Virus record (IMG/VR): IMGVR_UViG_3300034073_003340
Location: 1 to 64,000 of that record
Origin: a virus
Reading direction: 5' to 3' (one strand)
DNA: 64,000 bases
Every line of letters starts with the position of its first letter. Position 1 is the first letter of the stretch. Both the position numbers and the translations under genes were made by a program. Below, one piece after another: positions 1 through 64,000 of the stretch. The notes below the pieces were generated by a model, which was not told where the DNA came from, did no database searches, and worked only from the letters and a program-made list of their open reading frames with translations.

Positions 1-1599
1 AATAAGCGACTCGATATCACTATCATACTCAGCATCATTATCGCCGCTATATGGATTTGGGTTGTAATATGACTCGTCAACTTCTCCGGCATTCAAATCA
101 TCTTCAAGCGTCTGAATCAATTTGCTCGCAATGGTCTTTTCAGCACCGTCTAGCTTTTTACCTTCAGCCATCTTATCAATGATGGTCCCAACGTAGTTCA
201 GTGTAGCAGGATTAGCCAAAGCATGTTGACCCACATACAAATCTAGATAAAAACGCGCCTTAGCGTTCATGTCAGCAAAACCGGGAACTCTTTCAGGAAA
301 CTCTGGAATTTCAAAATTGCCAGCCAAAATAGCACGCAATCCATCAGCCAACTCTTCAATACCCTTTTCTTGATCCTTGTCTAGTTGTGCTGGGCGACCA
401 GCATCGTCAACTTGTCCCGAAGCCGCATGACGCGATTTAGTCCAAGCAGTGGCATAGTTCAAAACCGCATCCTCTTCGTTGATCTGATATGGTGTTTCCA
501 TCAGATCCAAGAAACCAGTTGCGTCTTCGAAGATTTCACTTTCATTGAACGCCATACTAGAACCAAATCGGGTCCAGCTTTCTTCGTTGTGTCCATATTC
601 ATCCAGAAGAGCCTCGACTAACGCGTCAGCAGCGGCATCCTCGAGAGTGAGGACGCTATGGAACATTTTGTTCATATTGGTCATATTTTCACCCATTTGT
701 AGCAGAGCGACTGGCATCAAAGACTCTGCCAGAGCATGGTTGGAGTCAATCATTAGAATATCCTGTAGGTGGCTGATTCTATCACCGACTGATTCATTAA
801 GATTGACTGTATTTAACGGAAGGGACTCTTTTATTTTGTGATAACCGCGTGGTCTACTCATTGTCATGAAGGCTTTACGAAGCTCAACAATGCGATTTTT
901 GATAGGGGTTCTCAGAGAAAGTGCTTCTTCACCTAGTAAATTTCTAGCATGATGAATATAGCGGCTAACCTGGGCCAGATTCAAACTTTCTTGTGCCAGA
1001 ACTGATATCTTGTTCCCAATATCATCATAAGGTCTTCCGCCTTGATTGATATGTTGGGCAAACGCACGTCCTGCGCTCAAATGGTTCTCCGAGAACTTAA
1101 ATCGTTCTCCTTCTTTGGTCTCAACAAAAAGACCTAGGATATTTCGACCACGAGCACCAATTACCCCTTCAACTACAGGACGACAGTGTCGTACAATCAA
1201 TTTAGTGGGACCAAACTTTTGATAACTGGTCTTTGTAGACCCCCACATATTTGCTTCATTCATACTTGCCTGATAAGCAAAATCTTTGGGTTGAAGCTCG
1301 CGACCATATTTTCTAACATTGAACAATACATTATAGCGAGTCGTAATCTGTCTAAGAGTATTGATCAGCTTGCTAATGGCTTTGACATCAGTGCTTTGGC
1401 TGAGGTAAAGCTTCACCTCAGAATCACTTCCTGCTTCAATAACACTCACCATCAGGTTGTCTGGAGTGGCGAATACTCTACGAGCTGATTTGGGCTCATA
1501 GGTTTTGTTGCCATCATCGCCATACAGCGTAAGGGTCTTTCCTGATCCTTTCAGGACTTGAAATAACTCTTCGCTAAGGCTGTCAAACAACGAGCTCAT
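1..1599 (-). CDS. Conserved T4-like structural protein, partial (3' end outside window)
   Basis: The frame is open from ATG 1599 to the left edge without a stop, giving 533 codons with the C-terminus missing. A GGAGG ribosome site lies 7 nt before the ATG. The N-terminus (MSSLFDSLSEELFQVLKGSG) and the stretch ending GRELQPKDF resemble a conserved protein of unknown role in T4-like marine phages, recalled and not searched. No catalytic motif, membrane segment or signal peptide is visible; the C-terminal part is acidic. It lies directly downstream of the terminase gene on the same strand and has its own late-type promoter, which fits a virion or assembly role. The function is not known. Confidence 0.75.
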   Translation of the reverse strand, partial: MSSLFDSLSEELFQVLKGSGKTLTLYGDDGNKTYEPKSARRVFATPDNLMVSVIEAGSDSEVKLYLSQSTDVKAISKLINTLRQITTRYNVLFNVRKYGRELQPKDFAYQASMNEANMWGSTKTSYQKFGPTKLIVRHCRPVVEGVIGARGRNILGLFVETKEGERFKFSENHLSAGRAFAQHINQGGRPYDDIGNKISVLAQESLNLAQVSRYIHHARNLLGEEALSLRTPIKNRIVELRKAFMTMSRPRGYHKIKESLPLNTVNLNESVGDRISHLQDILMIDSNHALAESLMPVALLQMGENMTNMNKMFHSVLTLEDAAADALVEALLDEYGHNEESWTRFGSSMAFNESEIFEDATGFLDLMETPYQINEEDAVLNYATAWTKSRHAASGQVDDAGRPAQLDKDQEKGIEELADGLRAILAGNFEIPEFPERVPGFADMNAKARFYLDLYVGQHALANPATLNYVGTIIDKMAEGKKLDGAEKTIASKLIQTLEDDLNAGEVDESYYNPNPYSGDNDAEYDSDIESLI

Positions 1600-1620
1600 G
1601 CGCAATCCTCCACTAAGTGT

Positions 1621-1630
1621 GATATTTAGC
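1621..1630 (-). promoter_or_regulatory. Late-type promoter box (GCTAAATATC)
   Basis: Minus-strand GCTAAATATC sits about 22 nt upstream of the ATG at 1599. It matches the TAAATA core repeated in front of many virion genes here and resembles the T4 late box TATAAATA. Confidence 0.55.
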
Positions 1631-1641
1631 GAAAAATATCA

Positions 1642-4221
1642 TTAGAAGCTCATAGGCATAGGAGCGGATCCTATATCATCCGTGTCACCTATGCTTTTCA
1701 AGTTTTCTTCAATCTGCTCTTCCCAGTCGGCGCAAATCTGTAGTAATCTGACTATCTGTAGGGTTCCCATAACCAAGTCGTCATTTACCCCTATTTTGCC
1801 CTTGTAGGAGCCGCCACCGCGTACAAAGTTCTTGAGCTCCGTGAGTAGTGCTCTACTCTTCAAGGTCATTCTACGGGTCTCTACGAGCGTTTTAAAGCGA
1901 GCACAGGCGGTCATCTTTGTTCTACTATTGGTATTCAGACCTTTTCGACCTTTGCCGCCGCCGCTTTTGCGAGGTTCATGTGTGAAAATGCCTGGAAAGT
2001 TCTCCTCCCCAATATTATCAATATGAACCAGGGCTGCTTCACCCAAGCTGTTGTTTTCAACCGACCAGTAGATCTCTGGATCGCCATCTTGGTCTGGGTG
2101 ATTAGCCAAACTGTGATGGATATAAAGAAGAGCCTTACGAAGAATCTCAACCTGATCTTGCGTTACCGTCTTATTATGTCTCCACTCTGCTACTTGCGTC
2201 AAAGTTGTGAGATCAAATACCTGTATTGCCGAGAAGTCAGATCCGGTTCCCATCGAGGGATCAAGTGTTGCGCCATAAATGTGATTGGGTTGAGGCTCTT
2301 CAAACCAGCGCATTTGGCCAATCTTAAAGATCGGTTCCTGTGGGCTCAAGTTGGCTAATGTGAGTGGATTGATAAGAGTTTCATCCTCAGAAACGAACTT
2401 ACACTCGTATTCTCGCTGGAATTTCTCTTCGCCAAGCTGTTGACGCTGGGTCTGGGCCCAAGCTTCATCTCGGGTTGGATTCTTGTCCCAAGTAATTTCC
2501 AGGGGCTTATAACCATTACGACCCAATCCACCAGGAATTACTTCACCATTGTCGTCAATGTTATTCTTAGCACCAAACCAAATCTCAGCGAACTGATCTT
2601 CGTCGTTGTTTGGAGTAGAAGTGATGATACAGCTACCACCCGTAGACAGGGTTGGCGCAATAGCCGACCAGAACTCAACTGCTTTATTGGGCTGAACGAA
2701 CGCAAACTCGTCCAAGTACAGTAGGGAGATGGAAAGACCACGACCTGCGTCCTTGGACGTAGCTCGTGAAATGATTCTGGAGCCGTTGTCAAACGCAATT
2801 GTGCCCTTGTTGTATTCCACAACACCGCTGCGGAGCCAGTTGTACTGCTCGAGATTCTCATAAGCAAAGCGGATACGATCCATGATCTCTAGAGCAGATA
2901 CGAACTTGTTTGCCGCAATGAGAATCGTGGTATCGGGTTCAAACATTGCCTTCCAAAGAAGGAAACCAGCCGCACAAGTCGTATTGTGAGTTGGCACAAG
3001 AGTTTCACCACAAAGGAACAAATGATCCTCATTGTCTACTTGTAGACAACGAACCGGAACGCTAGTGGTGGACTCAATTGATTTGATATAGATTCTAGAA
3101 TTCTTTGGATGATTCTTACAACGCTTTTGACGTTCTAGTTTTCTTTCCAATTTGAAAATATCAAATAGCGACGTAGTAAATCGAACGGACCAGGCCGTCT
3201 TATAACCAGTTTCCCTGCTAGAAACTGTTGATTTGATACCTAGACTACTCAATAGTAGGCGAACTTTTCGCACCATGTTTTCATCACTCTGATAGAAATT
3301 ACAGGTGCCATTCTTTTCCACTGAACCATCGGTATCCATAAGACCGCGGAGAAGTTCAAGACGATTTTCTACTGAGGTGAAGATATACGAATCAGGTATA
3401 TGCTTATTAGAGATCACTCCCAAGTCACGCAACGCAACTTTGAAACCACCAGCAATATTGAAACTACCAGTCGTGTCACTTCTCTTATCTAGCCTAAACT
3501 GAGACGTTCTGAATCCAGCTTCTTCTACAGCCATCTGGTAAGTGGGAAAGTCATCAATATGACAGGTCACACCAGAAGAATTTCTTCCACCATCCCCAAG
3601 CCAGACTCCAAGCAGGTATGGATCTACAGGAAGCTTGCTATCGCTAAACTCTATAGCGGCACAATGTTTAATATGAACGCTCTGTGTGCTTTCGGGTCCA
3701 TATTTTTTGAGACAGTCAATCAGTTCAAGGGTCGTGATTGTCCTCGTCCTATCCTTTTTTAATGGCAATTCAACAGTCCAGAGATGATCCGCATCAGCAA
3801 TAACAGTCTCGCCATGGCTGAATTCTACCCTATAACAGGGGCGATCGTTCATAGTTTCAGTTATGAACTGAATTCTTGTTGGCTTACCATCAGCACCATA
3901 GATAGTGTCACCCACCCTCAGATCACCCATTGTGGTGAATCCACTAGGTGTCAGTATCGGAGTATCCAATGCCAAGGCTTTTCCCATTTGTCGAGCCGTT
4001 AGGGCAATAGTATAGCGATTCTTATGAAAAGCATCGATCATCTCTTCCTGGTAAGGCCAAAGCTTAAAAGGAACTCGACCTTGGGTGGGATGCTGGATCT
4101 TCACATAATTCTTACAGAAGTAGATAGGGTCAGACATACACTTTCTGAGCTCTTCAATCTGATTTAGATTAAAGCGGTCTTTGCTGTACCCTTTTTTAAT
4201 AATTTCAATATCTTTAGCCAT
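1642..4221 (-). CDS. 17: Terminase large subunit (gp17-like) interrupted by an intein
   Basis: The ATPase-nuclease that packages phage DNA into the prohead through the portal. The 859-aa precursor contains a 332-aa intein (A82-N413); splicing would leave a 527-aa terminase. The Walker A motif is split: TARQMGK ends at residue 81 and resumes at T414 as TTCAAG. Walker B is LYLDEF (501-506). The C-terminal nuclease domain shows D654 in ATLDPSMGTGSDF, E722 in YWSVENN and the DD pair at 814-815 (NDDLVMG), all in the T4 gp17 arrangement. No good ribosome site precedes the ATG; instead a stable hairpin ends about 8 nt upstream. The family assignment is firm. Confidence 0.95.
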   Translation of the reverse strand: MAKDIEIIKKGYSKDRFNLNQIEELRKCMSDPIYFCKNYVKIQHPTQGRVPFKLWPYQEEMIDAFHKNRYTIALTARQMGKALALDTPILTPSGFTTMGDLRVGDTIYGADGKPTRIQFITETMNDRPCYRVEFSHGETVIADADHLWTVELPLKKDRTRTITTLELIDCLKKYGPESTQSVHIKHCAAIEFSDSKLPVDPYLLGVWLGDGGRNSSGVTCHIDDFPTYQMAVEEAGFRTSQFRLDKRSDTTGSFNIAGGFKVALRDLGVISNKHIPDSYIFTSVENRLELLRGLMDTDGSVEKNGTCNFYQSDENMVRKVRLLLSSLGIKSTVSSRETGYKTAWSVRFTTSLFDIFKLERKLERQKRCKNHPKNSRIYIKSIESTTSVPVRCLQVDNEDHLFLCGETLVPTHNTTCAAGFLLWKAMFEPDTTILIAANKFVSALEIMDRIRFAYENLEQYNWLRSGVVEYNKGTIAFDNGSRIISRATSKDAGRGLSISLLYLDEFAFVQPNKAVEFWSAIAPTLSTGGSCIITSTPNNDEDQFAEIWFGAKNNIDDNGEVIPGGLGRNGYKPLEITWDKNPTRDEAWAQTQRQQLGEEKFQREYECKFVSEDETLINPLTLANLSPQEPIFKIGQMRWFEEPQPNHIYGATLDPSMGTGSDFSAIQVFDLTTLTQVAEWRHNKTVTQDQVEILRKALLYIHHSLANHPDQDGDPEIYWSVENNSLGEAALVHIDNIGEENFPGIFTHEPRKSGGGKGRKGLNTNSRTKMTACARFKTLVETRRMTLKSRALLTELKNFVRGGGSYKGKIGVNDDLVMGTLQIVRLLQICADWEEQIEENLKSIGDTDDIGSAPMPMSF
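2983..3978 (-). mobile_element. Class 3 intein with LAGLIDADG homing endonuclease in gp17
   Basis: An in-frame protein intron covering precursor residues 82-413. It starts with Ala (ALALDTPILTPSG) instead of Cys or Ser and ends in THN followed by Thr+1. It carries the Trp-Cys-Thr set that defines class 3 inteins: W148 two residues after the block B His146, C392 in block F (VRCLQVDNEDHLFL) and T411 before the terminal His-Asn. In class 3 inteins the block F Cys makes the first attack. A DOD/LAGLIDADG endonuclease is embedded, with motifs LLGVWLGDG (203-211) and LLRGLMDTDG (290-299). Insertion in the Walker A loop means unspliced protein should be inactive. Confidence 0.9.
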
Positions 4222-4229
4222 AGATGAAC

Positions 4230-4259
4230 AAGGGCTCTGATCAACAGACCAGAGCCCTT
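4230..4259 (-). terminator. Hairpin between the 636-aa ORF and terminase
   Basis: A 10-bp stem, AAGGGCTCTG pairing with CAGAGCCCTT, with a 10-nt loop. On the minus strand it follows the upstream gene (stop at 4267) and ends 8 nt before the terminase ATG at 4221. The T-tract is weak, so it may be a terminator or attenuator, or may affect terminase translation. Confidence 0.55.
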
Positions 4260-4266
4260 TCCTATT

Positions 4267-6177
4267 TTAATCGAAGGTCTTTACAGACAGCTTCTTGGTT
4301 GGAGAAACACCGTGTTTAGACATCATATCAACGACCATTTCATAGTTGTTGATAAGATCAAGGGAGGTGAAACTAGCAATCACCTTTCCAGGACGATATT
4401 TGCTTCCGGTAGAGGTCTGAGTAACACAAGTAACTGGTGTCCCATTAGGAGTTCTGCTTAGCCCAGTTACATAGTTGAGACCCTTCTTTCCATTACGATC
4501 AATTTCTAGAACAGTTACACCAGCCCTGCTGCTACCGCTACTCATATCATCAAAATATTGTGCGGTTCCATTCTTGATATCTTCCAAACTAGCGTATCCG
4601 CAATCGGTGTTTAGATAGAAAGGCTCTCCGTATTTGGTATGTGGTGACTTGGAATAGTAGAGTTGAACCTCATCCAGATCTGAATTCTTGAATTCGTCCA
4701 ATAAACTCTCAGCCGTTGGTTCCAAACGGTCTAAGCCTTTTTCACGCTTCCAAGCAATGCGATCATGAGCATTGCGCCATTTTGCCACTCTTTTACCTGC
4801 ACCCTTACGCATAATACCCATGCGTTCAGCTTCTTCAGCATCATGGACTAAATCGTCCAGATCGCCCGCTTTCTTCTCATGATGAGCCTTGCTGTCTCGA
4901 GCCTTGGCAGCATAGCGTCCCTTGAGATCACCACTTAGTTCGTTCAGCTCAGTTTCATCAGAAGCCGTTTGGCTTTCACCAAAATCACCACCCATATCAA
5001 AGCCCAACTCTGCACTGGTGTCTTCTCCGTGATCCTCTTCGCGATTATGTCCAAAATAGCCTACGCCATAGATACCATAACCAAACTTTGGGTTATTGGA
5101 CTTCTTGGAAGCTTCCTCGACATAATCACGAAAGCTTTTTGGAGAAACCGACTCTTCTTGATGGAACTGATTGGTGCTGTGATCAACGGCTTCTTGTCTA
5201 ATTCTATCCATTGTCTTTTGATCGATACGATCAATAATGTCTTCACCAGTTGATTTAACCACTACTGCGGTAAGGTCTAGCGTGCCGCCCATGCTAGCAA
5301 CTGGCATGTGATCCAATCCAGTATCAAAGTCTCCTGAGTCCCAATCATAATGAACGGTAACTTCAACTTCGCCCTGTGGGTGAGTCTCATCTTCAATCCA
5401 GGTGTCAAACTCTTCACTGCCACCGGGCTTATAAGGAGATTCAGTAACCTGCTCGGATACATCAACGTCTTCAAAATCCATATCGTTTAGATAGACAATG
5501 GACTTACCGCCCTTGTGGGTTACTAGCCAAACGCCATCTACCATTGAATCAGGCTTTGCGGTGGCACCATCCATATCATGAGTGCTCATGAAATCTAGAA
5601 ACGCGATCGCACCTTCTTCGGTGTCAGGAAACTTAGTCTTCAGCTTGTCTTCAAACGGTCCTTCGGATAGTGGGTTATCGCCTGAACGAGCTGGAACTCT
5701 TTTTGTATCCGGCTGAACTACTGTTCGGCTAGCAATGCCTGCGTATTCCTGAGGATCAGTTTCATTCGTGCGGTAATCATAATTGGCTTCTTCACCAATC
5801 TTTGGATCAACTAGGTCACTACCCATATCCACTTCTTTGGAAGCTGCCTCTGGACCGTTTGGATCAATTGGATCCACCATATGATCATCGTCGCCGTCCG
5901 AATAGCTCATTGCTGCGAACTGTGGTTCCAAGAGATTCATGATAGAACGTAGATCTGGTGAATTGATGGTGGAGGTCATTGTCGCTCCACCCTCTTGAAC
6001 ATCAACGGTCAAAGTAGCTGGACCATTGAAGGCAGCACTATTACCAGCAATGCCTGCGTTCTTGAGAACCTGAGCCAGTTCAGGAATATCAGCCGCTGTA
6101 ATTGTGGTATTTGATGTCATATCACCATTGCTATTGGAGATATTGAGACTCACTGCCTCATCAATCTTCTTAGTCAT
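4267..6177 (-). CDS. Acidic 636-aa protein, unknown function
   Basis: A ribosome site (GGAAGGG) precedes the ATG at 6177, which abuts the stop of the gene before it. The protein is strongly acidic over most of its length, with a Gly/Asp-rich middle and a Lys/Arg/His-rich helical stretch around residues 415-475. The N-terminal 90 residues are Thr/Ser/Asn-rich and look beta-structured. No known catalytic motif is visible. It lies between gp16 and gp17 candidates in a run of late genes, so a virion or head-assembly role is inferred from position only. Confidence 0.7.
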   Translation of the reverse strand: MTKKIDEAVSLNISNSNGDMTSNTTITAADIPELAQVLKNAGIAGNSAAFNGPATLTVDVQEGGATMTSTINSPDLRSIMNLLEPQFAAMSYSDGDDDHMVDPIDPNGPEAASKEVDMGSDLVDPKIGEEANYDYRTNETDPQEYAGIASRTVVQPDTKRVPARSGDNPLSEGPFEDKLKTKFPDTEEGAIAFLDFMSTHDMDGATAKPDSMVDGVWLVTHKGGKSIVYLNDMDFEDVDVSEQVTESPYKPGGSEEFDTWIEDETHPQGEVEVTVHYDWDSGDFDTGLDHMPVASMGGTLDLTAVVVKSTGEDIIDRIDQKTMDRIRQEAVDHSTNQFHQEESVSPKSFRDYVEEASKKSNNPKFGYGIYGVGYFGHNREEDHGEDTSAELGFDMGGDFGESQTASDETELNELSGDLKGRYAAKARDSKAHHEKKAGDLDDLVHDAEEAERMGIMRKGAGKRVAKWRNAHDRIAWKREKGLDRLEPTAESLLDEFKNSDLDEVQLYYSKSPHTKYGEPFYLNTDCGYASLEDIKNGTAQYFDDMSSGSSRAGVTVLEIDRNGKKGLNYVTGLSRTPNGTPVTCVTQTSTGSKYRPGKVIASFTSLDLINNYEMVVDMMSKHGVSPTKKLSVKTFD

Positions 6178-6179
6178 GA

Positions 6180-6884
6180 TTAGCCCTTCCTTTTGACGTT
6201 TTCGTCATAGTTACCATGGTTACCAACTAGACTGGGCTTTGACGTCTTGGTGCCGGCCTTTTTGGTGTTAACGTGGACAGGCTTGACCGTATCCATGTCT
6301 TTGTTGAAATCATCAGCGACTTCAGTGCTCTTTTTGTTAAGCCAGGAAAACTTATTGGTTTTCCTAATCTCTTCAATTGCCGGAACGGTTTCTGCTTCAG
6401 CGTCTGCTTTGATCTGCGCTAGATAGTTCAGGAATTTCTTATTGTATTCGTCACCAAAAGCGACTTCTTTGGGCTGGTCTTCCTTTTCATAAAAAGGATC
6501 TTCTAGAACAGCCTGATGATCATCCTTATGAATTTCTTCAAGGGCTTCTGCCTCAATAGCCACTGGTTCGTTCTCGCCTCTGACGATTAGGGCGCTATCC
6601 GCGATCTGAAAGGCTTGGCGCAGCTCAGTGGCCAAAACATAGCTAGAGGCAGAAACACCAGTCTTGATATCCAGGACCCAAATCTCTGCCATTGGATAAT
6701 TCTTAAAATCCAGGGGAGACTTTTGAGCCATCAGCTTCTTTGGTGTAGAAACACTTTGGATGTCATACTTGAAAAGAGCCTTTTTGAGCGTTTCGACGAA
6801 GTGGGCGTCCATGGGAACAACCGACTTGACGCGATACCCAAAGCTCTTGGCAGATTCTGCCAGATAGTGGTAAAATGATTTCAT
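6180..6884 (-). CDS. Unknown late protein, 234 aa
   Basis: I chose the ATG at 6884 (MKSFYHYLAES) over an upstream GTG at 6896 because GAGGG sits just ahead of it. The N-terminal half looks like a small alpha/beta domain (MAEIWVLDIKTG near residues 65-80), followed by an acidic linker and a basic Lys/Asn-rich tail. I recognise no family. It overlaps no neighbour but is only 2 nt from the next gene, so it is probably co-transcribed. A late-type promoter box lies at 6911-6920. Confidence 0.7.
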   Translation of the reverse strand: MKSFYHYLAESAKSFGYRVKSVVPMDAHFVETLKKALFKYDIQSVSTPKKLMAQKSPLDFKNYPMAEIWVLDIKTGVSASSYVLATELRQAFQIADSALIVRGENEPVAIEAEALEEIHKDDHQAVLEDPFYEKEDQPKEVAFGDEYNKKFLNYLAQIKADAEAETVPAIEEIRKTNKFSWLNKKSTEVADDFNKDMDTVKPVHVNTKKAGTKTSKPSLVGNHGNYDENVKRKG

Positions 6885-6910
6885 GGCGTCCCTCACACTT
6901 GGAGTTTAGC

Positions 6911-6920
6911 CTATTTAGCG
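6911..6920 (-). promoter_or_regulatory. Late-type promoter box (CGCTAAATAG)
   Basis: Minus-strand CGCTAAATAG about 27 nt upstream of ATG 6884, in the same arrangement as in front of the other virion genes. Confidence 0.55.
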
Positions 6921-6927
6921 GAAATCT

Positions 6928-7434
6928 TTAGATCTCGCCTTTGCGGATCTTAGCCATAAGATCATTACGGTTTGCGGTAATACTAGAACCGTTATCTATG
7001 AACTCCCCATCTTCAACACCATCGTTCATGTCACGCTTGTGTTTATCCTGCTCCATTATCAGACGGATCTCTTCCATTCGTCTTTCTGACTTCGAACGGG
7101 AAGCCTTAAGAGCGATCTCCAGAGCTTTGAGGGCAGGAGTAAAAGCATTGGGTCCTGCATTCTTGGGTTCAATATTGAACCCAAGGTCCATGAGATCCTT
7201 GTGAGCGCGCATTGCGACATCGTAGATTTCATCAGTCTCTGCGGTGTGTTCCTTTACCCCGGTTGGATCTGTGGAGGCAGACAACGCCAGAGGGCTAGCA
7301 TTAGCTAACGCATTAGCCATCTGAGATACCTCTGCGTTCACAGCAGGAGTTTCTTCAACTTGACCCTCAGCGAGCTCTTTTAGGGCATCTTCCAAACGCG
7401 GTAGATTTAGTTCGTCTTCTAAAGCTTTTGTCAT
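6928..7434 (-). CDS. 16: Probable terminase small subunit (gp16-like)
   Basis: 168 aa, close to the 164 aa of T4 gp16, the DNA-recognition partner of the large terminase. The sequence has an acidic N-terminus and then a long helical centre (roughly residues 65-135: DVAMRAHKDLMDLG, then ALKALEIALKASRSKSERRMEE), which matches the coiled-coil core of T4-like small terminases. It lies a few genes upstream of gp17 on the same strand, the usual relation. Its ATG overlaps the stop of the SLOG-like gene by 4 nt. The assignment rests on size, helical pattern and position, since similarity in this family is low. Confidence 0.55.
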   Translation of the reverse strand: MTKALEDELNLPRLEDALKELAEGQVEETPAVNAEVSQMANALANASPLALSASTDPTGVKEHTAETDEIYDVAMRAHKDLMDLGFNIEPKNAGPNAFTPALKALEIALKASRSKSERRMEEIRLIMEQDKHKRDMNDGVEDGEFIDNGSSITANRNDLMAKIRKGEI

Positions 7435-7862
7435 TTGTCTTCATCCCTGGGCAACTCAAATTCGACAATAGGAGCGTTTGGCTTCAATTTTCTAAACTGA
7501 GATGCTTCACGGAGGCTTTGCTTGCCACCACCAACGCGAACTAAGGCATCTATATAAGTCAGAAAGGTTTCACTTTCATCACCCCAATCTTTCCCAACAA
7601 TGATTTTATCATCTACGGGAAAGCAAGGATAATCTGATGCTTTTGAACACGCGATACCAACGGTGGTCATTTCACCACCGAGTGGATCAACCGCGATTCT
7701 ATAAGCCAAACCTGGTATTCCTTGATCTGTAAGACCAGAAACCATATGGGTTACCATTTTCCCACTTGTAGATTCAACATGATAGATACCTAGGACTATG
7801 AGACGCTTTGCTTCAGTCTCATCAAAAGTACCTTCGCTATAACCAACAATACCAAGTTTCAT
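7431..7862 (-). CDS. SLOG/Rossmann-type nucleotide-binding protein
   Basis: 143 aa. It starts with MKLGIVGYSEG, a Rossmann-like first strand and loop, and contains GKDWGDESETFLTYIDALVRVGGGKQS, which ends in a Gly-rich loop as in SLOG/LOG/YpsA-type proteins. The context GVTVGIACSKASDYPC-like middle (around residues 65-85) supports a sugar-nucleotide or NAD-derived ligand domain. The substrate is unknown. It is translationally coupled to the gp16 candidate. A TAAATA box (GTAAATAC, 7877-7884) lies about 15 nt upstream and a GAGG ribosome site is visible. Confidence 0.6.
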   Translation of the reverse strand: MKLGIVGYSEGTFDETEAKRLIVLGIYHVESTSGKMVTHMVSGLTDQGIPGLAYRIAVDPLGGEMTTVGIACSKASDYPCFPVDDKIIVGKDWGDESETFLTYIDALVRVGGGKQSLREASQFRKLKPNAPIVEFELPRDEDK

Positions 7863-7884
7863 AAATACACCTCTGTGTATTTAC

Positions 7885-8319
7885 TCACCTTTTACCAGCT
7901 TGTCTGTAAAGTTGGCGTTCAGTCATGATACGAAACTTTATGCCATTGGATTTACACCAATTATAGGCAGCTTCCCACTTGGCTTCATTTAGCGTGATGG
8001 CATCAATATCCTTTTGCGTTCGAGCAGCTTCTGGGATGCTCTGACTCAAAGGTTTGATCTCAATTATCTCAGCGTGCTTGGCACCAGTTTTGTCGGTGTA
8101 AAGTATAAAGAAGTCTGGGATATAATTGCGAATCTTTCCAGTGAACGGATCCTGATACTGTATCTTAAGAGACTCGCTTGCCCATTGTTCAACATAAGGA
8201 TGTTGGTCGCATAGATTCATAAAGGTCAATTCCCAAGCGGACCTATATGTGATAGGAAGAGTCCCAACGTATTTTTCTGGGTTCTTGGGTTCAAACGTTC
8301 CTTGATTATAAAACGCCAT
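7885..8319 (-). CDS. 4: Head completion protein gp4-like (nuclease fold)
   Basis: 144 aa, near the 150 aa of T4 gp4 (also called 50/65). The N-terminus MAFYNQGTFEPKNPEKYVG and the motifs ITYRSAWELTFMNLCD, YVEQWASE and NYIPDFFILY...EIIEIKP follow the T4 gp4 pattern closely. PDFF with EIKP gives a PD-(D/E)XK-like nuclease signature. In T4 this protein finishes the packaged head before the tail joins. The ATG overlaps the stop of the preceding gene (TAATG). Confidence 0.88.
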   Translation of the reverse strand: MAFYNQGTFEPKNPEKYVGTLPITYRSAWELTFMNLCDQHPYVEQWASESLKIQYQDPFTGKIRNYIPDFFILYTDKTGAKHAEIIEIKPLSQSIPEAARTQKDIDAITLNEAKWEAAYNWCKSNGIKFRIMTERQLYRQAGKR

Positions 8320-9383
8320 TAGAATAGCTTTCCAGGTCTACCAAACAAGGCACCTTTTAAAAGACCTTGGACACCCTGTCTGGCCGCTCCAGTATTACCA
8401 GAGACGATGTTTTTTAAACTAGATGCGGCAGTCTTACCAATAGCAAGACCTCTATTGGCATCATAAGATCCTGCTATTTCGCTGATAATACGACCAGGAC
8501 TACCGAAGCCTTGGCCGGTTATACCACTCAAGAGATTTCTCTGTAAGGTCGCACCAATGGTATCATCTAAACTACGGGTTATAGCATTTGGAGTTGTCGC
8601 CAGACCAGGAGTAATATCTAGATTTGGTAGATCGTTTGGAACGTCCCAATATTGACCAAAATCCAAACCAGCATCCTCAGCAATTTCCTGTGTTATGGGT
8701 TCGGGGTCAGCGTAAACTATTCCCTCAAAATCAATAGACATCTGAATTTCGTTGGTAACGGCACCAACGCTATAATCAAAATCGTCTGGGTTGAAGCTGG
8801 AGATCTTTGGATTGATCAGATCAAATCGTTCCATTACACCATTGTAGAATTGATACACCGAGATATGACTAAAGAAATAGGCGTAGTTCTGCTCTACCAT
8901 TGGGGGTAGAAAACCCCAGCGACCCAGTTCAAAGGACTCGCCAGTTACGATATCATAGACCGTTGATCCACTTGAACCTGCACCGTATATCTTACTATCA
9001 CCATAATAATATTGGTAATATTCAACAAACATATTTCGCAGATCCTGCGAAATGGTATCATGAAATCTAACCTGGAGCGGCTCAAAGTCATGACCGGTTT
9101 GAACAATACGTTTACGATTATACTGATTCAGCGTCTCTTGGCGAAAGGTAACTTTGGGTCGATCAATATTCTTGACAACTAGTCCAATTCCTCTTTCCCA
9201 TCCACTACCACCAGTAGACTCCGGGCGATAGAACTTCATCCAAAAAAGGAATTTGTTCTTGGGAACATTGGCGAATCTAGTTCCGCCCAAACCAAAATTG
9301 TTTGAAGCGTGATGGCTGTCCCCCAACATGAGGGACAGCCCATTAGGATCAGAAGTCCTACCGCCTCTTGAAGTTTCAGTCAC
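8319..9383 (-). CDS. 54: Baseplate/tail-tube junction protein, gp54-like
   Basis: 354 aa, close to T4 gp54 (320 aa), which links baseplate to tail tube. Residues about 45-115 (KFLFWMKFYRP...VKNIDRPKVTFRQETLNQYNRK...EPLQVRFHDTISQDLRNMF) have the tube-protein-like fold pattern shared by gp19, gp48 and gp54. The C-terminal third is Gly/Ala/Ser-rich. The start is a GTG at 9383 with AAGG upstream. A 9-bp hairpin lies within the first 25 codons. A gp48 candidate is at the right end of the window, so gp54 is the better name here. The structural role is well supported; the exact gene name is tentative. Confidence 0.6.
   Translation of the reverse strand: MTETSRGGRTSDPNGLSLMLGDSHHASNNFGLGGTRFANVPKNKFLFWMKFYRPESTGGSGWERGIGLVVKNIDRPKVTFRQETLNQYNRKRIVQTGHDFEPLQVRFHDTISQDLRNMFVEYYQYYYGDSKIYGAGSSGSTVYDIVTGESFELGRWGFLPPMVEQNYAYFFSHISVYQFYNGVMERFDLINPKISSFNPDDFDYSVGAVTNEIQMSIDFEGIVYADPEPITQEIAEDAGLDFGQYWDVPNDLPNLDITPGLATTPNAITRSLDDTIGATLQRNLLSGITGQGFGSPGRIISEIAGSYDANRGLAIGKTAASSLKNIVSGNTGAARQGVQGLLKGALFGRPGKLF
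9313..9340 (-). promoter_or_regulatory. Stable hairpin inside the gp54-like start region
   Basis: GGCTGTCCC pairs with GGGACAGCC, a 9-bp perfect stem with a 10-nt loop, about 40-70 nt inside the reading frame that starts at GTG 9383. Hairpins this strong are unusual inside coding sequence. Confidence 0.4.
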
Positions 9384-9393
9384 TGACTAAACC

Positions 9394-10232
9394 TTATAGA
9401 CGGTTGCCAGGAATCTGCTCAGGAAGCGCGGTCATTAGACCGTTTGCCTGCGTTGCGTTATCAAAACGAACAGTCAACGTAATGGTCTGGAAACCGGATT
9501 CAGCATAGTCCAGATCCATGTAGTCAACGTTCTGTAGGAAGCAACCTTCAAGCGTCCATGTCTCAACGACAGTGTCATTGCCACCGTCCATGGTCTCAAT
9601 AATGGTTACAAACTTATAGTTGATACCAGAAGCAAAAGCCGTCTGCTCAAAGTGGTTGAGCTGCTTCTGTAACTGGTGCCCAACAAGCTTAGCAACGTTG
9701 TTGGTCAAGTCATCCTTGAGAACAATCTGCAAGGTCTCCCACGTATGCTTACCAGCATAGTAGGCGGTGCTGTTGTAACTATGAACAGGAACTTCTTCGT
9801 GGGCAATTTTTGGTTTGCCAACGCTCTGAACCTGCTGGGTGAAGTCGAGACCACCTGCGATTGGACCAAAGTTAACCACGCGGACGCGGAAGCGATACTT
9901 ATACTTGAGTTGGAGAAGACCACCGCGGCCCTGTCCGCCTCCAAGTGGAACCATTTGTATTCAATCAGTGTCGTTAATACTGATCCGCCTTACGGCTGCT
10001 CATTGTTACCAATGAGATTAGACTATATCATGACCCACTTGGGGCCCCACCCGTTTCAGCCCACTTGGGCCTACGACCTTTCGGTCTAGTCGTTGAACGT
10101 TCCGGTTCATAACTCCGGCTTCGCTGCTGATTGTCCCTGAGGGATTTTCCAGCAATTAGAGTGGTTTTTCGACCAGGATCACTCCTGGAAGCAGCTATTC
10201 CTTTAACCGAACTTAGATAGAGTTTCTGCCAT
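9394..10232 (-). CDS. 19: Tail tube protein gp19-like, split by a group I intron
   Basis: This protein forms the inner tube of the contractile tail. Exon 2 encodes a tube-like sequence (LKYKYRFRVRVVNFGP to the C-terminus). The upstream start is separate: a strong AGGAGGTGA site precedes ATG 10232, which encodes MAETLSKF before a stop in the intron. My predicted join is exon 1 10211-10232 (22 nt) and exon 2 9394-9950 (557 nt), giving 579 nt, 192 aa, reading MAETLSKF-PLGGGQGRGG. The join keeps frame, and P1 and P10 pairings support it. Reading from ATG 9954 alone would drop the true N-terminus and has no ribosome site. Exact splice points are inferred. Confidence 0.8.
9951..10210 (-). ncRNA. 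Group I intron in the tail tube gene (no internal ORF)
   Basis: A 260-nt self-splicing intron. All four core elements are present in order on the minus strand: P AATTGCTGG (10149-10157), Q ACAATCAGCAGCGAAGC (10118-10134), R GTTCAACGACTAGA (10085-10098) and S GATATAGTCT (10020-10029). R GACTA pairs with S TAGTC to form P7. Exon AAGT can pair with GCTT as P1 with a U-G pair at the 5' site, and GGAA inside the intron can pair with exon-2 TTCC as P10. The predicted last intron base is G. No endonuclease gene lies inside; a GIY-YIG gene is 98 bp beyond the exon 1 start codon on the other strand. Confidence 0.9.
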
Positions 10233-10266
10233 GACGATATCACCTCCTAGGTAACGATCTATTTTG

Positions 10267-10277
10267 ATTATTTAGCG
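10267..10277 (-). promoter_or_regulatory. Late-type promoter box (CGCTAAATAAT)
   Basis: Minus-strand CGCTAAATAAT 35 nt upstream of the gp19 exon 1 ATG. Confidence 0.55.
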
Positions 10278-10329
10278 TTTCAGATTGTAAATAGAAACAA
10301 TTAGAAACTTTTAGAAGATTTGGAGTTCA

Positions 10330-11142
10330 ATGTATTACGTTTATACCTTGTGTGATCCAAGAAGAGATGACCAACCATTTTATGTTGGCAAGGGATCACG
10401 AGACCGATGTAAGTCCCATCTATATGAAACGTATCAGAATACGAGCAATCGCCGCAAGTGGTGTAAGATAGCTGCTATTAAGAAGTCCGGGCTTGAAGTT
10501 ACTATCAAAAAGATTCAAGAGGATTTATCAGAGTCTGATGCTTATGATCTGGAAGAAGAATTAATCAAGAAGTACGGTAGAATAGGCTATGAATCCAATG
10601 GCATCTTAACCAACATATGTGAATCTTCTCGTCCTCCCTCTGCTAAAGGAAGAATGATATCAGATGAAACTCGTAGAAAGCATAGTGAACGCCAAAAAGG
10701 TCCACTAAATCATAGATATGGTATCAAGATGTCAGATGAGGAAAAGGAATATAGGCGTCGATTTAATTTAGAAAATGGTATCAGACCGCCTGATAGGACA
10801 GGGGTTTCCCACACTGAAGAGACCAAAATCAAGATGAGTCTAGCCAGCAAAGGTAAGAAGAAAAGCCCTGAGCATTGTAAGGCGATTGGTGAAGCTCGTC
10901 GTGGAAAATCTCTAGGACCATGTTCCAATGAGAAAGCCAAGAAAATAGCAGAATCACAGTATAGAAACTATCAGCTTACTAGCCCTGAAGGTAAAAATTA
11001 CACAGTGAACACAAGTAAACTAAGAGAGATGATAAAGATATTCAATTGGTCATATGGGGGAATCATGGCAGCTAAAATTGCTGGGAGAAAATATCGAGGT
11101 TGGACTATTTTAGATCTGGGACGATCTAAAATACCAGATTAA
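10330..11142 (+). CDS. GIY-YIG homing endonuclease (Seg-like)
   Basis: 270 aa. The N-terminal GIY-YIG nuclease domain shows YVYTLCDPR and PFYVGKGSRDRCKSHL, with the catalytic Glu probably in the DLEEELIKKYGR helix region. The C-terminal half carries NUMOD3-type DNA-binding repeats (KGRMISDETRRKHSE, GVSHTEETKIKMSLASKG, KKKSPEHCKAIGEARRGK) and a final helix-turn-helix-like segment. GGAG precedes the ATG. It is transcribed against its neighbours and is AT-rich. It sits beside the ORF-less intron in gp19, so it may drive homing of that intron or of itself. The stop abuts the convergent gene to the right. Confidence 0.9.
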   Translation: MYYVYTLCDPRRDDQPFYVGKGSRDRCKSHLYETYQNTSNRRKWCKIAAIKKSGLEVTIKKIQEDLSESDAYDLEEELIKKYGRIGYESNGILTNICESSRPPSAKGRMISDETRRKHSERQKGPLNHRYGIKMSDEEKEYRRRFNLENGIRPPDRTGVSHTEETKIKMSLASKGKKKSPEHCKAIGEARRGKSLGPCSNEKAKKIAESQYRNYQLTSPEGKNYTVNTSKLREMIKIFNWSYGGIMAAKIAGRKYRGWTILDLGRSKIPD

Positions 11143-12051
11143 CTAGTATTCCTGAACCGCGACGATTTTAGCCTTAGTGGTCAGATATTCCCAAAGAGGA
11201 TCATCAGTTGGTTTCCCAGCCCAATAATTTTCTGCGGCTGTTTTGAGTTCCTGGCTATCATAGTCGTGTCCGTCGTCTACCAGGGAAGATATAAGACTAG
11301 ACCAGTTCATATCATGCTTATAAACAGGCCCTAGAGGTTGTAAGGTGAACACGTATTCAGTTGAGCCTCCCGCCGAATCCAAATCATCTTCATTACTAAC
11401 CATGAAAACCGCATCACGGTGAGAAAGCTTGTCGGCTGGTCGATAGCGTTCTAGAACTTCAAAAAACGGCACATATCCCCAGTCACGATCATAATCACTT
11501 CCTCGACCGGTTAGGATCGTTCCTACGTCTAATTCATTGACGCTGGAGTGATAATAGAGACGAGTATTCAAAGATTCTTCCAGTTGTCCTGGAGTGATAG
11601 ATTTCATAAATTTCAGGAAAGTGGAGGTAGAAATGTTCCAATCTGTGGAATTTTCAACCATTCTTACCAAATTAGGCGCATACAGATCAAAATTAAAAAC
11701 CGCAGACTCAAAATCGTTGTATTCTCGTTCTATCCAATCAGCAATAGAATCATTGGTGACTTTTCCGTCGCCGTCAAACAGAGAACCCCTTACATAAACC
11801 GCAACGTGATAGACTCTAGCATCCGAAGTCAGAATATCTTCTGGCTCAGCTTCATCTCCATCTCCATATACGTCCTCACAGATTACTACTATTCTGGGGA
11901 CCTCACCTTGCTCTTCGAGAATCGTAGCCAAAGCCAAGGCAAATGTCCCACAGTTTCCTGAGAATAGATTACCACTACCAAAATGAGATTGGCAAGAATT
12001 TATCAAACCAACAATATCCAATTTGGATTCAGAGATTTCAGACCAGCGCAT
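11143..12051 (-). CDS. Possible Cys-protease-like plus ADP-ribosyltransferase-like fusion
   Basis: 302 aa with two recognisable halves. The N-terminal half has GNCGTFALALATIL (about residues 31-44) and later YHVAVYVRGSLFDGDG, a Cys...His pattern seen in papain/NlpC-like folds. The C-terminal half has LYYHSSVNELDVGTIL (about 165-180) and YVFTLQPLGPVYKHDMNW, which resembles the Arr-type ADP-ribosyltransferase pattern (HG/HS start, then VEPxGPxxxDPN-like end). Both domain calls come from motif memory and are tentative. T4 injects ADP-ribosyltransferases (Alt, Mod), so a host-takeover role is possible. The TAAATA box lies only a few nt from the ATG. Confidence 0.55.
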   Translation of the reverse strand: MRWSEISESKLDIVGLINSCQSHFGSGNLFSGNCGTFALALATILEEQGEVPRIVVICEDVYGDGDEAEPEDILTSDARVYHVAVYVRGSLFDGDGKVTNDSIADWIEREYNDFESAVFNFDLYAPNLVRMVENSTDWNISTSTFLKFMKSITPGQLEESLNTRLYYHSSVNELDVGTILTGRGSDYDRDWGYVPFFEVLERYRPADKLSHRDAVFMVSNEDDLDSAGGSTEYVFTLQPLGPVYKHDMNWSSLISSLVDDGHDYDSQELKTAAENYWAGKPTDDPLWEYLTTKAKIVAVQEY

Positions 12052-12054
12052 ACA

Positions 12055-12065
12055 TATATTTAGTC
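12055..12065 (-). promoter_or_regulatory. Late-type promoter box very close to start codon
   Basis: Minus-strand GACTAAATATA ends about 4 nt before ATG 12051. If it works as a late promoter the transcript would be nearly leaderless. Confidence 0.4.
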
Positions 12066-12105
12066 ATGGAAATAGCCCCAGTTTCCCAGGACCATTCCTT
12101 TTGCC

Positions 12106-12150
12106 TTACTTGCTGAAGAAGTCCGACATGATCTGCGGAGCCGCAGTGTC
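12106..12150 (-). pseudogene. Orphaned old 3' end of rsr
   Basis: The minus strand reads DTAAPQIMSDFFSK and a TAA stop. The intact rsr gene at 13338 ends DAPQVMSDFFSK and TAA. The protein endings match almost perfectly, but codons differ (for example AGC/TCG for Ser, GAC/GAT for Asp), so this is a diverged copy and not a recent duplicate. No start or longer frame precedes it. It lies on the far side of the homing endonuclease gene, which fits displacement of the original gene end by that element. Confidence 0.85.
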
Positions 12151-12316
12151 AATAGGCTTTAATCATTTTACCATTTATAGCCATATTTTCAGTTAAGCAA
12201 AAATCTGGATTATTTTTCTGAATCTCTTTCTTCAATTCATCAATTTGCTTCTCTAGAAGCTTGATATGATTTTTCAAAAAAGTGATATCTGATTGTTTTG
12301 CTGGATCGTTTAGCAT
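12149..12316 (-). CDS. Small coiled-coil protein, 55 aa
   Basis: ATG 12316 follows a GGAG site by 5 nt. The product starts MLNDPAKQSDITFLKNHIKL and continues with a heptad-like helix rich in Lys, Glu, Ile and Leu (about residues 12-38), then NMAINGKMIKAY. Its TGA overlaps the orphan rsr end by two bases in another frame. It lies in the gap between the protease/ART-like gene and the homing endonuclease. The function is unknown. Confidence 0.55.
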   Translation of the reverse strand: MLNDPAKQSDITFLKNHIKLLEKQIDELKKEIQKNNPDFCLTENMAINGKMIKAY

Positions 12317-12464
12317 AGTTTCTCCATTTATATTCTTTGTTTTAGCATAGCAAATATAAATGTATTTTTCAATAAATAGGAGTGGTAAGCCAGAGGGGTC
12401 GGATCCTCTGGCAACCTAGCTTGGAGCAAACAGGCTGTCCCACTTGATATTTATTGGAGCTCAT

Positions 12465-13337
12465 ATGAGTCAGATCTGCGACTATGGCTGTGGTCGTCTT
12501 GCCACAACATTCAAACCCTATTCTAAACGCTGGTGCTGTGAAACATCTCAGAACAAGTGTCCTGCAATCAAGACCAAGCAGAATACCCAACAGGCGATCG
12601 AAGCCCGTAAGCAAGGTGTGAGGAGCAAATACGGGGTAGATAACATCTCACAAATACAAGCCGTTAAGGACAAGAAGATCGCAACTTGCTTGAGCAATTA
12701 CGGTGTTGAGAATCCCAATCAATCTTCAATCATCCGTCAAAAAGCTGAAGCCACTAACCTAGATAGGTATGGTGGAACAAATCCTCGTCATTGTGACAAA
12801 GTTAAGGAGAAAGGACGTCAGACTTGTCTTGAACGTTACGGAGTAGATAACGGAAGCAAGACTGAGCAAGCCAAAACAAAAATATCATCACACAAGCTAG
12901 GTCTCACTGATCAGGAAAAGCTACAGATAGCCAAGAGAAGAGAAGAAACTTGTTTAGAACGCTACGGAGTGAGGAATGTATCTCAGAACGAGAAGATCCA
13001 TTACTCTAAGCTAGTCACGGCCAGGGCCAAAACCTACACCTTTCCCTCAGGACAAATAGCAACGGTACAAGGATATGAACCACAGGTTTTAGATTCGTTA
13101 TTAAAAGCCGGTATTAGAGAGCAGGATATCAAAGTTGGACGTCGCAACGTGCCAACTATTCGCTATCACTATGAGGGCAAGGACAGATTCTATTTTCCTG
13201 ATATCTATATAGCCAGTCACAACTGGATCATTGAGGTCAAGAGTCTTTTTACATTCCGACTTGAACGCGAGAAGAACATGGCAAAAAGAGTAGCCACCAA
13301 AGCTGATGGCTACTCCTTTAGTTTCGTGATACGGTGA
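12465..13337 (+). CDS. Homing endonuclease with PD-(D/E)XK-type domain and YGV repeats
   Basis: 290 aa from ATG 12465, chosen because GGAG lies 6 nt upstream; an earlier in-frame start lacks one. The N-terminus has a Cys-rich knuckle (CDYGCGR, then WCCE). The centre holds at least four repeats of the type T-C-L-x-x-Y-G-V-x-N (near residues 50, 75, 120 and 165), probably DNA-contacting. The C-terminus has RFYFPDIYI...WIIEVKS, a PD-(D/E)XK nuclease core. The stop codon abuts the stop of rsr, and an old copy of the rsr end lies on its other side, so it inserted at the rsr 3' end. Vsr-like or other nuclease subfamilies are possible. Confidence 0.8.
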   Translation: MSQICDYGCGRLATTFKPYSKRWCCETSQNKCPAIKTKQNTQQAIEARKQGVRSKYGVDNISQIQAVKDKKIATCLSNYGVENPNQSSIIRQKAEATNLDRYGGTNPRHCDKVKEKGRQTCLERYGVDNGSKTEQAKTKISSHKLGLTDQEKLQIAKRREETCLERYGVRNVSQNEKIHYSKLVTARAKTYTFPSGQIATVQGYEPQVLDSLLKAGIREQDIKVGRRNVPTIRYHYEGKDRFYFPDIYIASHNWIIEVKSLFTFRLEREKNMAKRVATKADGYSFSFVIR

Positions 13338-15080
13338 TTACTTCGAGAAGAAATCGCTCATCACCTGGGGAGCATCCTGGCTAAAGCCAACTACGTCCAA
13401 CATACCAGCGTCCTTGGGGTCCGCAATGGTACAGCTGGTCGCAGTCATACCAACCACAACAGACTTAGCAGGGATGCCAGTCTTCTGTCGGTAAGTCTTC
13501 AGAGCCTGAGAAGGAGCCTGACGACCCGCATAGGTCTCGTTGTCCGTGTAGACAGCGAAGTTCTCCACGGGCAGCTTGTTATCAAGCGCCCACTCAAAGG
13601 GTAGCGAGCAGTCCGTGTTACCGAACGGCAGGCCCGAGATCGTGTTGATCACGTCATCCAGTCGCTGACGCGGACTGATCTTCAGGATCGACACCGGACC
13701 AGCATCCTTGACGTTGGCGTTCATGCGACCTCCATAGCCGTAACCATAGCCGCTACGACCACTGCCACCAGTGAATCCAATGAACTCATAAGAGTTCTCG
13801 ACATTCGCCGTGATCAACGCCATAGCCGCCGAAGCGTCACGAGCAGTTAGTCCCGGAATGTTGCCGATGGCAGCACTGCCCATGGACCCCGACACGTCAA
13901 GAGCTAGCAGCGTATTCTTGCCGGTCGGGGCCACATTGCCAAACGAGGCATAAAATGCCTGGTCGAGCGAGTCTACAACGCCGCGAACGACGTTCCAGGA
14001 CAGACTACCCTTGAAACCACGACCCTGACCGTAGGTCTTCATCGCAGCAAGGATAGCAATTGGGTGAACACGAGCCTTGCGAAGAGCCTCACCATCGGAA
14101 AGCTTGGCCTTGACCAGCTTCTCGGCGGCAGACATCGGAGTCAGAAGACCAACACTTGACATCTTGCCCAGGTTACGAATCATCGCAGTCAGCGACATGT
14201 TGGTCAGCAAAGCCTCCCAAACATTGGCATCGTTAAGGAACTGAGTGGGAATCGCCTCACGAGGAAGGTTGTGATCCACAATCAGCTGGATGATCTCCTT
14301 GGCAGAAGTTGCCTTCTTTGCCGCCTCAAATGCGAGAATCTGAGGGTGGAGAACACCAGACACGTCAGAACGGGACAGGCGAACCTCGCTTTCAAGATTT
14401 GCCGAGCCACGAACGTAGTCCGTAGCACCAACATTCGACATTCCACCAACCATCCAACGCAGGACAGCATCACGCGCAACATCGTCCGTCTTGGGGTGAC
14501 CCAGACGAAGCATGTCACGGTGCGACCATCCATCGCGCTGCTGATACTTGATCGCCTGGTTAGCCAGCCGGTCAAGTGGCATCTCTAGATACCAGTTACC
14601 TACTGCTCGACGTAGAGCGCGCCCCCAACCGCGAACGCCGTCCACAAAGGCAGCAAAGTGGAACAGATGGGTTCCAATCCGAGCGACCTTGGGTAGAGCG
14701 TCAAGAGCAGCCTTACGAGTTGCCTCGCTGTCAGCTGCCGATGCTAGAGCCAGAACGAATAGAGCAGGGTCGTTCTTGGGAGCGCGGCCAGAGTCACTGA
14801 TCTCTACCACACGATTTACAACGCGGATGCCATCCTCGTCAATTAGACGCAGGACGTTCTGAGCATTGGACTTGGTCAGCTCGCGCTCACCCACATAGTA
14901 GGTTCCACCCTCGGTTCCGAGGATCAGGAAGCGATCAAGCTGATCCCATGGAGAAACCACGAAGGTGAATCCACCGGCGTTATTCTTGGCCATTTCCGAC
15001 TCACGGCCCGGAATGGGCTGAGTCTGCGGCGTCTGCTTGGAAGCAATGGCACCCATCAGGACGTTCTTGGAATTACTCAT
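13338..15080 (-). CDS. rsr: Ro60/Rsr homologue (TROVE domain plus vWA)
   Basis: 580 aa. Ro-family ring proteins bind Y RNAs and misfolded RNAs and, in bacteria, work with PNPase in RNA decay and stress survival. The N-terminus (ASKQTPQTQPIPGRESEM, NAGGFTFVVSPWDQLDRFLILGTEGGTYYVGER) is almost signature Rsr sequence. Helical TROVE repeats run to about residue 375, then a vWA domain with an intact MIDAS motif D395-V-S397-G-S399 and a later YTDNETYAG. The start at 15080 is preceded by AGAGGAG; an upstream in-frame ATG is less likely. The gene looks more GC-rich than its neighbours, suggesting capture from a bacterium. Its 3' end appears replaced by a homing element. Confidence 0.92.
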   Translation of the reverse strand: MSNSKNVLMGAIASKQTPQTQPIPGRESEMAKNNAGGFTFVVSPWDQLDRFLILGTEGGTYYVGERELTKSNAQNVLRLIDEDGIRVVNRVVEISDSGRAPKNDPALFVLALASAADSEATRKAALDALPKVARIGTHLFHFAAFVDGVRGWGRALRRAVGNWYLEMPLDRLANQAIKYQQRDGWSHRDMLRLGHPKTDDVARDAVLRWMVGGMSNVGATDYVRGSANLESEVRLSRSDVSGVLHPQILAFEAAKKATSAKEIIQLIVDHNLPREAIPTQFLNDANVWEALLTNMSLTAMIRNLGKMSSVGLLTPMSAAEKLVKAKLSDGEALRKARVHPIAILAAMKTYGQGRGFKGSLSWNVVRGVVDSLDQAFYASFGNVAPTGKNTLLALDVSGSMGSAAIGNIPGLTARDASAAMALITANVENSYEFIGFTGGSGRSGYGYGYGGRMNANVKDAGPVSILKISPRQRLDDVINTISGLPFGNTDCSLPFEWALDNKLPVENFAVYTDNETYAGRQAPSQALKTYRQKTGIPAKSVVVGMTATSCTIADPKDAGMLDVVGFSQDAPQVMSDFFSK

Positions 15081-15100
15081 GATCTGTACTCCTCTTTTCG

Positions 15101-15251
15101 GCTCGTGAAACCCACGAGCAAGGTTGGCCTCTGACATCAAGGCCGGTAGTTCGATCTAGGGAGTGGGGTGACGGCCACTCGGCTCACAGCTTACGCTGTG
15201 ATTGAGAAACGGACGGTTTTCTATAGAAACACAAAGCGGACGGGCTTTGTG
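15101..15251 (-). ncRNA. String of five hairpins upstream of rsr: Y RNA candidate
   Basis: Between the 100-aa gene and rsr the minus strand holds five stems in 150 nt: CACAAAGC/GCTTTGTG (15230-15251), CACAGC-GTAA-GCTGTG with a GNRA loop (15185-15200), GAGTGG/CCACTC (15161-15180), a 5-bp GGCCT/AGGCC stem (15126-15144) and GCTCGTG/CACGAGC (15101-15119). No reading frame covers it. Bacterial Y RNAs (YrlA type) are usually encoded next to rsr, so this is the natural candidate. It could instead be a structured rsr leader. The tRNA-like module of YrlA is not clearly visible to me. Confidence 0.5.
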
Positions 15252-15259
15252 ATAATGCC

Positions 15260-15562
15260 TTATAACTGGGCTTGGTTTGCCTCGTCAAGAGTCTTTTTTA
15301 GAACTTCTAGCACTTCTGCCTTGCTTCCAAAAATACCACTCATTGAGACTGGATTTGTAATAGCAACATGGATTACCGTCGGACTAAAAAATCTGATGAT
15401 TCCATAGCCTTCAAATCGACCGTTTCCAGGCTTGCGATTGTTCCATCTGGTTCGATACTTACCGCCCACACTGTAGACGTCATATCTATAATTGTTTTCG
15501 ATGCCCAGCAAATCTGAGACATCCTGGTAGAACTTTTCTACCTCACTGATTTCCTTTTCCAT
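15260..15562 (-). CDS. Small unknown protein, 100 aa
   Basis: The product begins MEKEISEVEKFYQDVSDLLG and has a likely beta-rich centre with GRFEGYGIIRFFSPTVIHVAI. No ribosome site is obvious and a TTGACA-N17-TTAAAT promoter ends about 6 nt before the ATG. It is separated from rsr by the hairpin region. No family recognised. Confidence 0.6.
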   Translation of the reverse strand: MEKEISEVEKFYQDVSDLLGIENNYRYDVYSVGGKYRTRWNNRKPGNGRFEGYGIIRFFSPTVIHVAITNPVSMSGIFGSKAEVLEVLKKTLDEANQAQL

Positions 15563-15567
15563 ACTCT

Positions 15568-15596
15568 ATTTAAGCATAGATTTGGAATCTTGTCAA
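15568..15596 (-). promoter_or_regulatory. Sigma70-like promoter TTGACA-N17-TTAAAT
   Basis: On the minus strand the -35 TTGACA is at 15591-15596, the spacer is 17 nt and the -10 TTAAAT is at 15568-15573, just upstream of ATG 15562. Confidence 0.55.
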
Positions 15597-15599
15597 CTC

Positions 15600-16440
15600 A
15601 ATGGTTGTCGGGTAGCACGAACTCTACCCGACGAGGCTCCACCACCATATAGGTATTGGATAAAAGTAAAGGTCTCGTTCGTGAGACCACCCCTGCGTCA
15701 TCAACAACATGGCACTTTGGACCGCAAGGTCCGAAGAGCAAGTAACGAGGTGGACCGGGCTAGTGTATTGAGATCGAAATCTTAATACCTATATCTCCCT
15801 AAGCAGACCGAAGCCTGTTTCCATGTTGTTGAGTCAGCGTGTTAGGTTACTTTCTAGTAAGATAACCCACCATCATCGGCTCTCGATCTATTTATTTGGG
15901 GGTCTCCGGAGACCGAAGTCTCCGGAGGGCAAGTTGACTAGGTCTTTCCAGCGCCAACTTGCGGGGCTTGATAAATCAGATACTTGGTCTGATCACACCT
16001 ACTGAGTCCTATGCCTTTCAGACCCAACGCGTCTAGGGGAAGTTACTCAAGGCCCCCATGTTTCCGATCAAGGTAGTTAAGGAGGAACCAAATCTAGGCC
16101 TTATGACCGAAGCCCGCCTATCCTCTTTATTCGTTTTAATAGCGTTGGTGACACTATTTAAACTACTAAACCTCACCGTCGCACGCTAGGATGAGGGTGA
16201 GGGGTGATCCTTCCCTCAACATAACTACCATGTGGGACCGAAATCCCAGATCACTAGGGACACTCGCAAGCGCCCCGTCGCACTTTACCAGGTCGATTCC
16301 TGGACTTTTGTTCTCCTCCGGTGCCGTCCGGCAGATACCTTTATGTGTCAGCACACACCCCAGTCGCCAAGAACAAAATATATGGGTTCAAGAGCCTAGG
16401 CTCCTCCGTGCCGTTTAACCGTTGTATATTAGATCCTTTT
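15600..16440 (-). ncRNA. Large ornate non-coding RNA candidate (about 840 nt)
   Basis: No credible gene occupies this stretch, yet it is dense in inverted repeats. Two long perfect helices cross: TCAACAACATGG (15701-15712) with 15821-15832 (12 bp) and ATATAGGTATT (15647-15657) with 15784-15794 (11 bp), giving a pseudoknot. On the minus strand three clear UUCG-loop hairpins occur (15804-15817, 15906-15925, 16234-16247) and a weaker one (16105-16114). A 9-bp hairpin closes the 3' side (GTCGGGTAG with CTACCCGAC, near 15607-15632). CTCCTCCG(G)TGCCGT is directly repeated near 16312 and 16409. Size and style resemble large phage RNAs such as GOLLD or ROOL, but identity is not shown. Orientation is inferred from the UUCG loops and flanking genes. 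Confidence 0.6.
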
Positions 16441-16464
16441 GAATCGCAATATTCTATTCATGGA

Positions 16465-16492
16465 AATGGAGAGAGTTTTACCTCTCTCCATT
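16465..16492 (-). terminator. Terminator-like hairpin after tail sheath gene
   Basis: AATGGAGAGAG pairs with CTCTCTCCATT, an 11-bp perfect stem 4 nt beyond the gp18 stop. No strong T-tract follows, so transcription may read through into the RNA region. Confidence 0.5.
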
Positions 16493-16495
16493 CTC

Positions 16496-18910
16496 TTAGT
16501 TAAACAGAGCGCCTAAATCATCACCGGTGGCAACAATGCGAACCGGAATATAGATGAATTCAATTGCCTGAACTGGCTGGATAGCAATATCTACCCATAG
16601 TTCCTGGCGATCAATTCGCTCTGGTGTGTTGTTGGTTTCATCACAAACCACAATGAAGTCGTAAAGACCACGTAGACCTACTAGATCTGCTAGAAAACGC
16701 TCAAAGGTCGTTCTCACAGAATCTCGAGTCTGGAAGTCGTTTGGTTCAAAGAGGAACGGCTTGCTGATGTTATCCAAGTTGTAACGTAGGTAATTGACCA
16801 AACGAGCAACGTTGATGCGATCAAGAGCTGTTTCTAGGCTGTGACGAGTCTTCTGCCCATATACCACCAAACCACGATTTGGAATAAACGCGATTGGGTT
16901 GATCTTATTGGAATACAGAATATCACGCTGACCAGGGTTCAAGATAGCAGCCTTGAATTCACCCTCATCATCAAGATATCCAACGCTAGAGGCATTGTTA
17001 ACAAGACCACGAGTGAAACCAGCAGGAGCCATCCAAGGGTAGCTGATGCTATCATTGTAAGCCAGAGTTCTAAGAGCAATCGTCGACGGTGGGACCATGA
17101 TCTCGTTACCATCAACATTGGTGCTCAGACCCCATGGATAATACATACCAACATATGGGTTGAAAGTGCTGACACCATTTTCAGTGTTACCATTTCCAGC
17201 ATTGTTGGCAAACTCTGTGATTGCCGCGCCAGTTGGCTTCAAGCGGATTGGAGTGTCACCTACAATAAATGCCACTTCCTTCATGTCCGTGTTCAAAGTA
17301 ACCATCTCATCGATTAGTTCAATGTAACCAGGAGCAGCCAGGAGGTTAAAGTAAACCGTTTCTGCACGGATGTCTTCATTTGCGGAAATCGTTGCCGCAA
17401 GCGAGCGGACAATCATCTGACGCTGCGCACGACGTCCAAAGAACGGAACACCATTTGTCTGGAAGCCAGAAACGTTTGACCACTTGCCTTCAGAAGCATT
17501 GTATTGCTTGACGTCGTTGGTAGACGCAGCAAGATCAAACAACTTCATACCTTCAGCATAGTTGAGTGACTCGGTAGTTTCAGCTTCACCAAACGCAATA
17601 CCGTCAATTGGGTCAATGTTGTTTTCAACATTAATAACCTTCCACAAGCCACCGGTTCGACGATACATCTTTGGATAATTTTCCAAATCCGAAGTATCAA
17701 CCCAAAGATCGTTTTCGACCAGTGGAGCACCAGTGGACTGAACCGTTGGTGCCGATCCCAGCAGGATCACACCGTTGGCATCAGTTGCTGGATAAACTGT
17801 GCGGTATGGACGCCATTCTCCGCCTTGGTTAACCTTGACGTTTACTACTAGATTCTGGTTATTGAACCAGAGAGTTCCATCATCGGCTGTGTTGGTTGGC
17901 TCAGTCGCACTAGCTTCTTCCCCAAGAGCTTCCCAAACATCAGTATTTTCGTTATAACGAAGGAACTCAAAAACCGCACGAGTATCTTCATAACTCAAGA
18001 ATACTGAACCAGCAACTCTAGTTAGAGTGTTGACCTTTGACAAGCTGTAGATAGGAACTAGGGTTTCTGCCCAAATGCCAGTTCCGGCATTATAGGTTTT
18101 TAGAAGCCAGGTCGCTGCCGCACTAATGCTGGTAATAACATCAGGGGTATTGAGAACTAGAACGTCGCCAATGTTTCCAGTAGCAGGACGGAAATTGTTG
18201 TATTTTAGTTCCAGAGAAGCCGAAGATCCTTCAGCAACCTTAGCTGTCTTCCATTCTGGTGTTCCTACAACAAACCATTCGTCGGCAATACGCTGATAAA
18301 GAACCTTCTTTGAATACAACACTACCATGGCAAAATCACCATTGGCAGAATCTACCAGAAGAGGAACTTTCTGTCCAGGAATGATTTCAGGAGCCGCGCT
18401 ATCAAGAGAAGACTCATCTTCTACGATCCAAAGATCGCGCTCAGTCCATTCACTACCAGTATATTCGTAAATACCCCAGGTATTGTTTTGCGTATCTAGC
18501 CAGTTCGTGCCATTGGTAGCTTCGGCACGAGGCTCAGAAGCCTGTGGCATCAGCTGCCCATAGTCGATCGCAGCACGAATGACAAACGCACGGTTAGCAA
18601 TACCAAGATACTGGTAAGCAGCATGAAGACCATACTCGTTTAGTTCGTAACCATGAACGGCAGAGCCATTTCTGGTGTAAAAAATTGGGTTGCCAAACGT
18701 CTGGAGGAGTTCGCGCTGGCTCGTGATAGGGTAGAGCTTGTTCGCGTTCTCGGGCAAGGTGCCTTCGGCCACGCCGCTACCCGAAGGCAGAGACTTGAAT
18801 TCGTGCGTGCCGATAATAATCAGCGGAACAGTGCCTTCACCAGCCGTTGCGTAGTTGGATTCGTCGGTTACGGTAACAGATGTACCGGGCGACACTAGAG
18901 GATATACCAT
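16496..18910 (-). CDS. 18: Tail sheath protein gp18-like
   Basis: 804 aa; T4 gp18 has 659. The N-terminus (MVYPLVSPGTSVTVTDESNY, then GTVPLIIIGTHEF) and the C-terminal domain (IDRQELWVDIAIQPVQAIEFIYIPVRIVATG) are typical of contractile sheath proteins. The core ring-forming parts are the first 120 and last 250 residues. The middle (about 125-440) contains repeated modules of the form W-x-x-x-T...NDLWVDTSD and TLWFNNQNLVVNVK, likely surface-exposed insert domains that explain the extra length. A late-type box lies at 18949-18958 and the mRNA leader would be about 40 nt. The large RNA region begins just downstream. Confidence 0.93.
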   Translation of the reverse strand: MVYPLVSPGTSVTVTDESNYATAGEGTVPLIIIGTHEFKSLPSGSGVAEGTLPENANKLYPITSQRELLQTFGNPIFYTRNGSAVHGYELNEYGLHAAYQYLGIANRAFVIRAAIDYGQLMPQASEPRAEATNGTNWLDTQNNTWGIYEYTGSEWTERDLWIVEDESSLDSAAPEIIPGQKVPLLVDSANGDFAMVVLYSKKVLYQRIADEWFVVGTPEWKTAKVAEGSSASLELKYNNFRPATGNIGDVLVLNTPDVITSISAAATWLLKTYNAGTGIWAETLVPIYSLSKVNTLTRVAGSVFLSYEDTRAVFEFLRYNENTDVWEALGEEASATEPTNTADDGTLWFNNQNLVVNVKVNQGGEWRPYRTVYPATDANGVILLGSAPTVQSTGAPLVENDLWVDTSDLENYPKMYRRTGGLWKVINVENNIDPIDGIAFGEAETTESLNYAEGMKLFDLAASTNDVKQYNASEGKWSNVSGFQTNGVPFFGRRAQRQMIVRSLAATISANEDIRAETVYFNLLAAPGYIELIDEMVTLNTDMKEVAFIVGDTPIRLKPTGAAITEFANNAGNGNTENGVSTFNPYVGMYYPWGLSTNVDGNEIMVPPSTIALRTLAYNDSISYPWMAPAGFTRGLVNNASSVGYLDDEGEFKAAILNPGQRDILYSNKINPIAFIPNRGLVVYGQKTRHSLETALDRINVARLVNYLRYNLDNISKPFLFEPNDFQTRDSVRTTFERFLADLVGLRGLYDFIVVCDETNNTPERIDRQELWVDIAIQPVQAIEFIYIPVRIVATGDDLGALFN

Positions 18911-18948
18911 AAACCAGCCCCTTTTGCAATCGGTGGATTTCGTTACCA

Positions 18949-18958
18949 GTATTTATCC
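18949..18958 (-). promoter_or_regulatory. Late-type promoter box (GGATAAATAC)
   Basis: Minus-strand GGATAAATAC 38 nt upstream of the sheath ATG; the closest match in the window to T4 TATAAATA. Confidence 0.6.
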
Positions 18959-19024
18959 AGCGCGCAGAAAGGTAGCGGTATTAAGTGCTAGGAGAACCTA
19001 ACCTAAATTTAGACTATAGTCAGA

Positions 19025-19627
19025 TTAATCTTTTATCCAACCAAATAGGTTGCGAATCGCCCATTTACCAGCATTGTTTAGGTCACGGGTTCCAATACCT
19101 GCCCATATACCCGAGGGCTTAGGTGGAGCATCAATTGGTTTCCATCCACCAATCCATTGAAACCATTGTTCTTTGCTTTGGTCGAAAACATAACAAGGGA
19201 TAGGTTCAAACTGAGCAAGTTTTTCGTGGCGATCCAAGAACATCTGAACCGCCCAGCCTGTCCCACCATCAACAAGATTACGAGCGTTGATCGTTGATAC
19301 CGCGTAAACAGCTTCAGCCCACTGAACTTGATACCAGTTGCGTCTCAGAAGGGATTTGACGTTATGAGATCGTTTGCCTGGCCAAGGACGCTTGATCGTC
19401 TTACTGGCCCTGAGAAGTGCTGAATCAGCCTTCTCTAGTTGCTCTTGGGAGAGGACTACAATCTCTTGTTTGGGCGCGTCACTACGGTGCTTTTCAAAGG
19501 ACCAATGGATAACGCTTTGCCCGTCGCGCCCAGCATTCATACCCCACTGTAGATCAGAACCAATTGCCCCACCACTTAGACAAATGTTTCCAGTCAGGGC
19601 TTCAAAAAGTGATTCTTCAGTAGACAT
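19025..19627 (-). CDS. SLOG-family (YpsA/DprA-like) protein
   Basis: 200 aa. ICLSGGAIGSDLQWGMNAG (about residues 15-33) is the Gly-rich loop of SLOG Rossmann domains, and VYAVSTINARNLVDGGTGWAVQMFLDR is the second signature with GGTGWAV. Such domains bind nucleotides or sugar-nucleotides; some sense NAD-derived signals in bacterial immunity, others are enzymes. The start overlaps the 3' end of the dNMP kinase gene by 34 nt. It is one of two SLOG-like genes in the window (see 7431-7862). Confidence 0.7.
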   Translation of the reverse strand: MSTEESLFEALTGNICLSGGAIGSDLQWGMNAGRDGQSVIHWSFEKHRSDAPKQEIVVLSQEQLEKADSALLRASKTIKRPWPGKRSHNVKSLLRRNWYQVQWAEAVYAVSTINARNLVDGGTGWAVQMFLDRHEKLAQFEPIPCYVFDQSKEQWFQWIGGWKPIDAPPKPSGIWAGIGTRDLNNAGKWAIRNLFGWIKD

Positions 19628-20256
19628 TGTGTTTTACCATATAGATCTTGAATGGTCCCGTCATTGTCTATAACGGGCGCAGGTTCCCCTAGCCATGCCC
19701 ATTCAGATACATGGACGGTGGGATGCGAAATAGCCATAGCTGAACGAACGGGACTATCATCAAGGGCAGTTTTCAACGCCAGATCAAACCATTCAGGCTC
19801 TGGTCCTCTTTTTACTCTGAAGAGGAGACCATTGTATTGACGGATCAAAGCACATTCATTTGGAAAGCGACAATCAGTTACTACCACTCTCTCTTTGCCA
19901 CGTAGCCGAGACTCCAAGCTTTTGATCCAGAGATTGTTGTCAAAATGCTCACGCATTACATCAGTTCCAATTACCTGCATTGCCGTTCTTGGAGTGAATC
20001 GGCCTAGGTAATTGTAAGGGCTTTCATGCCAGTTAAGCTTTTGTTCCCACCATTCATCCGGGGTCTCTCGCCAGGTTCTACTATCAGTGGTGTTGCCTTC
20101 TAATAGCGCACGATCCCAGCCAAATACAGCAGCCAGCAAGTCTTTTAGAGGGTTAGCAAAGCTTTCTACTTCAAATCCATGCTCACGAACGAGATATTCA
20201 CCCGCCGTATCTTTTCCTGATCCTTTGAAGCCAAGGATTCCTACAACTTGAATCAT
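19594..20256 (-). CDS. 1: Deoxynucleoside monophosphate kinase (gp1-like)
   Basis: 220 aa; T4 gp1 has 241. It phosphorylates dNMPs for phage DNA synthesis. The P-loop is GFKGSGKDT (residues 9-17). FANPLKDLLAAVFGW, RTAMQVIGTDVMREHFDNNLW and VVVTDCRFPNECALIRQ match the lid and Asp motifs of the T4 gp1 family. The C-terminal VIDNDGTIQDLYGK also fits T4 (ITNDGSLEELFSK). Its 3' end overlaps the SLOG-like gene. Confidence 0.9.
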   Translation of the reverse strand: MIQVVGILGFKGSGKDTAGEYLVREHGFEVESFANPLKDLLAAVFGWDRALLEGNTTDSRTWRETPDEWWEQKLNWHESPYNYLGRFTPRTAMQVIGTDVMREHFDNNLWIKSLESRLRGKERVVVTDCRFPNECALIRQYNGLLFRVKRGPEPEWFDLALKTALDDSPVRSAMAISHPTVHVSEWAWLGEPAPVIDNDGTIQDLYGKTQCLLKNHFLKP

Positions 20257-20313
20257 ATTCTCACCTGTTTATTTTAGGTGAGAATAACAGATCAAACTAC
20301 ATAGTGTCAGTAT

Positions 20314-20667
20314 TCAGGTGGGAAGAAACTCTTTGAGGCGCGCAATGGCTTCAAGATGAATGGGAACAATATAGACTCTACCAATACCAATGGGATCGGC
20401 AGGAATTTTCAATTCCTCGATAAGAGCATGGATTTCATCGGGATCGAAGGCGTGGCCCGCTTCGAGTTTTTCAATCATCCCTGCGGCTCGAATCTGAATC
20501 TCCGGTTGATTTTCAAACTTTCGAACGTGATGAGGCTGACCATCTAAGATGATCTCACCCTCTAGAGGTCCCAGACCATCGTTGATAGGAATAGCGTAGA
20601 TCCCTCCAAGTCGGCGAACCAACGAGGAGGGATCATACCATTCAGGAGTCGCATAGGGATCAGTCAT
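20314..20667 (-). CDS. Unknown protein, 117 aa
   Basis: I place the start at ATG 20667 (MTDPYATPEWYDPSSL), overlapping the stop of the Pth2 gene; an earlier in-frame start would lie inside that gene. The sequence is a small alpha/beta protein with GRVYIVPIHLEAIARLKEFL at the C-terminus. No family recognised. It is probably translationally coupled to the Pth2 gene. Confidence 0.65.
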   Translation of the reverse strand: MTDPYATPEWYDPSSLVRRLGGIYAIPINDGLGPLEGEIILDGQPHHVRKFENQPEIQIRAAGMIEKLEAGHAFDPDEIHALIEELKIPADPIGIGRVYIVPIHLEAIARLKEFLPT

Positions 20668-21148
20668 TGGGGTAAAGGCCAAAGCGAGCCAACAGGATCG
20701 CCAGTTCAGCCTTGTCACCGAACACATAGGCAGTGGTCACTTCCTTGCGGAAGCATACCATCTTACCCGGAGGACCATATACCGGCGGCATCGTATGAAC
20801 CGAGGCGTCCATGAACTGGACGATTTCCTTGTCCACCAAGTAGGGATACGTGGGGTCGACCACCAGGTCAGCAACAAAGCCCAGCTTCTTGGCAGCGTCG
20901 ACCACTGACGTAATAGTCGTGATATCCAGCTGGTTCTTATCACCCAGTGCGATCGTGGTTCCGAAACCGCCGGCGCTGTTGTGCCAGGTCATGATGTCCG
21001 CATTGGGCTCTTCGCCCTTACTCAAGGGCATCACAACTTCACGCCACGTCATCTGGTTGCCGGCGTGCATCGCATGGGCAATTGCCTTCCCGGCACCCAG
21101 GCTGGGCAGGTCAGTGCGGATCAAACAATATCCGATCAAATCAGGCAT
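20660..21148 (-). CDS. Peptidyl-tRNA hydrolase 2 (Pth2)-like
   Basis: 162 aa from ATG 21148, preceded by AGGAG. Pth2 frees tRNA from stalled peptidyl-tRNA. The N-terminal IGYCLIRTDLPSLGAGKAIAHAMHAG matches the Pth2 start (RTDL...GKxAAQxxHA), including the conserved Lys and His. A Pth2-type end, with a Thr/Asp loop, appears around VDPTYPYLV and PPVYGPPGKMVCFRKE is an unusual extension near residue 130. Archaea, eukaryotes and some phages carry this family; most bacteria use the unrelated Pth1. A GIY-YIG gene is divergent from it 50 bp away. Confidence 0.75.
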   Translation of the reverse strand: MPDLIGYCLIRTDLPSLGAGKAIAHAMHAGNQMTWREVVMPLSKGEEPNADIMTWHNSAGGFGTTIALGDKNQLDITTITSVVDAAKKLGFVADLVVDPTYPYLVDKEIVQFMDASVHTMPPVYGPPGKMVCFRKEVTTAYVFGDKAELAILLARFGLYPND

Positions 21149-21198
21149 AAATACTTTTCTCCTATTCAGTTTCAAATAATCTAACACCAGGTGGCTAG

Positions 21199-21834
21199 AT
21201 GTCAAATGATTTCTACGTCTATCTTCTACTTGATCCTAGAAGATACTATCTACCATTTTATATCGGCAAAGGCAAAGGTGATAGAGCAAACCATCATTTG
21301 AAATATGAGAGTCACGCAAAAACCAATACTTTCAAAAAATCAGTCATACAAAAGATTAGAATTAGTGGTCAAGAACCAAAGGTTATGTTCTGGGCTGTAA
21401 ATCTAACTGAATCAGAGGCTTTTGACTTAGAAAAGCAACTTATAGCAAGATTTGGTAGAAGAGATCTGAAAACTGGTATTCTAACCAATCTGTCAGAAGG
21501 TGGATTCGGAAATGCTGGAAGAAAATTCACAGAGGAACATCGAAGGAAGATGTCTGAAGCTGCTAAAGGTAGAAAACACACTGACGAATCCAAAGCTAAA
21601 ATTAGTCTGAAACGTAAAGGCGTTTTGGCCTCAGAAGAAACTAAAAAGAAACTATCTGAAGCGAAAAAGGGGAAAGGTGTCGGATCGGCCAATCCAATGT
21701 ATGGACGGCGTGGAGAATTACATCACAACTACGGAAAAGAAGGTCTTACTGGTGAAAAGAATGGAATGTTCGGTCGCAGACATTCACCGGAAACCATAGA
21801 AAAGATCCGTCAGAAAGCATTAGCTAGGAAGTAA
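21199..21834 (+). CDS. GIY-YIG homing endonuclease with NUMOD3 repeats
   Basis: 211 aa. GIY-YIG core: FYVYLLLDPRR and PFYIGKGKGDRANHHL, then FDLEKQLIARFGR with the likely catalytic Glu. The C-terminal half has a row of NUMOD3-like units (GRKFTEEHRRKMSEAAKG, GRKHTDESKAKISLKRKG, HSPETIEKIRQKA). It is AT-rich and placed against the surrounding minus-strand genes. It resembles the endonuclease at 10330-11142 in layout but the two are clearly diverged. Confidence 0.9.
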   Translation: MSNDFYVYLLLDPRRYYLPFYIGKGKGDRANHHLKYESHAKTNTFKKSVIQKIRISGQEPKVMFWAVNLTESEAFDLEKQLIARFGRRDLKTGILTNLSEGGFGNAGRKFTEEHRRKMSEAAKGRKHTDESKAKISLKRKGVLASEETKKKLSEAKKGKGVGSANPMYGRRGELHHNYGKEGLTGEKNGMFGRRHSPETIEKIRQKALARK

Positions 21835-21894
21835 AGATCTTTCATATTAGCCTCCTGTGCTGTTAAAAAGGATCTAGCATATATTTGCTGGTTG

Positions 21895-22353
21895 TCAACC
21901 AGCTTGACTCAGATAGTGAGCCTGTCGTTTCGCCTGATACTTGATGGCGTCTTTCTGGCTGCTAAAGTAGCAGTGGTTGTAGAAATTGTTGTTATTGACC
22001 GAATTACCCACAGTGATGCGATGTAGAGCGCCGCCGGTGTGATTCACATATTCGTAGTCGCGTATCTTCTCCAAGGTATCGAGGCATTCACCGTTTGCCC
22101 CTCTTGGCCTATAGTTGTGAATCACGTTGATCTGGCTGGAAATCGTATTGCCATTTCTGGTAACGATAACTTGGTATATCCTAGACTGTGTGAGGCTGAT
22201 CAGTTGCTCAGGGAAGATGATAGCACTCTTATAGGCACGGAGCATCTTTTCACGATCGCGATAGGTCTGGGCCCATTCACCAGAGGCTGACAGGATTCGC
22301 CAGGCTTTGTAGCCCTTGGTTCCCACTTTCTTGAAATCAACTGCTCCAGCCAT
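21895..22353 (-). CDS. Unknown protein, 152 aa
   Basis: ATG 22353 is preceded by AAAGGA. Features are a basic, Tyr/Asn-rich composition, and the C-terminal FSSQKDAIKYQAKRQAHYL helix. No family recognised. A TTGACA-N17-CTAAAG promoter lies directly upstream, so this is likely an early accessory gene. Confidence 0.65.
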   Translation of the reverse strand: MAGAVDFKKVGTKGYKAWRILSASGEWAQTYRDREKMLRAYKSAIIFPEQLISLTQSRIYQVIVTRNGNTISSQINVIHNYRPRGANGECLDTLEKIRDYEYVNHTGGALHRITVGNSVNNNNFYNHCYFSSQKDAIKYQAKRQAHYLSQAG

Positions 22354-22363
22354 AAAGAGAGTC

Positions 22364-22392
22364 CTTTAGATGTTCTGATATGAATATGTCAA
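22364..22392 (-). promoter_or_regulatory. Sigma70-like promoter TTGACA-N17-CTAAAG
   Basis: On the minus strand TTGACA is at 22387-22392 and CTAAAG at 22364-22369 with a 17-nt spacer, upstream of ATG 22353. Confidence 0.55.
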
Positions 22393-22485
22393 CCATATTT
22401 TCGGTGTTGGTTATCATGAACATCAGAACATCGTGATTTATAGCACATCTTGATTTACGAGAGGATAACAGTAGATCCCAGGGTG

Positions 22486-22965
22486 TCAATCAGGATATCC
22501 ATCATAGTCTATAAGACTTGGACCGCGACGACCAATATATTTTCCCCAATCTTTATCGAGGGCATCATAGGTATAATCAAACATCTGCTGGCGTGAAATT
22601 CCCTTGATGTTGAAAACGTGACGGGCACGAAACCTATTGTGGTTTTCCCAACCGGAGCCAAGGTCGTTACCCAAGCGATCAAACTTCCTGCAAAAGGTTT
22701 TGAACTCTTCCACAAAGCAAGTATAGCTGAGACAGCGGATAGGACAACTCATTTTGAAGACTATGACTCGCTGACGATCTCTAGGAAGCAGATCATCGAA
22801 ATTGGTATAGAGGACACGAGCAATATCGGTTGGTTTATAGAAATAATCTTCTACACCAATAAATCGATCGCGAAGCTGTAGCGCAACGAGAGCTCGCCAA
22901 ACATCAAATGGATGCTGACGGTTCATTCTGCGGTTGGGATCAATCTTGCGGCCAATAGGTCTCAT
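22486..22965 (-). CDS. Unknown basic protein, 159 aa
   Basis: Rich in Arg, Asp and aromatic residues, with Cys at about 75-90 (SCPIRCLSYTC). No known domain. Its start lies downstream of a TTGACG -35-like hexamer (near 22994), another accessory-type promoter. Codon use and length argue for a real gene. Confidence 0.6.
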   Translation of the reverse strand: MRPIGRKIDPNRRMNRQHPFDVWRALVALQLRDRFIGVEDYFYKPTDIARVLYTNFDDLLPRDRQRVIVFKMSCPIRCLSYTCFVEEFKTFCRKFDRLGNDLGSGWENHNRFRARHVFNIKGISRQQMFDYTYDALDKDWGKYIGRRGPSLIDYDGYPD

Positions 22966-23002
22966 GTGTCTTGATTAACACAGAGCCACATGGCGTCAAC
23001 CT

Positions 23003-23776
23003 TTAACCGAACAAAAACCCGTACCCAATATTTTGCTCAACTTGATTACTGAGCTCCAAGAGTAGAGCATCCATTTCCTGTTGGCCTTCAGCCTTTAAAG
23101 CAGCGCCATTCAAAGTAGTTCCACCTTGTGGGCCAATGAAGGTTCCAAATCTATCACGTGCTTCACCCAACATGACTTTTGCCTGAGCCGTAGTAAATCG
23201 AACCAACCAAGGTCTAGCGTAAGTGTCTGTTAGAATAAGTTCATCAGGACGATGCGCATAAACCCAAAGCATAACAGTCTCATTGGCAACAGGTTTACGT
23301 AGAATGTCCAAACGGTGTCGGGTTGGATGCCAGTTAAACATGATATGAAAACCAAACATTCTACCCACTAATTCTTGGAAACCTGTAAAAAGTTCATAGG
23401 TAACCAAGCTGGGAATACCTCCACCATTTCCACCAAAACCGCCGACACCAGCGGATCCAAGTAGAGTATGATTGGCCACCGCAGCCGCAAATGGTTCAAA
23501 GTCGGAACCAACGTTTGACATGGCGCCGCCGTATCCTCCTCGGAAAATTTGACGAACTTCCTGTATTTCATCCGGAAGGATATATTCAGATTGGTCTGGT
23601 TGAAGTTCGAGGAACGCATATCGTTCCTCGACGGAATTACTGGACCTTTGACGATAAGTTGCGAGAGCAAAGTCTAGAGCATCTTCATAATGCTCCGGAG
23701 TCAGTTCGATCTTAACCATACCGCCGCCAAGGCGACGAAACACCTCTTGAATCAAGATTTCGCGCTGAGTTTTCAT
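23003..23776 (-). CDS. 13: Neck protein gp13-like
   Basis: 257 aa. The N-terminus (ILIQEVFRRLGGGMVKIELTPEHYEDALDFALATYRQRS) and YELFTGFQELVGRMF...RPDELILTDTYARPWLVRFTTAQAKVMLGEAR resemble T4-like neck proteins of the gp13 group that close the filled head. A Gly-rich insert lies at about residues 105-125. It sits back to back with the gp14 candidate, which supports the call. ACTAAATAG (23802-23810) is its late box. Confidence 0.65.
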   Translation of the reverse strand: MKTQREILIQEVFRRLGGGMVKIELTPEHYEDALDFALATYRQRSSNSVEERYAFLELQPDQSEYILPDEIQEVRQIFRGGYGGAMSNVGSDFEPFAAAVANHTLLGSAGVGGFGGNGGGIPSLVTYELFTGFQELVGRMFGFHIMFNWHPTRHRLDILRKPVANETVMLWVYAHRPDELILTDTYARPWLVRFTTAQAKVMLGEARDRFGTFIGPQGGTTLNGAALKAEGQQEMDALLLELSNQVEQNIGYGFLFG

Positions 23777-23801
23777 AATAGATCCTCCACCTGGGCTCTA
23801 C

Positions 23802-23810
23802 CTATTTAGT
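23802..23810 (-). promoter_or_regulatory. Late-type promoter box (ACTAAATAG)
   Basis: Minus-strand ACTAAATAG 25 nt upstream of ATG 23776, in the divergent region between gp13 and gp14 candidates. Confidence 0.55.
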
Positions 23811-23850
23811 GGGTGACCGCGGATAAGTAATAGAGAACCGGAGGATCGAT

Positions 23851-24975
23851 ATGGCCAAGATGTCAATGTGGGATCGTCACAAAAATGACGATTACTACTT
23901 TATTGATGAACAAGTTAGGGAGCAATTCAACATTGGCGGTGTTGAAGTTCTCCTACACAAATATCTTGGAATTCATGATCAGGGAGAGCAGGGGGACGCT
24001 ACTCAACCCAGCAAAGCCAAAAGCAAAAAGCAGGGTATACGTCAAATCCAAGATCTTTTCTTTCTGGAAAATAGAGATCGAGCCTACGATCCTAACGTTT
24101 ACGAGATGAGAGCCTCCTATAACGTTCAGGACACTGAATTTGATATTAGACAGTTTGGTTTATTCCTAGAGGCAGATACTCTTTATCTGGAGTTTCATAT
24201 AAATGATACTCTAGAAAAGATTGGACGTAAACTAATGTCCGGCGATGTGCTTGAGTTTCCACATATGAGAGACGATGCGCTCCTGGAAGAAGACGCACCA
24301 GCTATCAACAAATATTACGTCGTCAACGATGTAAGTCGAGCAGCCGGAGGGTGGTCCCAAGTATGGAGACCACACATCTTCAGAGTCAAATGTAAGCCTC
24401 TGACTGATAGCCAGGAATATAAAGATATCCTGGATAAGGCAGCCACTGATGCTAACGGCGATGACACTGGTTTCAACATTCGTGATCTAATAAGTGACTT
24501 CAGAGATCAAATTGAAATCAGTGATGCCATTGTGGAACAAGCAAACAATGACGTCTCTCTGAGAAATTTCGAAACTGCTCAATTCTACGTAGTACCTGGA
24601 GATGAGATGGGTAAACAATACCCATGGATTTTTGCCGGTGACGGAAAGCCTCCAAATGGAGCAGAATTAGCCGGAGCAGGCATGAGCTTTCCAGACGAAC
24701 CCAGAGACGGTGATTGGTTTTTACACCTTGGGATGGAACCCAACGTTCTCTATCAATTTGTGGGTAATCAGGAAGTAGATCAATTTGGTCAACCAATTGG
24801 AGCAGGCGGAGGTTCTTGGCATCGTAGAGAAGTAGACTTGAGGAAAAAATGGCAAGCTGCTCACCGAATTCTTCAAAGCTTCATTAACAATGATCGCACC
24901 GGTAATATTGGCGGAGACCAGGTCAAAGAAAAAGTGGCTCTGTCAAAGGCAGTAAAGCCCCGTGCGGATTTTTAA
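23851..24975 (+). CDS. 14: Neck protein gp14-like
   Basis: 374 aa; T4 gp14 has 256. The central part (RDRAYDPNVYEMRASYNVQD, FGLFLEADTLYLEFHINDTLEKIGRKLMSGDVLEFPHMRDD, then YYVVNDVSRAAGGWSQVWRPHIFRVKC) matches gp14 of T4-like phages. A CGGAGGA ribosome site precedes the ATG. Gp14 joins the neck between head and tail. The endolysin and gp15 genes follow on the same strand with 10-nt gaps, forming a small late plus-strand operon. Confidence 0.8.
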   Translation: MAKMSMWDRHKNDDYYFIDEQVREQFNIGGVEVLLHKYLGIHDQGEQGDATQPSKAKSKKQGIRQIQDLFFLENRDRAYDPNVYEMRASYNVQDTEFDIRQFGLFLEADTLYLEFHINDTLEKIGRKLMSGDVLEFPHMRDDALLEEDAPAINKYYVVNDVSRAAGGWSQVWRPHIFRVKCKPLTDSQEYKDILDKAATDANGDDTGFNIRDLISDFRDQIEISDAIVEQANNDVSLRNFETAQFYVVPGDEMGKQYPWIFAGDGKPPNGAELAGAGMSFPDEPRDGDWFLHLGMEPNVLYQFVGNQEVDQFGQPIGAGGGSWHRREVDLRKKWQAAHRILQSFINNDRTGNIGGDQVKEKVALSKAVKPRADF

Positions 24976-24985
24976 GGAGAGTGAA

Positions 24986-25426
24986 ATGAAAACAGGTTCA
25001 AAAGGAATTGAATTAATCAAAGCATTTGAAGGGTTTAAGGCAGAAGCCTATCTCTGCCCAGCCAATGTTTGGACGATCGGATATGGAACAACCTCTGGTG
25101 TAAGAAGAGGTCAGATTGTTACGATCAAAGAAGCTGAAGAACTACTTCAAAAGGATCTGGAAAAGTTTGAAAGATCTGTCAACAGTTTGGTAAAAGTAAA
25201 ACTCACACAGGATCAATTCGATGCTCTTATTTCTTTTGTCTACAACGTGGGTTCTGGTAATTTCAGAGGTTCAACCCTTTTAAGCCTACTAAACCAGGGA
25301 GACTACGCATCTGTACCATTTCAGATGGCACGATGGAACCGAGCAAACGGACGAGTTCTCGCTGGTCTGACTCGTCGTAGAAAAGCTGAAGGCGATCTAT
25401 TTAGAACTGGTAGATTCACCGCTTAA
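24986..25426 (+). CDS. Endolysin, GH24 muramidase
   Basis: 146 aa from ATG 24986 behind AAGGAGA; an upstream in-frame start inside gp14 is less likely. It cuts the peptidoglycan glycan chain at lysis. The catalytic triad follows the E-8aa-D/C-5aa-T rule: E15 in KAFEGF, C24 in AYLCPANVW and T30 in WTIGYGTT, the Cys variant known from P21-type lysozymes. NVGSGNFRGSTLL and GLTRRRKAEGDLF are further family motifs. No signal or anchor helix is present, so a holin would be needed; none was seen here. Confidence 0.93.
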   Translation: MKTGSKGIELIKAFEGFKAEAYLCPANVWTIGYGTTSGVRRGQIVTIKEAEELLQKDLEKFERSVNSLVKVKLTQDQFDALISFVYNVGSGNFRGSTLLSLLNQGDYASVPFQMARWNRANGRVLAGLTRRRKAEGDLFRTGRFTA

Positions 25427-25435
25427 GGAGTCGTC

Positions 25436-26827
25436 ATGTCGCTAGACTATTGGTATGATGGGCAGTTACGTCGTTATTGGCTTCAATTCTGCCGCATCTT
25501 TGAAGGGTTTCAGTATGAAAGTGGGGTAGGCGCCAATGGCACCAAGACCCTTCGTACCTTTCCAGTAAGTCTGGGCGGTAAGAATAGACAAGTGGGTCAT
25601 ATTCTAAGAAATGGTAGCGAAAACACGATGTTATCCACTCCCAGGATAACTTGTGAAATGACAGAAATCGTGCCTTCCAGCGAAAGACGTCAAACTCCAA
25701 ATCATGTTTCAACTGTCAACATCTTTGAAAGAGCAATTGATCCAAATACTAATCTTTACACCAATGAACTGGGAAAGACATACACCGTAGAACGATTTAT
25801 GGCGATCCCATACGATATTACGATGCGGGTCAACGTTTGGACTTCTAACGAGCAACAAAAACACCAGTTCATGGAACAAGTATTGGTCCTATTCAATCCT
25901 AGCATCGATATTCAGACTGGTGATAATCCAATCGACTGGACCAGTCTGACTATTGTTGAGTTGGATTCCATAACCTGGACGAATCGAGAATTGCCTATTG
26001 GCACAGAAGACGATATCGAAATTGCTACATTGACATTCAAAATGCCCATTTGGCTAACTCCGCCTGCTAAGATCAAGAGACAAAACATTATTCATCAGAT
26101 TATAACCAACATTGGCGAAATGAATAAAAGCTATGTTGGTGAGCAAGCCGGTGGGTATAATTTTTCTCCAAACGATCTTCACACTAGAGTCATTGTAACT
26201 CCTGGTAACCATCAGGCAAGAGCCGAGGTTCTCTTGGATTCTGCCGGTAGACCATATTGTGAAATCACTCTCTTGAGTGAAGAGGGGCTTGTCACAAAGC
26301 CAAACGGGGAGGATGTATGGGAATGGAGAGAACTGCTCACTAGATATGGACAATATCGAAAAGGCGTCAGTCAGTTTCGTCTCAAAACTACCGATGATCT
26401 CGATGATGAAGATTCTGATATCATTGGTATCTTTGACTTCCACCCAACCGAAGCCAATAAGATTCTCTGGACACCAGATCCTGAGACCTTACCAGTTAAT
26501 ACCCTACAGACCATAAATGGTATGATAAGTCCAAACGCAGGTCATGCGCCCGGTCGCGGATTACCAGACGCAGAAGAAGGCCAGCGATATCTACTAGCCG
26601 ATGACTTAGATGCTGTCCCAGAATGGACAAATCTAAAGGCTTCTGCCAATGATATTATAGAATTTGATGGGACAGAATGGAAGGTTTCTTTTGACGCATC
26701 AGTTAATACTGATATCAAAGTAGTTCTAAACGGTAGATCAGGAAAGCAACTTCGCTGGACGGGGGAAATTTGGGTTGATGCTATATCAGCCGACTATAAT
26801 CCCGGATACTGGAGAATCTTTCTGTGA
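25436..26827 (+). CDS. 15: Tail sheath terminator gp15-like
   Basis: 463 aa; T4 gp15 has 272. The N-terminal 250 residues match the T4 layout: YWYDGQLRRYWLQFCRIFEGFQ, RTFPVSLGGKNRQVGHI, then IPYDITMRVNVWTSNEQQKHQFMEQVLVLFNPSIDIQ and LTFKMPIWLTPP. Gp15 caps the tail and binds the neck. The C-terminal 210 residues are extra; the last 70 (LKASANDIIEFDGTEWKVSF...GEIWVDAISADYNPGYWRIFL) resemble the small W-rich modules in the sheath insert. AAGGAGTCGTC precedes the ATG. Confidence 0.82.
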   Translation: MSLDYWYDGQLRRYWLQFCRIFEGFQYESGVGANGTKTLRTFPVSLGGKNRQVGHILRNGSENTMLSTPRITCEMTEIVPSSERRQTPNHVSTVNIFERAIDPNTNLYTNELGKTYTVERFMAIPYDITMRVNVWTSNEQQKHQFMEQVLVLFNPSIDIQTGDNPIDWTSLTIVELDSITWTNRELPIGTEDDIEIATLTFKMPIWLTPPAKIKRQNIIHQIITNIGEMNKSYVGEQAGGYNFSPNDLHTRVIVTPGNHQARAEVLLDSAGRPYCEITLLSEEGLVTKPNGEDVWEWRELLTRYGQYRKGVSQFRLKTTDDLDDEDSDIIGIFDFHPTEANKILWTPDPETLPVNTLQTINGMISPNAGHAPGRGLPDAEEGQRYLLADDLDAVPEWTNLKASANDIIEFDGTEWKVSFDASVNTDIKVVLNGRSGKQLRWTGEIWVDAISADYNPGYWRIFL

Positions 26828-26831
26828 CGGC

Positions 26832-26923
26832 ATAGAAGCCCGTGCGGCACATTGTGAACACCTAGCCGGACGTAACCAGTAGACTGGTCAAATATCCGGT
26901 GTAACGTTCTTGCGGGCTTCTAT
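26832..26923. terminator. Long inverted repeat between convergent genes
   Basis: ATAGAAGCCCG (26832-26842) is exactly inverted as CGGGCTTCTAT (26913-26923), an 11-bp pair across a 70-nt loop between gp15 and the minus-strand gene, partly inside the latter's 3' end. It could end transcription from both sides, but there is no T-tract. Confidence 0.3.
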
Positions 26924-27112
26924 CTGCTCCACAAACCATTGCGTTGAATGCTCTGCTGAGCAAAAGTCTACTCTTACTTCAGTGTATTCACAGATATCAG
27001 GATTGGCCCAATATATACCACGGCCATACTCGTCTTTGACGTAGCTGGGATCAGAAACCGGCTTACCACAAACCTTACACCTGGACACAAGAGAATTCAT
27101 CAAATCAAACAT
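26888..27112 (-). CDS. Small zinc-finger-like protein, 74 aa
   Basis: CKVCGKPV (about 12-19) and a later DICEY...VDFCSAEH supply four Cys and one His that could bind zinc. GGAG precedes ATG 27112. It is divergent from the unknown genes to its right. The role is unknown. Confidence 0.6.
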   Translation of the reverse strand: MFDLMNSLVSRCKVCGKPVSDPSYVKDEYGRGIYWANPDICEYTEVRVDFCSAEHSTQWFVEQIEARKNVTPDI

Positions 27113-27166
27113 ATTGACTCCGTTCGTGCGAACTCATTACTGGTGTCGCAAAGAAAGGTCAAGGAT

Positions 27167-27556
27167 ATGCGCGAAACTATCAGCAGAAAACTTCTTATAC
27201 GATATCAGGACGATGACGGCGAATATGTGTTCTTGTCTGGTTTTGAGAACGGTAAACGCGGGGAAATGGCTGTTTTTGAAGGCTTTTCAATTGAAGATGC
27301 TAGAAATCTCGAAGGGCTCTGCGACGATGTAGTTCTAGAAGTTTTTGAGGCTTTTCAAAAAGCCAATAGACTCAAAAGCTGCGAATTTGTGAGAATCACC
27401 ACATCCGAAATTATAGATGATTTCCTAGAAGGCGATGAACGTCTGCGTGAAGTTCGACAGATGGCCGCAATATCAAAGCTCACTGAGAGTGAAATCAAGG
27501 CTCTGGATTTGACCAATATCGCGGTCTATATCAAAACCAAGTATCATAACACATGA
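27167..27556 (+). CDS. Paralogous small protein A, 129 aa
   Basis: Start at ATG 27167 (MRETISRKLLIRYQDDDG) behind AAGG. Its C-terminus (KLTESEIKALDLTNIAVYIKTKYHNT) is clearly related to that of the next gene. The N-terminal two thirds contain LEGLCDDVVLEVFEAFQ, comparable to LEGMSSDEVLDLFYQIK in the neighbour. Its stop overlaps the next start (ATGA). A TTGACT hexamer upstream (27114) suggests an accessory-type promoter. No known family. Confidence 0.65.
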   Translation: MRETISRKLLIRYQDDDGEYVFLSGFENGKRGEMAVFEGFSIEDARNLEGLCDDVVLEVFEAFQKANRLKSCEFVRITTSEIIDDFLEGDERLREVRQMAAISKLTESEIKALDLTNIAVYIKTKYHNT

Positions 27557-27987
27557 AAACTTTCATAGAAAAAAGAAGAGTCATTCTCATCAAAACCCTT
27601 TGGGAAATTGGCGAGTTCGCTCCAAACGAATGCTATTTCTACGAGAGACCTCGAGGAATGAGCGACAACAAGGGAAAATCTTTGGCTGGCCATGCCCGAT
27701 GGGCTGGGGTGAATGATATAAGAGATGCTACCAATTTAGAAGGCATGAGCTCTGACGAGGTCCTGGATCTTTTTTACCAGATAAAAGATTTGCTAGACGA
27801 CGGTGATACCATAGAAATAATAGATCTCGTTCTTACAATGAGCCATACGCCAGTTTCATTTGATCCCGATTTGGAAAAAGAATTCCTACGCGAAAAAGCT
27901 TTGAAAAAGCTCACACTGGATGAAATAGCAGCTCTCGGAGTAACCAATCTCGCCGTCTATTCAAAGGTAAAAAACCATAATACTTGA
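27553..27987 (+). CDS. Paralogous small protein B, 144 aa
   Basis: Tandem relative of the preceding gene, sharing NLEGM-type and KLTLDEIAALGVTNLAVYSK-type segments in the same order. The middle has a different loop (CYFYERPRGMSDNKG). A third, more distant relative may be at 35406-35912 (VLEKLNKEEKRLLKVDHWDVYNKL). Translationally coupled to protein A. Function unknown. Confidence 0.65.
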   Translation: MKTFIEKRRVILIKTLWEIGEFAPNECYFYERPRGMSDNKGKSLAGHARWAGVNDIRDATNLEGMSSDEVLDLFYQIKDLLDDGDTIEIIDLVLTMSHTPVSFDPDLEKEFLREKALKKLTLDEIAALGVTNLAVYSKVKNHNT

Positions 27988-28029
27988 CTCCTGAGCACAA
28001 TCTGTTAGATCAAAAATCGAGGAGAATTT

Positions 28030-28674
28030 ATGACTACCAGGAAAGTCTACAAGGTAAAGGATTTATCAACTGGTCTCTATATGGGAAAAGGCGGGGGTTG
28101 GGATAAAAAAGGCAAAACCTGGGAGTCAATCGGTCAGCTCAAACTTACTTTGGGAAATTGCGGCTGGTGGTCTAGAAGCAATGAAAAAATGAATGACAAT
28201 GATCTTCCCAATTCTGATATAAAGATCATCGAGATTGTCATTGTTGAAGACGAAAACAATATGACTGATCTGGCTGAAATTGTTGCTCGCCAGAGGCGCT
28301 ATATCAAACTTGAAGAGAAATTCGGCAGCTCGTTCAGAGAGCTAGTAGAGAGGATCGAGGCACAAGGCCAGGTCAATCAGTTCCAGTGGGTTATGATTGT
28401 TGAATCAAGCTACGACTATAACAACAAAGCCCACAAAGGCGATATCGTGGAAATGCTTGATATGATTAAGCATTTGAAACTCAAACAAAACAAAGACTAC
28501 AAGAAGGCCTCAAGCTATTTCAACCAGCAAGCCGCTATAGCATTTGCTAGCAAGCAGGTTGCCATGCAGGTGAGGCTAGGAATGAAGGCAAGAGTCCAAG
28601 GTGTGGATATCAAGGATTTTGTTGAAACAAATCTTGACGAATCGGAAAAACCCCTGCTAAATAGTAGCACATAA
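28030..28674 (+). CDS. Unknown protein with duplicated N-terminal domain, 214 aa
   Basis: GAGGAG precedes ATG 28030. The N-terminal 75 residues (VYKVKDLSTGLYMGKGGGWDKKGKTW...DLPNSDIKIIEIVIVE) recur in the gene at 37329-37910 (LFKVRDKVTGKFWNG...DDQGKTW...SLPDSWEIVTVELVE). The C-terminal part is helical and Lys-rich and differs. No catalytic residues stand out. Confidence 0.65.
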   Translation: MTTRKVYKVKDLSTGLYMGKGGGWDKKGKTWESIGQLKLTLGNCGWWSRSNEKMNDNDLPNSDIKIIEIVIVEDENNMTDLAEIVARQRRYIKLEEKFGSSFRELVERIEAQGQVNQFQWVMIVESSYDYNNKAHKGDIVEMLDMIKHLKLKQNKDYKKASSYFNQQAAIAFASKQVAMQVRLGMKARVQGVDIKDFVETNLDESEKPLLNSST

Positions 28675-28739
28675 GGAGATGCGAATCCATACGGGGTTGC
28701 GCACACTTATAAACATAGCCTATCGAAAGGTAAGGTAAC

Positions 28740-29735
28740 ATGACACTGAAATCACAAATTCTCGATCTGTCGCGTCAGAATAACATTGGCGCACTTTCCC
28801 CATTCATCGATAAGCTGTTTGATGAACAGATTGAACGGGGACTTTTCCCCACTACGTCTGATCTCGCAGCGACCAAGGACGCCATCATCAAGTTTCTTGA
28901 AGACTATCGTGAGCAGACCGGTCGACAGACGGTAGTCCTGGGGATGAGTGGCGGTGTAGACTCGGCACTGACTGCCGCACTTTTCAAAAGCGCAGGCTGG
29001 CGCGTTATTGGCGTTACCATGCCAATCCATCAGAACCCCGAGGAAACCGCCCGAGGCAAGGAAGCTTGTGAGGCTCTCGGTATTGAAGCTCGTCATATCG
29101 ATCTTTCCGATCTGTATGATGTCACCCTGAAGCACGAAGCCGTTCTGGACCCTGAGCTCAATGGTCCGATTATGGAAACCTTTGGTAACGAATTGCGTGT
29201 GGCAATTCGCAAGGGTAATATCCGGGCGCGCCTTCGCATGGTCACCCTCTACAACCTTGCTGCCAAGGAAGGCGGCATCGTGGCTTCAACTGATAACTTC
29301 AGTGAACTCGGAGCCGGTTTCTGGACGCTACACGGCGACGTGGGCGATGTTTCACCCATCCAGGCGCTGCTGAAAAGCTGGGAGGTACCATACATCTCGA
29401 GCATTGCTGGTGTTCCTGAAAGCACCTATCGCGCGACGCCAACCGACGGACTCGGCATCAGCAATGGTGACGAAGCTCAGCTAGGAGCCAGCTACCTCGA
29501 GTGGGATATCATGGTAAACGCCATGATGACGCTGGATCTGCATTCTCTGAAGAAGTTCATTGAAGCCAGCCAGGACGAACGAGCCATGGTGGTATTTTCA
29601 GCGGTTAGCCAGCGACTTGGTAGCAGCTGGTTCAAGCGTATGAACCCGGTCAATACCAAGCATCCCCTATTCCCTGACCGTTATGAGCAGCTTGCTGGCT
29701 TGGATCAAGAATTCCAGCCCAAGGTGGTCCTCTAA
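28740..29735 (+). CDS. nadE: NAD synthetase, NadE type
   Basis: 331 aa. It turns nicotinate adenine dinucleotide, ATP and ammonia into NAD. The PP-loop is S70-G-G-V-D-S75 within VVLGMSGGVDSALTAALF. GVTMPIHQN, NIRARLRMVTLYNLA, VASTDNFSELGAGFWTLHGDVGDVSPI and the C-terminal LGISNGDEAQLG follow the family order. No glutaminase domain is attached, so it should use free ammonia. Codon use seems more GC-rich than neighbours, suggesting acquisition. It is the last step of the NAD pathway encoded by this island and begins the gene run to 34181. Confidence 0.93.
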   Translation: MTLKSQILDLSRQNNIGALSPFIDKLFDEQIERGLFPTTSDLAATKDAIIKFLEDYREQTGRQTVVLGMSGGVDSALTAALFKSAGWRVIGVTMPIHQNPEETARGKEACEALGIEARHIDLSDLYDVTLKHEAVLDPELNGPIMETFGNELRVAIRKGNIRARLRMVTLYNLAAKEGGIVASTDNFSELGAGFWTLHGDVGDVSPIQALLKSWEVPYISSIAGVPESTYRATPTDGLGISNGDEAQLGASYLEWDIMVNAMMTLDLHSLKKFIEASQDERAMVVFSAVSQRLGSSWFKRMNPVNTKHPLFPDRYEQLAGLDQEFQPKVVL

Positions 29736-29747
29736 ACACAATCTGGT

Positions 29748-29775
29748 TGCGATAGCGCGAAAACGTGCTATCGCA
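29748..29775 (+). promoter_or_regulatory. Intergenic hairpin between nadE and pncB
   Basis: TGCGATAGC pairs with GCTATCGCA (9 bp, 10-nt loop). No T-tract follows, so it looks like an attenuator or mRNA-stability element and not a full terminator. Confidence 0.4.
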
Positions 29776-29802
29776 CCATTTGTAACTGAATAGGAGGATC
29801 AT

Positions 29803-31116
29803 ATGGTCGATCTCGCAACTCGCGCCCACAATCACAACTGGCGCATGGATCCCATTATCAGGTCCCTATTGGACACTGATTTTTACAAGCTTATGATGGG
29901 CCAGTTCATTTTTGAACGTCATCCCAATCATATCATCACTTTTGGTCTCAAGAATCGAACCAAGACCTTTGTTCTTGCTGATCACATCAACATCAATGAT
30001 CTAACTGAGCAGCTTGATCATGTGAGATCTCTTCGATTCACTCCTCAGGAGTTGATCTGGCTCCAGGGCAATACATTCTATGGTCAAGAAAGAATCTTCA
30101 AGCCCGCATATATCAATTTCCTACGGACTTTGAAACTTCCTCCATATAGCATCGGGTTCAACGAGGATGGAGATTACTCCATCACCTTTACTGGGACTTG
30201 GGCCGAAGTGACCTTCTGGGAGATTTATTGTCTCTCAATTGTAAGCGAGCTCAAGACTCGTGCCGCACTTCGGACGCTCAGCAAGTTTGAACTTGATATT
30301 CTCTATTCAAATGCCAAGTCTAAGCTTTGGAAGAATTTGAAGAGGATTCGCAAAGCGGAAGTTCGTGGTCTATCGGATATGGGAACGCGTCGTAGACATA
30401 GTTTCCTCTATCAGGAATGGGCGGTGCTCGCTGCGGCTGAAGCCTTGGACCAAGGGTTTGCTGGAACCAGCAACGCATATCTTGCTATGAAGTATGGCTT
30501 TGAAGCTATCGGAACTAATGCTCATGAGATGCCCATGGTATTAGCTGCTATCAAAGCAAGTCAGGGCGGCACCGATGAAGAAATCCGCCAAACCCAGTAT
30601 GATTTTCTACAGGGATGGCAGAATGGATACTCCGGAAACGTGTTGGTGGCTTTGCCTGATACTTTTGGAACAACACAGTTTCTCAGGGACGCACCACAGT
30701 ATCTAAGCAATTGGCGTGGATTCCGTCCTGATAGCAAAAAGCCAGACGAGGCAACTGAAGAGCTTATTGCTTTTTGGAAGCGTATGGGTGTTGATCCTTT
30801 GAAGAAGCTGGTTCTTTATAGTGACGGACTGGATGTGGATGAAATTATTCGCATTTGGAATAAGTGGAACGGTATCGTCCAAATTGGTTTTGGATGGGGG
30901 ACCAACCTGACCAATGACTTCAGGGATTGTCACCCGCGCGGGGAAACTACGCTGGATCCACTATCACTGGTTTGTAAGGTAATTGAAGCCAATGGTCATC
31001 CGGCGGTCAAGCTGTCTGACAATTACTCTAAGGCCACTGGTGATAAGGCCGAAGTAGATCGCTATCGTAGAATTTTCGGTAGCGAAGGAATGAGCAACAT
31101 TGGAGTTGTGGTATAA
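29803..31116 (+). CDS. pncB: Nicotinate phosphoribosyltransferase, PncB type
   Basis: 437 aa, the usual size. It joins nicotinate and PRPP to give nicotinate mononucleotide. SLLDTDFYKLMMGQFI at about 21-36, then FSIV-type core and LSDMGTRRRHSFLYQEWAVL with the His that is phosphorylated in this family, then GTSNAYLAMKYGFEAIGTNAHEMPM. The DMGTRRRH and GTNAHE motifs favour PncB over the nicotinamide enzyme NadV. AGGAGG precedes ATG 29803. The stop overlaps the next start (TAATG), showing a tight operon. A nicotinamidase is encoded 2.5 kb downstream. Confidence 0.9.
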   Translation: MVDLATRAHNHNWRMDPIIRSLLDTDFYKLMMGQFIFERHPNHIITFGLKNRTKTFVLADHININDLTEQLDHVRSLRFTPQELIWLQGNTFYGQERIFKPAYINFLRTLKLPPYSIGFNEDGDYSITFTGTWAEVTFWEIYCLSIVSELKTRAALRTLSKFELDILYSNAKSKLWKNLKRIRKAEVRGLSDMGTRRRHSFLYQEWAVLAAAEALDQGFAGTSNAYLAMKYGFEAIGTNAHEMPMVLAAIKASQGGTDEEIRQTQYDFLQGWQNGYSGNVLVALPDTFGTTQFLRDAPQYLSNWRGFRPDSKKPDEATEELIAFWKRMGVDPLKKLVLYSDGLDVDEIIRIWNKWNGIVQIGFGWGTNLTNDFRDCHPRGETTLDPLSLVCKVIEANGHPAVKLSDNYSKATGDKAEVDRYRRIFGSEGMSNIGVVV

Positions 31117-31457
31117 TGACAGCCAATCCTAGATATGCTTGTACCACCCCTGGTTGTGGTATGAAAAATACCCGCAAGCAACTTAGGATCAATAATGGCA
31201 TTTGTCCACATTGTAAGACCGCGATGTCTCATAAGGATTGGATGGGACAACATACTGCCACAATAGCGCAAGTTCTTTCTCTTCCCAAAGCTGATGAAAT
31301 CAGCGTAGGAGACATTGCGGAAATCGTCGGTATCAGTCGGGTTGATTTGATCAATTTGGCTGTCCAGGAAAAGATTAGGGTTTGGACTTCTGACCCAAAT
31401 AATATAGAAGCTGCTGTGAAGCAGGATTTAATGCTCGCAAAGCTCTATAGGAGATAA
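31116..31457 (+). CDS. Zinc-ribbon and helix-turn-helix-like protein, 113 aa
   Basis: Cys pairs in ACTTPGCGM and GICPHCKTAM make a four-Cys zinc ribbon in the first 40 residues; the C-terminal half (EISVGDIAEIVGISRVDLINLAVQEKIRVW) looks like a helix-turn-helix. It is embedded in the NAD operon, overlapping pncB by one base, so it may regulate or assist this module. Function unknown. Confidence 0.65.
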   Translation: MTANPRYACTTPGCGMKNTRKQLRINNGICPHCKTAMSHKDWMGQHTATIAQVLSLPKADEISVGDIAEIVGISRVDLINLAVQEKIRVWTSDPNNIEAAVKQDLMLAKLYRR

Positions 31458-31461
31458 AGAT

Positions 31462-32139
31462 ATGGCTTATTGTTATCCGTTTCGCATGGCAAGTGGCACA
31501 GCCACTATGCTGCCAATTGATGCTAAGAATCAAAGGGTTCTTCTTGGGGTTCGTTCTAAGAACGCTTGGGTATATCCTGGAAAGCTCAGCCTCGCAGGTG
31601 GCTTTATGGAAGCTCGCTTTGTTGAGGAGCAGGATCACGATCTGATGAAGCAGGCCCGGCAGTTTGTTATGAATCTCCTGGGGTGGAAGTTGGTCGCAGA
31701 CGAATACGCCGAGGGTGAAAATCTCGAAGAATGCGCGATTCGTGAACTGGAAGAAGAAATGGGCATCAAAGTTGATATTGATCAGCTCAAGATGTTCTCG
31801 GTGCGATCAAACTGTCGCACCGATACTCGTGCCCATGTGATCAATGCCTGTTACTACTTTGAGATGACTGACGAGCAAATCAAAGCTGCTACGGCCGGTG
31901 ACGATCTCGATTTTCTGGTCTGGCACTACATGGCCGACTTTGATATTGAGATTCCATATCAGGCACTGGAAGCCAAATATGATATGGCGTTCAACCACTT
32001 CGAGGTCATGATTCAGGGAATCGCAGCTTGGCGCAAGGAACAGCGATACAAGAACCTCGAAGCCGAGGTCGCTAGACTGCGCGAGCAGGTTAGCAACCTT
32101 AGCTGGGGAATGGCTGGCGATCGCCAGGGAGGCGTATAA
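31462..32139 (+). CDS. Nudix hydrolase with interrupted Nudix box
   Basis: 225 aa. Nudix enzymes cleave nucleoside diphosphates such as ADP-ribose or NADH. The box is present but split: AGGFMEA is followed by about 30 extra residues before EGENLEECAIRELEEEMGI, which holds the REUxEExGU core. VLLGVRSKNAWVYPGKLSLAG precedes it. The C-terminus ends in a short coiled coil (EAEVARLREQVSNL). Position between pncB and the adenylyltransferase suggests NAD-related substrates. Its stop overlaps the next start. Confidence 0.82.
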   Translation: MAYCYPFRMASGTATMLPIDAKNQRVLLGVRSKNAWVYPGKLSLAGGFMEARFVEEQDHDLMKQARQFVMNLLGWKLVADEYAEGENLEECAIRELEEEMGIKVDIDQLKMFSVRSNCRTDTRAHVINACYYFEMTDEQIKAATAGDDLDFLVWHYMADFDIEIPYQALEAKYDMAFNHFEVMIQGIAAWRKEQRYKNLEAEVARLREQVSNLSWGMAGDRQGGV

Positions 32140-32744
32140 TGGCAAAAAGAACCGCACTAGCAGCAATGCGAACTATGCCTCTACATAAGGGGCATACTAT
32201 GATTGCCCAGCAGATGGTTGACAACTATGACACGGTGATCATTTGTAATGGTTCGGCAGACAAACCGATCACAATTCAGAATCCATTTCCTGTACAGGTT
32301 CGTATGGAGATGTGGAAGAGAGTGTTTGGTGATCGTATCAAGCTGGTTCCAGTATCTGATCTTGGAGCCACCCGTGACACCAACGAGTGGTGCGACTATC
32401 TTTTGAGCAAAATCAAGGGTCTTGGTTTGCCTGATCCCACCGATTACTGGACTGGTTCACCGGCAGATGCTATTTGGTATCGGGGTCGATTCTTCAATAA
32501 GGAGTGTGGCTCACCGGCTGATGATAATACCGATGAGTTCATCCAGCGATACATGCCAAATGGGGTCTTCCGTCAGCTTCATATGGTCGAGCGGACTGGA
32601 AACTATATTCCCAGCGCCACTGAACTGCGCCAGTTCATGGTTACCAGAGATGACGGTTGGAAACGCTGGGTTCCAGCTGTAATACATGATCTAGTCGAGG
32701 AGCATTTTCCCGAAGAGTTCAAAGTGGGACACGGAGACAAATAA
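32139..32744 (+). CDS. Nicotinamide/nicotinate mononucleotide adenylyltransferase
   Basis: 201 aa. It adds AMP from ATP to NMN or NaMN. The HxGH motif is in AMRTMPLHKGHTMIAQQMV and the second signature (ISxTxxR) appears as IPSATELRQFM near residue 155. TVIICNGSADKPITIQNPF is the expected strand-loop. Whether it prefers NaMN (needed for the PncB-NadE route) or NMN cannot be read from the sequence. Overlaps the Nudix gene and the next gene by one base each. Confidence 0.85.
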   Translation: MAKRTALAAMRTMPLHKGHTMIAQQMVDNYDTVIICNGSADKPITIQNPFPVQVRMEMWKRVFGDRIKLVPVSDLGATRDTNEWCDYLLSKIKGLGLPDPTDYWTGSPADAIWYRGRFFNKECGSPADDNTDEFIQRYMPNGVFRQLHMVERTGNYIPSATELRQFMVTRDDGWKRWVPAVIHDLVEEHFPEEFKVGHGDK

Positions 32745-33082
32745 TGGGTGACATGGGAGATCTGTTCAAGGATCTTAAGGATATCAAGAAACAGCGGGCC
32801 CAATCAAGAGTTGATGAGTTTAAACAGAAGAAAGAATTCATTGAAAACTCTATCACCCAATCGGCCAACGAACGACGTGGAGAAGTCTATTTCAGAGTCG
32901 ATGATAGTGGAACCTTTAACGTCCATCTGATTAGTAACCGGATTACTGGAACCAGGAACAACAGAGCTACGATACAGTTCTATCCTACCAAGGGATCATG
33001 GCAGTTCAAGGGAAAAATGTTTCACGGTGGTGTAGACGCCTTTGTGGCATGGGCCACAAAAACGATAAGGAAGACATTATGA
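32744..33082 (+). CDS. Small unknown protein, 112 aa
   Basis: The N-terminus is a charged helix (LFKDLKDIKKQRAQSRVDEFKQKK). The C-terminal part (IQFYPTKGSWQFKGKMFHGGVDAFVAWATK) follows a pattern common in small phage proteins, FWPSTGKW...GGVxAL. No known activity. Operon member, overlapping both neighbours. Confidence 0.65.
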   Translation: MGDMGDLFKDLKDIKKQRAQSRVDEFKQKKEFIENSITQSANERRGEVYFRVDDSGTFNVHLISNRITGTRNNRATIQFYPTKGSWQFKGKMFHGGVDAFVAWATKTIRKTL

Positions 33083-33507
33083 GTGCGATCATCCAGACCG
33101 TAGCATCAGTTGAGCCATATGGTGAAAACCTCTCCATCGTGACCACTAGCGAAGGACACAAGGTTATCGCGAATCGCAAAGAAGATGGCAGTTTTCGCTG
33201 GACCACGGGAGAAGTCATCTGCTATGTCAGCGAAGGATCCATTATCCCTGACGACGTCCTCAAGGAGCGTGGCTACTGGGACGCTGAAAAGGATCGAGGT
33301 CTACTCGACGGTGGCAAGCGAAATCGCGTCAAGATGAAGAAGTTGGCCGGCTTCGAATCACGTGGTTTGCTTTTCAAAGTCATGGAAGGCGGAGCAGGTC
33401 CTCTAAATGGAGACCTTTGGATAGTTCGAGGTGATCAGTCTAGCAATATGTTGACTCTAGGCGATGATGTATCAGAATTCCTAGGTATTGTTGAATTTCA
33501 GGGATGA
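33079..33507 (+). CDS. OB-fold-like domain of a DraRnl-type RNA ligase, lone
   Basis: 142 aa from ATG 33079, which overlaps the previous stop; the longer frame upstream lies in that gene. IVTTSEGHKVIANR, EVICYVSEGSIIPDDVLKERGYWD and RNRVKMKKLAGFESRGLLFKV resemble the N-terminal OB domain of the DraRnl (Rnl5) RNA ligases, but no ligase catalytic domain follows. A nucleotidyltransferase-type RNA ligase is encoded 1.2 kb further on. The match is from memory and modest. Confidence 0.5.
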   Translation: MSAIIQTVASVEPYGENLSIVTTSEGHKVIANRKEDGSFRWTTGEVICYVSEGSIIPDDVLKERGYWDAEKDRGLLDGGKRNRVKMKKLAGFESRGLLFKVMEGGAGPLNGDLWIVRGDQSSNMLTLGDDVSEFLGIVEFQG

Positions 33508-33513
33508 TCCAGA

Positions 33514-33541
33514 TTGACAACTTGAAACTAGGATGTAGATA
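33514..33541 (+). promoter_or_regulatory. Sigma70-like promoter TTGACA-N16-TAGATA
   Basis: TTGACA at 33514-33519, 16-nt spacer, TAGATA at 33536-33541, 19 nt upstream of the pncA ATG. Confidence 0.6.
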
Positions 33542-33560
33542 AAAAGGATTGGAGAATAAA

Positions 33561-34181
33561 ATGTCAAAGTTTCTCATAGTTGTCGATACACAAAGGGATT
33601 TTATGTATCCAGACGGCGCCCTGTATGTCAGCGGTGCTGATACTTTTATTCCTGCTGCCAATAGCTTTTTGCGTAATTTAGACGCACCGGAATATTCTGG
33701 TGTTCTGTTTACCATGGACACCCACACTCCTGAGGAATATGCCGGCTCACCTGAGAGTGAGATGTTTGGTCCACATTGTGTAAAGGGAACAGACGGTTGG
33801 ACCAATGTGTTCGATCCCGAATATATGAGCAAAGCGTTTCCGATCTATTATCTAGAAAAGGGCGTTTTCAATATGTGGGAAGAGCCCGGTCTCCAGATAT
33901 ATCCGACTAGTGGGGTCCTGAATTCCTATGACCATACTCGCGGGCTCCAGGGAGATGAAGAAGGTATTGATCGTGATCAATTCTTCCAGCAGCTTTTAAG
34001 TCAGGGTATGACTATTCAAGTATTTGGTGTTGCGAGCGATTACTGCGTCAAATGGGCAGTAGATGGTTTGATCCGTCGAGGATTTACCGTAGAGGTTATC
34101 GACGATCTCTGCCGGGGCATATCCACGCCGGCAAGCGAGGTATTTGCAGGTTCGGAATATCAACAGGTGAGGATCGTATAA
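33561..34181 (+). CDS. pncA: Nicotinamidase, PncA type
   Basis: 206 aa from ATG 33561 with GGAG ahead. It hydrolyses nicotinamide to nicotinate and ammonia. The catalytic triad is visible: D9 (VVDTQRDF), K100 (YYLEKGVFNMW) and C162 (GVASDYCVKWAV). Metal ligands D53 and H55 (TMDTHTPEEY) and H72 (PHCVKGT) are in place. The GVASDYCV loop is the family hallmark. A dedicated promoter precedes it. Together with PncB, the adenylyltransferase and NadE it completes nicotinamide to NAD through nicotinate; the ammonia released is a NadE substrate. Other isochorismatase-fold hydrolases are a less likely alternative. Confidence 0.88.
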   Translation: MSKFLIVVDTQRDFMYPDGALYVSGADTFIPAANSFLRNLDAPEYSGVLFTMDTHTPEEYAGSPESEMFGPHCVKGTDGWTNVFDPEYMSKAFPIYYLEKGVFNMWEEPGLQIYPTSGVLNSYDHTRGLQGDEEGIDRDQFFQQLLSQGMTIQVFGVASDYCVKWAVDGLIRRGFTVEVIDDLCRGISTPASEVFAGSEYQQVRIV

Positions 34182-34654
34182 TGGGCATAGTAATTAAAAG
34201 CCCAAATAGCCTGCTACCTATTCGCAATCGTAGTATTTTCTTGGCTGGTGGGATTAGCAATTGTCCCGACTGGCAGGAGACGACTGCTCAGCGCATTGCC
34301 AATAGCGTGGATGACTGTATTGTCTATAACCCCCGGCGTGATGACTTTGATATGTCAGCGTATGAGGAAATCAGTAGACAACAGATCACCTGGGAATATC
34401 ATGCCCTCCGAATGTCCTCGGTGAACCTTTTTTGGTTTCCGGCCGAGACTCTTTGTCCCATTACTCTCTTTGAGTATGGTAGTGCGATAGAGCGTCTCCC
34501 CGACGGTGCGGTAATGTGTGGCACCCATCCCGACTATGAGCGTCGCTTCGATCTCGTTGAGCAGACACGCTTGCGAAACGGTATGCCAATCTTCAATGAT
34601 CTGGATCAACTTATCAAAGAAACCATCATACTGCTGAAAAGCATTCCTGCTTGA
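34181..34654 (+). CDS. Nucleoside 2-deoxyribosyltransferase-like protein
   Basis: 157 aa from ATG 34181, overlapping the pncA stop, with GAGG upstream. SIFLAGGISNCPDWQETTA is the N-terminal loop, VYNPRRDDFD and QITWEYHALRMSSVNLFWFPAETLCPITLFEYGSA are further family motifs; the Glu in LFEYGSA is likely catalytic. Members swap or hydrolyse N-glycosidic bonds of nucleosides; the substrate here is unknown. Being coupled to pncA, it may act on nicotinamide- or NAD-type glycosides, which is only a suggestion. Confidence 0.7.
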   Translation: MGIVIKSPNSLLPIRNRSIFLAGGISNCPDWQETTAQRIANSVDDCIVYNPRRDDFDMSAYEEISRQQITWEYHALRMSSVNLFWFPAETLCPITLFEYGSAIERLPDGAVMCGTHPDYERRFDLVEQTRLRNGMPIFNDLDQLIKETIILLKSIPA

Positions 34655-34678
34655 CATATCTCCTTTCTCTGCTAATCA
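34651..34678 (+). promoter_or_regulatory. Sigma70-like promoter TTGACA-N16-TAATCA
   Basis: TTGACA at 34651-34656 and TAATCA at 34673-34678 with a 16-nt spacer, 21 nt upstream of the RNA ligase GTG start. Confidence 0.6.
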
Positions 34679-34699
34679 GGTGGGGAAAGGAGATACATC

Positions 34700-35359
34700 G
34701 TGACACCGCCAAAATATCCGCGCACATTCCACTGGCCATGGTCCCAGCAGGTTCACAGTGATGACTCCTATCATCAAGATCCTGAATTCTTTGTTGGCAA
34801 GGATGTTGTCGTAACTGAAAAGCTTGATGGTGGAAATACTGCTCTCAATGGGGGAAGTGTCTATGCCCGATCAACAGGTCAAGAAGCAACGCAAGGCTGG
34901 TTTGCCCATGTGAAGAAGTATCACGCATGGAAATCCACTGGTCTTGATCCTGATATTACCATTTACGGCGAAGATTTAGCGGCTCTTCATTCCATCAAGT
35001 ATCAGATTCCAATGGATAAAACCTATAAGGTTTTTGCGGTAAGGGAAAAAGATCAGTTCCTTTCCTGGGAGTCAGTGGTTTCCACTGCTAGCCAAATTCA
35101 TCTGGATATTGTTCCCGTGATTTTCAACGGTCGTTTCAACAGCATCAAGGAAATCACCAAGTTCTTTGAAGACGAGATTCGCAAGCCAAGTAAGTTCGGC
35201 ACAGAACGCGAAGGGTTTGTGATGAGAACTGTTGATGGGTTCGATGCCAGCAAATTCTCTCAGAATGTCTGTAAGTATGTGAGAAAGAACCACGTTCAAA
35301 CAGACGAGCACTGGACCAAGAACTGGACTTGGAACGATTTGAGCCAGCCCGGTTACTAA
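34700..35359 (+). CDS. RNA ligase, Rnl2-like nucleotidyltransferase
   Basis: 219 aa starting at GTG 34700 behind AAAGGAGA. Motif I with the adenylated Lys is EKLDGGNTAL; further motifs are IYGEDLAALHSI, FAVREK, EGFVMRTVDG and KYVRKNHV. This is the catalytic core of RNA ligases that seal nicks, for example after tRNA cleavage by host defence nucleases. There is no extra C-terminal domain like that of T4 Rnl2. No kinase-phosphatase partner was seen in this window. Confidence 0.88.
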   Translation: MTPPKYPRTFHWPWSQQVHSDDSYHQDPEFFVGKDVVVTEKLDGGNTALNGGSVYARSTGQEATQGWFAHVKKYHAWKSTGLDPDITIYGEDLAALHSIKYQIPMDKTYKVFAVREKDQFLSWESVVSTASQIHLDIVPVIFNGRFNSIKEITKFFEDEIRKPSKFGTEREGFVMRTVDGFDASKFSQNVCKYVRKNHVQTDEHWTKNWTWNDLSQPGY

Positions 35360-35360
35360 A

Positions 35361-35406
35361 TTGACTCTTTGGGCCTTTTGAGCACAAAGTAAGCCCAAAG
35401 AGTCAA
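35361..35406 (+). terminator. Perfect 14-bp inverted repeat reaching the next start codon
   Basis: TTGACTCTTTGGGC (35361-35374) and GCCCAAAGAGTCAA (35393-35406) are exact inverses with an 18-nt loop. The last base is the A of ATG 35406. It follows the RNA ligase stop directly. It could be a terminator for the ligase or a structure hiding the next start; there is no T-tract after it. Confidence 0.6.
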
Positions 35407-35912
35407 TGGAGTATGCGGTGTTTAAACCAGGTAAATTCTATGCCATCCAGGCCCGAGAAAGAGACGGAAATATCGTTTTCTGTGAGGCCGTCAATCAATA
35501 TCTAAATCACTCAGATAGATTGAAGTCCATTGCTCGCCAGGCCGCCAGAGGTGGTATGAACGACTTCCAAGACAATATTGACGACGTCCATGTGATGACT
35601 CGGCCTAACCCGTTTAGTTCAAAACTATGGCCAACTGGTTCAGACATTAATGAAATAATAGATCATATGCGGTCTATACGAAACTCCTCAAGCAAATCAG
35701 ACATAGATCCAAATAGTCTAAAGATTGTTGTCATCAACTGTAGTGTTGATTCATATGTGCCTGAAAGTCCAAGTGACGAAGAAACTGAATTGAGAAGGTT
35801 TGTCCTAGAAAAACTGAATAAAGAGGAAAAGCGTTTGTTAAAGGTTGATCATTGGGACGTATATAACAAACTAGCTGATCGTTCATCTATCGATACACAT
35901 GAAGACGATTGA
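35406..35912 (+). CDS. Unknown protein, 168 aa, possible relative of proteins A/B
   Basis: Begins MEYAVFKPGKFYAIQARERD. The C-terminal FVLEKLNKEEKRLLKVDHWDVYNKL resembles the ends of the proteins at 27167 and 27553. The start codon is overlapped by a 14-bp inverted repeat and no clear ribosome site is visible, so translation may be controlled. Function unknown. Confidence 0.6.
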   Translation: MEYAVFKPGKFYAIQARERDGNIVFCEAVNQYLNHSDRLKSIARQAARGGMNDFQDNIDDVHVMTRPNPFSSKLWPTGSDINEIIDHMRSIRNSSSKSDIDPNSLKIVVINCSVDSYVPESPSDEETELRRFVLEKLNKEEKRLLKVDHWDVYNKLADRSSIDTHEDD

Positions 35913-36900
35913 CATGCCCAAATCAGGAGTATATAAACCTGGAATGAATATGTCCAAGACAAATACACCACAGGGTCAAACTAATAGTGCCAACCCTACT
36001 AGTTTGAAAAAGCTACAAGCATCATATGATGCTTTGAAGCGCGTCGAAGACATGAGTATCCCAAAAAAATCACCAAAGCCTACCAAACAGTCTCCCCATA
36101 TCGAGGGACGATACAAGAAAATGGGCGAGGCTATAGGCATCTGCCCCTATGAGCTAAAAGCCATAATGAATGGCTCGTTTAGTGAGGATCAGATGTTGAT
36201 CCTCACTCTTCTCAAAAAGTTTGTTACTGCTGCCAAGCTTAGTGGTGCCGTGGATCTTTCCCCAATCCATACTGCTTTGAAGGAATCTGAGGAGCGATAT
36301 CAGAATGATCTCGAACAATGGAAAATATCAAGTAGAAAGATTGAAGGTGCCCAACGGCTTCATGAAAAAGAACTAGCAGAAAAGCAAAAGGACTTCAGCA
36401 CCACATGGGGTGATATCCTCATCGATCTAGTCACTAAGATTAGTCGAAACAACGATATCAAGAGCCTTGGCGAAATGGACCAACTAATGGTCTTGGCTAT
36501 AGCCAGGACAGGGTCCAAATATTGTAAGGTGGTAAAAGACAAGATCAGTCTTGACTTCAATAATTGTAAAAAGATGCCAGCCGAGGATATTATCAGTCTC
36601 CGAGATGTTGCCAATACCATCAAGGAAGAACGAAAATACAATGAGTGGATGACATGGCTCAACACAGCTTCTCTTGAAGAAATGAAAAGTGAGCTCCTGA
36701 AATCTGAACGTGGCCTCGTTGATTTGTCATATGATCAGATCTCCGATATCAGCTTTGCCATTTCGAAGAAAATAGGCATTACCGCAGGTTTTGATGATAA
36801 TGGTGACTTCGTTTACCTATATGACGGTTCTGATAGTGATGAATGGTTTGACCGACCACAATATGATTGGTATGGCAACCCACGTCATTGGAAACTCTAA
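35899..36900 (+). CDS. Unknown helical protein, 333 aa
   Basis: The start overlaps the preceding gene by 14 nt; ATG 35914 is an alternative. The first 65 residues are disordered-looking (Pro, Lys, Ser, Thr), followed by GRYKKMGEAIGICPYELKAI and long helices with a coiled coil at about 135-165 (ALKESEERYQNDLEQW...). The C-terminus is acidic and aromatic (DEWFDRPQYDWYGNPRHWKL). No family recognised. Confidence 0.6.
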   Translation: MKTIDMPKSGVYKPGMNMSKTNTPQGQTNSANPTSLKKLQASYDALKRVEDMSIPKKSPKPTKQSPHIEGRYKKMGEAIGICPYELKAIMNGSFSEDQMLILTLLKKFVTAAKLSGAVDLSPIHTALKESEERYQNDLEQWKISSRKIEGAQRLHEKELAEKQKDFSTTWGDILIDLVTKISRNNDIKSLGEMDQLMVLAIARTGSKYCKVVKDKISLDFNNCKKMPAEDIISLRDVANTIKEERKYNEWMTWLNTASLEEMKSELLKSERGLVDLSYDQISDISFAISKKIGITAGFDDNGDFVYLYDGSDSDEWFDRPQYDWYGNPRHWKL

Positions 36901-36987
36901 TATAACAGAATGAGAATACAAATATAGACAGGTGACAGTTCACCTGTCTACCGTGTCCAAGAAGGTTAAAAACCACTTGGAGCACCA

Positions 36988-37329
36988 ATGTCTAGTTCAC
37001 CCGAAAATGATGATCTTGTAGCAGAAATGCAGGATCGCGCATATACCACAATAGCATATGTCATTCGCAATCTAGCGCAGTCCTACAACGCTAAGGTCAA
37101 CGACCCACTAATCATCAACAATGCTTTACTGAATACCGTGGCTCAAATGGTGGGCGAAATGATCGCCTGCTATCCCGCTAATGAGCGAGAAGAAGTTTCC
37201 CTCTCAACAGTCAAGCATATGAACTATGCTCAGGATATGATGGTCCTCGAGCTTGACCAGAAGAACAATCCTCCGTCCGGCGAAGAAGCTTTGGATCTAT
37301 CCAGCATGACCCCAAAGGGTAACTGCTGA
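36988..37329 (+). CDS. Unknown protein, 113 aa
   Basis: A mostly helical small protein: NDDLVAEMQDRAYTTIAYVI and LLNTVAQMVGEMIACYP. The stop overlaps the next start by one base, so the two are co-translated. No known family. Confidence 0.6.
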   Translation: MSSSPENDDLVAEMQDRAYTTIAYVIRNLAQSYNAKVNDPLIINNALLNTVAQMVGEMIACYPANEREEVSLSTVKHMNYAQDMMVLELDQKNNPPSGEEALDLSSMTPKGNC

Positions 37330-37910
37330 TGACAAAGCTATTCAAAGTTCGAGACAAGGTAACTGGTAAGTTTTGGAACGGAAACTATCGCAGGTCAGCT
37401 TTTGACGATCAGGGTAAAACTTGGAAGAAAGTAGATAAGGTAGAAAACTCCATTGGCCACTTTATAAACTACCGCAATCGTTACAACCCCCAAACCTCGC
37501 ATAGCCTGCCAGACTCCTGGGAAATCGTAACAGTTGAACTGGTAGAAAAAGAAGTAGACAAAGAAAGTCTAAATGACTTCATGAAATTCCTGTTGCTGAA
37601 GACTGAAGTTGAGAAGTCAGGCTATCAGTTTTCATATTTTGTTGAAAAGATGAGAAACAAGAAAGTTTTAGATCAGATAGAATTCTTGATTCTCTTAAAA
37701 CCCAGTGAAGGACGTCGCTATGTGGACATGGAACGAATCATAGAGGCTAGGTCGCATATTCGAGGACTCGGCATTAAGACTAGGACTTTTAGAGAAAGTT
37801 CTGGAGTGTTTGGCATGATGGATCGTCAGCAAGCCCTCAGAGCTCGAATGACCCTAGACGTTGAGGCTACAATTGATCTCAGAGAATTACGAAATAGATT
37901 AGGTCTCTAA
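37329..37910 (+). CDS. Unknown protein, 193 aa, paralogue of 28030-28674
   Basis: The N-terminal domain (LFKVRDKVTGKFWNG, DDQGKTWKKVDKV, SLPDSWEIVTVELVEK) is related to that of the gene at 28030. The C-terminal half is helical and Arg-rich. The two share only the N-terminal part, so that part is likely a discrete domain. Function unknown. Confidence 0.65.
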   Translation: MTKLFKVRDKVTGKFWNGNYRRSAFDDQGKTWKKVDKVENSIGHFINYRNRYNPQTSHSLPDSWEIVTVELVEKEVDKESLNDFMKFLLLKTEVEKSGYQFSYFVEKMRNKKVLDQIEFLILLKPSEGRRYVDMERIIEARSHIRGLGIKTRTFRESSGVFGMMDRQQALRARMTLDVEATIDLRELRNRLGL

Positions 37911-37930
37911 TCAAACCTTTGCCTTTCTGG

Positions 37931-37958
37931 TTGACATCCTATCTTCTGAGTGTAGAAA
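37931..37958 (+). promoter_or_regulatory. Sigma70-like promoter TTGACA-N16-TAGAAA
   Basis: TTGACA at 37931-37936 and TAGAAA at 37953-37958, 34 nt upstream of the TTG start at 37993. Confidence 0.6.
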
Positions 37959-37992
37959 TAGGATATAGACAGCAAGGCAAAGGAGATCGAAA

Positions 37993-38364
37993 TTGGGCAC
38001 TACTACACTCAAGGATTATGGTCGCCATTCGGAACGGCACGGTGACATTCCTTTTTACTATGGCTTTCCGTTCCGCTTTTGGTTTGGCGAGCATCAGCTG
38101 GCACCCGAAGATGTCGAAACCTGGTGCCGTGAGAATTGTGTGGGCTTTTATAAGACCGTGAGCTACACGCATAAGTCGTCAGTTCGGGTCAAGGGACAGC
38201 CCAGCAAGTTCGACACCAAGGTCGTATATATCGACAAGATCTACCTCGCCGACGAGGCCGACGCAATGCGCGTCAAGCTTCAATTCGACGTTCGCAGCGA
38301 GGTCGTCAAGCGGCCGGAGCGCCTCAAGGCTCGGCGCAAAAAGCGCAAGGTCGTCAAGGCCTAA
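37993..38364 (+). CDS. Unknown basic protein, 123 aa, TTG start
   Basis: TTG 37993 lies 8 nt after AGGAG and no ATG fits better. The product is aromatic at the N-terminus (DIPFYYGFPFRFWFGEHQL) and strongly basic at the end (RPERLKARRKKRKVV), which suggests nucleic-acid contact. It has its own promoter and is followed by a strong terminator. No family recognised. Confidence 0.65.
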   Translation: MGTTTLKDYGRHSERHGDIPFYYGFPFRFWFGEHQLAPEDVETWCRENCVGFYKTVSYTHKSSVRVKGQPSKFDTKVVYIDKIYLADEADAMRVKLQFDVRSEVVKRPERLKARRKKRKVVKA

Positions 38365-38380
38365 TAGCACATATAAGGAA

Positions 38381-38413
38381 AAGGTCGGGTGAAATCAAAA
38401 CCCGACCTTTTTT
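38381..38413 (+). terminator. Strong intrinsic terminator
   Basis: AAGGTCGGGT pairs with ACCCGACCTT (10 bp) and is followed by a run of T. It ends the transcript of the gene at 37993. Confidence 0.9.
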
Positions 38414-38426
38414 CTTATTTTGAGTA

Positions 38427-38455
38427 TTGATCTTTTGGATCTTGCTCAGTATATA
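38427..38455 (+). promoter_or_regulatory. Sigma70-like promoter TTGATC-N17-TATATA
   Basis: TTGATC at 38427-38432, 17-nt spacer, TATATA at 38450-38455 (an overlapping TATAAT is also present), 37 nt upstream of the outer-membrane protein gene. Confidence 0.65.
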
Positions 38456-38491
38456 ATGTTTTACCCATTGAACAACAAAAGGATATCGTTC

Positions 38492-38992
38492 ATGAAGACT
38501 ATCGTTCTCGCCGCCGTTGCGGCTCTGGCCGCAATGGCAACTCCTGCCGCAGCGCAGGATTTCACTGGTGCCCGTGTTGGTGCTACGGTGGGTTATGACA
38601 ACGTTCAGGGCGTCGAAGACGTCGCCTACAACGCCGTTGTCGGATATGACCTGGCCGTTGCTCCCCGCGTAACGCTGGGCGCAGAAGCTACCCTGGGTGA
38701 CTCGGAAGTTTCGACGGCCGGTGTGGCTGCTTCGCGCGACGTGGGTGTGTCGCTCCGTGCAGGTTACGTTCTGACCCCTCGCCTGCTGGCGTTCGGCAAG
38801 GTCGGCTACGCAACGACCCGCGTGGAAACTCTGGTGGGTAACACCAACTTCGAAGGCGTCCGTTTTGGCGGCGGTCTCGAAATGGCAGTGACCAAGGACC
38901 TCTATGTTTCGGCCGAATATGCTCGCACCGAGTATGAAGCCGGCATTGGTGGCCGTGACCAGGCTCTGATTGGTTTCGGCGTCCGCTTCTAA
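38492..38992 (+). CDS. Outer-membrane beta-barrel protein with signal peptide
   Basis: 166 aa from ATG 38492 behind AAGGA. A classical signal peptide (MKTIVLAAVAALAAMATPAAA, then QDF) is followed by alternating short strands (GARVGATVGYDNV, VTLGAEATLGDSEV, VSLRAGYVLTPRLLAFGKVGY, DLYVSAEYARTEYEAGIGG) and a C-terminal Phe (GFGVRF), the barrel-insertion signal. It looks like a small host-type surface-antigen barrel. The gene is visibly more GC-rich than its neighbours and stands alone between its own promoter and terminator, a moron-like unit. Likely roles are blocking of the receptor or changing the cell surface. Confidence 0.88.
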   Translation: MKTIVLAAVAALAAMATPAAAQDFTGARVGATVGYDNVQGVEDVAYNAVVGYDLAVAPRVTLGAEATLGDSEVSTAGVAASRDVGVSLRAGYVLTPRLLAFGKVGYATTRVETLVGNTNFEGVRFGGGLEMAVTKDLYVSAEYARTEYEAGIGGRDQALIGFGVRF

Positions 38993-39009
38993 TCCAAGCG
39001 GTTTAATAA

Positions 39010-39046
39010 ATGGGCAGTCGGGCACAAATCCGACTGCCCATTTCCA
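39010..39046 (+). terminator. Intrinsic terminator after outer-membrane protein gene
   Basis: ATGGGCAGTCGG pairs with CCGACTGCCCAT (12 bp, 8-nt loop), followed by a short T-rich stretch. Confidence 0.8.
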
Positions 39047-39087
39047 TGAATATAGCATCTATATGAATATGGTGTTAACCAACAATA

Positions 39088-39636
39088 ATGATAACCTTAT
39101 TTCTTCTTGCCTGCGCTCTAGCAGCCGATGGCTTTGCTGTTTCAATTGCTCGCGGAGCAGCTAGTGATCATAGCTGGAAGAATGCTTTTGTTACTGGAAT
39201 AGCGTTTGGATTAACGCATGTTGCCATGATAGCGTTGGGCTGGTTTGTTGGTGATATCATATATGATTGGAAAGATGTTGCTCCTTGGATAGCCTGTGTG
39301 ATACTTTGCCTATTGGGCGGAAAAATGATCTTAGAGGGTTGCGACAACTCCAGTGAATGCGAAACTAATCAAGTTAGCAACAACAACGCATTTGCCCTCA
39401 TAGGGCTTCTGAGCGCGTCTCTGGCTACTAGTTTGGATGGCGCTGCCGCAGGTATTACCCTTCCTCTTATGGGTCTATCTTTTGCTTTAAATGCGATTGT
39501 TATAGGAGGAGTGACCACGTTACTCTGTGTTGCCGGATACCGAGCAGGAGCCCTCATAGGGGCTCGTTGGGGCAAATACGCAGAGTCTGCTGGTGGTGTT
39601 GTCCTTATAGTAATTGGGATGAACCTTATTCCTTGA
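39088..39636 (+). CDS. mntP: MntP-like manganese exporter
   Basis: 182 aa, the usual MntP length (about 188). Six hydrophobic segments are visible. The two pseudo-repeats carry the family motifs with membrane Asp: LACALAADGFAVSIARG (about 7-23) and SASLATSLDGAAAGITL (about 109-125). MntP pumps Mn(II) out of the cytoplasm. The ATG lacks a strong ribosome site. It lies right after the outer-membrane gene in the same moron-like stretch. A metal exporter on a phage is rare; it may change Mn levels during infection. Confidence 0.88.
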   Translation: MITLFLLACALAADGFAVSIARGAASDHSWKNAFVTGIAFGLTHVAMIALGWFVGDIIYDWKDVAPWIACVILCLLGGKMILEGCDNSSECETNQVSNNNAFALIGLLSASLATSLDGAAAGITLPLMGLSFALNAIVIGGVTTLLCVAGYRAGALIGARWGKYAESAGGVVLIVIGMNLIP

Positions 39637-39684
39637 CAAATAGGCCCAAGATATAGCAAATAAGCCACAAGCAAGGAGAAAACT

Positions 39685-40044
39685 ATGTTTGAGAAGACTC
39701 AGAAGGCAGTCAATGATCTTAGTTCGGCGCTTGCCGAAGACGCCACAAGTGCCTTAGCCGTTGCCAAAGCGACGGTTATTCCGGCGGTCAGTGGGCTGTT
39801 GAACAAGATCGCTAATGCGGCCAACACGGTAGCCCAGGGTGTTGAGGACGGTTCGCTGTTCAAGGCAGATCCTGACGACAATGACCTGGCAAAGGCACAC
39901 GACGGCGGCGGTTTCCCTGATCCACTTCCCACTGAAACCGAAAACAACGCCATCAAGATCCTACGGGCTCTCGGAAAGACTGACGAAGAGATCGCCCAGG
40001 CAGTTGGTGTTTCCCTGTTGACTGTAAAGATGTCCACCGAATAA
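39685..40044 (+). CDS. Unknown protein, 119 aa, with helix-turn-helix-like end
   Basis: AAGGAGAAA precedes the ATG. The N-terminal helix is Ala-rich (LSSALAEDATSALAVAKATV), the middle is acidic, and the C-terminus (NNAIKILRALGKTDEEIAQAVGVSLLTVKM) reads like a helix-turn-helix. A TTGACA lies at 39633 upstream. A regulatory role is possible. Confidence 0.6.
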   Translation: MFEKTQKAVNDLSSALAEDATSALAVAKATVIPAVSGLLNKIANAANTVAQGVEDGSLFKADPDDNDLAKAHDGGGFPDPLPTETENNAIKILRALGKTDEEIAQAVGVSLLTVKMSTE

Positions 40045-40053
40045 GTCAGTGGC

Positions 40054-40089
40054 AGAAAAGCCCGTTACGTTTCCGTAACGGGCTTTTCT
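40054..40089. terminator. Bidirectional terminator
   Basis: AGAAAAGCCCGTTACG pairs with CGTAACGGGCTTTTCT (16 bp). A-runs on one side and T-runs on the other serve both the plus-strand gene and the converging capsid operon. Confidence 0.88.
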
Positions 40090-40135
40090 GTCCTTGAATT
40101 CCTTCAAGTGTGGGGGCCGAAGCCCCCAGCACCGA

Positions 40136-41359
40136 TTAGAGGAATTTCAGGTTGCCTGTGTTGATTCCAACCAGACCTAGGTAATCCGCAGCGTTACCCA
40201 GCGACGATGCGCTGTTGGTGAGCTCCAGGTAACCATAACGGGTCATGAACGAAACCACTGGCTCGAAAGTCTGTGGATCGATAACAACGCCCGAAGAGGT
40301 CAGTGGGACGTATGGGCAGTAGTATGCCGCAGCGTCGATTTCACCCTGGCCCTTGTAACCAACAAGAACAGGAGTGTCGTCCTGTGCGTACTGGTCAACG
40401 TAGACGCGCAGCGAGTTGTTCAGCGTACCAACATACTTGGTGTTGGTTGGTGCTTCAAACACGCCTTCGGTGGTGCGAGCGAACGCCGAAGTAGTAGCAG
40501 ACTGCAGGATGGTCAGAGCGGTTGGGCTCACAACAATCCAGTTAGCTGCGCCACGACGGGTGCGCTGTGCGATCAGGTTAGCCTGACGGTTGATCAGAAC
40601 CGAAAGAGCGGCGTGCTCGTCACCGACGAACGTTGCGGTGCCCGAAACGGAACCCTGATCGTAAATGGCAGTAGCAGCACCTGGAAGCATACGCAGCGAG
40701 TTCAGGATTTCCTGGTCGATTTCTGCGGTGATTTCCTGGGCTAGAGCAGCCATGATTTCAGCTTCAATGTCGATGCCCTGCTGAGCCTGTGCGTCCTGCT
40801 GAGCCTCGAAGGTCCAACGAGCGCTCAGACGACGGGTCTTAGCTTCGACGGTTTCCTTCAGGATCTGGATCGACAGACGGTTACCTGGGCGACCTTCAAG
40901 AGCTGCGGTTGAAGCAGCACGTGGGTTACCTGAGTTAGCTTCACCGTTACCCGAATATGCCTTAGCAATATCGAATGGGCTTAGTGCTTCTGCGCCAGCG
41001 GTCACACCAGCAGCGTTGTCCGCATAGCGAACGCGCAGAGTGTGGATCTGAGCAACAGGACCAGTCATTGGCTGAACACCAATGATTTCGTTAGCAATAA
41101 CGGTTGGCATAACGCGACGCAGAACTGGAAGGATAACCTTGTTCATTGTTGCGACGTTACCAGCAGCGGTGCCACCAGCGGACGCGGTTTCCATCAGAGG
41201 GTTACGACGCATTAGATCCTGGCGAGTGTTCTCAAGAACAGTCTCCATTACCTTCTGCTTGTTGGGGTTTGGCGAGCCATCCATGTTGACCTGCAGGTCG
41301 CGACCCTCGCAGAGAGCCTCCTTGGTAGCCTTCCAATTGCTTTCAAAAAGATTAGCCAT
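40136..41359 (-). CDS. 23: Major capsid protein gp23-like
   Basis: 407 aa. The head shell protein. The N-terminus (NLFESNWKATKEALCEG, later VMETVLENTRQDLM) and the body (VLPVLRRVMPTVIANEIIGVQPMTGPVAQIHTLRVRYA, LSARWTFEAQQDAQAQQGIDIEAEIMAALAQEITAEIDQEIL) are typical of T4 gp23. T4 gp23 has 521 aa, so this is a shorter form. In T4, gp21 protease trims the N-terminus. It follows gp22 by 14 nt in the head operon. Confidence 0.95.
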   Translation of the reverse strand: MANLFESNWKATKEALCEGRDLQVNMDGSPNPNKQKVMETVLENTRQDLMRRNPLMETASAGGTAAGNVATMNKVILPVLRRVMPTVIANEIIGVQPMTGPVAQIHTLRVRYADNAAGVTAGAEALSPFDIAKAYSGNGEANSGNPRAASTAALEGRPGNRLSIQILKETVEAKTRRLSARWTFEAQQDAQAQQGIDIEAEIMAALAQEITAEIDQEILNSLRMLPGAATAIYDQGSVSGTATFVGDEHAALSVLINRQANLIAQRTRRGAANWIVVSPTALTILQSATTSAFARTTEGVFEAPTNTKYVGTLNNSLRVYVDQYAQDDTPVLVGYKGQGEIDAAAYYCPYVPLTSSGVVIDPQTFEPVVSFMTRYGYLELTNSASSLGNAADYLGLVGINTGNLKFL

Positions 41360-41373
41360 TGTAAAGATTCTCC

Positions 41374-42783
41374 TTATTCTTCAATTCCAGCCAGTCGGCG
41401 AAGCTCTGCAATTTCGGAAGTCGACTTTGCAGGGGCATCCTCCGCGCGGGCAGATTCAGCAAGTGGGTTGACGCGGTTGCCAGTTACGGCCACCGTCTTC
41501 TTAGGTTCGGCAGCAGTCTCAGACAGCGTGCGACGACCCTGGTTTGCGCTCCTCATGCCCTCGTTGAGGACAGTTGGAAGGTACTTTTGGAAGGCTTCTT
41601 TGAGCTTATCCGTTTTCACGGTATCAAGAAGTTCTTCCATCACGTTCCTCTTCTCCTTACTTAGTGGGGAGAGAAGTTCGTTCTTGATCTGAATTCGAGC
41701 AGCACGCTCTTCAGCTAGCTTGGCCTTGCGGGCGGCTAGCGTGATTTGCTCGTTCTTCTCGTTCAGAATCTGGTTAGCAGCTTCTAGCTGGCTCTTGCTT
41801 TCGTTAAGCTGCGCTTGTAGCTTACGAACTTCAGAACCTTCGCTGAGGTAGCTGGTCATGAACTCGGCCGAGAAAGCTTCAAACAGTCGGCGACCGAACA
41901 TATTGTTGCGGGCTTCCTGGATGTCTTCCTTGAGCTGGGTCAGTTCGCTGCGAATCTGAGCGTCGATGGTCGATTCAACTAGCTTGCTTGCGCGAGCAAT
42001 GAATGCCTTCTTGGTCTCATCTAGCTTTGCCTTAGACTCAGCAATCAAACGAACCTTGGCTTCAACAAGAGCATTCTTGTCTTCTTCCAGTTCCTTGATT
42101 TCCTTGTTCAGGTTTTCGAGAACAAAGTTCTCGAGTTTGTTAATACGGGCAGCGGTCTGCTCGTTCATCGAAATGCGGTGCTCACGAAGCTTCTTCGCAT
42201 CAGCGACGCGTTGCTCAGCAAGTGCCTTTTCCTGTGCCTTAACCGAGCCAATCTCTTCAGATAGCTTGGTCATGACAAACTGTTCGATGCGAGAAGTATG
42301 CTCGGCTAGCTTGGCATCATAAGAAGCCTTGGCTTCCGAGATTTCCTTTGCCAGCTTGACACGCTGTTCCTTCATTAGAGCGTGATCTTCTGCGATGCCC
42401 TTTAGCTCTTCAGCCAACTGGGACATAACAAACTGCTCAAGCATCTTAATATGCTCAGCAGTCTTAGCCTTGTAGGACGCACGAGCTTCCTTGATGGCCA
42501 CTGTTAGATTAGCGCGCTCTTCATTTAGTGCCTTGGTCGCAGCAACCGACTCAGCCGCATACTGCTTAACAGCATCGGTGAGCATGTTGTCCATTGCTTC
42601 AACAAGGTTTCCCTTGTCTGCTTCAAAGCGAACCGAAAACTCTTCGCGGACCTGTTCTTCAACTTCCTCACGGATAGAAGAACGGACCTCGTCAAGCTTT
42701 GCGTTCCAGGCTTCCTCGAGTGCGGTTTTAGTGTCTTCATTTAGAAGACCCGACTCCAGGAGTGAATTTAGTCCATTATCCAT
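41374..42783 (-). CDS. 22: Prohead scaffold protein gp22-like
   Basis: 469 aa; T4 gp22 has 269. It is almost entirely coiled coil with Lys/Glu heptads (KLDEVRSSIREEVEEQVREEFSVRF, several related KEEI/AKLAEH repeats around residues 100-260). The C-terminus (SEIAELRRLAGIEE) is typical of gp22 in this phage group. It builds the internal core around which gp23 assembles and is digested by gp21. Position directly before gp23 is conserved. The extra length comes from three similar helical repeats, about 55 residues each, carrying phrases such as ARINKLENFVLENL. Confidence 0.88.
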   Translation of the reverse strand: MDNGLNSLLESGLLNEDTKTALEEAWNAKLDEVRSSIREEVEEQVREEFSVRFEADKGNLVEAMDNMLTDAVKQYAAESVAATKALNEERANLTVAIKEARASYKAKTAEHIKMLEQFVMSQLAEELKGIAEDHALMKEQRVKLAKEISEAKASYDAKLAEHTSRIEQFVMTKLSEEIGSVKAQEKALAEQRVADAKKLREHRISMNEQTAARINKLENFVLENLNKEIKELEEDKNALVEAKVRLIAESKAKLDETKKAFIARASKLVESTIDAQIRSELTQLKEDIQEARNNMFGRRLFEAFSAEFMTSYLSEGSEVRKLQAQLNESKSQLEAANQILNEKNEQITLAARKAKLAEERAARIQIKNELLSPLSKEKRNVMEELLDTVKTDKLKEAFQKYLPTVLNEGMRSANQGRRTLSETAAEPKKTVAVTGNRVNPLAESARAEDAPAKSTSEIAELRRLAGIEE

Positions 42784-42794
42784 GAAACTTCTCC

Positions 42795-43433
42795 TTAGGC
42801 TTTGAGGTTGTGGATCCAGTTCAAGAGCTCCTTTGCGAGGTGCCCTTGTGCCTTTGGATCATGCTTCACGGCATGTGCCAGATCTTCAATGACCGCACCA
42901 CGACGACGCATGTTTAGCGCCTCGTAGACTGCCTTGGGGTAAGCCTCTGGAGCCGATGGACGTGCCACAATATCAACAGTAACAATTTCAAAATCTGAAA
43001 CGTTACCGTGATCGTCCACGTTACCGGAACCACGAGAACTAACACCAAGCTTCACACCATTCTCAAGAAGGGTGCGAACGATGTTGCCCATTGGAGTTGG
43101 GAGGATTTTCAGTTTACCCATACCATTTGGACCGTCCATATACATCTCGGTGATCATATGAGATACACGGTCGATATTGATGTTCAGTTCCTCAGGGTGA
43201 TCAGCTTCACCTAAAACACTCTCGCCTCTACGTAGGGTGTCATTGATACTATCAACAGCCATACGAATTTCGCTAACTGGATAGATTCTCTGGTTATGGT
43301 TCTTGGTACCGCCCTGGACGAAAATACCGCGCATAAACAAGTCCTTGGGCTTGCCATCTACGCCACTTGCGCCCTCTTCAACGACGCACTTGGCTTCGTC
43401 AAAGTTCATTCTTTCGGTGAGAACCAATGCCAT
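42795..43433 (-). CDS. 21: Prohead protease gp21-like
   Basis: 212 aa, as in T4 (212). The serine protease that processes the prohead. The catalytic residues are visible: H79 in GEADHPE, S132/S133 in VKLGVSSRGSG and D154 in TVDIVARPSAPEA. RGIFVQGGTKNHNQRIYP is the N-terminal motif. A ribosome site is close to the core protein stop upstream. The head operon order core-21-22-23 is as in T4. Confidence 0.93.
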   Translation of the reverse strand: MALVLTERMNFDEAKCVVEEGASGVDGKPKDLFMRGIFVQGGTKNHNQRIYPVSEIRMAVDSINDTLRRGESVLGEADHPEELNINIDRVSHMITEMYMDGPNGMGKLKILPTPMGNIVRTLLENGVKLGVSSRGSGNVDDHGNVSDFEIVTVDIVARPSAPEAYPKAVYEALNMRRRGAVIEDLAHAVKHDPKAQGHLAKELLNWIHNLKA

Positions 43434-43438
43434 GTTGC

Positions 43439-44662
43439 TTACTTCCTCTTGAAGTCGGAACCGCGTAGATCAGTTGCCTGACCAATTGGGCTCTTTGGCG
43501 AATCGGAACCGAAACCATCCTTGGAGTTCAGCTTTGCCGACTTATCGCCTTCTTTGCTGACCTTTGTCTGGCCATCAGTTGCCTTCTTAACCTGATTCTT
43601 CAGTAGAGGACGTGCCTTGACTTCTGGAGCCGCTTCACGCTCATGACCTTCGTGATGATCGCTGTGGATTTCCACAGCCTTACCACCAACGCGGGCATCT
43701 GCGTCGTGCTCTGGAAGTGGGCTCTTGTCGTTAACAGCAACCTTCGCACCGTCAGCGCCAATTTCCTTACCACCGTTGAGGTTTGGATCCTTTACAGGCT
43801 CTAGAGTCCATGACTCTTCGAGATCAGCAAAATCGTCTTCCGACTCAGTTACTACTGATTCATCCATTTCGTCTTCAGACTTTTCAAAAGAGATAAGAGC
43901 TAACGCCTTGCCATCACTGGCGTATGCCTGTGCCCAAGCATCTCCTTTATCAACTCCTAGACTTGCTGCGATTTGTTCGATGTTAGGAACAACGTCAACG
44001 CCTGGGTTGTAACCCTCGTCATCGCCATCTTCATCCTCATCCTCATCACCGTCAACATCAGGAATGTCTTCACTGTAAGGGATAATAGCAACAACGAAGT
44101 GATAGTAATCACTTTCATCACTATCTATGAATACACCGTTAGATGCCTGGGCTTTTGCGTAGAACTCATCAAAGTCACCCTTGACGCGGTCTTCATAATC
44201 CCACTGGTCATCATCCATACTTTCGACAACTGGTGTTTCTTCACCTTCTTCGTCAGTACCGGTGATTTCAGCAAATTCTGCCTTGAGGCGAGCCATAACG
44301 GCTTCGAGATCCTCAATGGTATCTGCAATTGTTTCTTCAGCTGGAAGCTCTTCGCCACCAACCATGTCTGCGTCCATATCAGCTGGCAGTTCTTCACTGT
44401 CAGCTTCTAGATCCGCATCAGTCTCTTCGCCTTCAGCTTCTTCTTCGGCGTCATCGCCTTCAGCTTCGCTGTAAAACTCTTCAGACTCGATTGCTTCCTG
44501 GTCATCTTCGATGTCCTGGGAAAGCGAATTGTCCTCACTCATAAGCTCTTCGTGGATCTGCTTGCTGCGCTCCACAAACCACTCATGAAGGAGACCAGCT
44601 GCCTCGTTCTGCTCCTCATTGACGAGCATTTCGAGCACCTTATTCAGGTCAACTGTCTTCAT
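43439..44662 (-). CDS. Acidic prohead core protein A
   Basis: 407 aa from ATG 44662, chosen because AAGGAGA precedes it. Extremely acidic centre (runs of Glu/Asp at about residues 55-130 and 205-225), and a basic C-terminal tail. It lies where T4 carries small core genes (67, 68). The N-terminus (LNKVLEMLVNEEQNEAAGLL then HEWFVERSKQIHEEL) and C-terminus (DARVGGKAVEIHSDHHEGHE) are related to the next gene, so the two arose by duplication. Probable gp21 substrate. Confidence 0.7.
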   Translation of the reverse strand: MKTVDLNKVLEMLVNEEQNEAAGLLHEWFVERSKQIHEELMSEDNSLSQDIEDDQEAIESEEFYSEAEGDDAEEEAEGEETDADLEADSEELPADMDADMVGGEELPAEETIADTIEDLEAVMARLKAEFAEITGTDEEGEETPVVESMDDDQWDYEDRVKGDFDEFYAKAQASNGVFIDSDESDYYHFVVAIIPYSEDIPDVDGDEDEDEDGDDEGYNPGVDVVPNIEQIAASLGVDKGDAWAQAYASDGKALALISFEKSEDEMDESVVTESEDDFADLEESWTLEPVKDPNLNGGKEIGADGAKVAVNDKSPLPEHDADARVGGKAVEIHSDHHEGHEREAAPEVKARPLLKNQVKKATDGQTKVSKEGDKSAKLNSKDGFGSDSPKSPIGQATDLRGSDFKRK

Positions 44663-44710
44663 AGTTGCTCTCCTTGTTACATTGAACATCGCGTGGCTCT
44701 GTTCACCAAG

Positions 44711-44719
44711 TATTTAACC
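44711..44719 (-). promoter_or_regulatory. Late-type promoter box (GGTTAAATA)
   Basis: Minus-strand GGTTAAATA about 48 nt upstream of ATG 44662, in front of the head operon. Confidence 0.5.
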
Positions 44720-44826
44720 AAAGTGCTTCACAGCTAAGTGAAAAGGGTCAAAAACTTAGATTTTTGAGTATTTGATGTTCAGATTAGTATGGTAGGGGAT
44801 TTTCATCCCCTACCATTATTGTCTCT

Positions 44827-46290
44827 TTACTTTTTGAGACCCTTCGCACCCTTGCCACTAATTGGCGATTGGGTATTCACCGAACCATCCATCTTATTCA
44901 GAAGAGCCGACTTTTCGGTCTTGACCTTCTTTGGATCGTCCTTGGAATTCTGAATGTGGTGCTTGACTGGAGCATCCTTGACCTTTGGAGCCTTTTCAAG
45001 AGCATGACCCTTGTGGTCCTTGCTCTTGATCTCAACAGCTTCACCGCCTACTCGCTTGTCACCCTTCTTGGAAGGAAGGGTCGACTTGGTGTTCACTGGC
45101 ACTTTGCCTTCTTCACCAACTTGCGCTCCTTCAACATTCTGAAGCTTATCAGAAACGGCTTCCAGACCAGCAAAGCTTTCCTGTAGCTCAGCAATAAGAG
45201 ATTCAACAGTATTTGCCCTGGTGTCATTTCTCAGTGCGCGTTCAGCAGCGTTGCTTTCTCTATCGAACACTCTAGAGTGTTCCTCGTCAGATGAATTGTC
45301 TTTGGACGACTCTTTGATCTCATCTTCATCTTCATCTTCATCTTCATCGTCAAATTCTTCGTCGTCATCGTCACTATACGAATGCTCTTCTTCTATACTC
45401 TTTTCGATATGATCGAGCATTGCTTTTGCCAGAGGTATTTTGATTTCATCTGGCATTTCCGACGTTGGTAGATCATCATCGCCGTCGATTTCGTCACTAT
45501 CAGAAAGCTTCTTTAAAATTTCCTCTAGAGTGAGATCATCGTACATTTCAGAAAACAGAAGATTTACGAAATATCCTTCGACAATGCCAGTGTAACCAAC
45601 CATTACTCCGGCCGTTGGGTTACCATCCTGCTCTACTTCTAGATCTGGATAACCGTTTAGAGAATAAAGGTCGAATTCCTCATCGTTGGCATCTTTTTCT
45701 TCATATTGAAGAGCCGCTCTTTCCTTGCGAGCCTTGTTGGCAACCATGTCCAGACCAACAACTCTGCGACCTACTTTCTCAAGATCAGCACTTGGTTGAT
45801 CACGAAACTTGCGAGCTTTTTTCGCATATGCCATCTGAGTATCGCGAGAAAGTTCATCAACGCGAGCTTCATCCATGTCTTCAGACGGAGTGAAGATCAC
45901 ATAAGCAATAGAAATCTGCCTGTCTTCATCAGGCCAAATTCCACTGTCGTAAACCGCGTCTGGATCGATATCAGACATAAGTCGAGTCATAACCTCAGAA
46001 TGACCATCAAACACGCCTTCTTCGTATGGGACTTGCTCCCAAGAAGCTAGGGCAAGATCCCCATCTAGCTCAAACTCGGTCTCACCTGAAGTTTCACCAC
46101 TTTCAATCATCCCGCCAATCTCATCCAAGACGTCGAAAACCTCGTCTTCGGAATTTTCCATGATAGGATTAGTGATTGAATTGTGAACCTTTTTACCTTG
46201 CTCAACAAACCACTCATGTAGAGCAGCCTGGGCATCTTCCACGTTATCGCTGTTTAGCGATTCCATGATATCCATTAGAGTGATTTTCAT
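44827..46290 (-). CDS. Acidic prohead core protein B
   Basis: 487 aa from ATG 46290 behind GAAGGAG. A paralogue of protein A: the N-terminal LMDIMESLNSDNVEDAQAAL then HEWFVEQGKKVHNSI and the C-terminal KRVGGEAVEIKSKDHKGHAL correspond. A low-complexity acidic tract (alternating Asp/Glu, about 335-350) is encoded by a CATCTT-like short DNA repeat near 45322-45350. The middle has a distinct globular part (LGLDM...DANDEEFDLYSLNGYPDLEVEQDGN). Likely an internal core component. Confidence 0.68.
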   Translation of the reverse strand: MKITLMDIMESLNSDNVEDAQAALHEWFVEQGKKVHNSITNPIMENSEDEVFDVLDEIGGMIESGETSGETEFELDGDLALASWEQVPYEEGVFDGHSEVMTRLMSDIDPDAVYDSGIWPDEDRQISIAYVIFTPSEDMDEARVDELSRDTQMAYAKKARKFRDQPSADLEKVGRRVVGLDMVANKARKERAALQYEEKDANDEEFDLYSLNGYPDLEVEQDGNPTAGVMVGYTGIVEGYFVNLLFSEMYDDLTLEEILKKLSDSDEIDGDDDLPTSEMPDEIKIPLAKAMLDHIEKSIEEEHSYSDDDDEEFDDEDEDEDEDEIKESSKDNSSDEEHSRVFDRESNAAERALRNDTRANTVESLIAELQESFAGLEAVSDKLQNVEGAQVGEEGKVPVNTKSTLPSKKGDKRVGGEAVEIKSKDHKGHALEKAPKVKDAPVKHHIQNSKDDPKKVKTEKSALLNKMDGSVNTQSPISGKGAKGLKK

Positions 46291-46340
46291 TTTTTCTCCT
46301 TCGCGAAAGGAATCAGAGTCAAGGCTCTGATATTCTTTTG

Positions 46341-46349
46341 TATTTACCG
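46341..46349 (-). promoter_or_regulatory. Late-type promoter box (CGGTAAATA)
   Basis: Minus-strand CGGTAAATA about 50 nt upstream of ATG 46290. Confidence 0.5.
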
Positions 46350-46371
46350 TAATGACAAACACCTTTGATGT

Positions 46372-46399
46372 TTGACAGGTGATCCTCGGCTGCTAATAT
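46372..46399 (+). promoter_or_regulatory. Sigma70-like promoter TTGACA-N16-TAATAT
   Basis: TTGACA at 46372-46377 and TAATAT at 46394-46399, the best consensus match in the window, 20 nt upstream of the GTG at 46419. Confidence 0.7.
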
Positions 46400-46418
46400 G
46401 ATATCAAAGGAGAAAAGC

Positions 46419-46868
46419 GTGACACCGATTGATACCAAGCTCATTGAAGGGGTTGAAACCTTCAAAGATTGCGCAGATCGTTCATTTCTGAATATTCTTC
46501 GGGGAATGGATCGAGATGATATTCAAGGCCAGGCAACAATTCGTTACCTAATTCAAATCAAGCATTGGCCTTTTACTCAAGACAGTGAGTTCGCTGAACT
46601 ACTGGAACATTTCTTTGGATCATATGTTGGACGTAAGTCTCTGCCTGCTGAGGAATATCAGAAGAAAACTTTTGATATGATCAAAGACGCTTGGAATTAT
46701 GAATGCGTTGTACCGGTTGTTGAGCCAAAGGAACCAATCGCAGATAAACCCAAAGCTGGCAAAAGAGCCGCAAAGCCCAAAATGGTAAGCGAAAATCATT
46801 TGGACGAAGAAGGAGAAAGTGGCTCAAAAACCTTCAAGTCGATCAATCAAGCCGCTTCTAGCACTTGA
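46419..46868 (+). CDS. Unknown protein, 149 aa, GTG start
   Basis: GTG 46419 lies after AAAGGAG, better placed than the in-frame ATG 46398, which would be inside the promoter. FLNILRGMDRDDIQGQATIRYLIQIKHWPF is a helical N-terminal half; the C-terminal tail is Lys/Pro/Ala-rich. No known family. It is inserted against the strand of the head genes. Confidence 0.6.
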   Translation: MTPIDTKLIEGVETFKDCADRSFLNILRGMDRDDIQGQATIRYLIQIKHWPFTQDSEFAELLEHFFGSYVGRKSLPAEEYQKKTFDMIKDAWNYECVVPVVEPKEPIADKPKAGKRAAKPKMVSENHLDEEGESGSKTFKSINQAASST

Positions 46869-46910
46869 TCTAGAAACAAATAATCTAGAATAGGTGTAGG
46901 GAGTTTTTGA

Positions 46911-47198
46911 ATGCAGAGCGAAAAGATCAAGACCATTGTTGCCCAAGTCAAGGCATTGTCTCGAGGAGAGGAAGATGCCGAGAATGTAATGGTAGCAATG
47001 TTAAGAGACATGGCCAAATCACCAACATTTGCTGTTGCGATCATCCATCGTCTAAAAGATGAGGGTATAGATCTGTTAGACCATGACGGCGAAGCCGCAG
47101 AAGCATTCAAGGCCAAATTTAGACCACAAATGGAAAAACTGGGTGAGCGAGAACTCACCCAGATCAAAAAGATTTCAGGAAAATTATTTCAAGAATAG
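46911..47198 (+). CDS. Unknown small protein, 95 aa
   Basis: GGGAG precedes ATG 46911. All-helical and charged (KIKTIVAQVKALSRGEEDAENVMVAMLRD). Convergent with the portal operon and ending 3 nt from it. Function unknown. Confidence 0.6.
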   Translation: MQSEKIKTIVAQVKALSRGEEDAENVMVAMLRDMAKSPTFAVAIIHRLKDEGIDLLDHDGEAAEAFKAKFRPQMEKLGERELTQIKKISGKLFQE

Positions 47199-47201
47199 TG
47201 T

Positions 47202-47468
47202 TTATTCTTCTCCGGCATTGACACCGTTCAGACCATACATGATACCAAGCAGTTCCTGCTTACGTGTCATTTCAAGATTTTTAGTGGACCGGATCTTTTT
47301 AAGACGATTGATCATCTTCAAAGTAAGCTTTGGCTTTCTAGTCGCCTCAATGTCTGGTCCACTGATTTCATCTTCTTCAGGACTATAGCGTGAATTAGAT
47401 TCTTGGTCTCTGACCGTTTCAACCCTTTGGGCATCTTCAGTTATCTTTGAAAATTCACGATATCTCAT
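47202..47468 (-). CDS. Small protein coupled to portal, 88 aa
   Basis: Starts MRYREFSKITEDAQ and contains a basic helix KPKLTLKMINRLKKIRSTKN then EMTRKQELLGIMYG. The ATG overlaps the portal stop by 4 nt. Small basic genes next to gp20 occur in other T4-like phages (T4 has gp67/68 nearby), but I cannot assign one. Confidence 0.6.
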   Translation of the reverse strand: MRYREFSKITEDAQRVETVRDQESNSRYSPEEDEISGPDIEATRKPKLTLKMINRLKKIRSTKNLEMTRKQELLGIMYGLNGVNAGEE

Positions 47469-49204
47469 TCTACGTCCTCTCCGTCGTCAGTAGACGATTC
47501 ATCACCACTTATTGGACTCGCTGATCCATCATCAGCGTTATCATCAAAAGTTTCATCTTCTAGATCGTCGCCCATATCCAGATCATCATTTGGTCTGATT
47601 CCAATACTATCTAGACCGGCGGGGGTCGCTCCAGCAAAACTATCGTCGGCAGCAGTTCCCTTTGTGGCGTCTCGATTTTCTTCACGCCACATACGTTCAT
47701 TTTCGTTAATTTCTTCTTCTGACATACCCAACTTATTGAGCATCAGCCATCTCTTGGAGAAATGTTTCATTTCTGCCAGAGGTTGATACACACTGATAGC
47801 AGCGGCATCTCGTTCCAACTTAGCATAAACACCAAAGTTCTCGGGTGGATTAAAGTTCAGTTCATATAGACTAGCATCTATATTGTATCCGCGTCGACGA
47901 ACGAAAAGTTTGAATTCATCATCAAATACTGGCGCTAGGAGATTTTGTAGACGCTGACAGTATTGGGCAAAACGAAACTCTTGAATATAAGCAGTTCCCA
48001 CACGGCCATCGTTAAAACTCTGCATTCCATCATCTGGCCCAGTTGGCAAATAACTTGAAGGAACACGGAGACCTCGAAGCAATTTGTTAGACCAAAATCG
48101 CAAGTCATCAATCTGACCTAGGTTTTCACCGGCTGGTAATGTCTCAACGCGCGATCCGCGGCCCTCAGCACTTTGAGCAAAGAAGAAATCTTCCATCATG
48201 CTCATTGGATTATAGGTGGCATCACCTATACTCGCACCACCACCGGTTCGGTTTGGATATCGGCGCTGATGTATCTCGTTTTTGACCTTTTCAAGATAAC
48301 CACCAACCTTGTGAAGAGGCATACCACCAACGTCCACATAAAAGACGCGACGCTCGGGAGCGCGCTGAATTCGGTAGATGATTACAGCTTCTTCAAGCAG
48401 GCCTTTTTCACGCCATACTTTGTAGACACTCTCAAGAATGGACGTTCCAAATGGCCAATTAGCATCAAGTCCTTCGCTGAGACTGAGATGAACTACATGG
48501 GTTGCCTCAATAGCGGTCTGGGTTGAATCCCTGTCAAAACGAGTGTTATTGGGATGACCACGACCCCAACGCTTCAAATCCTTACTGGGTTGCTGAACGC
48601 TCATTTGACTTGAGCCACCTGTCAAGTTCTGCCCATAGGCATCAGGGGCAGTAGCCGTAAAACTGTTTAAATTGACATCAAGGTCACTGAAAACATACGC
48701 CTCGGGCTGTTTGCCCTCGGCTTCATTGACTAAAATTTTATCAACTTTCGTGGGATCAACCCAAAACCAACGAAGAGTTTCAGGATCACGAATAAAGAAC
48801 TGATCACCATACTTTAGAGTAGAGCGAAACATTCTCCAAGTTCTACGCTTGAAATCGTTGATCTTACTCCACTGCATCAAACAGTTTTTTAGAATCTCTA
48901 CTTCTGTGTCGCTTGCTTCTTTGCGATAGTTGATTTCAAAGACTTCATCAGTTTTTGTGTCCTTTTGAACACAAAAATCTGCGATTGTATCCAAAGCAGC
49001 ATTTACTTCTGAATCATTATCCATGTCATCGTATTGACCATATCGGTCAATACGCATTGGTGAACCTTCATAAACTTCTGGTAAGATGCTAGCATAGTTG
49101 GCGCTACTCCCACCGGTGGTTGGATCATAGTCGCGAGAACGAGCCAGCTGGTTCTTCAACCGCTGGTTCATTGGTACAACCTGCATATGCTTTTTATAGG
49201 ACAT
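47465..49204 (-). CDS. 20: Portal protein gp20-like
   Basis: 579 aa; T4 gp20 has 524. The dodecameric ring at the head vertex through which DNA passes. RIDRYGQYDDMDNDSEVNAALDTIADFCVQ, TLKYGDQFFIRDPETL, HVVHLSLSEGLDANWPFGTSILESVYKVWREKGLLEEAVIIYRIQRAPERRVFYVDVGGMP and ENLGQIDDLRFWSNKLLRGLRVPSSYLP are textbook T4 portal motifs. The C-terminus is long and acidic. A late box lies 27 nt upstream. Confidence 0.95.
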   Translation of the reverse strand: MSYKKHMQVVPMNQRLKNQLARSRDYDPTTGGSSANYASILPEVYEGSPMRIDRYGQYDDMDNDSEVNAALDTIADFCVQKDTKTDEVFEINYRKEASDTEVEILKNCLMQWSKINDFKRRTWRMFRSTLKYGDQFFIRDPETLRWFWVDPTKVDKILVNEAEGKQPEAYVFSDLDVNLNSFTATAPDAYGQNLTGGSSQMSVQQPSKDLKRWGRGHPNNTRFDRDSTQTAIEATHVVHLSLSEGLDANWPFGTSILESVYKVWREKGLLEEAVIIYRIQRAPERRVFYVDVGGMPLHKVGGYLEKVKNEIHQRRYPNRTGGGASIGDATYNPMSMMEDFFFAQSAEGRGSRVETLPAGENLGQIDDLRFWSNKLLRGLRVPSSYLPTGPDDGMQSFNDGRVGTAYIQEFRFAQYCQRLQNLLAPVFDDEFKLFVRRRGYNIDASLYELNFNPPENFGVYAKLERDAAAISVYQPLAEMKHFSKRWLMLNKLGMSEEEINENERMWREENRDATKGTAADDSFAGATPAGLDSIGIRPNDDLDMGDDLEDETFDDNADDGSASPISGDESSTDDGEDVE

Positions 49205-49230
49205 CTGGCGCCTTTGCGGATAAACTCCAG

Positions 49231-49240
49231 ATATTTAGCT
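49231..49240 (-). promoter_or_regulatory. Late-type promoter box (AGCTAAATAT)
   Basis: Minus-strand AGCTAAATAT 27 nt upstream of the portal ATG and touching the stop of the upstream tape measure gene. Confidence 0.55.
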
Positions 49241-51636
49241 TAGAAGGAATGCTCGGCTATAGACTTTGTATTCTTGTTTCCTTCTTGTAGCAGACGATCC
49301 ATTCTATCGCTCATATTGCGGATCACCGCAATTTCCTCACGAACTGCTTCCAAATGTCTATCACTATTATCTTTGATTTGTTTTAGAAGACCAGTTGAAC
49401 GTTCGCTTGCTTCCATGATACGGTTTGTCATCTGATCGACCGTAAGAGAAGTTCTAGAACGCTGCCCAGTGGCGTCAGCAGGAGCAGCAACGTTACGTGA
49501 TCTAGACATGGGAGCACTTGACCCTGCGCGGGCTGCTCTGGGGCTCTGAGAAGCATCACTGCTACCAGTTAAGTTATCCCAATCATTATAGATAGCACCA
49601 CCAAGCCCGGTGAGACCGCCTAGGACAGCTCCAGGAATGGCACCTACACCGGCGAAAGCTGATCCGGCCAGTGCGCCGCTTCCTGCTCCACTTAAAATGC
49701 TAGTCAGATAGCTTGAACTACGTGATCCAAAGAATCCTTTTTCGTTGGCACCAGTCCCAGTAAAGCTTTCACCCTTACGACTTTGGATTTGCTCACCAGA
49801 AAGGTACATGCCGCCTATTCCGGCCGCAACACCGCCAGCAATACCTAGAGCTGGTGCTGCTACTCTAGCTAAACCGGCGAACCTACCAGCGCCTCCGGCC
49901 GCACCTGCTGCTCGACCAATACCACTAGCACCTCTACCCCCAGACCCTAGAACTGAACTAAGACCGCGGAACAATTTCAATGAACCAGCTGCGGCGGTCA
50001 AACCCCCAGAGAAAATAGCCAAACCACCTGCGACTGCGAGGGCGGCGGTACCTATAGAACCCATGGTGTTAGTTTGAAGAGATGCGCTCATTGCTGCTTC
50101 TTGTAGCTTTACGTTGAAAGCGTCCATACTAGGAAGGATATCATCTCTTAGCTTGGGACCCAACATATCAACCATTGGATTGAATACCGCGGTGACTCCA
50201 GAATCAATGGTTACCATTGCCTTATTGAATGATTCAGCAAGCTGTAGAGCTCCTGTCGCTGCTCTCTGTTCATTGTTTTGATTCTGATCTGATGCTCTGT
50301 TGAAATCCCCATCCGTATTGTTGCTTTGGGAAACAAAACGATTCTGCAGAACTGATTTTAAAGCGCCACTGAGTGGATTATTATCAAGCTGCGCTTGTTG
50401 GGCAAATTGGAGTTGGAGATCTTTATTCTTCGCTAGATTTGCTCCATTTTCCTTTAGAGCCCTTGCCACTTCCAACTGAACTTGATCCGAAGATGCGCCA
50501 TTTCTCAGCATACCTTCAGCAAGAGCCAACGCCTTTTGTAAATCAGGATTGACTGCCGCTAGTTCAGCGGCTGGCTTGTTGACAACTTGACCAAAAGTCA
50601 GCTGATCAGTAATTGCTTGAACGCCGACGTCACCAAAGTTGTTTTTAAAAATATCCCTTACAGCATTAGCAGCCTGAGCGTCAAAGCCCTTGGAGTCAGC
50701 TACCGCATTAAACTGATAATCTGCGGCTGCTAGCTTTTGGGCTTCAAGGGCTTCTTCCCTAGTCTTACCTAAGATATGAGCAGTGGTTTCACTGGTCTTT
50801 ACGAGGTTTAAGATGCCCGCCGCCATTTGCTCACTGGAGCGATTCTGACCCGCACCCTGAAGCCTCAAAATTTCAGCATATGTGGACGTGACTTCGGTAA
50901 TTTGGTCTGGCAACATTCCCATATAACCAGATGCTCTAGTCATCTCCAACAGAGACTTTCGCACGTCACCAAACTTGATAGCCCCAAGCTGACGAGCACC
51001 CTGCGTTCCATTGCTCATTGCTTCAACGAACTGTTTTACAGTCATGCCAGCGGCGGACGCTTGGCGTCCCATATCCTGCATTGACATGACCGAACCTTCG
51101 CCAGTTGCCATCAACTGTCTATAGAAGTCAATTCGTTCTGCACCAACAGAAAAGCTTTTTGCCACAAAAGCAGAAGCTGATGAGGCGACCGCCCCAAAAG
51201 AACTATTAGCCGCCGCTAATCTCTCTCCAAAAGTCTTGGTATTCTTACCGGCAGTATCCACAGCATCAGAAAATTCGTTTGCCTCTGATCCTGCTTTTCT
51301 AAGGATTTGATCCAAAATGGTATTACCATCCGTGGATCCTTGACGACGAGTCTTTTCCTCAGTGATTATGGTATTTCGTTTGGTAGTAGGAGATTGGACA
51401 GGACCAGTACCCGGCCTTGGAGCGCCTTTGCGCATTTCCTTGACCAACTCACTTATGATAGTTTTTCTATCCTGAGTTGTTGAATCACCTTTACCAATTG
51501 ATCCACTCATTTTGTTGAGGATCATTCTGATACGATAAAGCTCGTCACGGGAAAGCTGATCACCTTTGGTTCGCTCTAGGCGGTCACCAAGGTTTTCAAT
51601 GATCGTCTTGAGTTGTTCAAGGTCAAAATCAGCCAT
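49240..51636 (-). CDS. Tail tape measure protein
   Basis: 798 aa from ATG 51636 (MADFDLEQLKTIIENLG), preceded by GGGGAG; an upstream frame extension lacks a ribosome site. Long helical regions in the first 500 residues, then hydrophobic, Gly/Ala-rich segments (about 525-640: TAALAVAGGLAIFSGGLTAAAG, ALGIAGGVAAGIGGMYL, AGSGALAGSAFAGVGAIPGAVL) characteristic of tape measure proteins that insert in the host membrane. The C-terminal coiled coil ends the protein. T4 gp29 has 590 aa, so a somewhat longer tail is expected. Confidence 0.82.
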   Translation of the reverse strand: MADFDLEQLKTIIENLGDRLERTKGDQLSRDELYRIRMILNKMSGSIGKGDSTTQDRKTIISELVKEMRKGAPRPGTGPVQSPTTKRNTIITEEKTRRQGSTDGNTILDQILRKAGSEANEFSDAVDTAGKNTKTFGERLAAANSSFGAVASSASAFVAKSFSVGAERIDFYRQLMATGEGSVMSMQDMGRQASAAGMTVKQFVEAMSNGTQGARQLGAIKFGDVRKSLLEMTRASGYMGMLPDQITEVTSTYAEILRLQGAGQNRSSEQMAAGILNLVKTSETTAHILGKTREEALEAQKLAAADYQFNAVADSKGFDAQAANAVRDIFKNNFGDVGVQAITDQLTFGQVVNKPAAELAAVNPDLQKALALAEGMLRNGASSDQVQLEVARALKENGANLAKNKDLQLQFAQQAQLDNNPLSGALKSVLQNRFVSQSNNTDGDFNRASDQNQNNEQRAATGALQLAESFNKAMVTIDSGVTAVFNPMVDMLGPKLRDDILPSMDAFNVKLQEAAMSASLQTNTMGSIGTAALAVAGGLAIFSGGLTAAAGSLKLFRGLSSVLGSGGRGASGIGRAAGAAGGAGRFAGLARVAAPALGIAGGVAAGIGGMYLSGEQIQSRKGESFTGTGANEKGFFGSRSSSYLTSILSGAGSGALAGSAFAGVGAIPGAVLGGLTGLGGAIYNDWDNLTGSSDASQSPRAARAGSSAPMSRSRNVAAPADATGQRSRTSLTVDQMTNRIMEASERSTGLLKQIKDNSDRHLEAVREEIAVIRNMSDRMDRLLQEGNKNTKSIAEHSF

Positions 51637-51657
51637 ATGTCTCCCCGATCTTACATC

Positions 51658-51667
51658 ATTATTTAGT
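51658..51667 (-). promoter_or_regulatory. Late-type promoter box (CACTAAATAA)
   Basis: Minus-strand CACTAAATAA about 21 nt upstream of ATG 51636. Confidence 0.55.
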
Positions 51668-51726
51668 GACCTATTAACCGTGCGGTTAATCAACCGATAA
51701 GTAGACATATGACAGAGGAGACAAAA

Positions 51727-52587
51727 ATGTCCGACAATCCATTAGCAGCATATTTTCGTGGGGCAGACGTCCACCAGATGCTACCAACTCAAGGTCAGTT
51801 CTTTGATGAAAATGAAATTGAACTGGCTATCAACGGAGAAGTGGCAGTTCTACCAATGACTGCTGCTGATGAAATTATCCTAAAGAACCCTGATGCTCTA
51901 CTAAATGGTGATGCGTTGGAGCGACTCTTTAAAAGTTGTGTTCCTGCCATCAAGGCTCCTCGAAAGATTAGCGTTCCTGATATGGACGTCTTGCTACTAG
52001 CTATCAAATTAGCCAGTTATGGCGATACGTTGGAAATATCCACTACTTGTCCTAATTGTAAGACTGAATCTTCTTTTGAAACTAGCATCAGAGGAATCTT
52101 GTCAGATATAACCCTAGTCAAAGATGAAGATACCTTGGTCCGTATTGATGATGACATGGTAGTGTATTTGAAGCCCTATGATTTTGAAAGCAAGACCAAG
52201 CTGGACTTAGCAGCATTTGAAGAAGCCAAACTTCTCCAACACCTATTGAGCATGGATGCTGATGATGAAGAGAAGGCCAAACTCTTCAATGAGTCATTTG
52301 AAAAAATCGCAGAACTCAATCTGGATCTTTTGAGTCATTGTATAAGACACATTCAAATTCCCAATAAGGCTGATGCCGGTAAGACTATCATGGTGTCAGA
52401 TCAAAAACATATCAGGGAATTTATTCGTAACGCTGACAAGAATAAAATCAAAAAGATCAATGAAAAGCTGGCCCATCTGAGCAAAAGTGGAGTCAATCGC
52501 GATATTGACGTTCAATGCTCAAATGAAGAATGTAAGCACGAATGGACAACTCAAATGACGTTCGATGCTGCCCATTTTTTCGCCTAA
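51727..52587 (+). CDS. 26: Baseplate hub assembly protein, gp26-like
   Basis: 286 aa from ATG 51727 behind GAGGAG. The N-terminal region (LPTQGQFFDENEIELAINGEVAVLPMTAADEIIL) matches the T4 baseplate gp26 family start (LPSRG...VRPMTTADE). Two Cys pairs (TTCPNCKTES at about 115 and VQCSNEECKHEW near the end) suggest bound zinc. Divergent from the tape measure gene, its usual partner region. The next small ORF overlaps or follows its stop. Confidence 0.7.
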   Translation: MSDNPLAAYFRGADVHQMLPTQGQFFDENEIELAINGEVAVLPMTAADEIILKNPDALLNGDALERLFKSCVPAIKAPRKISVPDMDVLLLAIKLASYGDTLEISTTCPNCKTESSFETSIRGILSDITLVKDEDTLVRIDDDMVVYLKPYDFESKTKLDLAAFEEAKLLQHLLSMDADDEEKAKLFNESFEKIAELNLDLLSHCIRHIQIPNKADAGKTIMVSDQKHIREFIRNADKNKIKKINEKLAHLSKSGVNRDIDVQCSNEECKHEWTTQMTFDAAHFFA

Positions 52588-52619
52588 GGCTCTTGGGAAC
52601 TCCACCTGAAGATGTTCCA

Positions 52620-52811
52620 ATGATTCTTCAGGAATATGTAGACGACGCAAGAGCCTTAGAAAATCAGCTTATACAGATTGCGTTTTATATGAGAGGTGGT
52701 TGCCCTCTTGATCAAGCTTATAAGCTAACGAATCGTCAGAGAAAGAACACTCTGAAGTTCATTGAAGAAAATATCGAGAGAACAAACAAGACCGGGGTCA
52801 TGATGCACTAA
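52620..52811 (+). CDS. Small protein coupled to gp26-like gene
   Basis: The frame is open from 52542, overlapping the gp26-like end in another frame. The most likely start is ATG 52620 (MILQEYVDDARALENQLIQI), giving 63 aa, although a TTG at 52592 after TAAGG is possible. The protein is helical and charged. In related phages a short hub-assembly gene (gp51 type) sits here; that name is only suggested by position. Convergent with RNase HI, overlapping its end by 4 nt. Confidence 0.5.
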   Translation: MILQEYVDDARALENQLIQIAFYMRGGCPLDQAYKLTNRQRKNTLKFIEENIERTNKTGVMMH

Positions 52812-53188
52812 AGAGTTCCATGCTCTAGAAAAATTCCGGCCAGATTGGAGTCACGACGAACATGACAAAGCTCAAGATCAAGACCCTGAGAGACCTCCTT
52901 GAATTGTTTGAACAAGTCGATAAGCAATTGGTTATTGATCTTCCAAAGACCAGAAGCTTGATTGATGACCAATTGACTGTCACCAAAAATGACAGCCTTT
53001 TGGATGCCATTGTCTTTGGCCCAAATAACCGCCCAGACCAAAGCTGACCATTCAGCGATATTATTGGTTCCCTGACCCAGGTCCTTCATCGTAAGGGCTT
53101 GAGGCTTTTCCCCATCCCTGCATATAACAATACAGCTAGACATCTTTCCTGGGTTTGGGGAACAACCACCATCAAAATATATGTTCAT
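52808..53188 (-). CDS. rnhA: RNase HI-like nuclease
   Basis: 126 aa, a compact RNase HI. It cuts RNA in RNA-DNA hybrids and can remove primers. Active-site residues are in order: D6 (IYFDGGCSPNPG), E46 (NNIAEWSAL), D70 (FGDSQLV) and D113 (HVRRDSNLAG). T4 RNase H is an unrelated FEN-type enzyme, so this gene has a different origin. A TTGACA-N17-CTAAAT promoter ends 7 nt before the ATG. Confidence 0.9.
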   Translation of the reverse strand: MNIYFDGGCSPNPGKMSSCIVICRDGEKPQALTMKDLGQGTNNIAEWSALVWAVIWAKDNGIQKAVIFGDSQLVINQASGLWKINNQLLIDLFKQFKEVSQGLDLELCHVRRDSNLAGIFLEHGTL

Positions 53189-53194
53189 TCACCA

Positions 53195-53223
53195 ATTTAG
53201 CTTATCTGAATCCTCGGTGTCAA
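53195..53223 (-). promoter_or_regulatory. Sigma70-like promoter TTGACA-N17-CTAAAT
   Basis: On the minus strand TTGACA is at 53218-53223 and CTAAAT at 53195-53200, just upstream of the RNase HI ATG at 53188. Confidence 0.5.
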
Positions 53224-53224
53224 T

Positions 53225-54240
53225 CAGTCGCAGATATTCCAAACCTCTTTGGGCTATTAGCCCATAACGTTCACCTCGAACTTACGTTCGAGGACTAAGG
53301 TGTTTCATTTAGCTTTCTTCGCTTACGCTCATTCGCTAATTCAACACCTTAGTGAGGACATTGTTCAATGCTGTTCTGAAAAACTAGATTTATCATCAAT
53401 CAACATCACCAATTGCCAGAACTTTAACGACATATCAATTACTCAGGACGAATTAATTGATAACAAGTAACTGAGCTTTCTGGCATGCCAGAAAGTGAAG
53501 TAGGACTTGCGTTGCGAAGCTAGCAAGGCCTCTTAACCTTAATGGATAATCGATCAATTCATTCAGTCACACTGACTTCCCCCGTCTCCGGGAGAAGTTC
53601 AAAAAATGAATGAAATCTACAATTTTAGGGATTCACACAATATGACTGGCGTGGACAGTTCAGAGGATCCTAGGTCTGCCATTATATCCTGCACCTTTTC
53701 AGTGCTCACTGCCGCTTCTGTGTAATCGGTCTCCAGCTGGAGTACCTTTCCACACAGGACGGTCGGTAGTTCGTTACGCTACCACTCAACATCTCCATTG
53801 CTCACGCCAGCGGCTCCGGAGACTTGCTCGTTTCTTTTCAAAACGAGTCTAGTCTTTGACTAGGGCGTCCCACTCTTTGGAGAGCGAGGGACCTGCCTAG
53901 ATTTCCAGGACGTTGCCGAAGCCATCTCCAGATCCATTCTAGATCCGTTGAAGTTCCTCTGGGGTTTAGCACGTAGCCACTTTCCCAGCCCATGGTCGCC
54001 GCCCAATACAGCGCTCTCCGGGGGTTCGAGGGCATGATCTGCGCCTCCACTGCCTTATCTTTCTCACACTTCAGCTTCCAAAAACTGATAAATAAGTATG
54101 TAAAGGACGGGTATGTTATTGGGTGTGTTTTTAGCTCAATAATAAATTACAAGGTGTCGTGGTAGTCCCAGGTGACCGTTCTTAGTGTATGGGCCCCGGT
54201 TGGAACTTCTAGTTCCTCCGGGGCTCTTTGTTTTTGTTTT
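53225..54240 (+). ncRNA. Second long structured non-coding region ending in a terminator
   Basis: About 1 kb without a convincing gene but with many stems: CCTCGAAC/GTTCGAGG (53274-53293, TTAC loop), ACTAAGGTGTT/AACACCTTAGT (53294-53304 with 53343-53353), the 20-bp palindrome CTTTCTGGCATGCCAGAAAG (53476-53495), CTCGTTT/AAACGAG (53827-53847) and CTAGTC-TTT-GACTAG (53849-53863). The intrinsic terminator at its right end works on the plus strand and has no other plus-strand gene to serve, so a plus-strand RNA is inferred. No promoter was found. A minus-strand ORF (53838-54035) lies within it. Relation to the RNA at 15.6-16.4 kb is not evident. Confidence 0.5.
54193..54240 (+). terminator. Orphan intrinsic terminator
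   Basis: GCCCCGG pairs with CCGGGGC, enclosing GGAACT/AGTTCC, and TCTTTGTTTTTGTTTT follows. It is strong and oriented plus, with only the non-coding region upstream. Confidence 0.88.
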
Positions 54241-54285
54241 GTGTTCAAGAGCTATAAAGTAGAATCTGTAACTATCCTCTTGTGG

Positions 54286-54297
54286 GATATTTAGTAC
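54286..54297 (-). promoter_or_regulatory. Late-type promoter box pointing into the non-coding region
   Basis: Minus-strand GTACTAAATATC, with no minus-strand gene until RNase HI about 1.1 kb away. It leaves open minus-strand transcription of the region. Confidence 0.4.
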
Positions 54298-54368
54298 ACA
54301 GATCAGACCGTTTCTACGGCCTCGATTCAGCTACATCTGATAATCGATCTGAGGAGAATGTTGGTCTC

Positions 54369-55163
54369 TCATTCAAAACATCTCCTATTCGTATTCATCA
54401 TAATAGATGTTTTGATCATAGGAGCATTCGTATACTCTAGATAGTATGGTACCTGGCTATGCTTTATGTCAACAAACCAGGATTCTTTTTCTTCATTGGA
54501 TTGATAATGGAGTATAGCCATATTCCAGCGACGATCAGACGCTAGATCATATCCATCAACTTTTACCGGTGTTTTACTATATGGTGTATAGATATGGGTT
54601 TGATCTAGATCACTGAGATACTCAATTCTCGATAGTGCCATTCTGGGCATCTGGAGACAGCTTCGGTGATTTAAATCACACTCTCCCAATAGGTTGATTG
54701 GCTTAGAAAGTTTGTCTTTTTTCATGAACTTGGAGGCCTGGATTCTATAGAAATCCAAGAATACTCTCGCCATGCTCTTTCTAATCTGAGGGTCAATCCT
54801 GGTCTCTTTAGCAGCCAGGTTAAGAGTGTATAAAATACTCTCATTCAGAAACCGCTGGCCCAGAACGTTTCTACCTAGCAACATCCTCCGGTGTGGTTCC
54901 AAATGTTCAGGTAGAGAGATATCTTCAGATGCGTTTAAAAATGGAGTAATGGACGTTCCATACTCAGCCAAAGTTTCCCAAAGTCTTGTCCAATCCTTAT
55001 GAAGAGAAAGCAAAACAGTAGGATTGGTTCGAACTTTGGAACTCAGCCCAGATACTAAATGATTGTGATAGTAGAGTTCCTCTTTTATGAACCCTTTGAA
55101 GCAAGTCTTGTCAGCAAAAGCTAGATTAATCATAATTCTCAAATCACGAAATTTAGCGTTCAC
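54369..55163 (-). CDS. Unknown protein, 264 aa, GTG start
   Basis: I place the start at GTG 55163, 6 nt after AAGGAG; an ATG at 55196 in the same frame would put that site inside the gene. The protein is basic and helical (FRDLRIMINLAFADKTCFKGFI, RMLLGRNVLGQRFLNESILYTLNLAAKE) and ends in a beta-rich part (SWFVDIKHSQVPYYLEYT). No family recognised. Downstream lies the second non-coding region. Confidence 0.6.
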   Translation of the reverse strand: MNAKFRDLRIMINLAFADKTCFKGFIKEELYYHNHLVSGLSSKVRTNPTVLLSLHKDWTRLWETLAEYGTSITPFLNASEDISLPEHLEPHRRMLLGRNVLGQRFLNESILYTLNLAAKETRIDPQIRKSMARVFLDFYRIQASKFMKKDKLSKPINLLGECDLNHRSCLQMPRMALSRIEYLSDLDQTHIYTPYSKTPVKVDGYDLASDRRWNMAILHYQSNEEKESWFVDIKHSQVPYYLEYTNAPMIKTSIMMNTNRRCFE

Positions 55164-55261
55164 ATTCAACTCCTTTCTGATATCAACATGCGGCAATCAG
55201 GGTTACCTTGTCTATATTCTGGTGTTAATAAATACCTACATAATTGGAAAAAGGATACTTC

Positions 55262-55801
55262 ATGACTAGCCGACAAAAATCCAAAGGTAACGCCTGGGAA
55301 AACGAAATTTGTAAGTTCTTTGGAGAAACCCTGGGAGGTAACTTTCAGCGAGTCCCAAACTCAGGAGCATACATCGGTGGTAAGAACGTATACAGAAAAG
55401 ATCAATTATCTGAGGGACAGGCGCGAGCTGCCAAAGGGGATATCATCCCACCGGATGATCTACCAAAATTGAATATCGAAGCCAAGAACTATGGTGATAT
55501 TGCGTTCCATCAGATTCTTGACGGATGCTGTAAGCAACTTGACACCTGGATTGATCAAACTGAGGAACCAGCAGATCCTGGTGATTTCTCTATGACCATT
55601 TTTAAGATCACCCGCAGGGGAAGTTGGGTCGCTTTCAAATCAGAGAATCTGGCTAATTTTGATATGACTGGCTTGTCTTATGTTACGTATCGAAAAGGCT
55701 TTGGATCTGAAAATGCCTGTGATTATATCATTGTCAGTCACGTCCCATTTTTCACCCAAAACAAGTTGGCAGTGAGAAAATTAGGTGGCGCTGAAAATTG
55801 A
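55262..55801 (+). CDS. PD-(D/E)XK-type nuclease or resolvase candidate
   Basis: 179 aa from ATG 55262 behind AAGGA. SRQKSKGNAWENEICKFFGETL and FQRVPNSGAYIGGKN are followed by KGDIIPPDDLPKLNIEAKNYGDI, which supplies Asp and E-x-K of a PD-(D/E)XK core in the layout of archaeal-type Holliday junction resolvases. The Glu in WENEICKFF is a further likely metal ligand. A TAAATA box lies upstream (near 55228). It could act in recombination with gp46/47; the substrate is inferred. Confidence 0.65.
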   Translation: MTSRQKSKGNAWENEICKFFGETLGGNFQRVPNSGAYIGGKNVYRKDQLSEGQARAAKGDIIPPDDLPKLNIEAKNYGDIAFHQILDGCCKQLDTWIDQTEEPADPGDFSMTIFKITRRGSWVAFKSENLANFDMTGLSYVTYRKGFGSENACDYIIVSHVPFFTQNKLAVRKLGGAEN

Positions 55802-55822
55802 CCTTTGGTCACCATTTATAGC

Positions 55823-55860
55823 ATAAAGAAAGCCGGGATAGTTTTCCGGCTTTCTTTATG
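55823..55860 (+). terminator. Intrinsic terminator, 14-bp stem
   Basis: ATAAAGAAAGCCGG pairs with CCGGCTTTCTTTAT with a 9-nt loop, 22 nt after the nuclease gene and 9 nt before the next ATG. Confidence 0.75.
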
Positions 55861-55868
55861 GAGTAACA

Positions 55869-56219
55869 ATGAGTAAACTGAGCCTCAAGCAGCTTGAACG
55901 CAAGCACCTTCCATATGGAAAGTTCAAATTCATCGTTCTCTTGAAAAGAGAATCCCGTCGCATATGGCGTTGCTCTAGCAACGCATCAATGGTTGAGCAA
56001 ATGCGTGGATTTCTGAGAACCACCGTCAACGGATCTTTTAAATTGGTTCATGAATACAATTACAAAGGCCGTAGGGTATATACTCATCTATATCTGACTG
56101 AGCCAATGGATCTAGCCATGCTCAAGCTAGTTCATGGTGATAGGCTTTTTAAGATTTACAAGGTAAAACTGGTTCAGCCTCACGAATCACCTTTAGGTGA
56201 TGGTCAAACTGAATCCTGA
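55869..56219 (+). CDS. Unknown basic protein, 116 aa
   Basis: Basic, with LSLKQLERKHLPYGKFKFIVLL and a C-terminal LYLTEPMDLAMLKLVHGDRLFKIYK that resembles the endings of several small genes to its right. GGAG precedes the ATG. Its last 71 bases overlap the converging gene. Confidence 0.6.
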   Translation: MSKLSLKQLERKHLPYGKFKFIVLLKRESRRIWRCSSNASMVEQMRGFLRTTVNGSFKLVHEYNYKGRRVYTHLYLTEPMDLAMLKLVHGDRLFKIYKVKLVQPHESPLGDGQTES

Positions 56220-56394
56220 CCACAAAGACGTCTTGGAGCTCGTTTGTATAAAACGAGTCCCCTATGATTTCATATTCACCAACAAATCTACCAGCGAACC
56301 AGTCATCGACTTGTTTGGCTTTGTCTTTGTGGATAAACTGTGCTTGGTAACGCCACTTATTGAAAAATTTACTCGTCGTCTTTTGAAATCTCAT
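56149..56394 (-). CDS. Unknown small protein, 81 aa
   Basis: MRFQKTTSKFFNKWRYQAQF at the start and an acidic-basic beta-rich end. It overlaps the previous plus-strand gene tail to tail by 71 nt and the upstream minus-strand gene by 26 nt. Its real status is less certain because of the overlaps. Confidence 0.5.
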   Translation of the reverse strand: MRFQKTTSKFFNKWRYQAQFIHKDKAKQVDDWFAGRFVGEYEIIGDSFYTNELQDVFVVRIQFDHHLKVIREAEPVLPCKS

Positions 56395-56725
56395 CAGGAT
56401 CGTCCGTATGCTGCTCTACCCGGTCGAACAGCGTTTTGAATGCTTCATGATCCTGAAGTTTCCACATCAACAAAGTTCCAGAGTTCTGTAGATACAGCTC
56501 AACTTCGTTTGTGGCTGGATGATTCTGGAGTTTCCAATCAACATCCTCTTCTCCGACTTCTCGCCGTAGTCGCTTTTCCAGCCGACTTTTTTGCGAAATA
56601 GCAGTGATCACATCATTTGTTTTGGCGAGAACAGCCCGGATTTTGAAACCAGTGAAAATCGTCGAGGGGTCCCAGTCCGCATCATAGCGGTTGACCTTGC
56701 GAATCTCAAGCTTGTTGCTGCTCAT
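56369..56725 (-). CDS. Unknown protein, 118 aa
   Basis: Starts MSSNKLEIRKVNRYDADWDP and contains EVELYLQNSGTLLMWKLQDHEAF near the end, comparable to the F-x-F-x-N-x-x-D-A-L-x-F-K-L endings of its neighbours. GGAG precedes the ATG, and a TTGACT hexamer and a TTAAATA box both lie upstream. Function unknown. Confidence 0.6.
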   Translation of the reverse strand: MSSNKLEIRKVNRYDADWDPSTIFTGFKIRAVLAKTNDVITAISQKSRLEKRLRREVGEEDVDWKLQNHPATNEVELYLQNSGTLLMWKLQDHEAFKTLFDRVEQHTDDPDEISKDDE

Positions 56726-56787
56726 TGCTTACTCCATATTTAACCATCGGGAAATGGCATAACACAGACAGCTATAGAGTCAACCAA

Positions 56788-57102
56788 TTAGGTCCAAACT
56801 AATTTGAACATTAAAGCGTGATCAGGGTTTTTAAAGAAGATCTTCATATGTGTTTGTCTATTTGTAAAATGAGGTTCAAGATATGGGTCTATATCGCCGT
56901 ATGGAATCCATGCCCAATTGTAATGAAATTGGGTTATTGCCGCGATAGCTTCGTCTTCAGTCCACCATATCATGGTATCACCGGGTCCAGCTATACTCTC
57001 AAGGCAACTTTTTATCTCATTACTCATATAGCATCTGGACTGAGTTTTAGACCAGACACTAGCAGACTGTAGAGGAAGTATAATGCTCTTGATTACAGCC
57101 AT
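56788..57102 (-). CDS. Small protein of the DALxFKL group, 104 aa
   Basis: Ends KIFFKNPDHALMFKLVWT. The N-terminal half is of mixed character with SCLESIAGPGDTMIWWTEDE in the middle. The start overlaps the preceding gene. The ending is shared with the next entry and, loosely, with two further neighbours. Confidence 0.6.
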   Translation of the reverse strand: MAVIKSIILPLQSASVWSKTQSRCYMSNEIKSCLESIAGPGDTMIWWTEDEAIAAITQFHYNWAWIPYGDIDPYLEPHFTNRQTHMKIFFKNPDHALMFKLVWT

Positions 57103-57317
57103 GTGAGTTTGAACCTCAACGCATCACTTATGTTCTTAAAAGAAAAGATTGTTGAAAACGCGTCTGGATTCGCTGTCCAAGACCATTCCTTTTCATTCAA
57201 GTTATCCAACAACCACTTATGGCAATCTGGGGTTATTTGTATTCTCTCCCAGATATCGTATGATACACCTTGTCTGCCATCAGCATGTGGTGCTACTTCA
57301 ATGTTGATGTGGATCAT
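57093..57317 (-). CDS. Small protein of the DALxFKL group, 74 aa
   Basis: Ends [19 protein letters not shown], clearly related to the end of the gene at 56788. [20 protein letters not shown] is a helix before it. The start overlaps the radical-SAM gene's end, so it belongs to the gp47-gp46 operon. Function unknown. Confidence 0.65.
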
Positions 57318-58176
57318 CTACAAACATTCCACAACTAGCCTTGACATCAAAGCCGACTCTTGGAACAATCCTACTACTCTCATTACCAAACGCCTCAGCA
57401 AGAATATCAAAGTTTCGCTGTATGATCTCTTCACTGGGTTCATTACCTTGAGCTGGGCTATAGGGATTATAGCGAACCAAATTGAACTTTACATCTAGAC
57501 TGCGAACCAAGATAGCCATAATGATTTCTTCCAAGACTTCAAGACTATCATTTTGGTCCTCAATAAAAGACCAATGAAGAGTAACAAGCTGACCAGTCTT
57601 TTGCTGCCATTCCACAAGCTTCCATAACGCATCATGTGGGTTCATTGACTTAGGAAGCCATCTTTTTCGAAAGTCGTCTCTCATAGAATAGAGAGAATAA
57701 TAGATCTGTGCCCCAGTGTCACCAAAGATGTCATAAAGACTACGATCTGAAACCTCTTCTGGCATAATTGTGCTGATGTTGTATTTGGCTATCAGAGCGT
57801 GTTGCTCTGCGAGGCTCTGTAAGGGCCTACAAACATCATCCCACTTAGATAGCACTGTGGGGTTAGATAACGGCTCACCACGCGCCATGAAGTTGAAATT
57901 GACCCTCTGGGCATCATCAAACTGACGATAATGACGAAACACCTGCAGGGCTTGGTTTTCGTAGTCCCAAGCACTAGCAGGTGTCATCATAGTTTGGCGA
58001 GTCTGAGTCAAATGACAAAACCTACAAGCTTTATTACAACCTGTGTGGCTGCTCAAATAGGTTATAAAATAATCCTCTTGGCGCCGTACATACCTAGCCT
58101 CAAAGGCTCCTTTGTCATCGTGTGGGATGACAAAATTTACACTGGCATCTTCGGCGCTATAGAGGACTCTAGTCAT
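57298..58176 (-). CDS. Radical SAM enzyme, RlmN-like
   Basis: 292 aa. The iron-sulfur motif is C47-xxx-C51-xx-C54 in [15 protein letters not shown], followed by [12 protein letters not shown], as in RlmN (GEPLLN). The C-terminal C282 in ASCGMF matches the RlmN methyl-carrying Cys355. RlmN methylates A2503 of 23S rRNA and A37 of some tRNAs. The second catalytic Cys (Cys118 in E. coli, 7 before the first cluster Cys) falls on Tyr40 here. The protein is shorter than RlmN (384 aa) because the N-terminal RNA-binding domain is absent. So reaction and target may differ. It overlaps gp46 by 8 nt. Confidence 0.78.
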
Positions 58177-59953
58177 TGGCTTCCGTATCTGTTACAAATG
58201 TTGTGAAGTTGTTTTCCTTTTGAACCAGAAGTATCCGTGGCACACGACTGACCAAGCTGTCATTATGTGAAATTAGAAAAACGTTCTTACCACGGTCGCG
58301 GGTCATCTTCTTGAGAATCTCGAGAGCCAAATCCATACCAGCCGGATCCATACCAGAGTCAACGAGTTCGTCAATCATCAGTAGGTTCAGGGGCTTGTTC
58401 ATGGTTTCCCAAACATCTCTAAACGACCACGCTAGTGAAAGAACCAAACGGTTGGCTTCACCATTGCTCAGCTGCGCAAAGTCATATTCCTTACCAAGCA
58501 ACATGATCTCAACAGACAGATCGCTCTGGAAGCTTACTTCGTGAGGAAGCTGAACCTTGTCCAGATAACTGTTGAGACGGACGTTCAGATAGCTTAGGTT
58601 CTGATCAATAATCTTTTTGCGAATAAAGGAGTTCTTGTCTGTAAGCAGCTTGACCAGAAAGTTCTGATGTTCCTGAAGTCGACTCAACTCGTTGAGGTAG
58701 TCATAGGAGATATCTTGAAGACCAGAAGTGCTCAAAGTGGCAATCTGATCAAGATATGGCGACTCGACCGCCACTTCTCTGTTGATATCGCTTATCAGTT
58801 TGTCCAGAGTATGACGATGATTTAGAGCTTGTTCCATGTTGTCATAATTGACAACAGGCGCGCTTCCCAAAGCCTCGAGATCACCTATTGCCTTTTCTAG
58901 ATCCGTCGCCGCAGCATAGAGATCAGTTGCGGCAACTTCTCGTTCCTGTAAAAGTTTGGATTTGCGATCCTGTAAATCTGCTAGAATTTCCGCATGTTTT
59001 TCACTGTGAACTTCCTGGCCACAAGTGTGACATAGGTTTTCATTAGCCATGCTGAGCTGGCTTTCGATGCGCTCAATATTACTATCAATTGAGTTGAAGG
59101 CTCTTTCTAGTCTAGAAGCATCGCGTTCAAAGCGAGCAACTTCCTGACTAAGGCGATTGAATTCAACTAGAGTTCTCTGATTGTTGATTTCAACTTCAAT
59201 ATCAATCTCGTTTAGATTGTCTATCGCCTTTTCCAGTTTAAGCAACTTGGCGGTATGTTCCTTATCCCATACTTTGTTTTTGAAATTGAGCTCATTAATA
59301 GTCTTTTGGATCTTTTCGTTGGAATCTTTGACAGTCTTAATACGGATTTCTTCTCCTTTGATCTCGTCCTTGATCTGCTTGACGAGTTCTTTGAGCTGAT
59401 CAGCTTTGCTTGACAGCTGGGTGATACCTAGCAATTCTTCAATTACATCACGCTGATCTTTGGCGCTCATATCAAGGAATGGAACGGTCTTGCTGTGAAG
59501 CGCGACAATATGCTTGAATAGCAAATGGGAACACCCAATCGTCTTTTCAATTTCAGCCTGAGTTACTTTGCTTTCGCCATGGGCTTCATCGGTCCCTTCA
59601 GCATTCACCAATCCATCGTTTACATAAAAGCGCAAAAAGTTTGGTTTGCGGCCGCGCTCAATACGGTAATTCTTGTTACCGATATCAAAATCCAGACTTA
59701 CGCTCATCTGCTTTTGATTGGTTTTGTTGACGAGGTTATCTCTTTTAATCGCAGTAAGAGGAAGACCATAAATCGCATAGCAGATGGCTTGTATCAAGGT
59801 CGTTTTACCAACACCATTTCTGCTACCACCTGACCCCAGATCTACATTTTCACCAAGAATCAGTGTCAAGCCGTGCTCGTCAAGATTCACGGCCTGCGTG
59901 GTGTTTCCTACACTGAGGAAGTTCTTCATCGTAACGGTTCGAATTTTTATCAT
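58169..59953 (-). CDS. 46: Recombination nuclease subunit gp46-like (Rad50/SbcC)
   Basis: 594 aa; T4 gp46 has 560. ATPase partner of gp47 for DNA-end resection. Walker A is in [19 protein letters not shown] (about 42-60). A central coiled coil with the zinc hook CHTCG (about residue 310) follows. The C-terminal signature [31 protein letters not shown] (Walker B) and VFLISHND complete the ABC ATPase. All expected motifs are present. It is separated from gp47 by a 114-aa gene, with all starts overlapping. Confidence 0.95.
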
Positions 59954-60294
59954 TCTGTGTTCTTTCGACCCAAATAGAGGTTTACCCGTGCTAGAACTGA
60001 TGAGGCATTGCCCACCTGTCCTTCAAAATTTATACCGGTAGACAGTTTGACCAGAACGGCGTCTAGTTCCAAAGGGTCTACCGTGAATACCATGAAGCCA
60101 TTCATGAGCATCAGGATACCATACTCTACATTCTGATGATCTAGAATGTCAGTTACTGCGTTGGCGGTATTTTGAAAATCTGCTGAGCTCATGATTTGAT
60201 TCTTTTTTACAAACTCATATACGAACTCAAATTTTCTAGAGCTGTCTGGTTTACTAGCCGAAATGAAATCAATCTGCCACGGTTCCAAAATCAT
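59950..60294 (-). CDS. Small protein between gp47 and gp46, 114 aa
   Basis: Begins MILEPWQIDFISASKPDSS and has a beta-helix pattern (VEYGILMLMNGFMVFTVDPLELDAVL). Overlaps both neighbours by 4 nt, so it is made in step with the nuclease subunits. T4 carries small genes here too (46.1, 46.2), but no match is evident. Confidence 0.65.
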   Translation of the reverse strand: MILEPWQIDFISASKPDSSRKFEFVYEFVKKNQIMSSADFQNTANAVTDILDHQNVEYGILMLMNGFMVFTVDPLELDAVLVKLSTGINFEGQVGNASSVLARVNLYLGRKNTE

Positions 60295-61319
60295 GAAAGA
60301 CCTCGGTAAATTTCAATCAGTAGATTCTTGTCTACGGTCAGGCTATCAATACCCTTGAGGCCTTCGATGACAATCTGATCAACCGATTGGAAGATAACGT
60401 CCTCACCAAAAGATTGCTCTTCATTTTCCTTGGTTCCGGGCATGATATCAATTTTGCGAGGACTGAATTGAGCAGCAAATGTGTCCTTTATAAACTGCGC
60501 CTCATCATGATTGACCGGAATATCACAGGTGATACGAGCATAGGTTTTGTCATCAATAAAGCTAGTTGGTGATTCCAGGATCTCAGTCAGCTTCAGAGTT
60601 CGATACTTTGGAGCATCAGGCCATGCTATGAACTCGGGTTCCTGCCCCCATTCCAGGAACATCATACCACGCTCATCATCCCACGCATCAGCAAAGTTGT
60701 GCGGGAATGGATTGCCCAGATAACAAATTTTGTTCTTGGCTTGTCTCTTATGGAAATGACCCGAGAATGCCCAATATTTGACGTCATCAAAGGCTGAAGC
60801 ATTGATCCCACCATGGTCTGGCATTTCAACCATGGCGTTCATCATAAAATGTGGCAACTCAAAATGACCAAACATATAGTCTGACTTTTTGGCCAGTTTG
60901 CTTACCTTTTTGCTATCGTCACCCACTAACCAGGGACAGAATGTAACTCCTCCAACTGTTAGAAAGTCATTGATAATCGTGACGTTCTTGAGATTTCTAC
61001 CAATAGCCACGCTGCTGATTTCACGCTTCTCTTTGTAATAGAGATCATGGTTACCAGGAATAAAGTAAAAGTGCTCAAAGGCATCTGCTAACCTTTCCAT
61101 ATTGGAAAGTGAATAGTTCAGCGTTGAGACATGGATTGCGTGCCGATTGTCATGCCAATCACCTGTGAAGATGATGGTGTCAACATCCCTTGATTTGGCT
61201 TGTTCAATAAACCATTTTACAAAATTTTCACAATCCTGGTTGTGCTGTCGGTCATTGTTCTTTTTACCGAAATGGATATCTGTAAAAACTGCTGCTCGCT
61301 TGAAGAGCTTTTCGCTCAT
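60291..61319 (-). CDS. 47: Recombination nuclease subunit gp47-like (Mre11/SbcD)
   Basis: 342 aa, as T4 gp47 (339). Metallophosphoesterase that cuts DNA ends. Motifs in order: FTDIHFGKKN (D and H), IIFTGDWHDNR, YFIPGNHDLYY, then a His in GHFELPHF and the SGHFHKRQ motif. GAGG lies upstream of the ATG. All active-site residues appear intact. Confidence 0.95.
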   Translation of the reverse strand: MSEKLFKRAAVFTDIHFGKKNNDRQHNQDCENFVKWFIEQAKSRDVDTIIFTGDWHDNRHAIHVSTLNYSLSNMERLADAFEHFYFIPGNHDLYYKEKREISSVAIGRNLKNVTIINDFLTVGGVTFCPWLVGDDSKKVSKLAKKSDYMFGHFELPHFMMNAMVEMPDHGGINASAFDDVKYWAFSGHFHKRQAKNKICYLGNPFPHNFADAWDDERGMMFLEWGQEPEFIAWPDAPKYRTLKLTEILESPTSFIDDKTYARITCDIPVNHDEAQFIKDTFAAQFSPRKIDIMPGTKENEEQSFGEDVIFQSVDQIVIEGLKGIDSLTVDKNLLIEIYRGLS

Positions 61320-61375
61320 GGAAACCTCGCTATCTTATTTGTTCCAGTATTAAGACCCTTGACCCCTAGAAGTCA

Positions 61376-62344
61376 TTATTGGTCTGGCATCTGGTTCTTC
61401 GCTAGATAAGCGGCGACACGAGCTTTGCGGGCTTCCTCTTCTTCGGGAGTCAAGACAACCTTTTCAATTTTCACGTTGTTTGGTGAAGTCTTGCGGACAA
61501 GCTTCTTGGCCTCTGGTGCTTCCCCGTTGGCGATAGCCCTCTGACTCAGGGAGTTATCTACCTGTCTAGTCATCGATGGAGTTACACCGTGCATAACCAA
61601 CATATCGTCCCTGATATTCTGATTACGCTTTTCTAGATTTAGAACGCGAGTAAATGCGTTGCTAACTGTCACGGTATAGTAGGCAAAAGGGTTGTCTGAG
61701 CGAGCTTCGTTGAACTGAAGGCCAACTAGACTTAGCTGAAGCAATGCCTGACTCCTCATTTCATCAACATAGGTGTAGCCACGCCAGTTTCCGCGCTGCG
61801 AATATCTTTCAACCAGTTTCATAAACATATTGGCCAAACGATTTGTAATCTTACCATGTGTTTGGCAGAATTCACCGTTTTCCAAGGCATCCTTCCAATG
61901 AGATCTACCAACTTCCTTGGCACCCTCATCTTCGGTTATGATGTAGTGTTTGAAAGGTGGAAAGTTCAAACGAACATGGTTATCTGCCACACTTTTAGGA
62001 TTCTTTACACGACCGTCTTCCAGAGGAATGTGCTCATGTGTCATTACTCTCCACACAATACTATCAACTGGAATCGACAGTGGGTCAATTTCTTCAATTT
62101 TGATCTGATGATTTTTAAGACCTTTTTCCTTTTGGATTAGCTTTTCAGCCTGCATCATCTTCTTGGCCTTGCTCTCACGAACCGACTGGATGAGCTCTAG
62201 ATTGATTTCATCAAGCGATCCTACGATACAGTCATAGGATGAATACTTGGGATCTACAAAATAGGAAAAGGTATTCTTGGACTTGTGAATCTCGCTCAGG
62301 AGTTCTTTGTTGGTTAGATAATTGACCTTGGGTGTAATAGCCAT
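61376..62344 (-). CDS. 55: Late sigma factor gp55-like
   Basis: 322 aa; T4 gp55 has 185. It directs host RNA polymerase to late promoters. The N-terminus (KVNYLTNKELLSEI) mirrors T4 (YNYVNNKELLQAI). The region-2-like core is NRLANMFMKLVERYSQRGNWRGYTYVDEMRSQALLQLSLVGLQF...NPFAYYTVTVSNAFTRVLNLEKRNQNIRDD, as in T4. The extra 130 residues lie before the core (about 40-160). The TAAATA boxes found at many virion genes are its likely targets. AAGGAG precedes the ATG. Confidence 0.88.
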   Translation of the reverse strand: MAITPKVNYLTNKELLSEIHKSKNTFSYFVDPKYSSYDCIVGSLDEINLELIQSVRESKAKKMMQAEKLIQKEKGLKNHQIKIEEIDPLSIPVDSIVWRVMTHEHIPLEDGRVKNPKSVADNHVRLNFPPFKHYIITEDEGAKEVGRSHWKDALENGEFCQTHGKITNRLANMFMKLVERYSQRGNWRGYTYVDEMRSQALLQLSLVGLQFNEARSDNPFAYYTVTVSNAFTRVLNLEKRNQNIRDDMLVMHGVTPSMTRQVDNSLSQRAIANGEAPEAKKLVRKTSPNNVKIEKVVLTPEEEEARKARVAAYLAKNQMPDQ

Positions 62345-62579
62345 ATGTGGCGCCGCTCCTTATGTTTTTATTATTGGCGGTTAATGTAAAAAGCAGTCTC
62401 TGGGTCATTGCCAGCGCATCGCTTGTATTCTTTTTATAGACTAATAGACACCAGAAATCTATAAATTATACACTCGCCATACCCTTGACTGATTGAAATA
62501 AAAGAATAATGACATCTTATTATGGTGTCTATAGAGAGAAGACAGGTTTATTAAAACTCAGGTTTATAGGTCGGTAAAT
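62345..62579. other. Divergent intergenic region
   Basis: 235 bases between gp55 and the nucleotidyltransferase. AT-rich, with a TTGACT (near 62485) and a TAAATA box at the right end. No gene seen. Confidence 0.4.
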
Positions 62580-63152
62580 ATGAATAGAGGCAGTAACAAA
62601 GTGGTCTTTGGAGTTGGGCGTTTGAATCCGCCTACTAGGGGTCATGATGTGATGGTTCAACAGGTCAAGGAAGCTGCTGAGCGTCTTGGAGCCCGAGCAA
62701 TGCTCTACATCGTAGATGGAGAGAAATCAGGTCAGGACAAAAGCAAAAATCCTTTAACTGGTGAACAACGTGTTGCGATTGCCCGCAGGCTCTTTCCAGG
62801 GGTCACTGTTGATGTCGTTGGATCAGCCTACGAAGCCCTGGAAGTGTTAGACCTACAATACCTTGAACCAAAGGTATGGGTTGCGGGATCTGACCGTGCT
62901 GCCAAATACCGCAAGCTTCTTGCTAGTGAACAACTAGATTGTGAAGTGCTTGAGGTGGACCGTAGTGCAGGTGAAGCAGATGGTGTAAGCGCCACTGCCG
63001 CACGCAAAGCAGCCCTTGAGGGTAACATGGAAGAGTTCGCTCACCATATGCCCTCAGACCTTAGCCCACAGGAACTTGCGGAGATAGCAGATATGATTCG
63101 TGAGGTGTCCTTGTGTCAGAACCCAATAAGAGTAATACATCAACTGGGCTAG
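62580..63152 (+). CDS. Second nucleotidyltransferase of the HxGH superfamily
   Basis: 190 aa. VVFGVGRLNPPTRGHDVMVQQV carries a T/HxGH-type motif, and GVSATAARKAALEGN is the ISxTxxR counterpart, so it transfers a nucleotide to a phosphate group (NMN, phosphopantetheine or similar). KNPLTGEQRVAIARRLFPG and VWVAGSDRAAKYRKL support the fold. The substrate is not readable. A TAAATA box (62575-62580) overlaps the ATG, and GTG 62601 after AGAGG is an alternative start. The next gene begins inside its 3' end. Confidence 0.7.
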   Translation: MNRGSNKVVFGVGRLNPPTRGHDVMVQQVKEAAERLGARAMLYIVDGEKSGQDKSKNPLTGEQRVAIARRLFPGVTVDVVGSAYEALEVLDLQYLEPKVWVAGSDRAAKYRKLLASEQLDCEVLEVDRSAGEADGVSATAARKAALEGNMEEFAHHMPSDLSPQELAEIADMIREVSLCQNPIRVIHQLG

Positions 63153-64000
63153 TATCCAGCGGTAGCGGACAAAGCGTAAACGCTAAGGCTATCAGTGCCG
63201 GTGACTTTGCTTATGGTGCTCTAGGCAATGGTACGGCCGGTGGACTAGGTAACGCTGCTCTATTGAGCACCACTACAATTCTTCCCAACACTCGCAGAAC
63301 CAAGATCAGCAGAACCCAATTGGAAGCGGCGGATAAAGAGTATACCCGCCAGATGAATATCCTCAGCCAGTTTTGGTCCGTAAAGGATACTTCTAGCCCT
63401 GAATACGCGGCCCAAAAACAAAATGCTATGATGGCACAATACCAGTGGGAACTGGCAAGAAACAATCTTGAAGAAGTTGTCTCTTCTGAATTGTCAAGAC
63501 AAGATCAACCAATCGAAGTTCTACCCGGCGACATCGTAACCTCTCCAACCATCATAGGAGATCTTGAAGGTATTGTCCCCCAAGTTGACGCTGCCCCGGT
63601 AGAAGACGAGATTGTAGTTATTGGTCGCCCCAGAGATAGTAGAATTCGAATCTCTCCAAAGGAAGGCCAACGAGAAGAAATCTTTGGTGACGAAGAATCC
63701 ATTCTCTATATGTTGCGAGAAACAGATGGGGTATTTTTCCCCTATACTCCAACGATAGATTTCAGTCACCGCGCTGAATACTCGTCTATGGCTCCTACAC
63801 ATGCGAATACTAGCTATTATACCTATACCCATACCCCAGCAGTGCAGATCACCATACAGGGGCAATTCAGTGCCCAGAACTTGGCCGAAGCCAAATATAC
63901 TCTAGCGGCGATACACTTCTTTAGAACGGTAACTAAGATGCATTTTGGTGCTCAAGAAGCTGAAGAAGGCACAGCCGGTCTTCCCCCACCAGTTTTGAAC
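63113..64000 (+). CDS. 48: Baseplate tail-tube cap gp48-like, partial
   Basis: The frame opens at GTG 63113 after GAGG and runs without a stop to the window end (296 codons seen). TILPNTRRTKISRTQLEAAD is followed by an acidic middle. The last 80 residues (VFFPYTPTIDFSHRAEYSSM, HANTSYYTYTHTPAVQITIQGQFSAQNLAEAKYTLAAIHFFRTVTKMHFG) match the tube-like part of gp48. It caps the baseplate hub and starts tube assembly with gp54. It overlaps the preceding gene by 40 nt. Confidence 0.8.
   Translation, partial: MSEPNKSNTSTGLVSSGSGQSVNAKAISAGDFAYGALGNGTAGGLGNAALLSTTTILPNTRRTKISRTQLEAADKEYTRQMNILSQFWSVKDTSSPEYAAQKQNAMMAQYQWELARNNLEEVVSSELSRQDQPIEVLPGDIVTSPTIIGDLEGIVPQVDAAPVEDEIVVIGRPRDSRIRISPKEGQREEIFGDEESILYMLRETDGVFFPYTPTIDFSHRAEYSSMAPTHANTSYYTYTHTPAVQITIQGQFSAQNLAEAKYTLAAIHFFRTVTKMHFGAQEAEEGTAGLPPPVLN

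Follow-up and report, generated by a model that had tools for sequence, protein, structure and literature searches.

What is encoded by the ~930 nt that separate the tail sheath gene from the next conserved gene of a large virus genome? The window, that is the whole stretch analyzed here, is the first 64 kb (64,000 nt) of a 435,856-bp virus record (IMG/VR IMGVR_UViG_3300034073_003340), whose sheath protein has its nearest relatives among cultured phages in Sinorhizobium phage Phosso and Agrobacterium phage Atu_ph07. On the minus strand, tail sheath is followed by the ~930-nt region, the p100 gene, the Ro60 gene and, later, tail tube:

16496..18910, minus strand: tail sheath gene (Pfam PF17482), upstream neighbor of the RNA
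16465..16492, minus strand: 11-bp hairpin directly after the sheath stop, conserved with 8 compensatory pairs
15260..15562, minus strand: p100, a conserved 100-aa protein downstream of the RNA, present in all clade members and in L002, L003, L017, L018 and L119
13338..15140, minus strand: Ro60 gene with TROVE and vWA domains (Pfam PF05731, PF25045)
9394..9954, minus strand: tail tube gene (phrog_4542), second border of the putative ancestral locus

The 11-bp hairpin likely marks the end of the sheath transcript, outside the RNA. The p100 protein (~100 aa) gave no Pfam or PHROG match; its gene is kept 3′ of the RNA in the window clade and also in L119 and L018, where Ro60 was not seen. Just upstream of the tail tube gene there is a group I intron (RF00028, 85 bits; 9999-10215, minus strand), and a GIY-YIG/NUMOD3 endonuclease ORF lies on the opposite strand to it at 10330-11142.

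A preliminary description of positions 15600-16440 had proposed that a large structured RNA follows the sheath gene, with a two-helix pseudoknot, UUCG hairpins, a direct repeat and no gene. All of the elements that it named are present in the sequence. The 12-bp helix (15701-15712 with 15821-15832) and the 11-bp helix (15647-15657 with 15784-15794) are both perfect and stand in crossing order, two distinct long-range perfect helices of at least 11 bp being found in 0.4% of 500 dinucleotide shuffles. UUCG occurs seven times on the minus strand vs 3.1 expected, and the “direct repeat” AGACCGAAGCCT, present three times, is the core of three UUCG hairpins in plus-strand reading. The folding energy gave z values of -4.0 and -6.0 for the minus and plus strands, respectively; since both strands fold well, energy alone shows neither strand nor function, and it is from the promoter, gene direction and terminators that the RNA is seen to be on the minus strand. 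The homologues share no reading frame, their longest frames differing from one to another, so that no ORF is conserved in the region, and indels in domain I of the clade homologues are almost never multiples of 3.

Relatives of the sheath gene led to eight contigs with a homologous region in the same place, together with L004, which is nearly identical to the window. The eight regions share 62-84% identity and are 480-990 nt long. Helices were derived with RNAalifold, domain I corresponding to window 16411-16065, and in this domain most cells were paired, with compensatory changes. Retention of the bases with loss of the pairings had been named beforehand as the outcome that would speak against a structured RNA; the alignment gave the opposite, bases changing and pairings staying, which bears out the large structured RNA proposed for this place. 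The elements are as follows:

16280..16411, minus strand: conserved core module (P0, P1, pseudoknot, P2-P5), CM R1 111.7 bits, E=1.2e-19, with covariation
16280..16411, minus strand: closing stem P0, 16411-16407 with 16284-16280, 38/40 cells paired and 3 compensatory pairs in the clade
16390..16405, minus strand: hairpin P1 (AGG..CCU cap), 16405-16400 with 16395-16390, covariation in clade and family
16359..16386, minus strand: pseudoknot of CCCA 16386-16383 with UGGG 16362-16359, crossing P2, third pair C-G or U-A in 40 sequences
16306..16378, minus strand: helix P2, 16378-16369 with 16315-16306, both sides changing in 9/9 modelled pairs
16343..16358, minus strand: hairpin P3, covariation across the family
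16317..16332, minus strand: hairpin P4, covariation across the family
16288..16303, minus strand: hairpin P5, loop ARUUNA in most members, 97.9% of cells paired
16257..16276, minus strand: hairpin P6, clade-specific, 56/56 cells paired, 3 compensatory pairs
16072..16229, minus strand: second half of domain I, closing helix 16229-16220/16081-16072, 74/80 cells paired, 8 compensatory pairs
16217-16199, 16196-16171, 16163-16133 and 16125-16082, minus strand: inner hairpins of the second half of domain I, whose helices covary too
15899..16056, minus strand: optional domain II, including a 10-bp UUCG hairpin (15904-15927), from comparison across clade members
15701..15832, minus strand: optional domain III, closed by the 12-bp helix (15832-15821 with 15712-15701), 58/59 cells paired, 4 compensatory pairs
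15647..15794, minus strand: 11-bp helix (15794-15784 with 15657-15647), present but unconserved on comparison of homologues
15607..15632, minus strand: 3′-end hairpin GTCGGGTAG..CTACCCGAC, with 9/9, 9/9, 7/9 and 8/9 pairs in four sequences

Within the clade, 76/80 cells of P2 were paired, with 10 compensatory pairs. The 3′ half of the RNA is lineage-specific: domain II is found in the window, L005, L013 and L009/L008, is diverged in L006 and is absent from L010, L011 and L014, and the hairpin at 15607..15632 possibly lies outside the transcript, past its 3′ end. The two-helix pseudoknot of the preliminary description stood in one part only, since the 12-bp helix was kept in all five sequences possessing domain III and of the 11-bp helix only the window has an intact copy (L005 retains 4/8 pairs and L013 8/11, and the others lack the arm). 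The deeply conserved pseudoknot, 16386-16383 with 16362-16359 crossing P2, is a different one.

More diverged relatives (Phosso, L017 and L018) showed a common motif, UGAACCYAUA..GACURGG..AARGR, and a scan with this pattern returned 56 viral contigs. L101 and L111 were discarded as chance pattern matches lacking the P2 helix and giving no score with either a structural or a sequence-only model. The core shared by the family covers ~134 nt with ~20 invariant nucleotides and comprises P1, a CCYA/URGG pseudoknot crossing P2, P3-P5 and usually the closing stem P0. The pattern with which distant members were found itself prescribes much of the core sequence, including all pseudoknot positions apart from the middle (third) pair, so that conservation of those other positions tests nothing. 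This middle pair, left free on both sides by the search pattern, was C-G in 20 and U-A in 20 of 40 distinct sequences, with no mismatches. P2 lies outside the pattern and scored 19.5 for own-strand partners vs 9.9 when partners were crossed; P0 was weaker family-wide (mean 14.6 vs 12.8 crossed). Pairing reached 88.1% of cells when 22 sequences were aligned with MAFFT alone, vs 65.9% in shuffled and 33-51% in slid controls, and a model-fitted alignment of 41 distinct sequences, which leans towards the structure, gave 94.7% of 1,064 cells vs 57.7% and 34-46%, respectively. The structural model outscored the sequence-only model in 17/17 held-out members (36.8-89.7 vs 21.9-59.0 bits). Covariation shows the predicted RNA fold, an H-type pseudoknot with P2 plus P1, P3, P4 and P5, to be conserved, and the two general marks of a structured RNA, compensatory base changes in helices and absence of a conserved reading frame, were both found. 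A possible likeness of P4 to 23S helix 72 was dropped because P4 varies freely.

A search of the region (15140-16520) with all Rfam families gave only a meaningless microRNA match at E≤5, and a description of this RNA was not found in the literature searched, the coverage of which was incomplete. Phage genomes have reportedly been surveyed for candidate structured RNAs. From its sequence and predicted fold, the RNA is best placed in a family of structured non-coding phage RNAs that had not been classified before.

The model search found the RNA in 34 records of up to 608 kb, each with exactly one copy. The motif was missing from 84,980 bacterial and archaeal genomes when searched as an exact pattern, which would miss variants. 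A concatenated blastn search of the cores against cultured phages gave no match, a result expected from cores that are short and diverged and therefore not evidence of absence. In most lineages the RNA is flanked by the tail sheath and tail tube (phrog_4542) genes, and this holds even for sheath proteins with no more than ~45-50% identity. In many lineages the tube gene begins ~200-400 nt past the motif start. The tail tube is the downstream gene at short distance in many lineages, but not in the window or in tRNA-array members. As the order sheath-RNA-tube persists in diverged lineages, the simplest reading of p100 and Ro60 is that they entered this old locus later. In L104, L116, L136 and L151 the sheath and the RNA are separated by a small basic ORF (109-119 aa, start like MTSRNFKVRIHN) that differs from p100 and occupies the stretch from ~400 to 70 nt ahead of the motif; the L104 copy gave no PHROG match.

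Other members are found with tRNA genes. Those of L100, L103, L109, L115 and L118 lie in tRNA arrays, that of L118 including a tmRNA gene (9044-9491; permuted/beta type by Rfam), and the RNA follows a tRNA in L099 and a tyrosyl-tRNA synthetase gene in L147. In L149 (3062-3230, minus strand) the core motif sits within a tRNA-like frame with a GCGGCC/GGCCGC acceptor, a canonical T arm and an ACCA end. The viral contig L128 contains, within 4.5 kb (3400-7667), a bacterial class A RNase P RNA, tRNA-Val, the new RNA and a weak Ro60-like ORF.

Signals for transcription were recognized on both sides of the RNA in the window:

16444..16449, minus strand: predicted -35 box TTGCGA, TTG invariant in 9/9 aligned clade members
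16421..16426, minus strand: predicted -10 box TACAAC after a 17-nt spacer, TA invariant in the clade
15671..15688, minus strand: candidate terminator GGTCTCACGAACGAGACC + TTTACTTT, also in L005 (TTTACTTG)

The TTG-N20-TA element upstream of the RNA is invariant across the window clade and places the predicted transcription start at ~16414, just before P0. Among 27 sheath-tube members the mean best score for a sigma70-like promoter was 14.4 vs 12.4 in shuffled sequence, the upstream score exceeded the 95th percentile in 14/27, and the best promoter was usually 25-45 nt before UGAA, with a perfect TTGACA-17-TATxxT in L018 and L019. No such promoter was found in the tRNA-array members, as expected if the RNA is made together with the tRNAs. 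Intrinsic terminators were present upstream in 6/40 members (0.4 expected) and ≤350 nt downstream in 9/40 (0.6 expected); the candidate of the window was not found in clade members other than L005, several of which have no recognizable terminator. From its own predicted promoter and terminator we infer a discrete RNA. These sequence signals give good support to an independent transcription unit. An RNA polymerase of the host type is predicted to read it from the unit's own sigma70-like promoter, starting at stem P0 and stopping at an intrinsic terminator. The transcript would probably begin at ~16414 and end at ~15665 or else at ~15600, limits that differ a little from 16440-15600, and predicted lengths in the family range from ~190 nt (core only; L105, L123, L125 and L144) to ~750 nt (window and Phosso). 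In Phosso the predicted RNA, of ~750-800 nt, would start at ~288,270 of PV764938.

As to function, the RNA is probably a stand-alone, trans-acting structured phage RNA in the style of GOLLD and ROOL. It would act as a stable scaffold, alone or with a protein, and its most likely partner would be the translation/tRNA apparatus. This target is put forward tentatively, on the grounds that some members are placed among arrayed tRNA genes or follow either a tRNA or a gene for tyrosyl-tRNA synthetase, and that giant carriers mostly have GOLLD as well. GOLLD and ROOL are phage RNAs that occur near tRNA islands and form RNA cages, and GOLLD pulls down ribosomes (PMC12286853). The phage of the window has a GOLLD (RF02032) elsewhere in its genome (G000:299655-300084, minus strand, locus L153, 164 bits), preceded by a sigma70-like promoter, TTGACG-17-TATAAG. 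GOLLD was found in 7/9 carrier records >290 kb, four of them above the Rfam cut-off; as five of the seven are from one clade, independent cases of co-residence are few, namely that clade, G014 and G015, with a smaller record, G019. The converse, that GOLLD implies the new RNA, was rejected, 0/43 GOLLD-pattern records (41/43 confirmed as GOLLD) carrying it, and Atu_ph07 has neither RNA. In Phosso a tRNA is embedded within the GOLLD RNA (L154 1599-1670).

Like the new RNA, GOLLD is large, ornate, phage-encoded and single-copy, with a variable and a conserved domain, and is often near tRNAs (PMC12286853), and in the same phages it also has a sigma70-like promoter. The two differ in sequence and fold and occupy separate loci in one genome, and conservation falls on the 5′ core in the new RNA but on the 3′ region in GOLLD. 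ROOL (RF03087) shares the size class, the phage origin and the proximity to tRNA islands (PMC12286853) but gives no sequence-structure match. RNAs C and D of phage T4 are also stable, structured RNAs with no known function in a phage tRNA cluster; as family members they were rejected, since the best score in the T4 tRNA region was 8.6 bits, outside rnaC/rnaD, vs 37-121 for members.

The reading initially favored was that the RNA is the partner of the adjacent Ro60, as a large analogue of Y RNA serving as scaffold or gate, in line with a link to the neighboring rsr gene suggested in the preliminary description. RNA, p100 and Ro60 stand side by side in the window clade, in Phosso and in L017, a TROVE match is also present at a distant locus in the unrelated carrier G014, and 0/18 GOLLD-only phages have Ro60. 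However, most of the 34 carrier records gave no TROVE match, the RNA was not found in the Ro60 phages Atu_ph07 and five actinobacteriophages, L119 has RNA and p100 with no Ro60, and insertion of p100 and Ro60 into the older sheath-RNA-tube locus accounts for the adjacency. Bacterial Y RNAs, the partners of Ro60, resemble the window-clade RNA in that the latter is encoded beside a Ro60 gene; the new RNA is much larger, has another fold and occurs mostly without Ro60. The partnership, which lost to the carriers without Ro60 and to the sheath-tube synteny, is now unlikely and the rsr link is not supported in general; Ro60 is a dispensable neighbor of the RNA, and may use it in a clade-specific way.

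An equally improbable reading makes the RNA a derivative or mimic of tRNA that forms, together with GOLLD and, in some phages, Ro60, an RNA machinery by which giant phages take over host translation. The core has a cloverleaf-like plan (closing stem P0, hairpin P1, a pseudoknotted arm and hairpin P5 beside P0), and the tRNA-like acceptor stem, T arm and CCA of L149 are cited for mimicry.

A cis-acting leader or attenuator of the downstream tail-tube (or p100) gene would fit the short distance from motif to tube gene in many lineages, the terminator between RNA and tube gene in some of them, the riboswitch-like style of the compact pseudoknot and, at L122, L131 and L149, a ribosome-binding-like sequence closely following the RNA. 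Yet the tube gene is ~6 kb off in the window, no common gene follows the tRNA-array members, lineages differ in their downstream genes and additional domains of 300-500 nt are conserved, which makes such a role unlikely. A self-cleaving or processing element separating co-transcribed messages or tRNAs is very unlikely: the ~20 invariant core nucleotides, the pseudoknot and the position between highly expressed late genes or among tRNAs would suit it, but there is exactly one copy per record, with its own predicted promoter and elaborate peripheral domains, and known ribozyme families were not matched. That the RNA is a divergent form of GOLLD or ROOL, or what is left of a group I/II intron, is already refuted at the sensitivity of the sequence-structure models despite the fitting size and style, as no Rfam match to these families was obtained in the RNA region at E≤5, GOLLD is separate in the same genome, ROOL was found neither by Rfam search of the region nor by a whole-genome search run without a positive control, and the only group I intron match in the window is that at 9999-10215; the comparison with GOLLD and ROOL made in the preliminary description holds only as an analogy of size, style and occurrence close to tRNA islands.

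Large phage RNAs known so far are few (GOLLD, ROOL); both were recently shown to build RNA-only cages, and neither has a known function. To these the new family adds a compact core, a conserved place by the tail genes and frequent co-residence with GOLLD, and through this core the use of big RNAs by giant phages may be approached via a small, tractable RNA. As Sinorhizobium phage Phosso (469 kb), cultured on S. meliloti, has both GOLLD and the new RNA, the question is directly testable.
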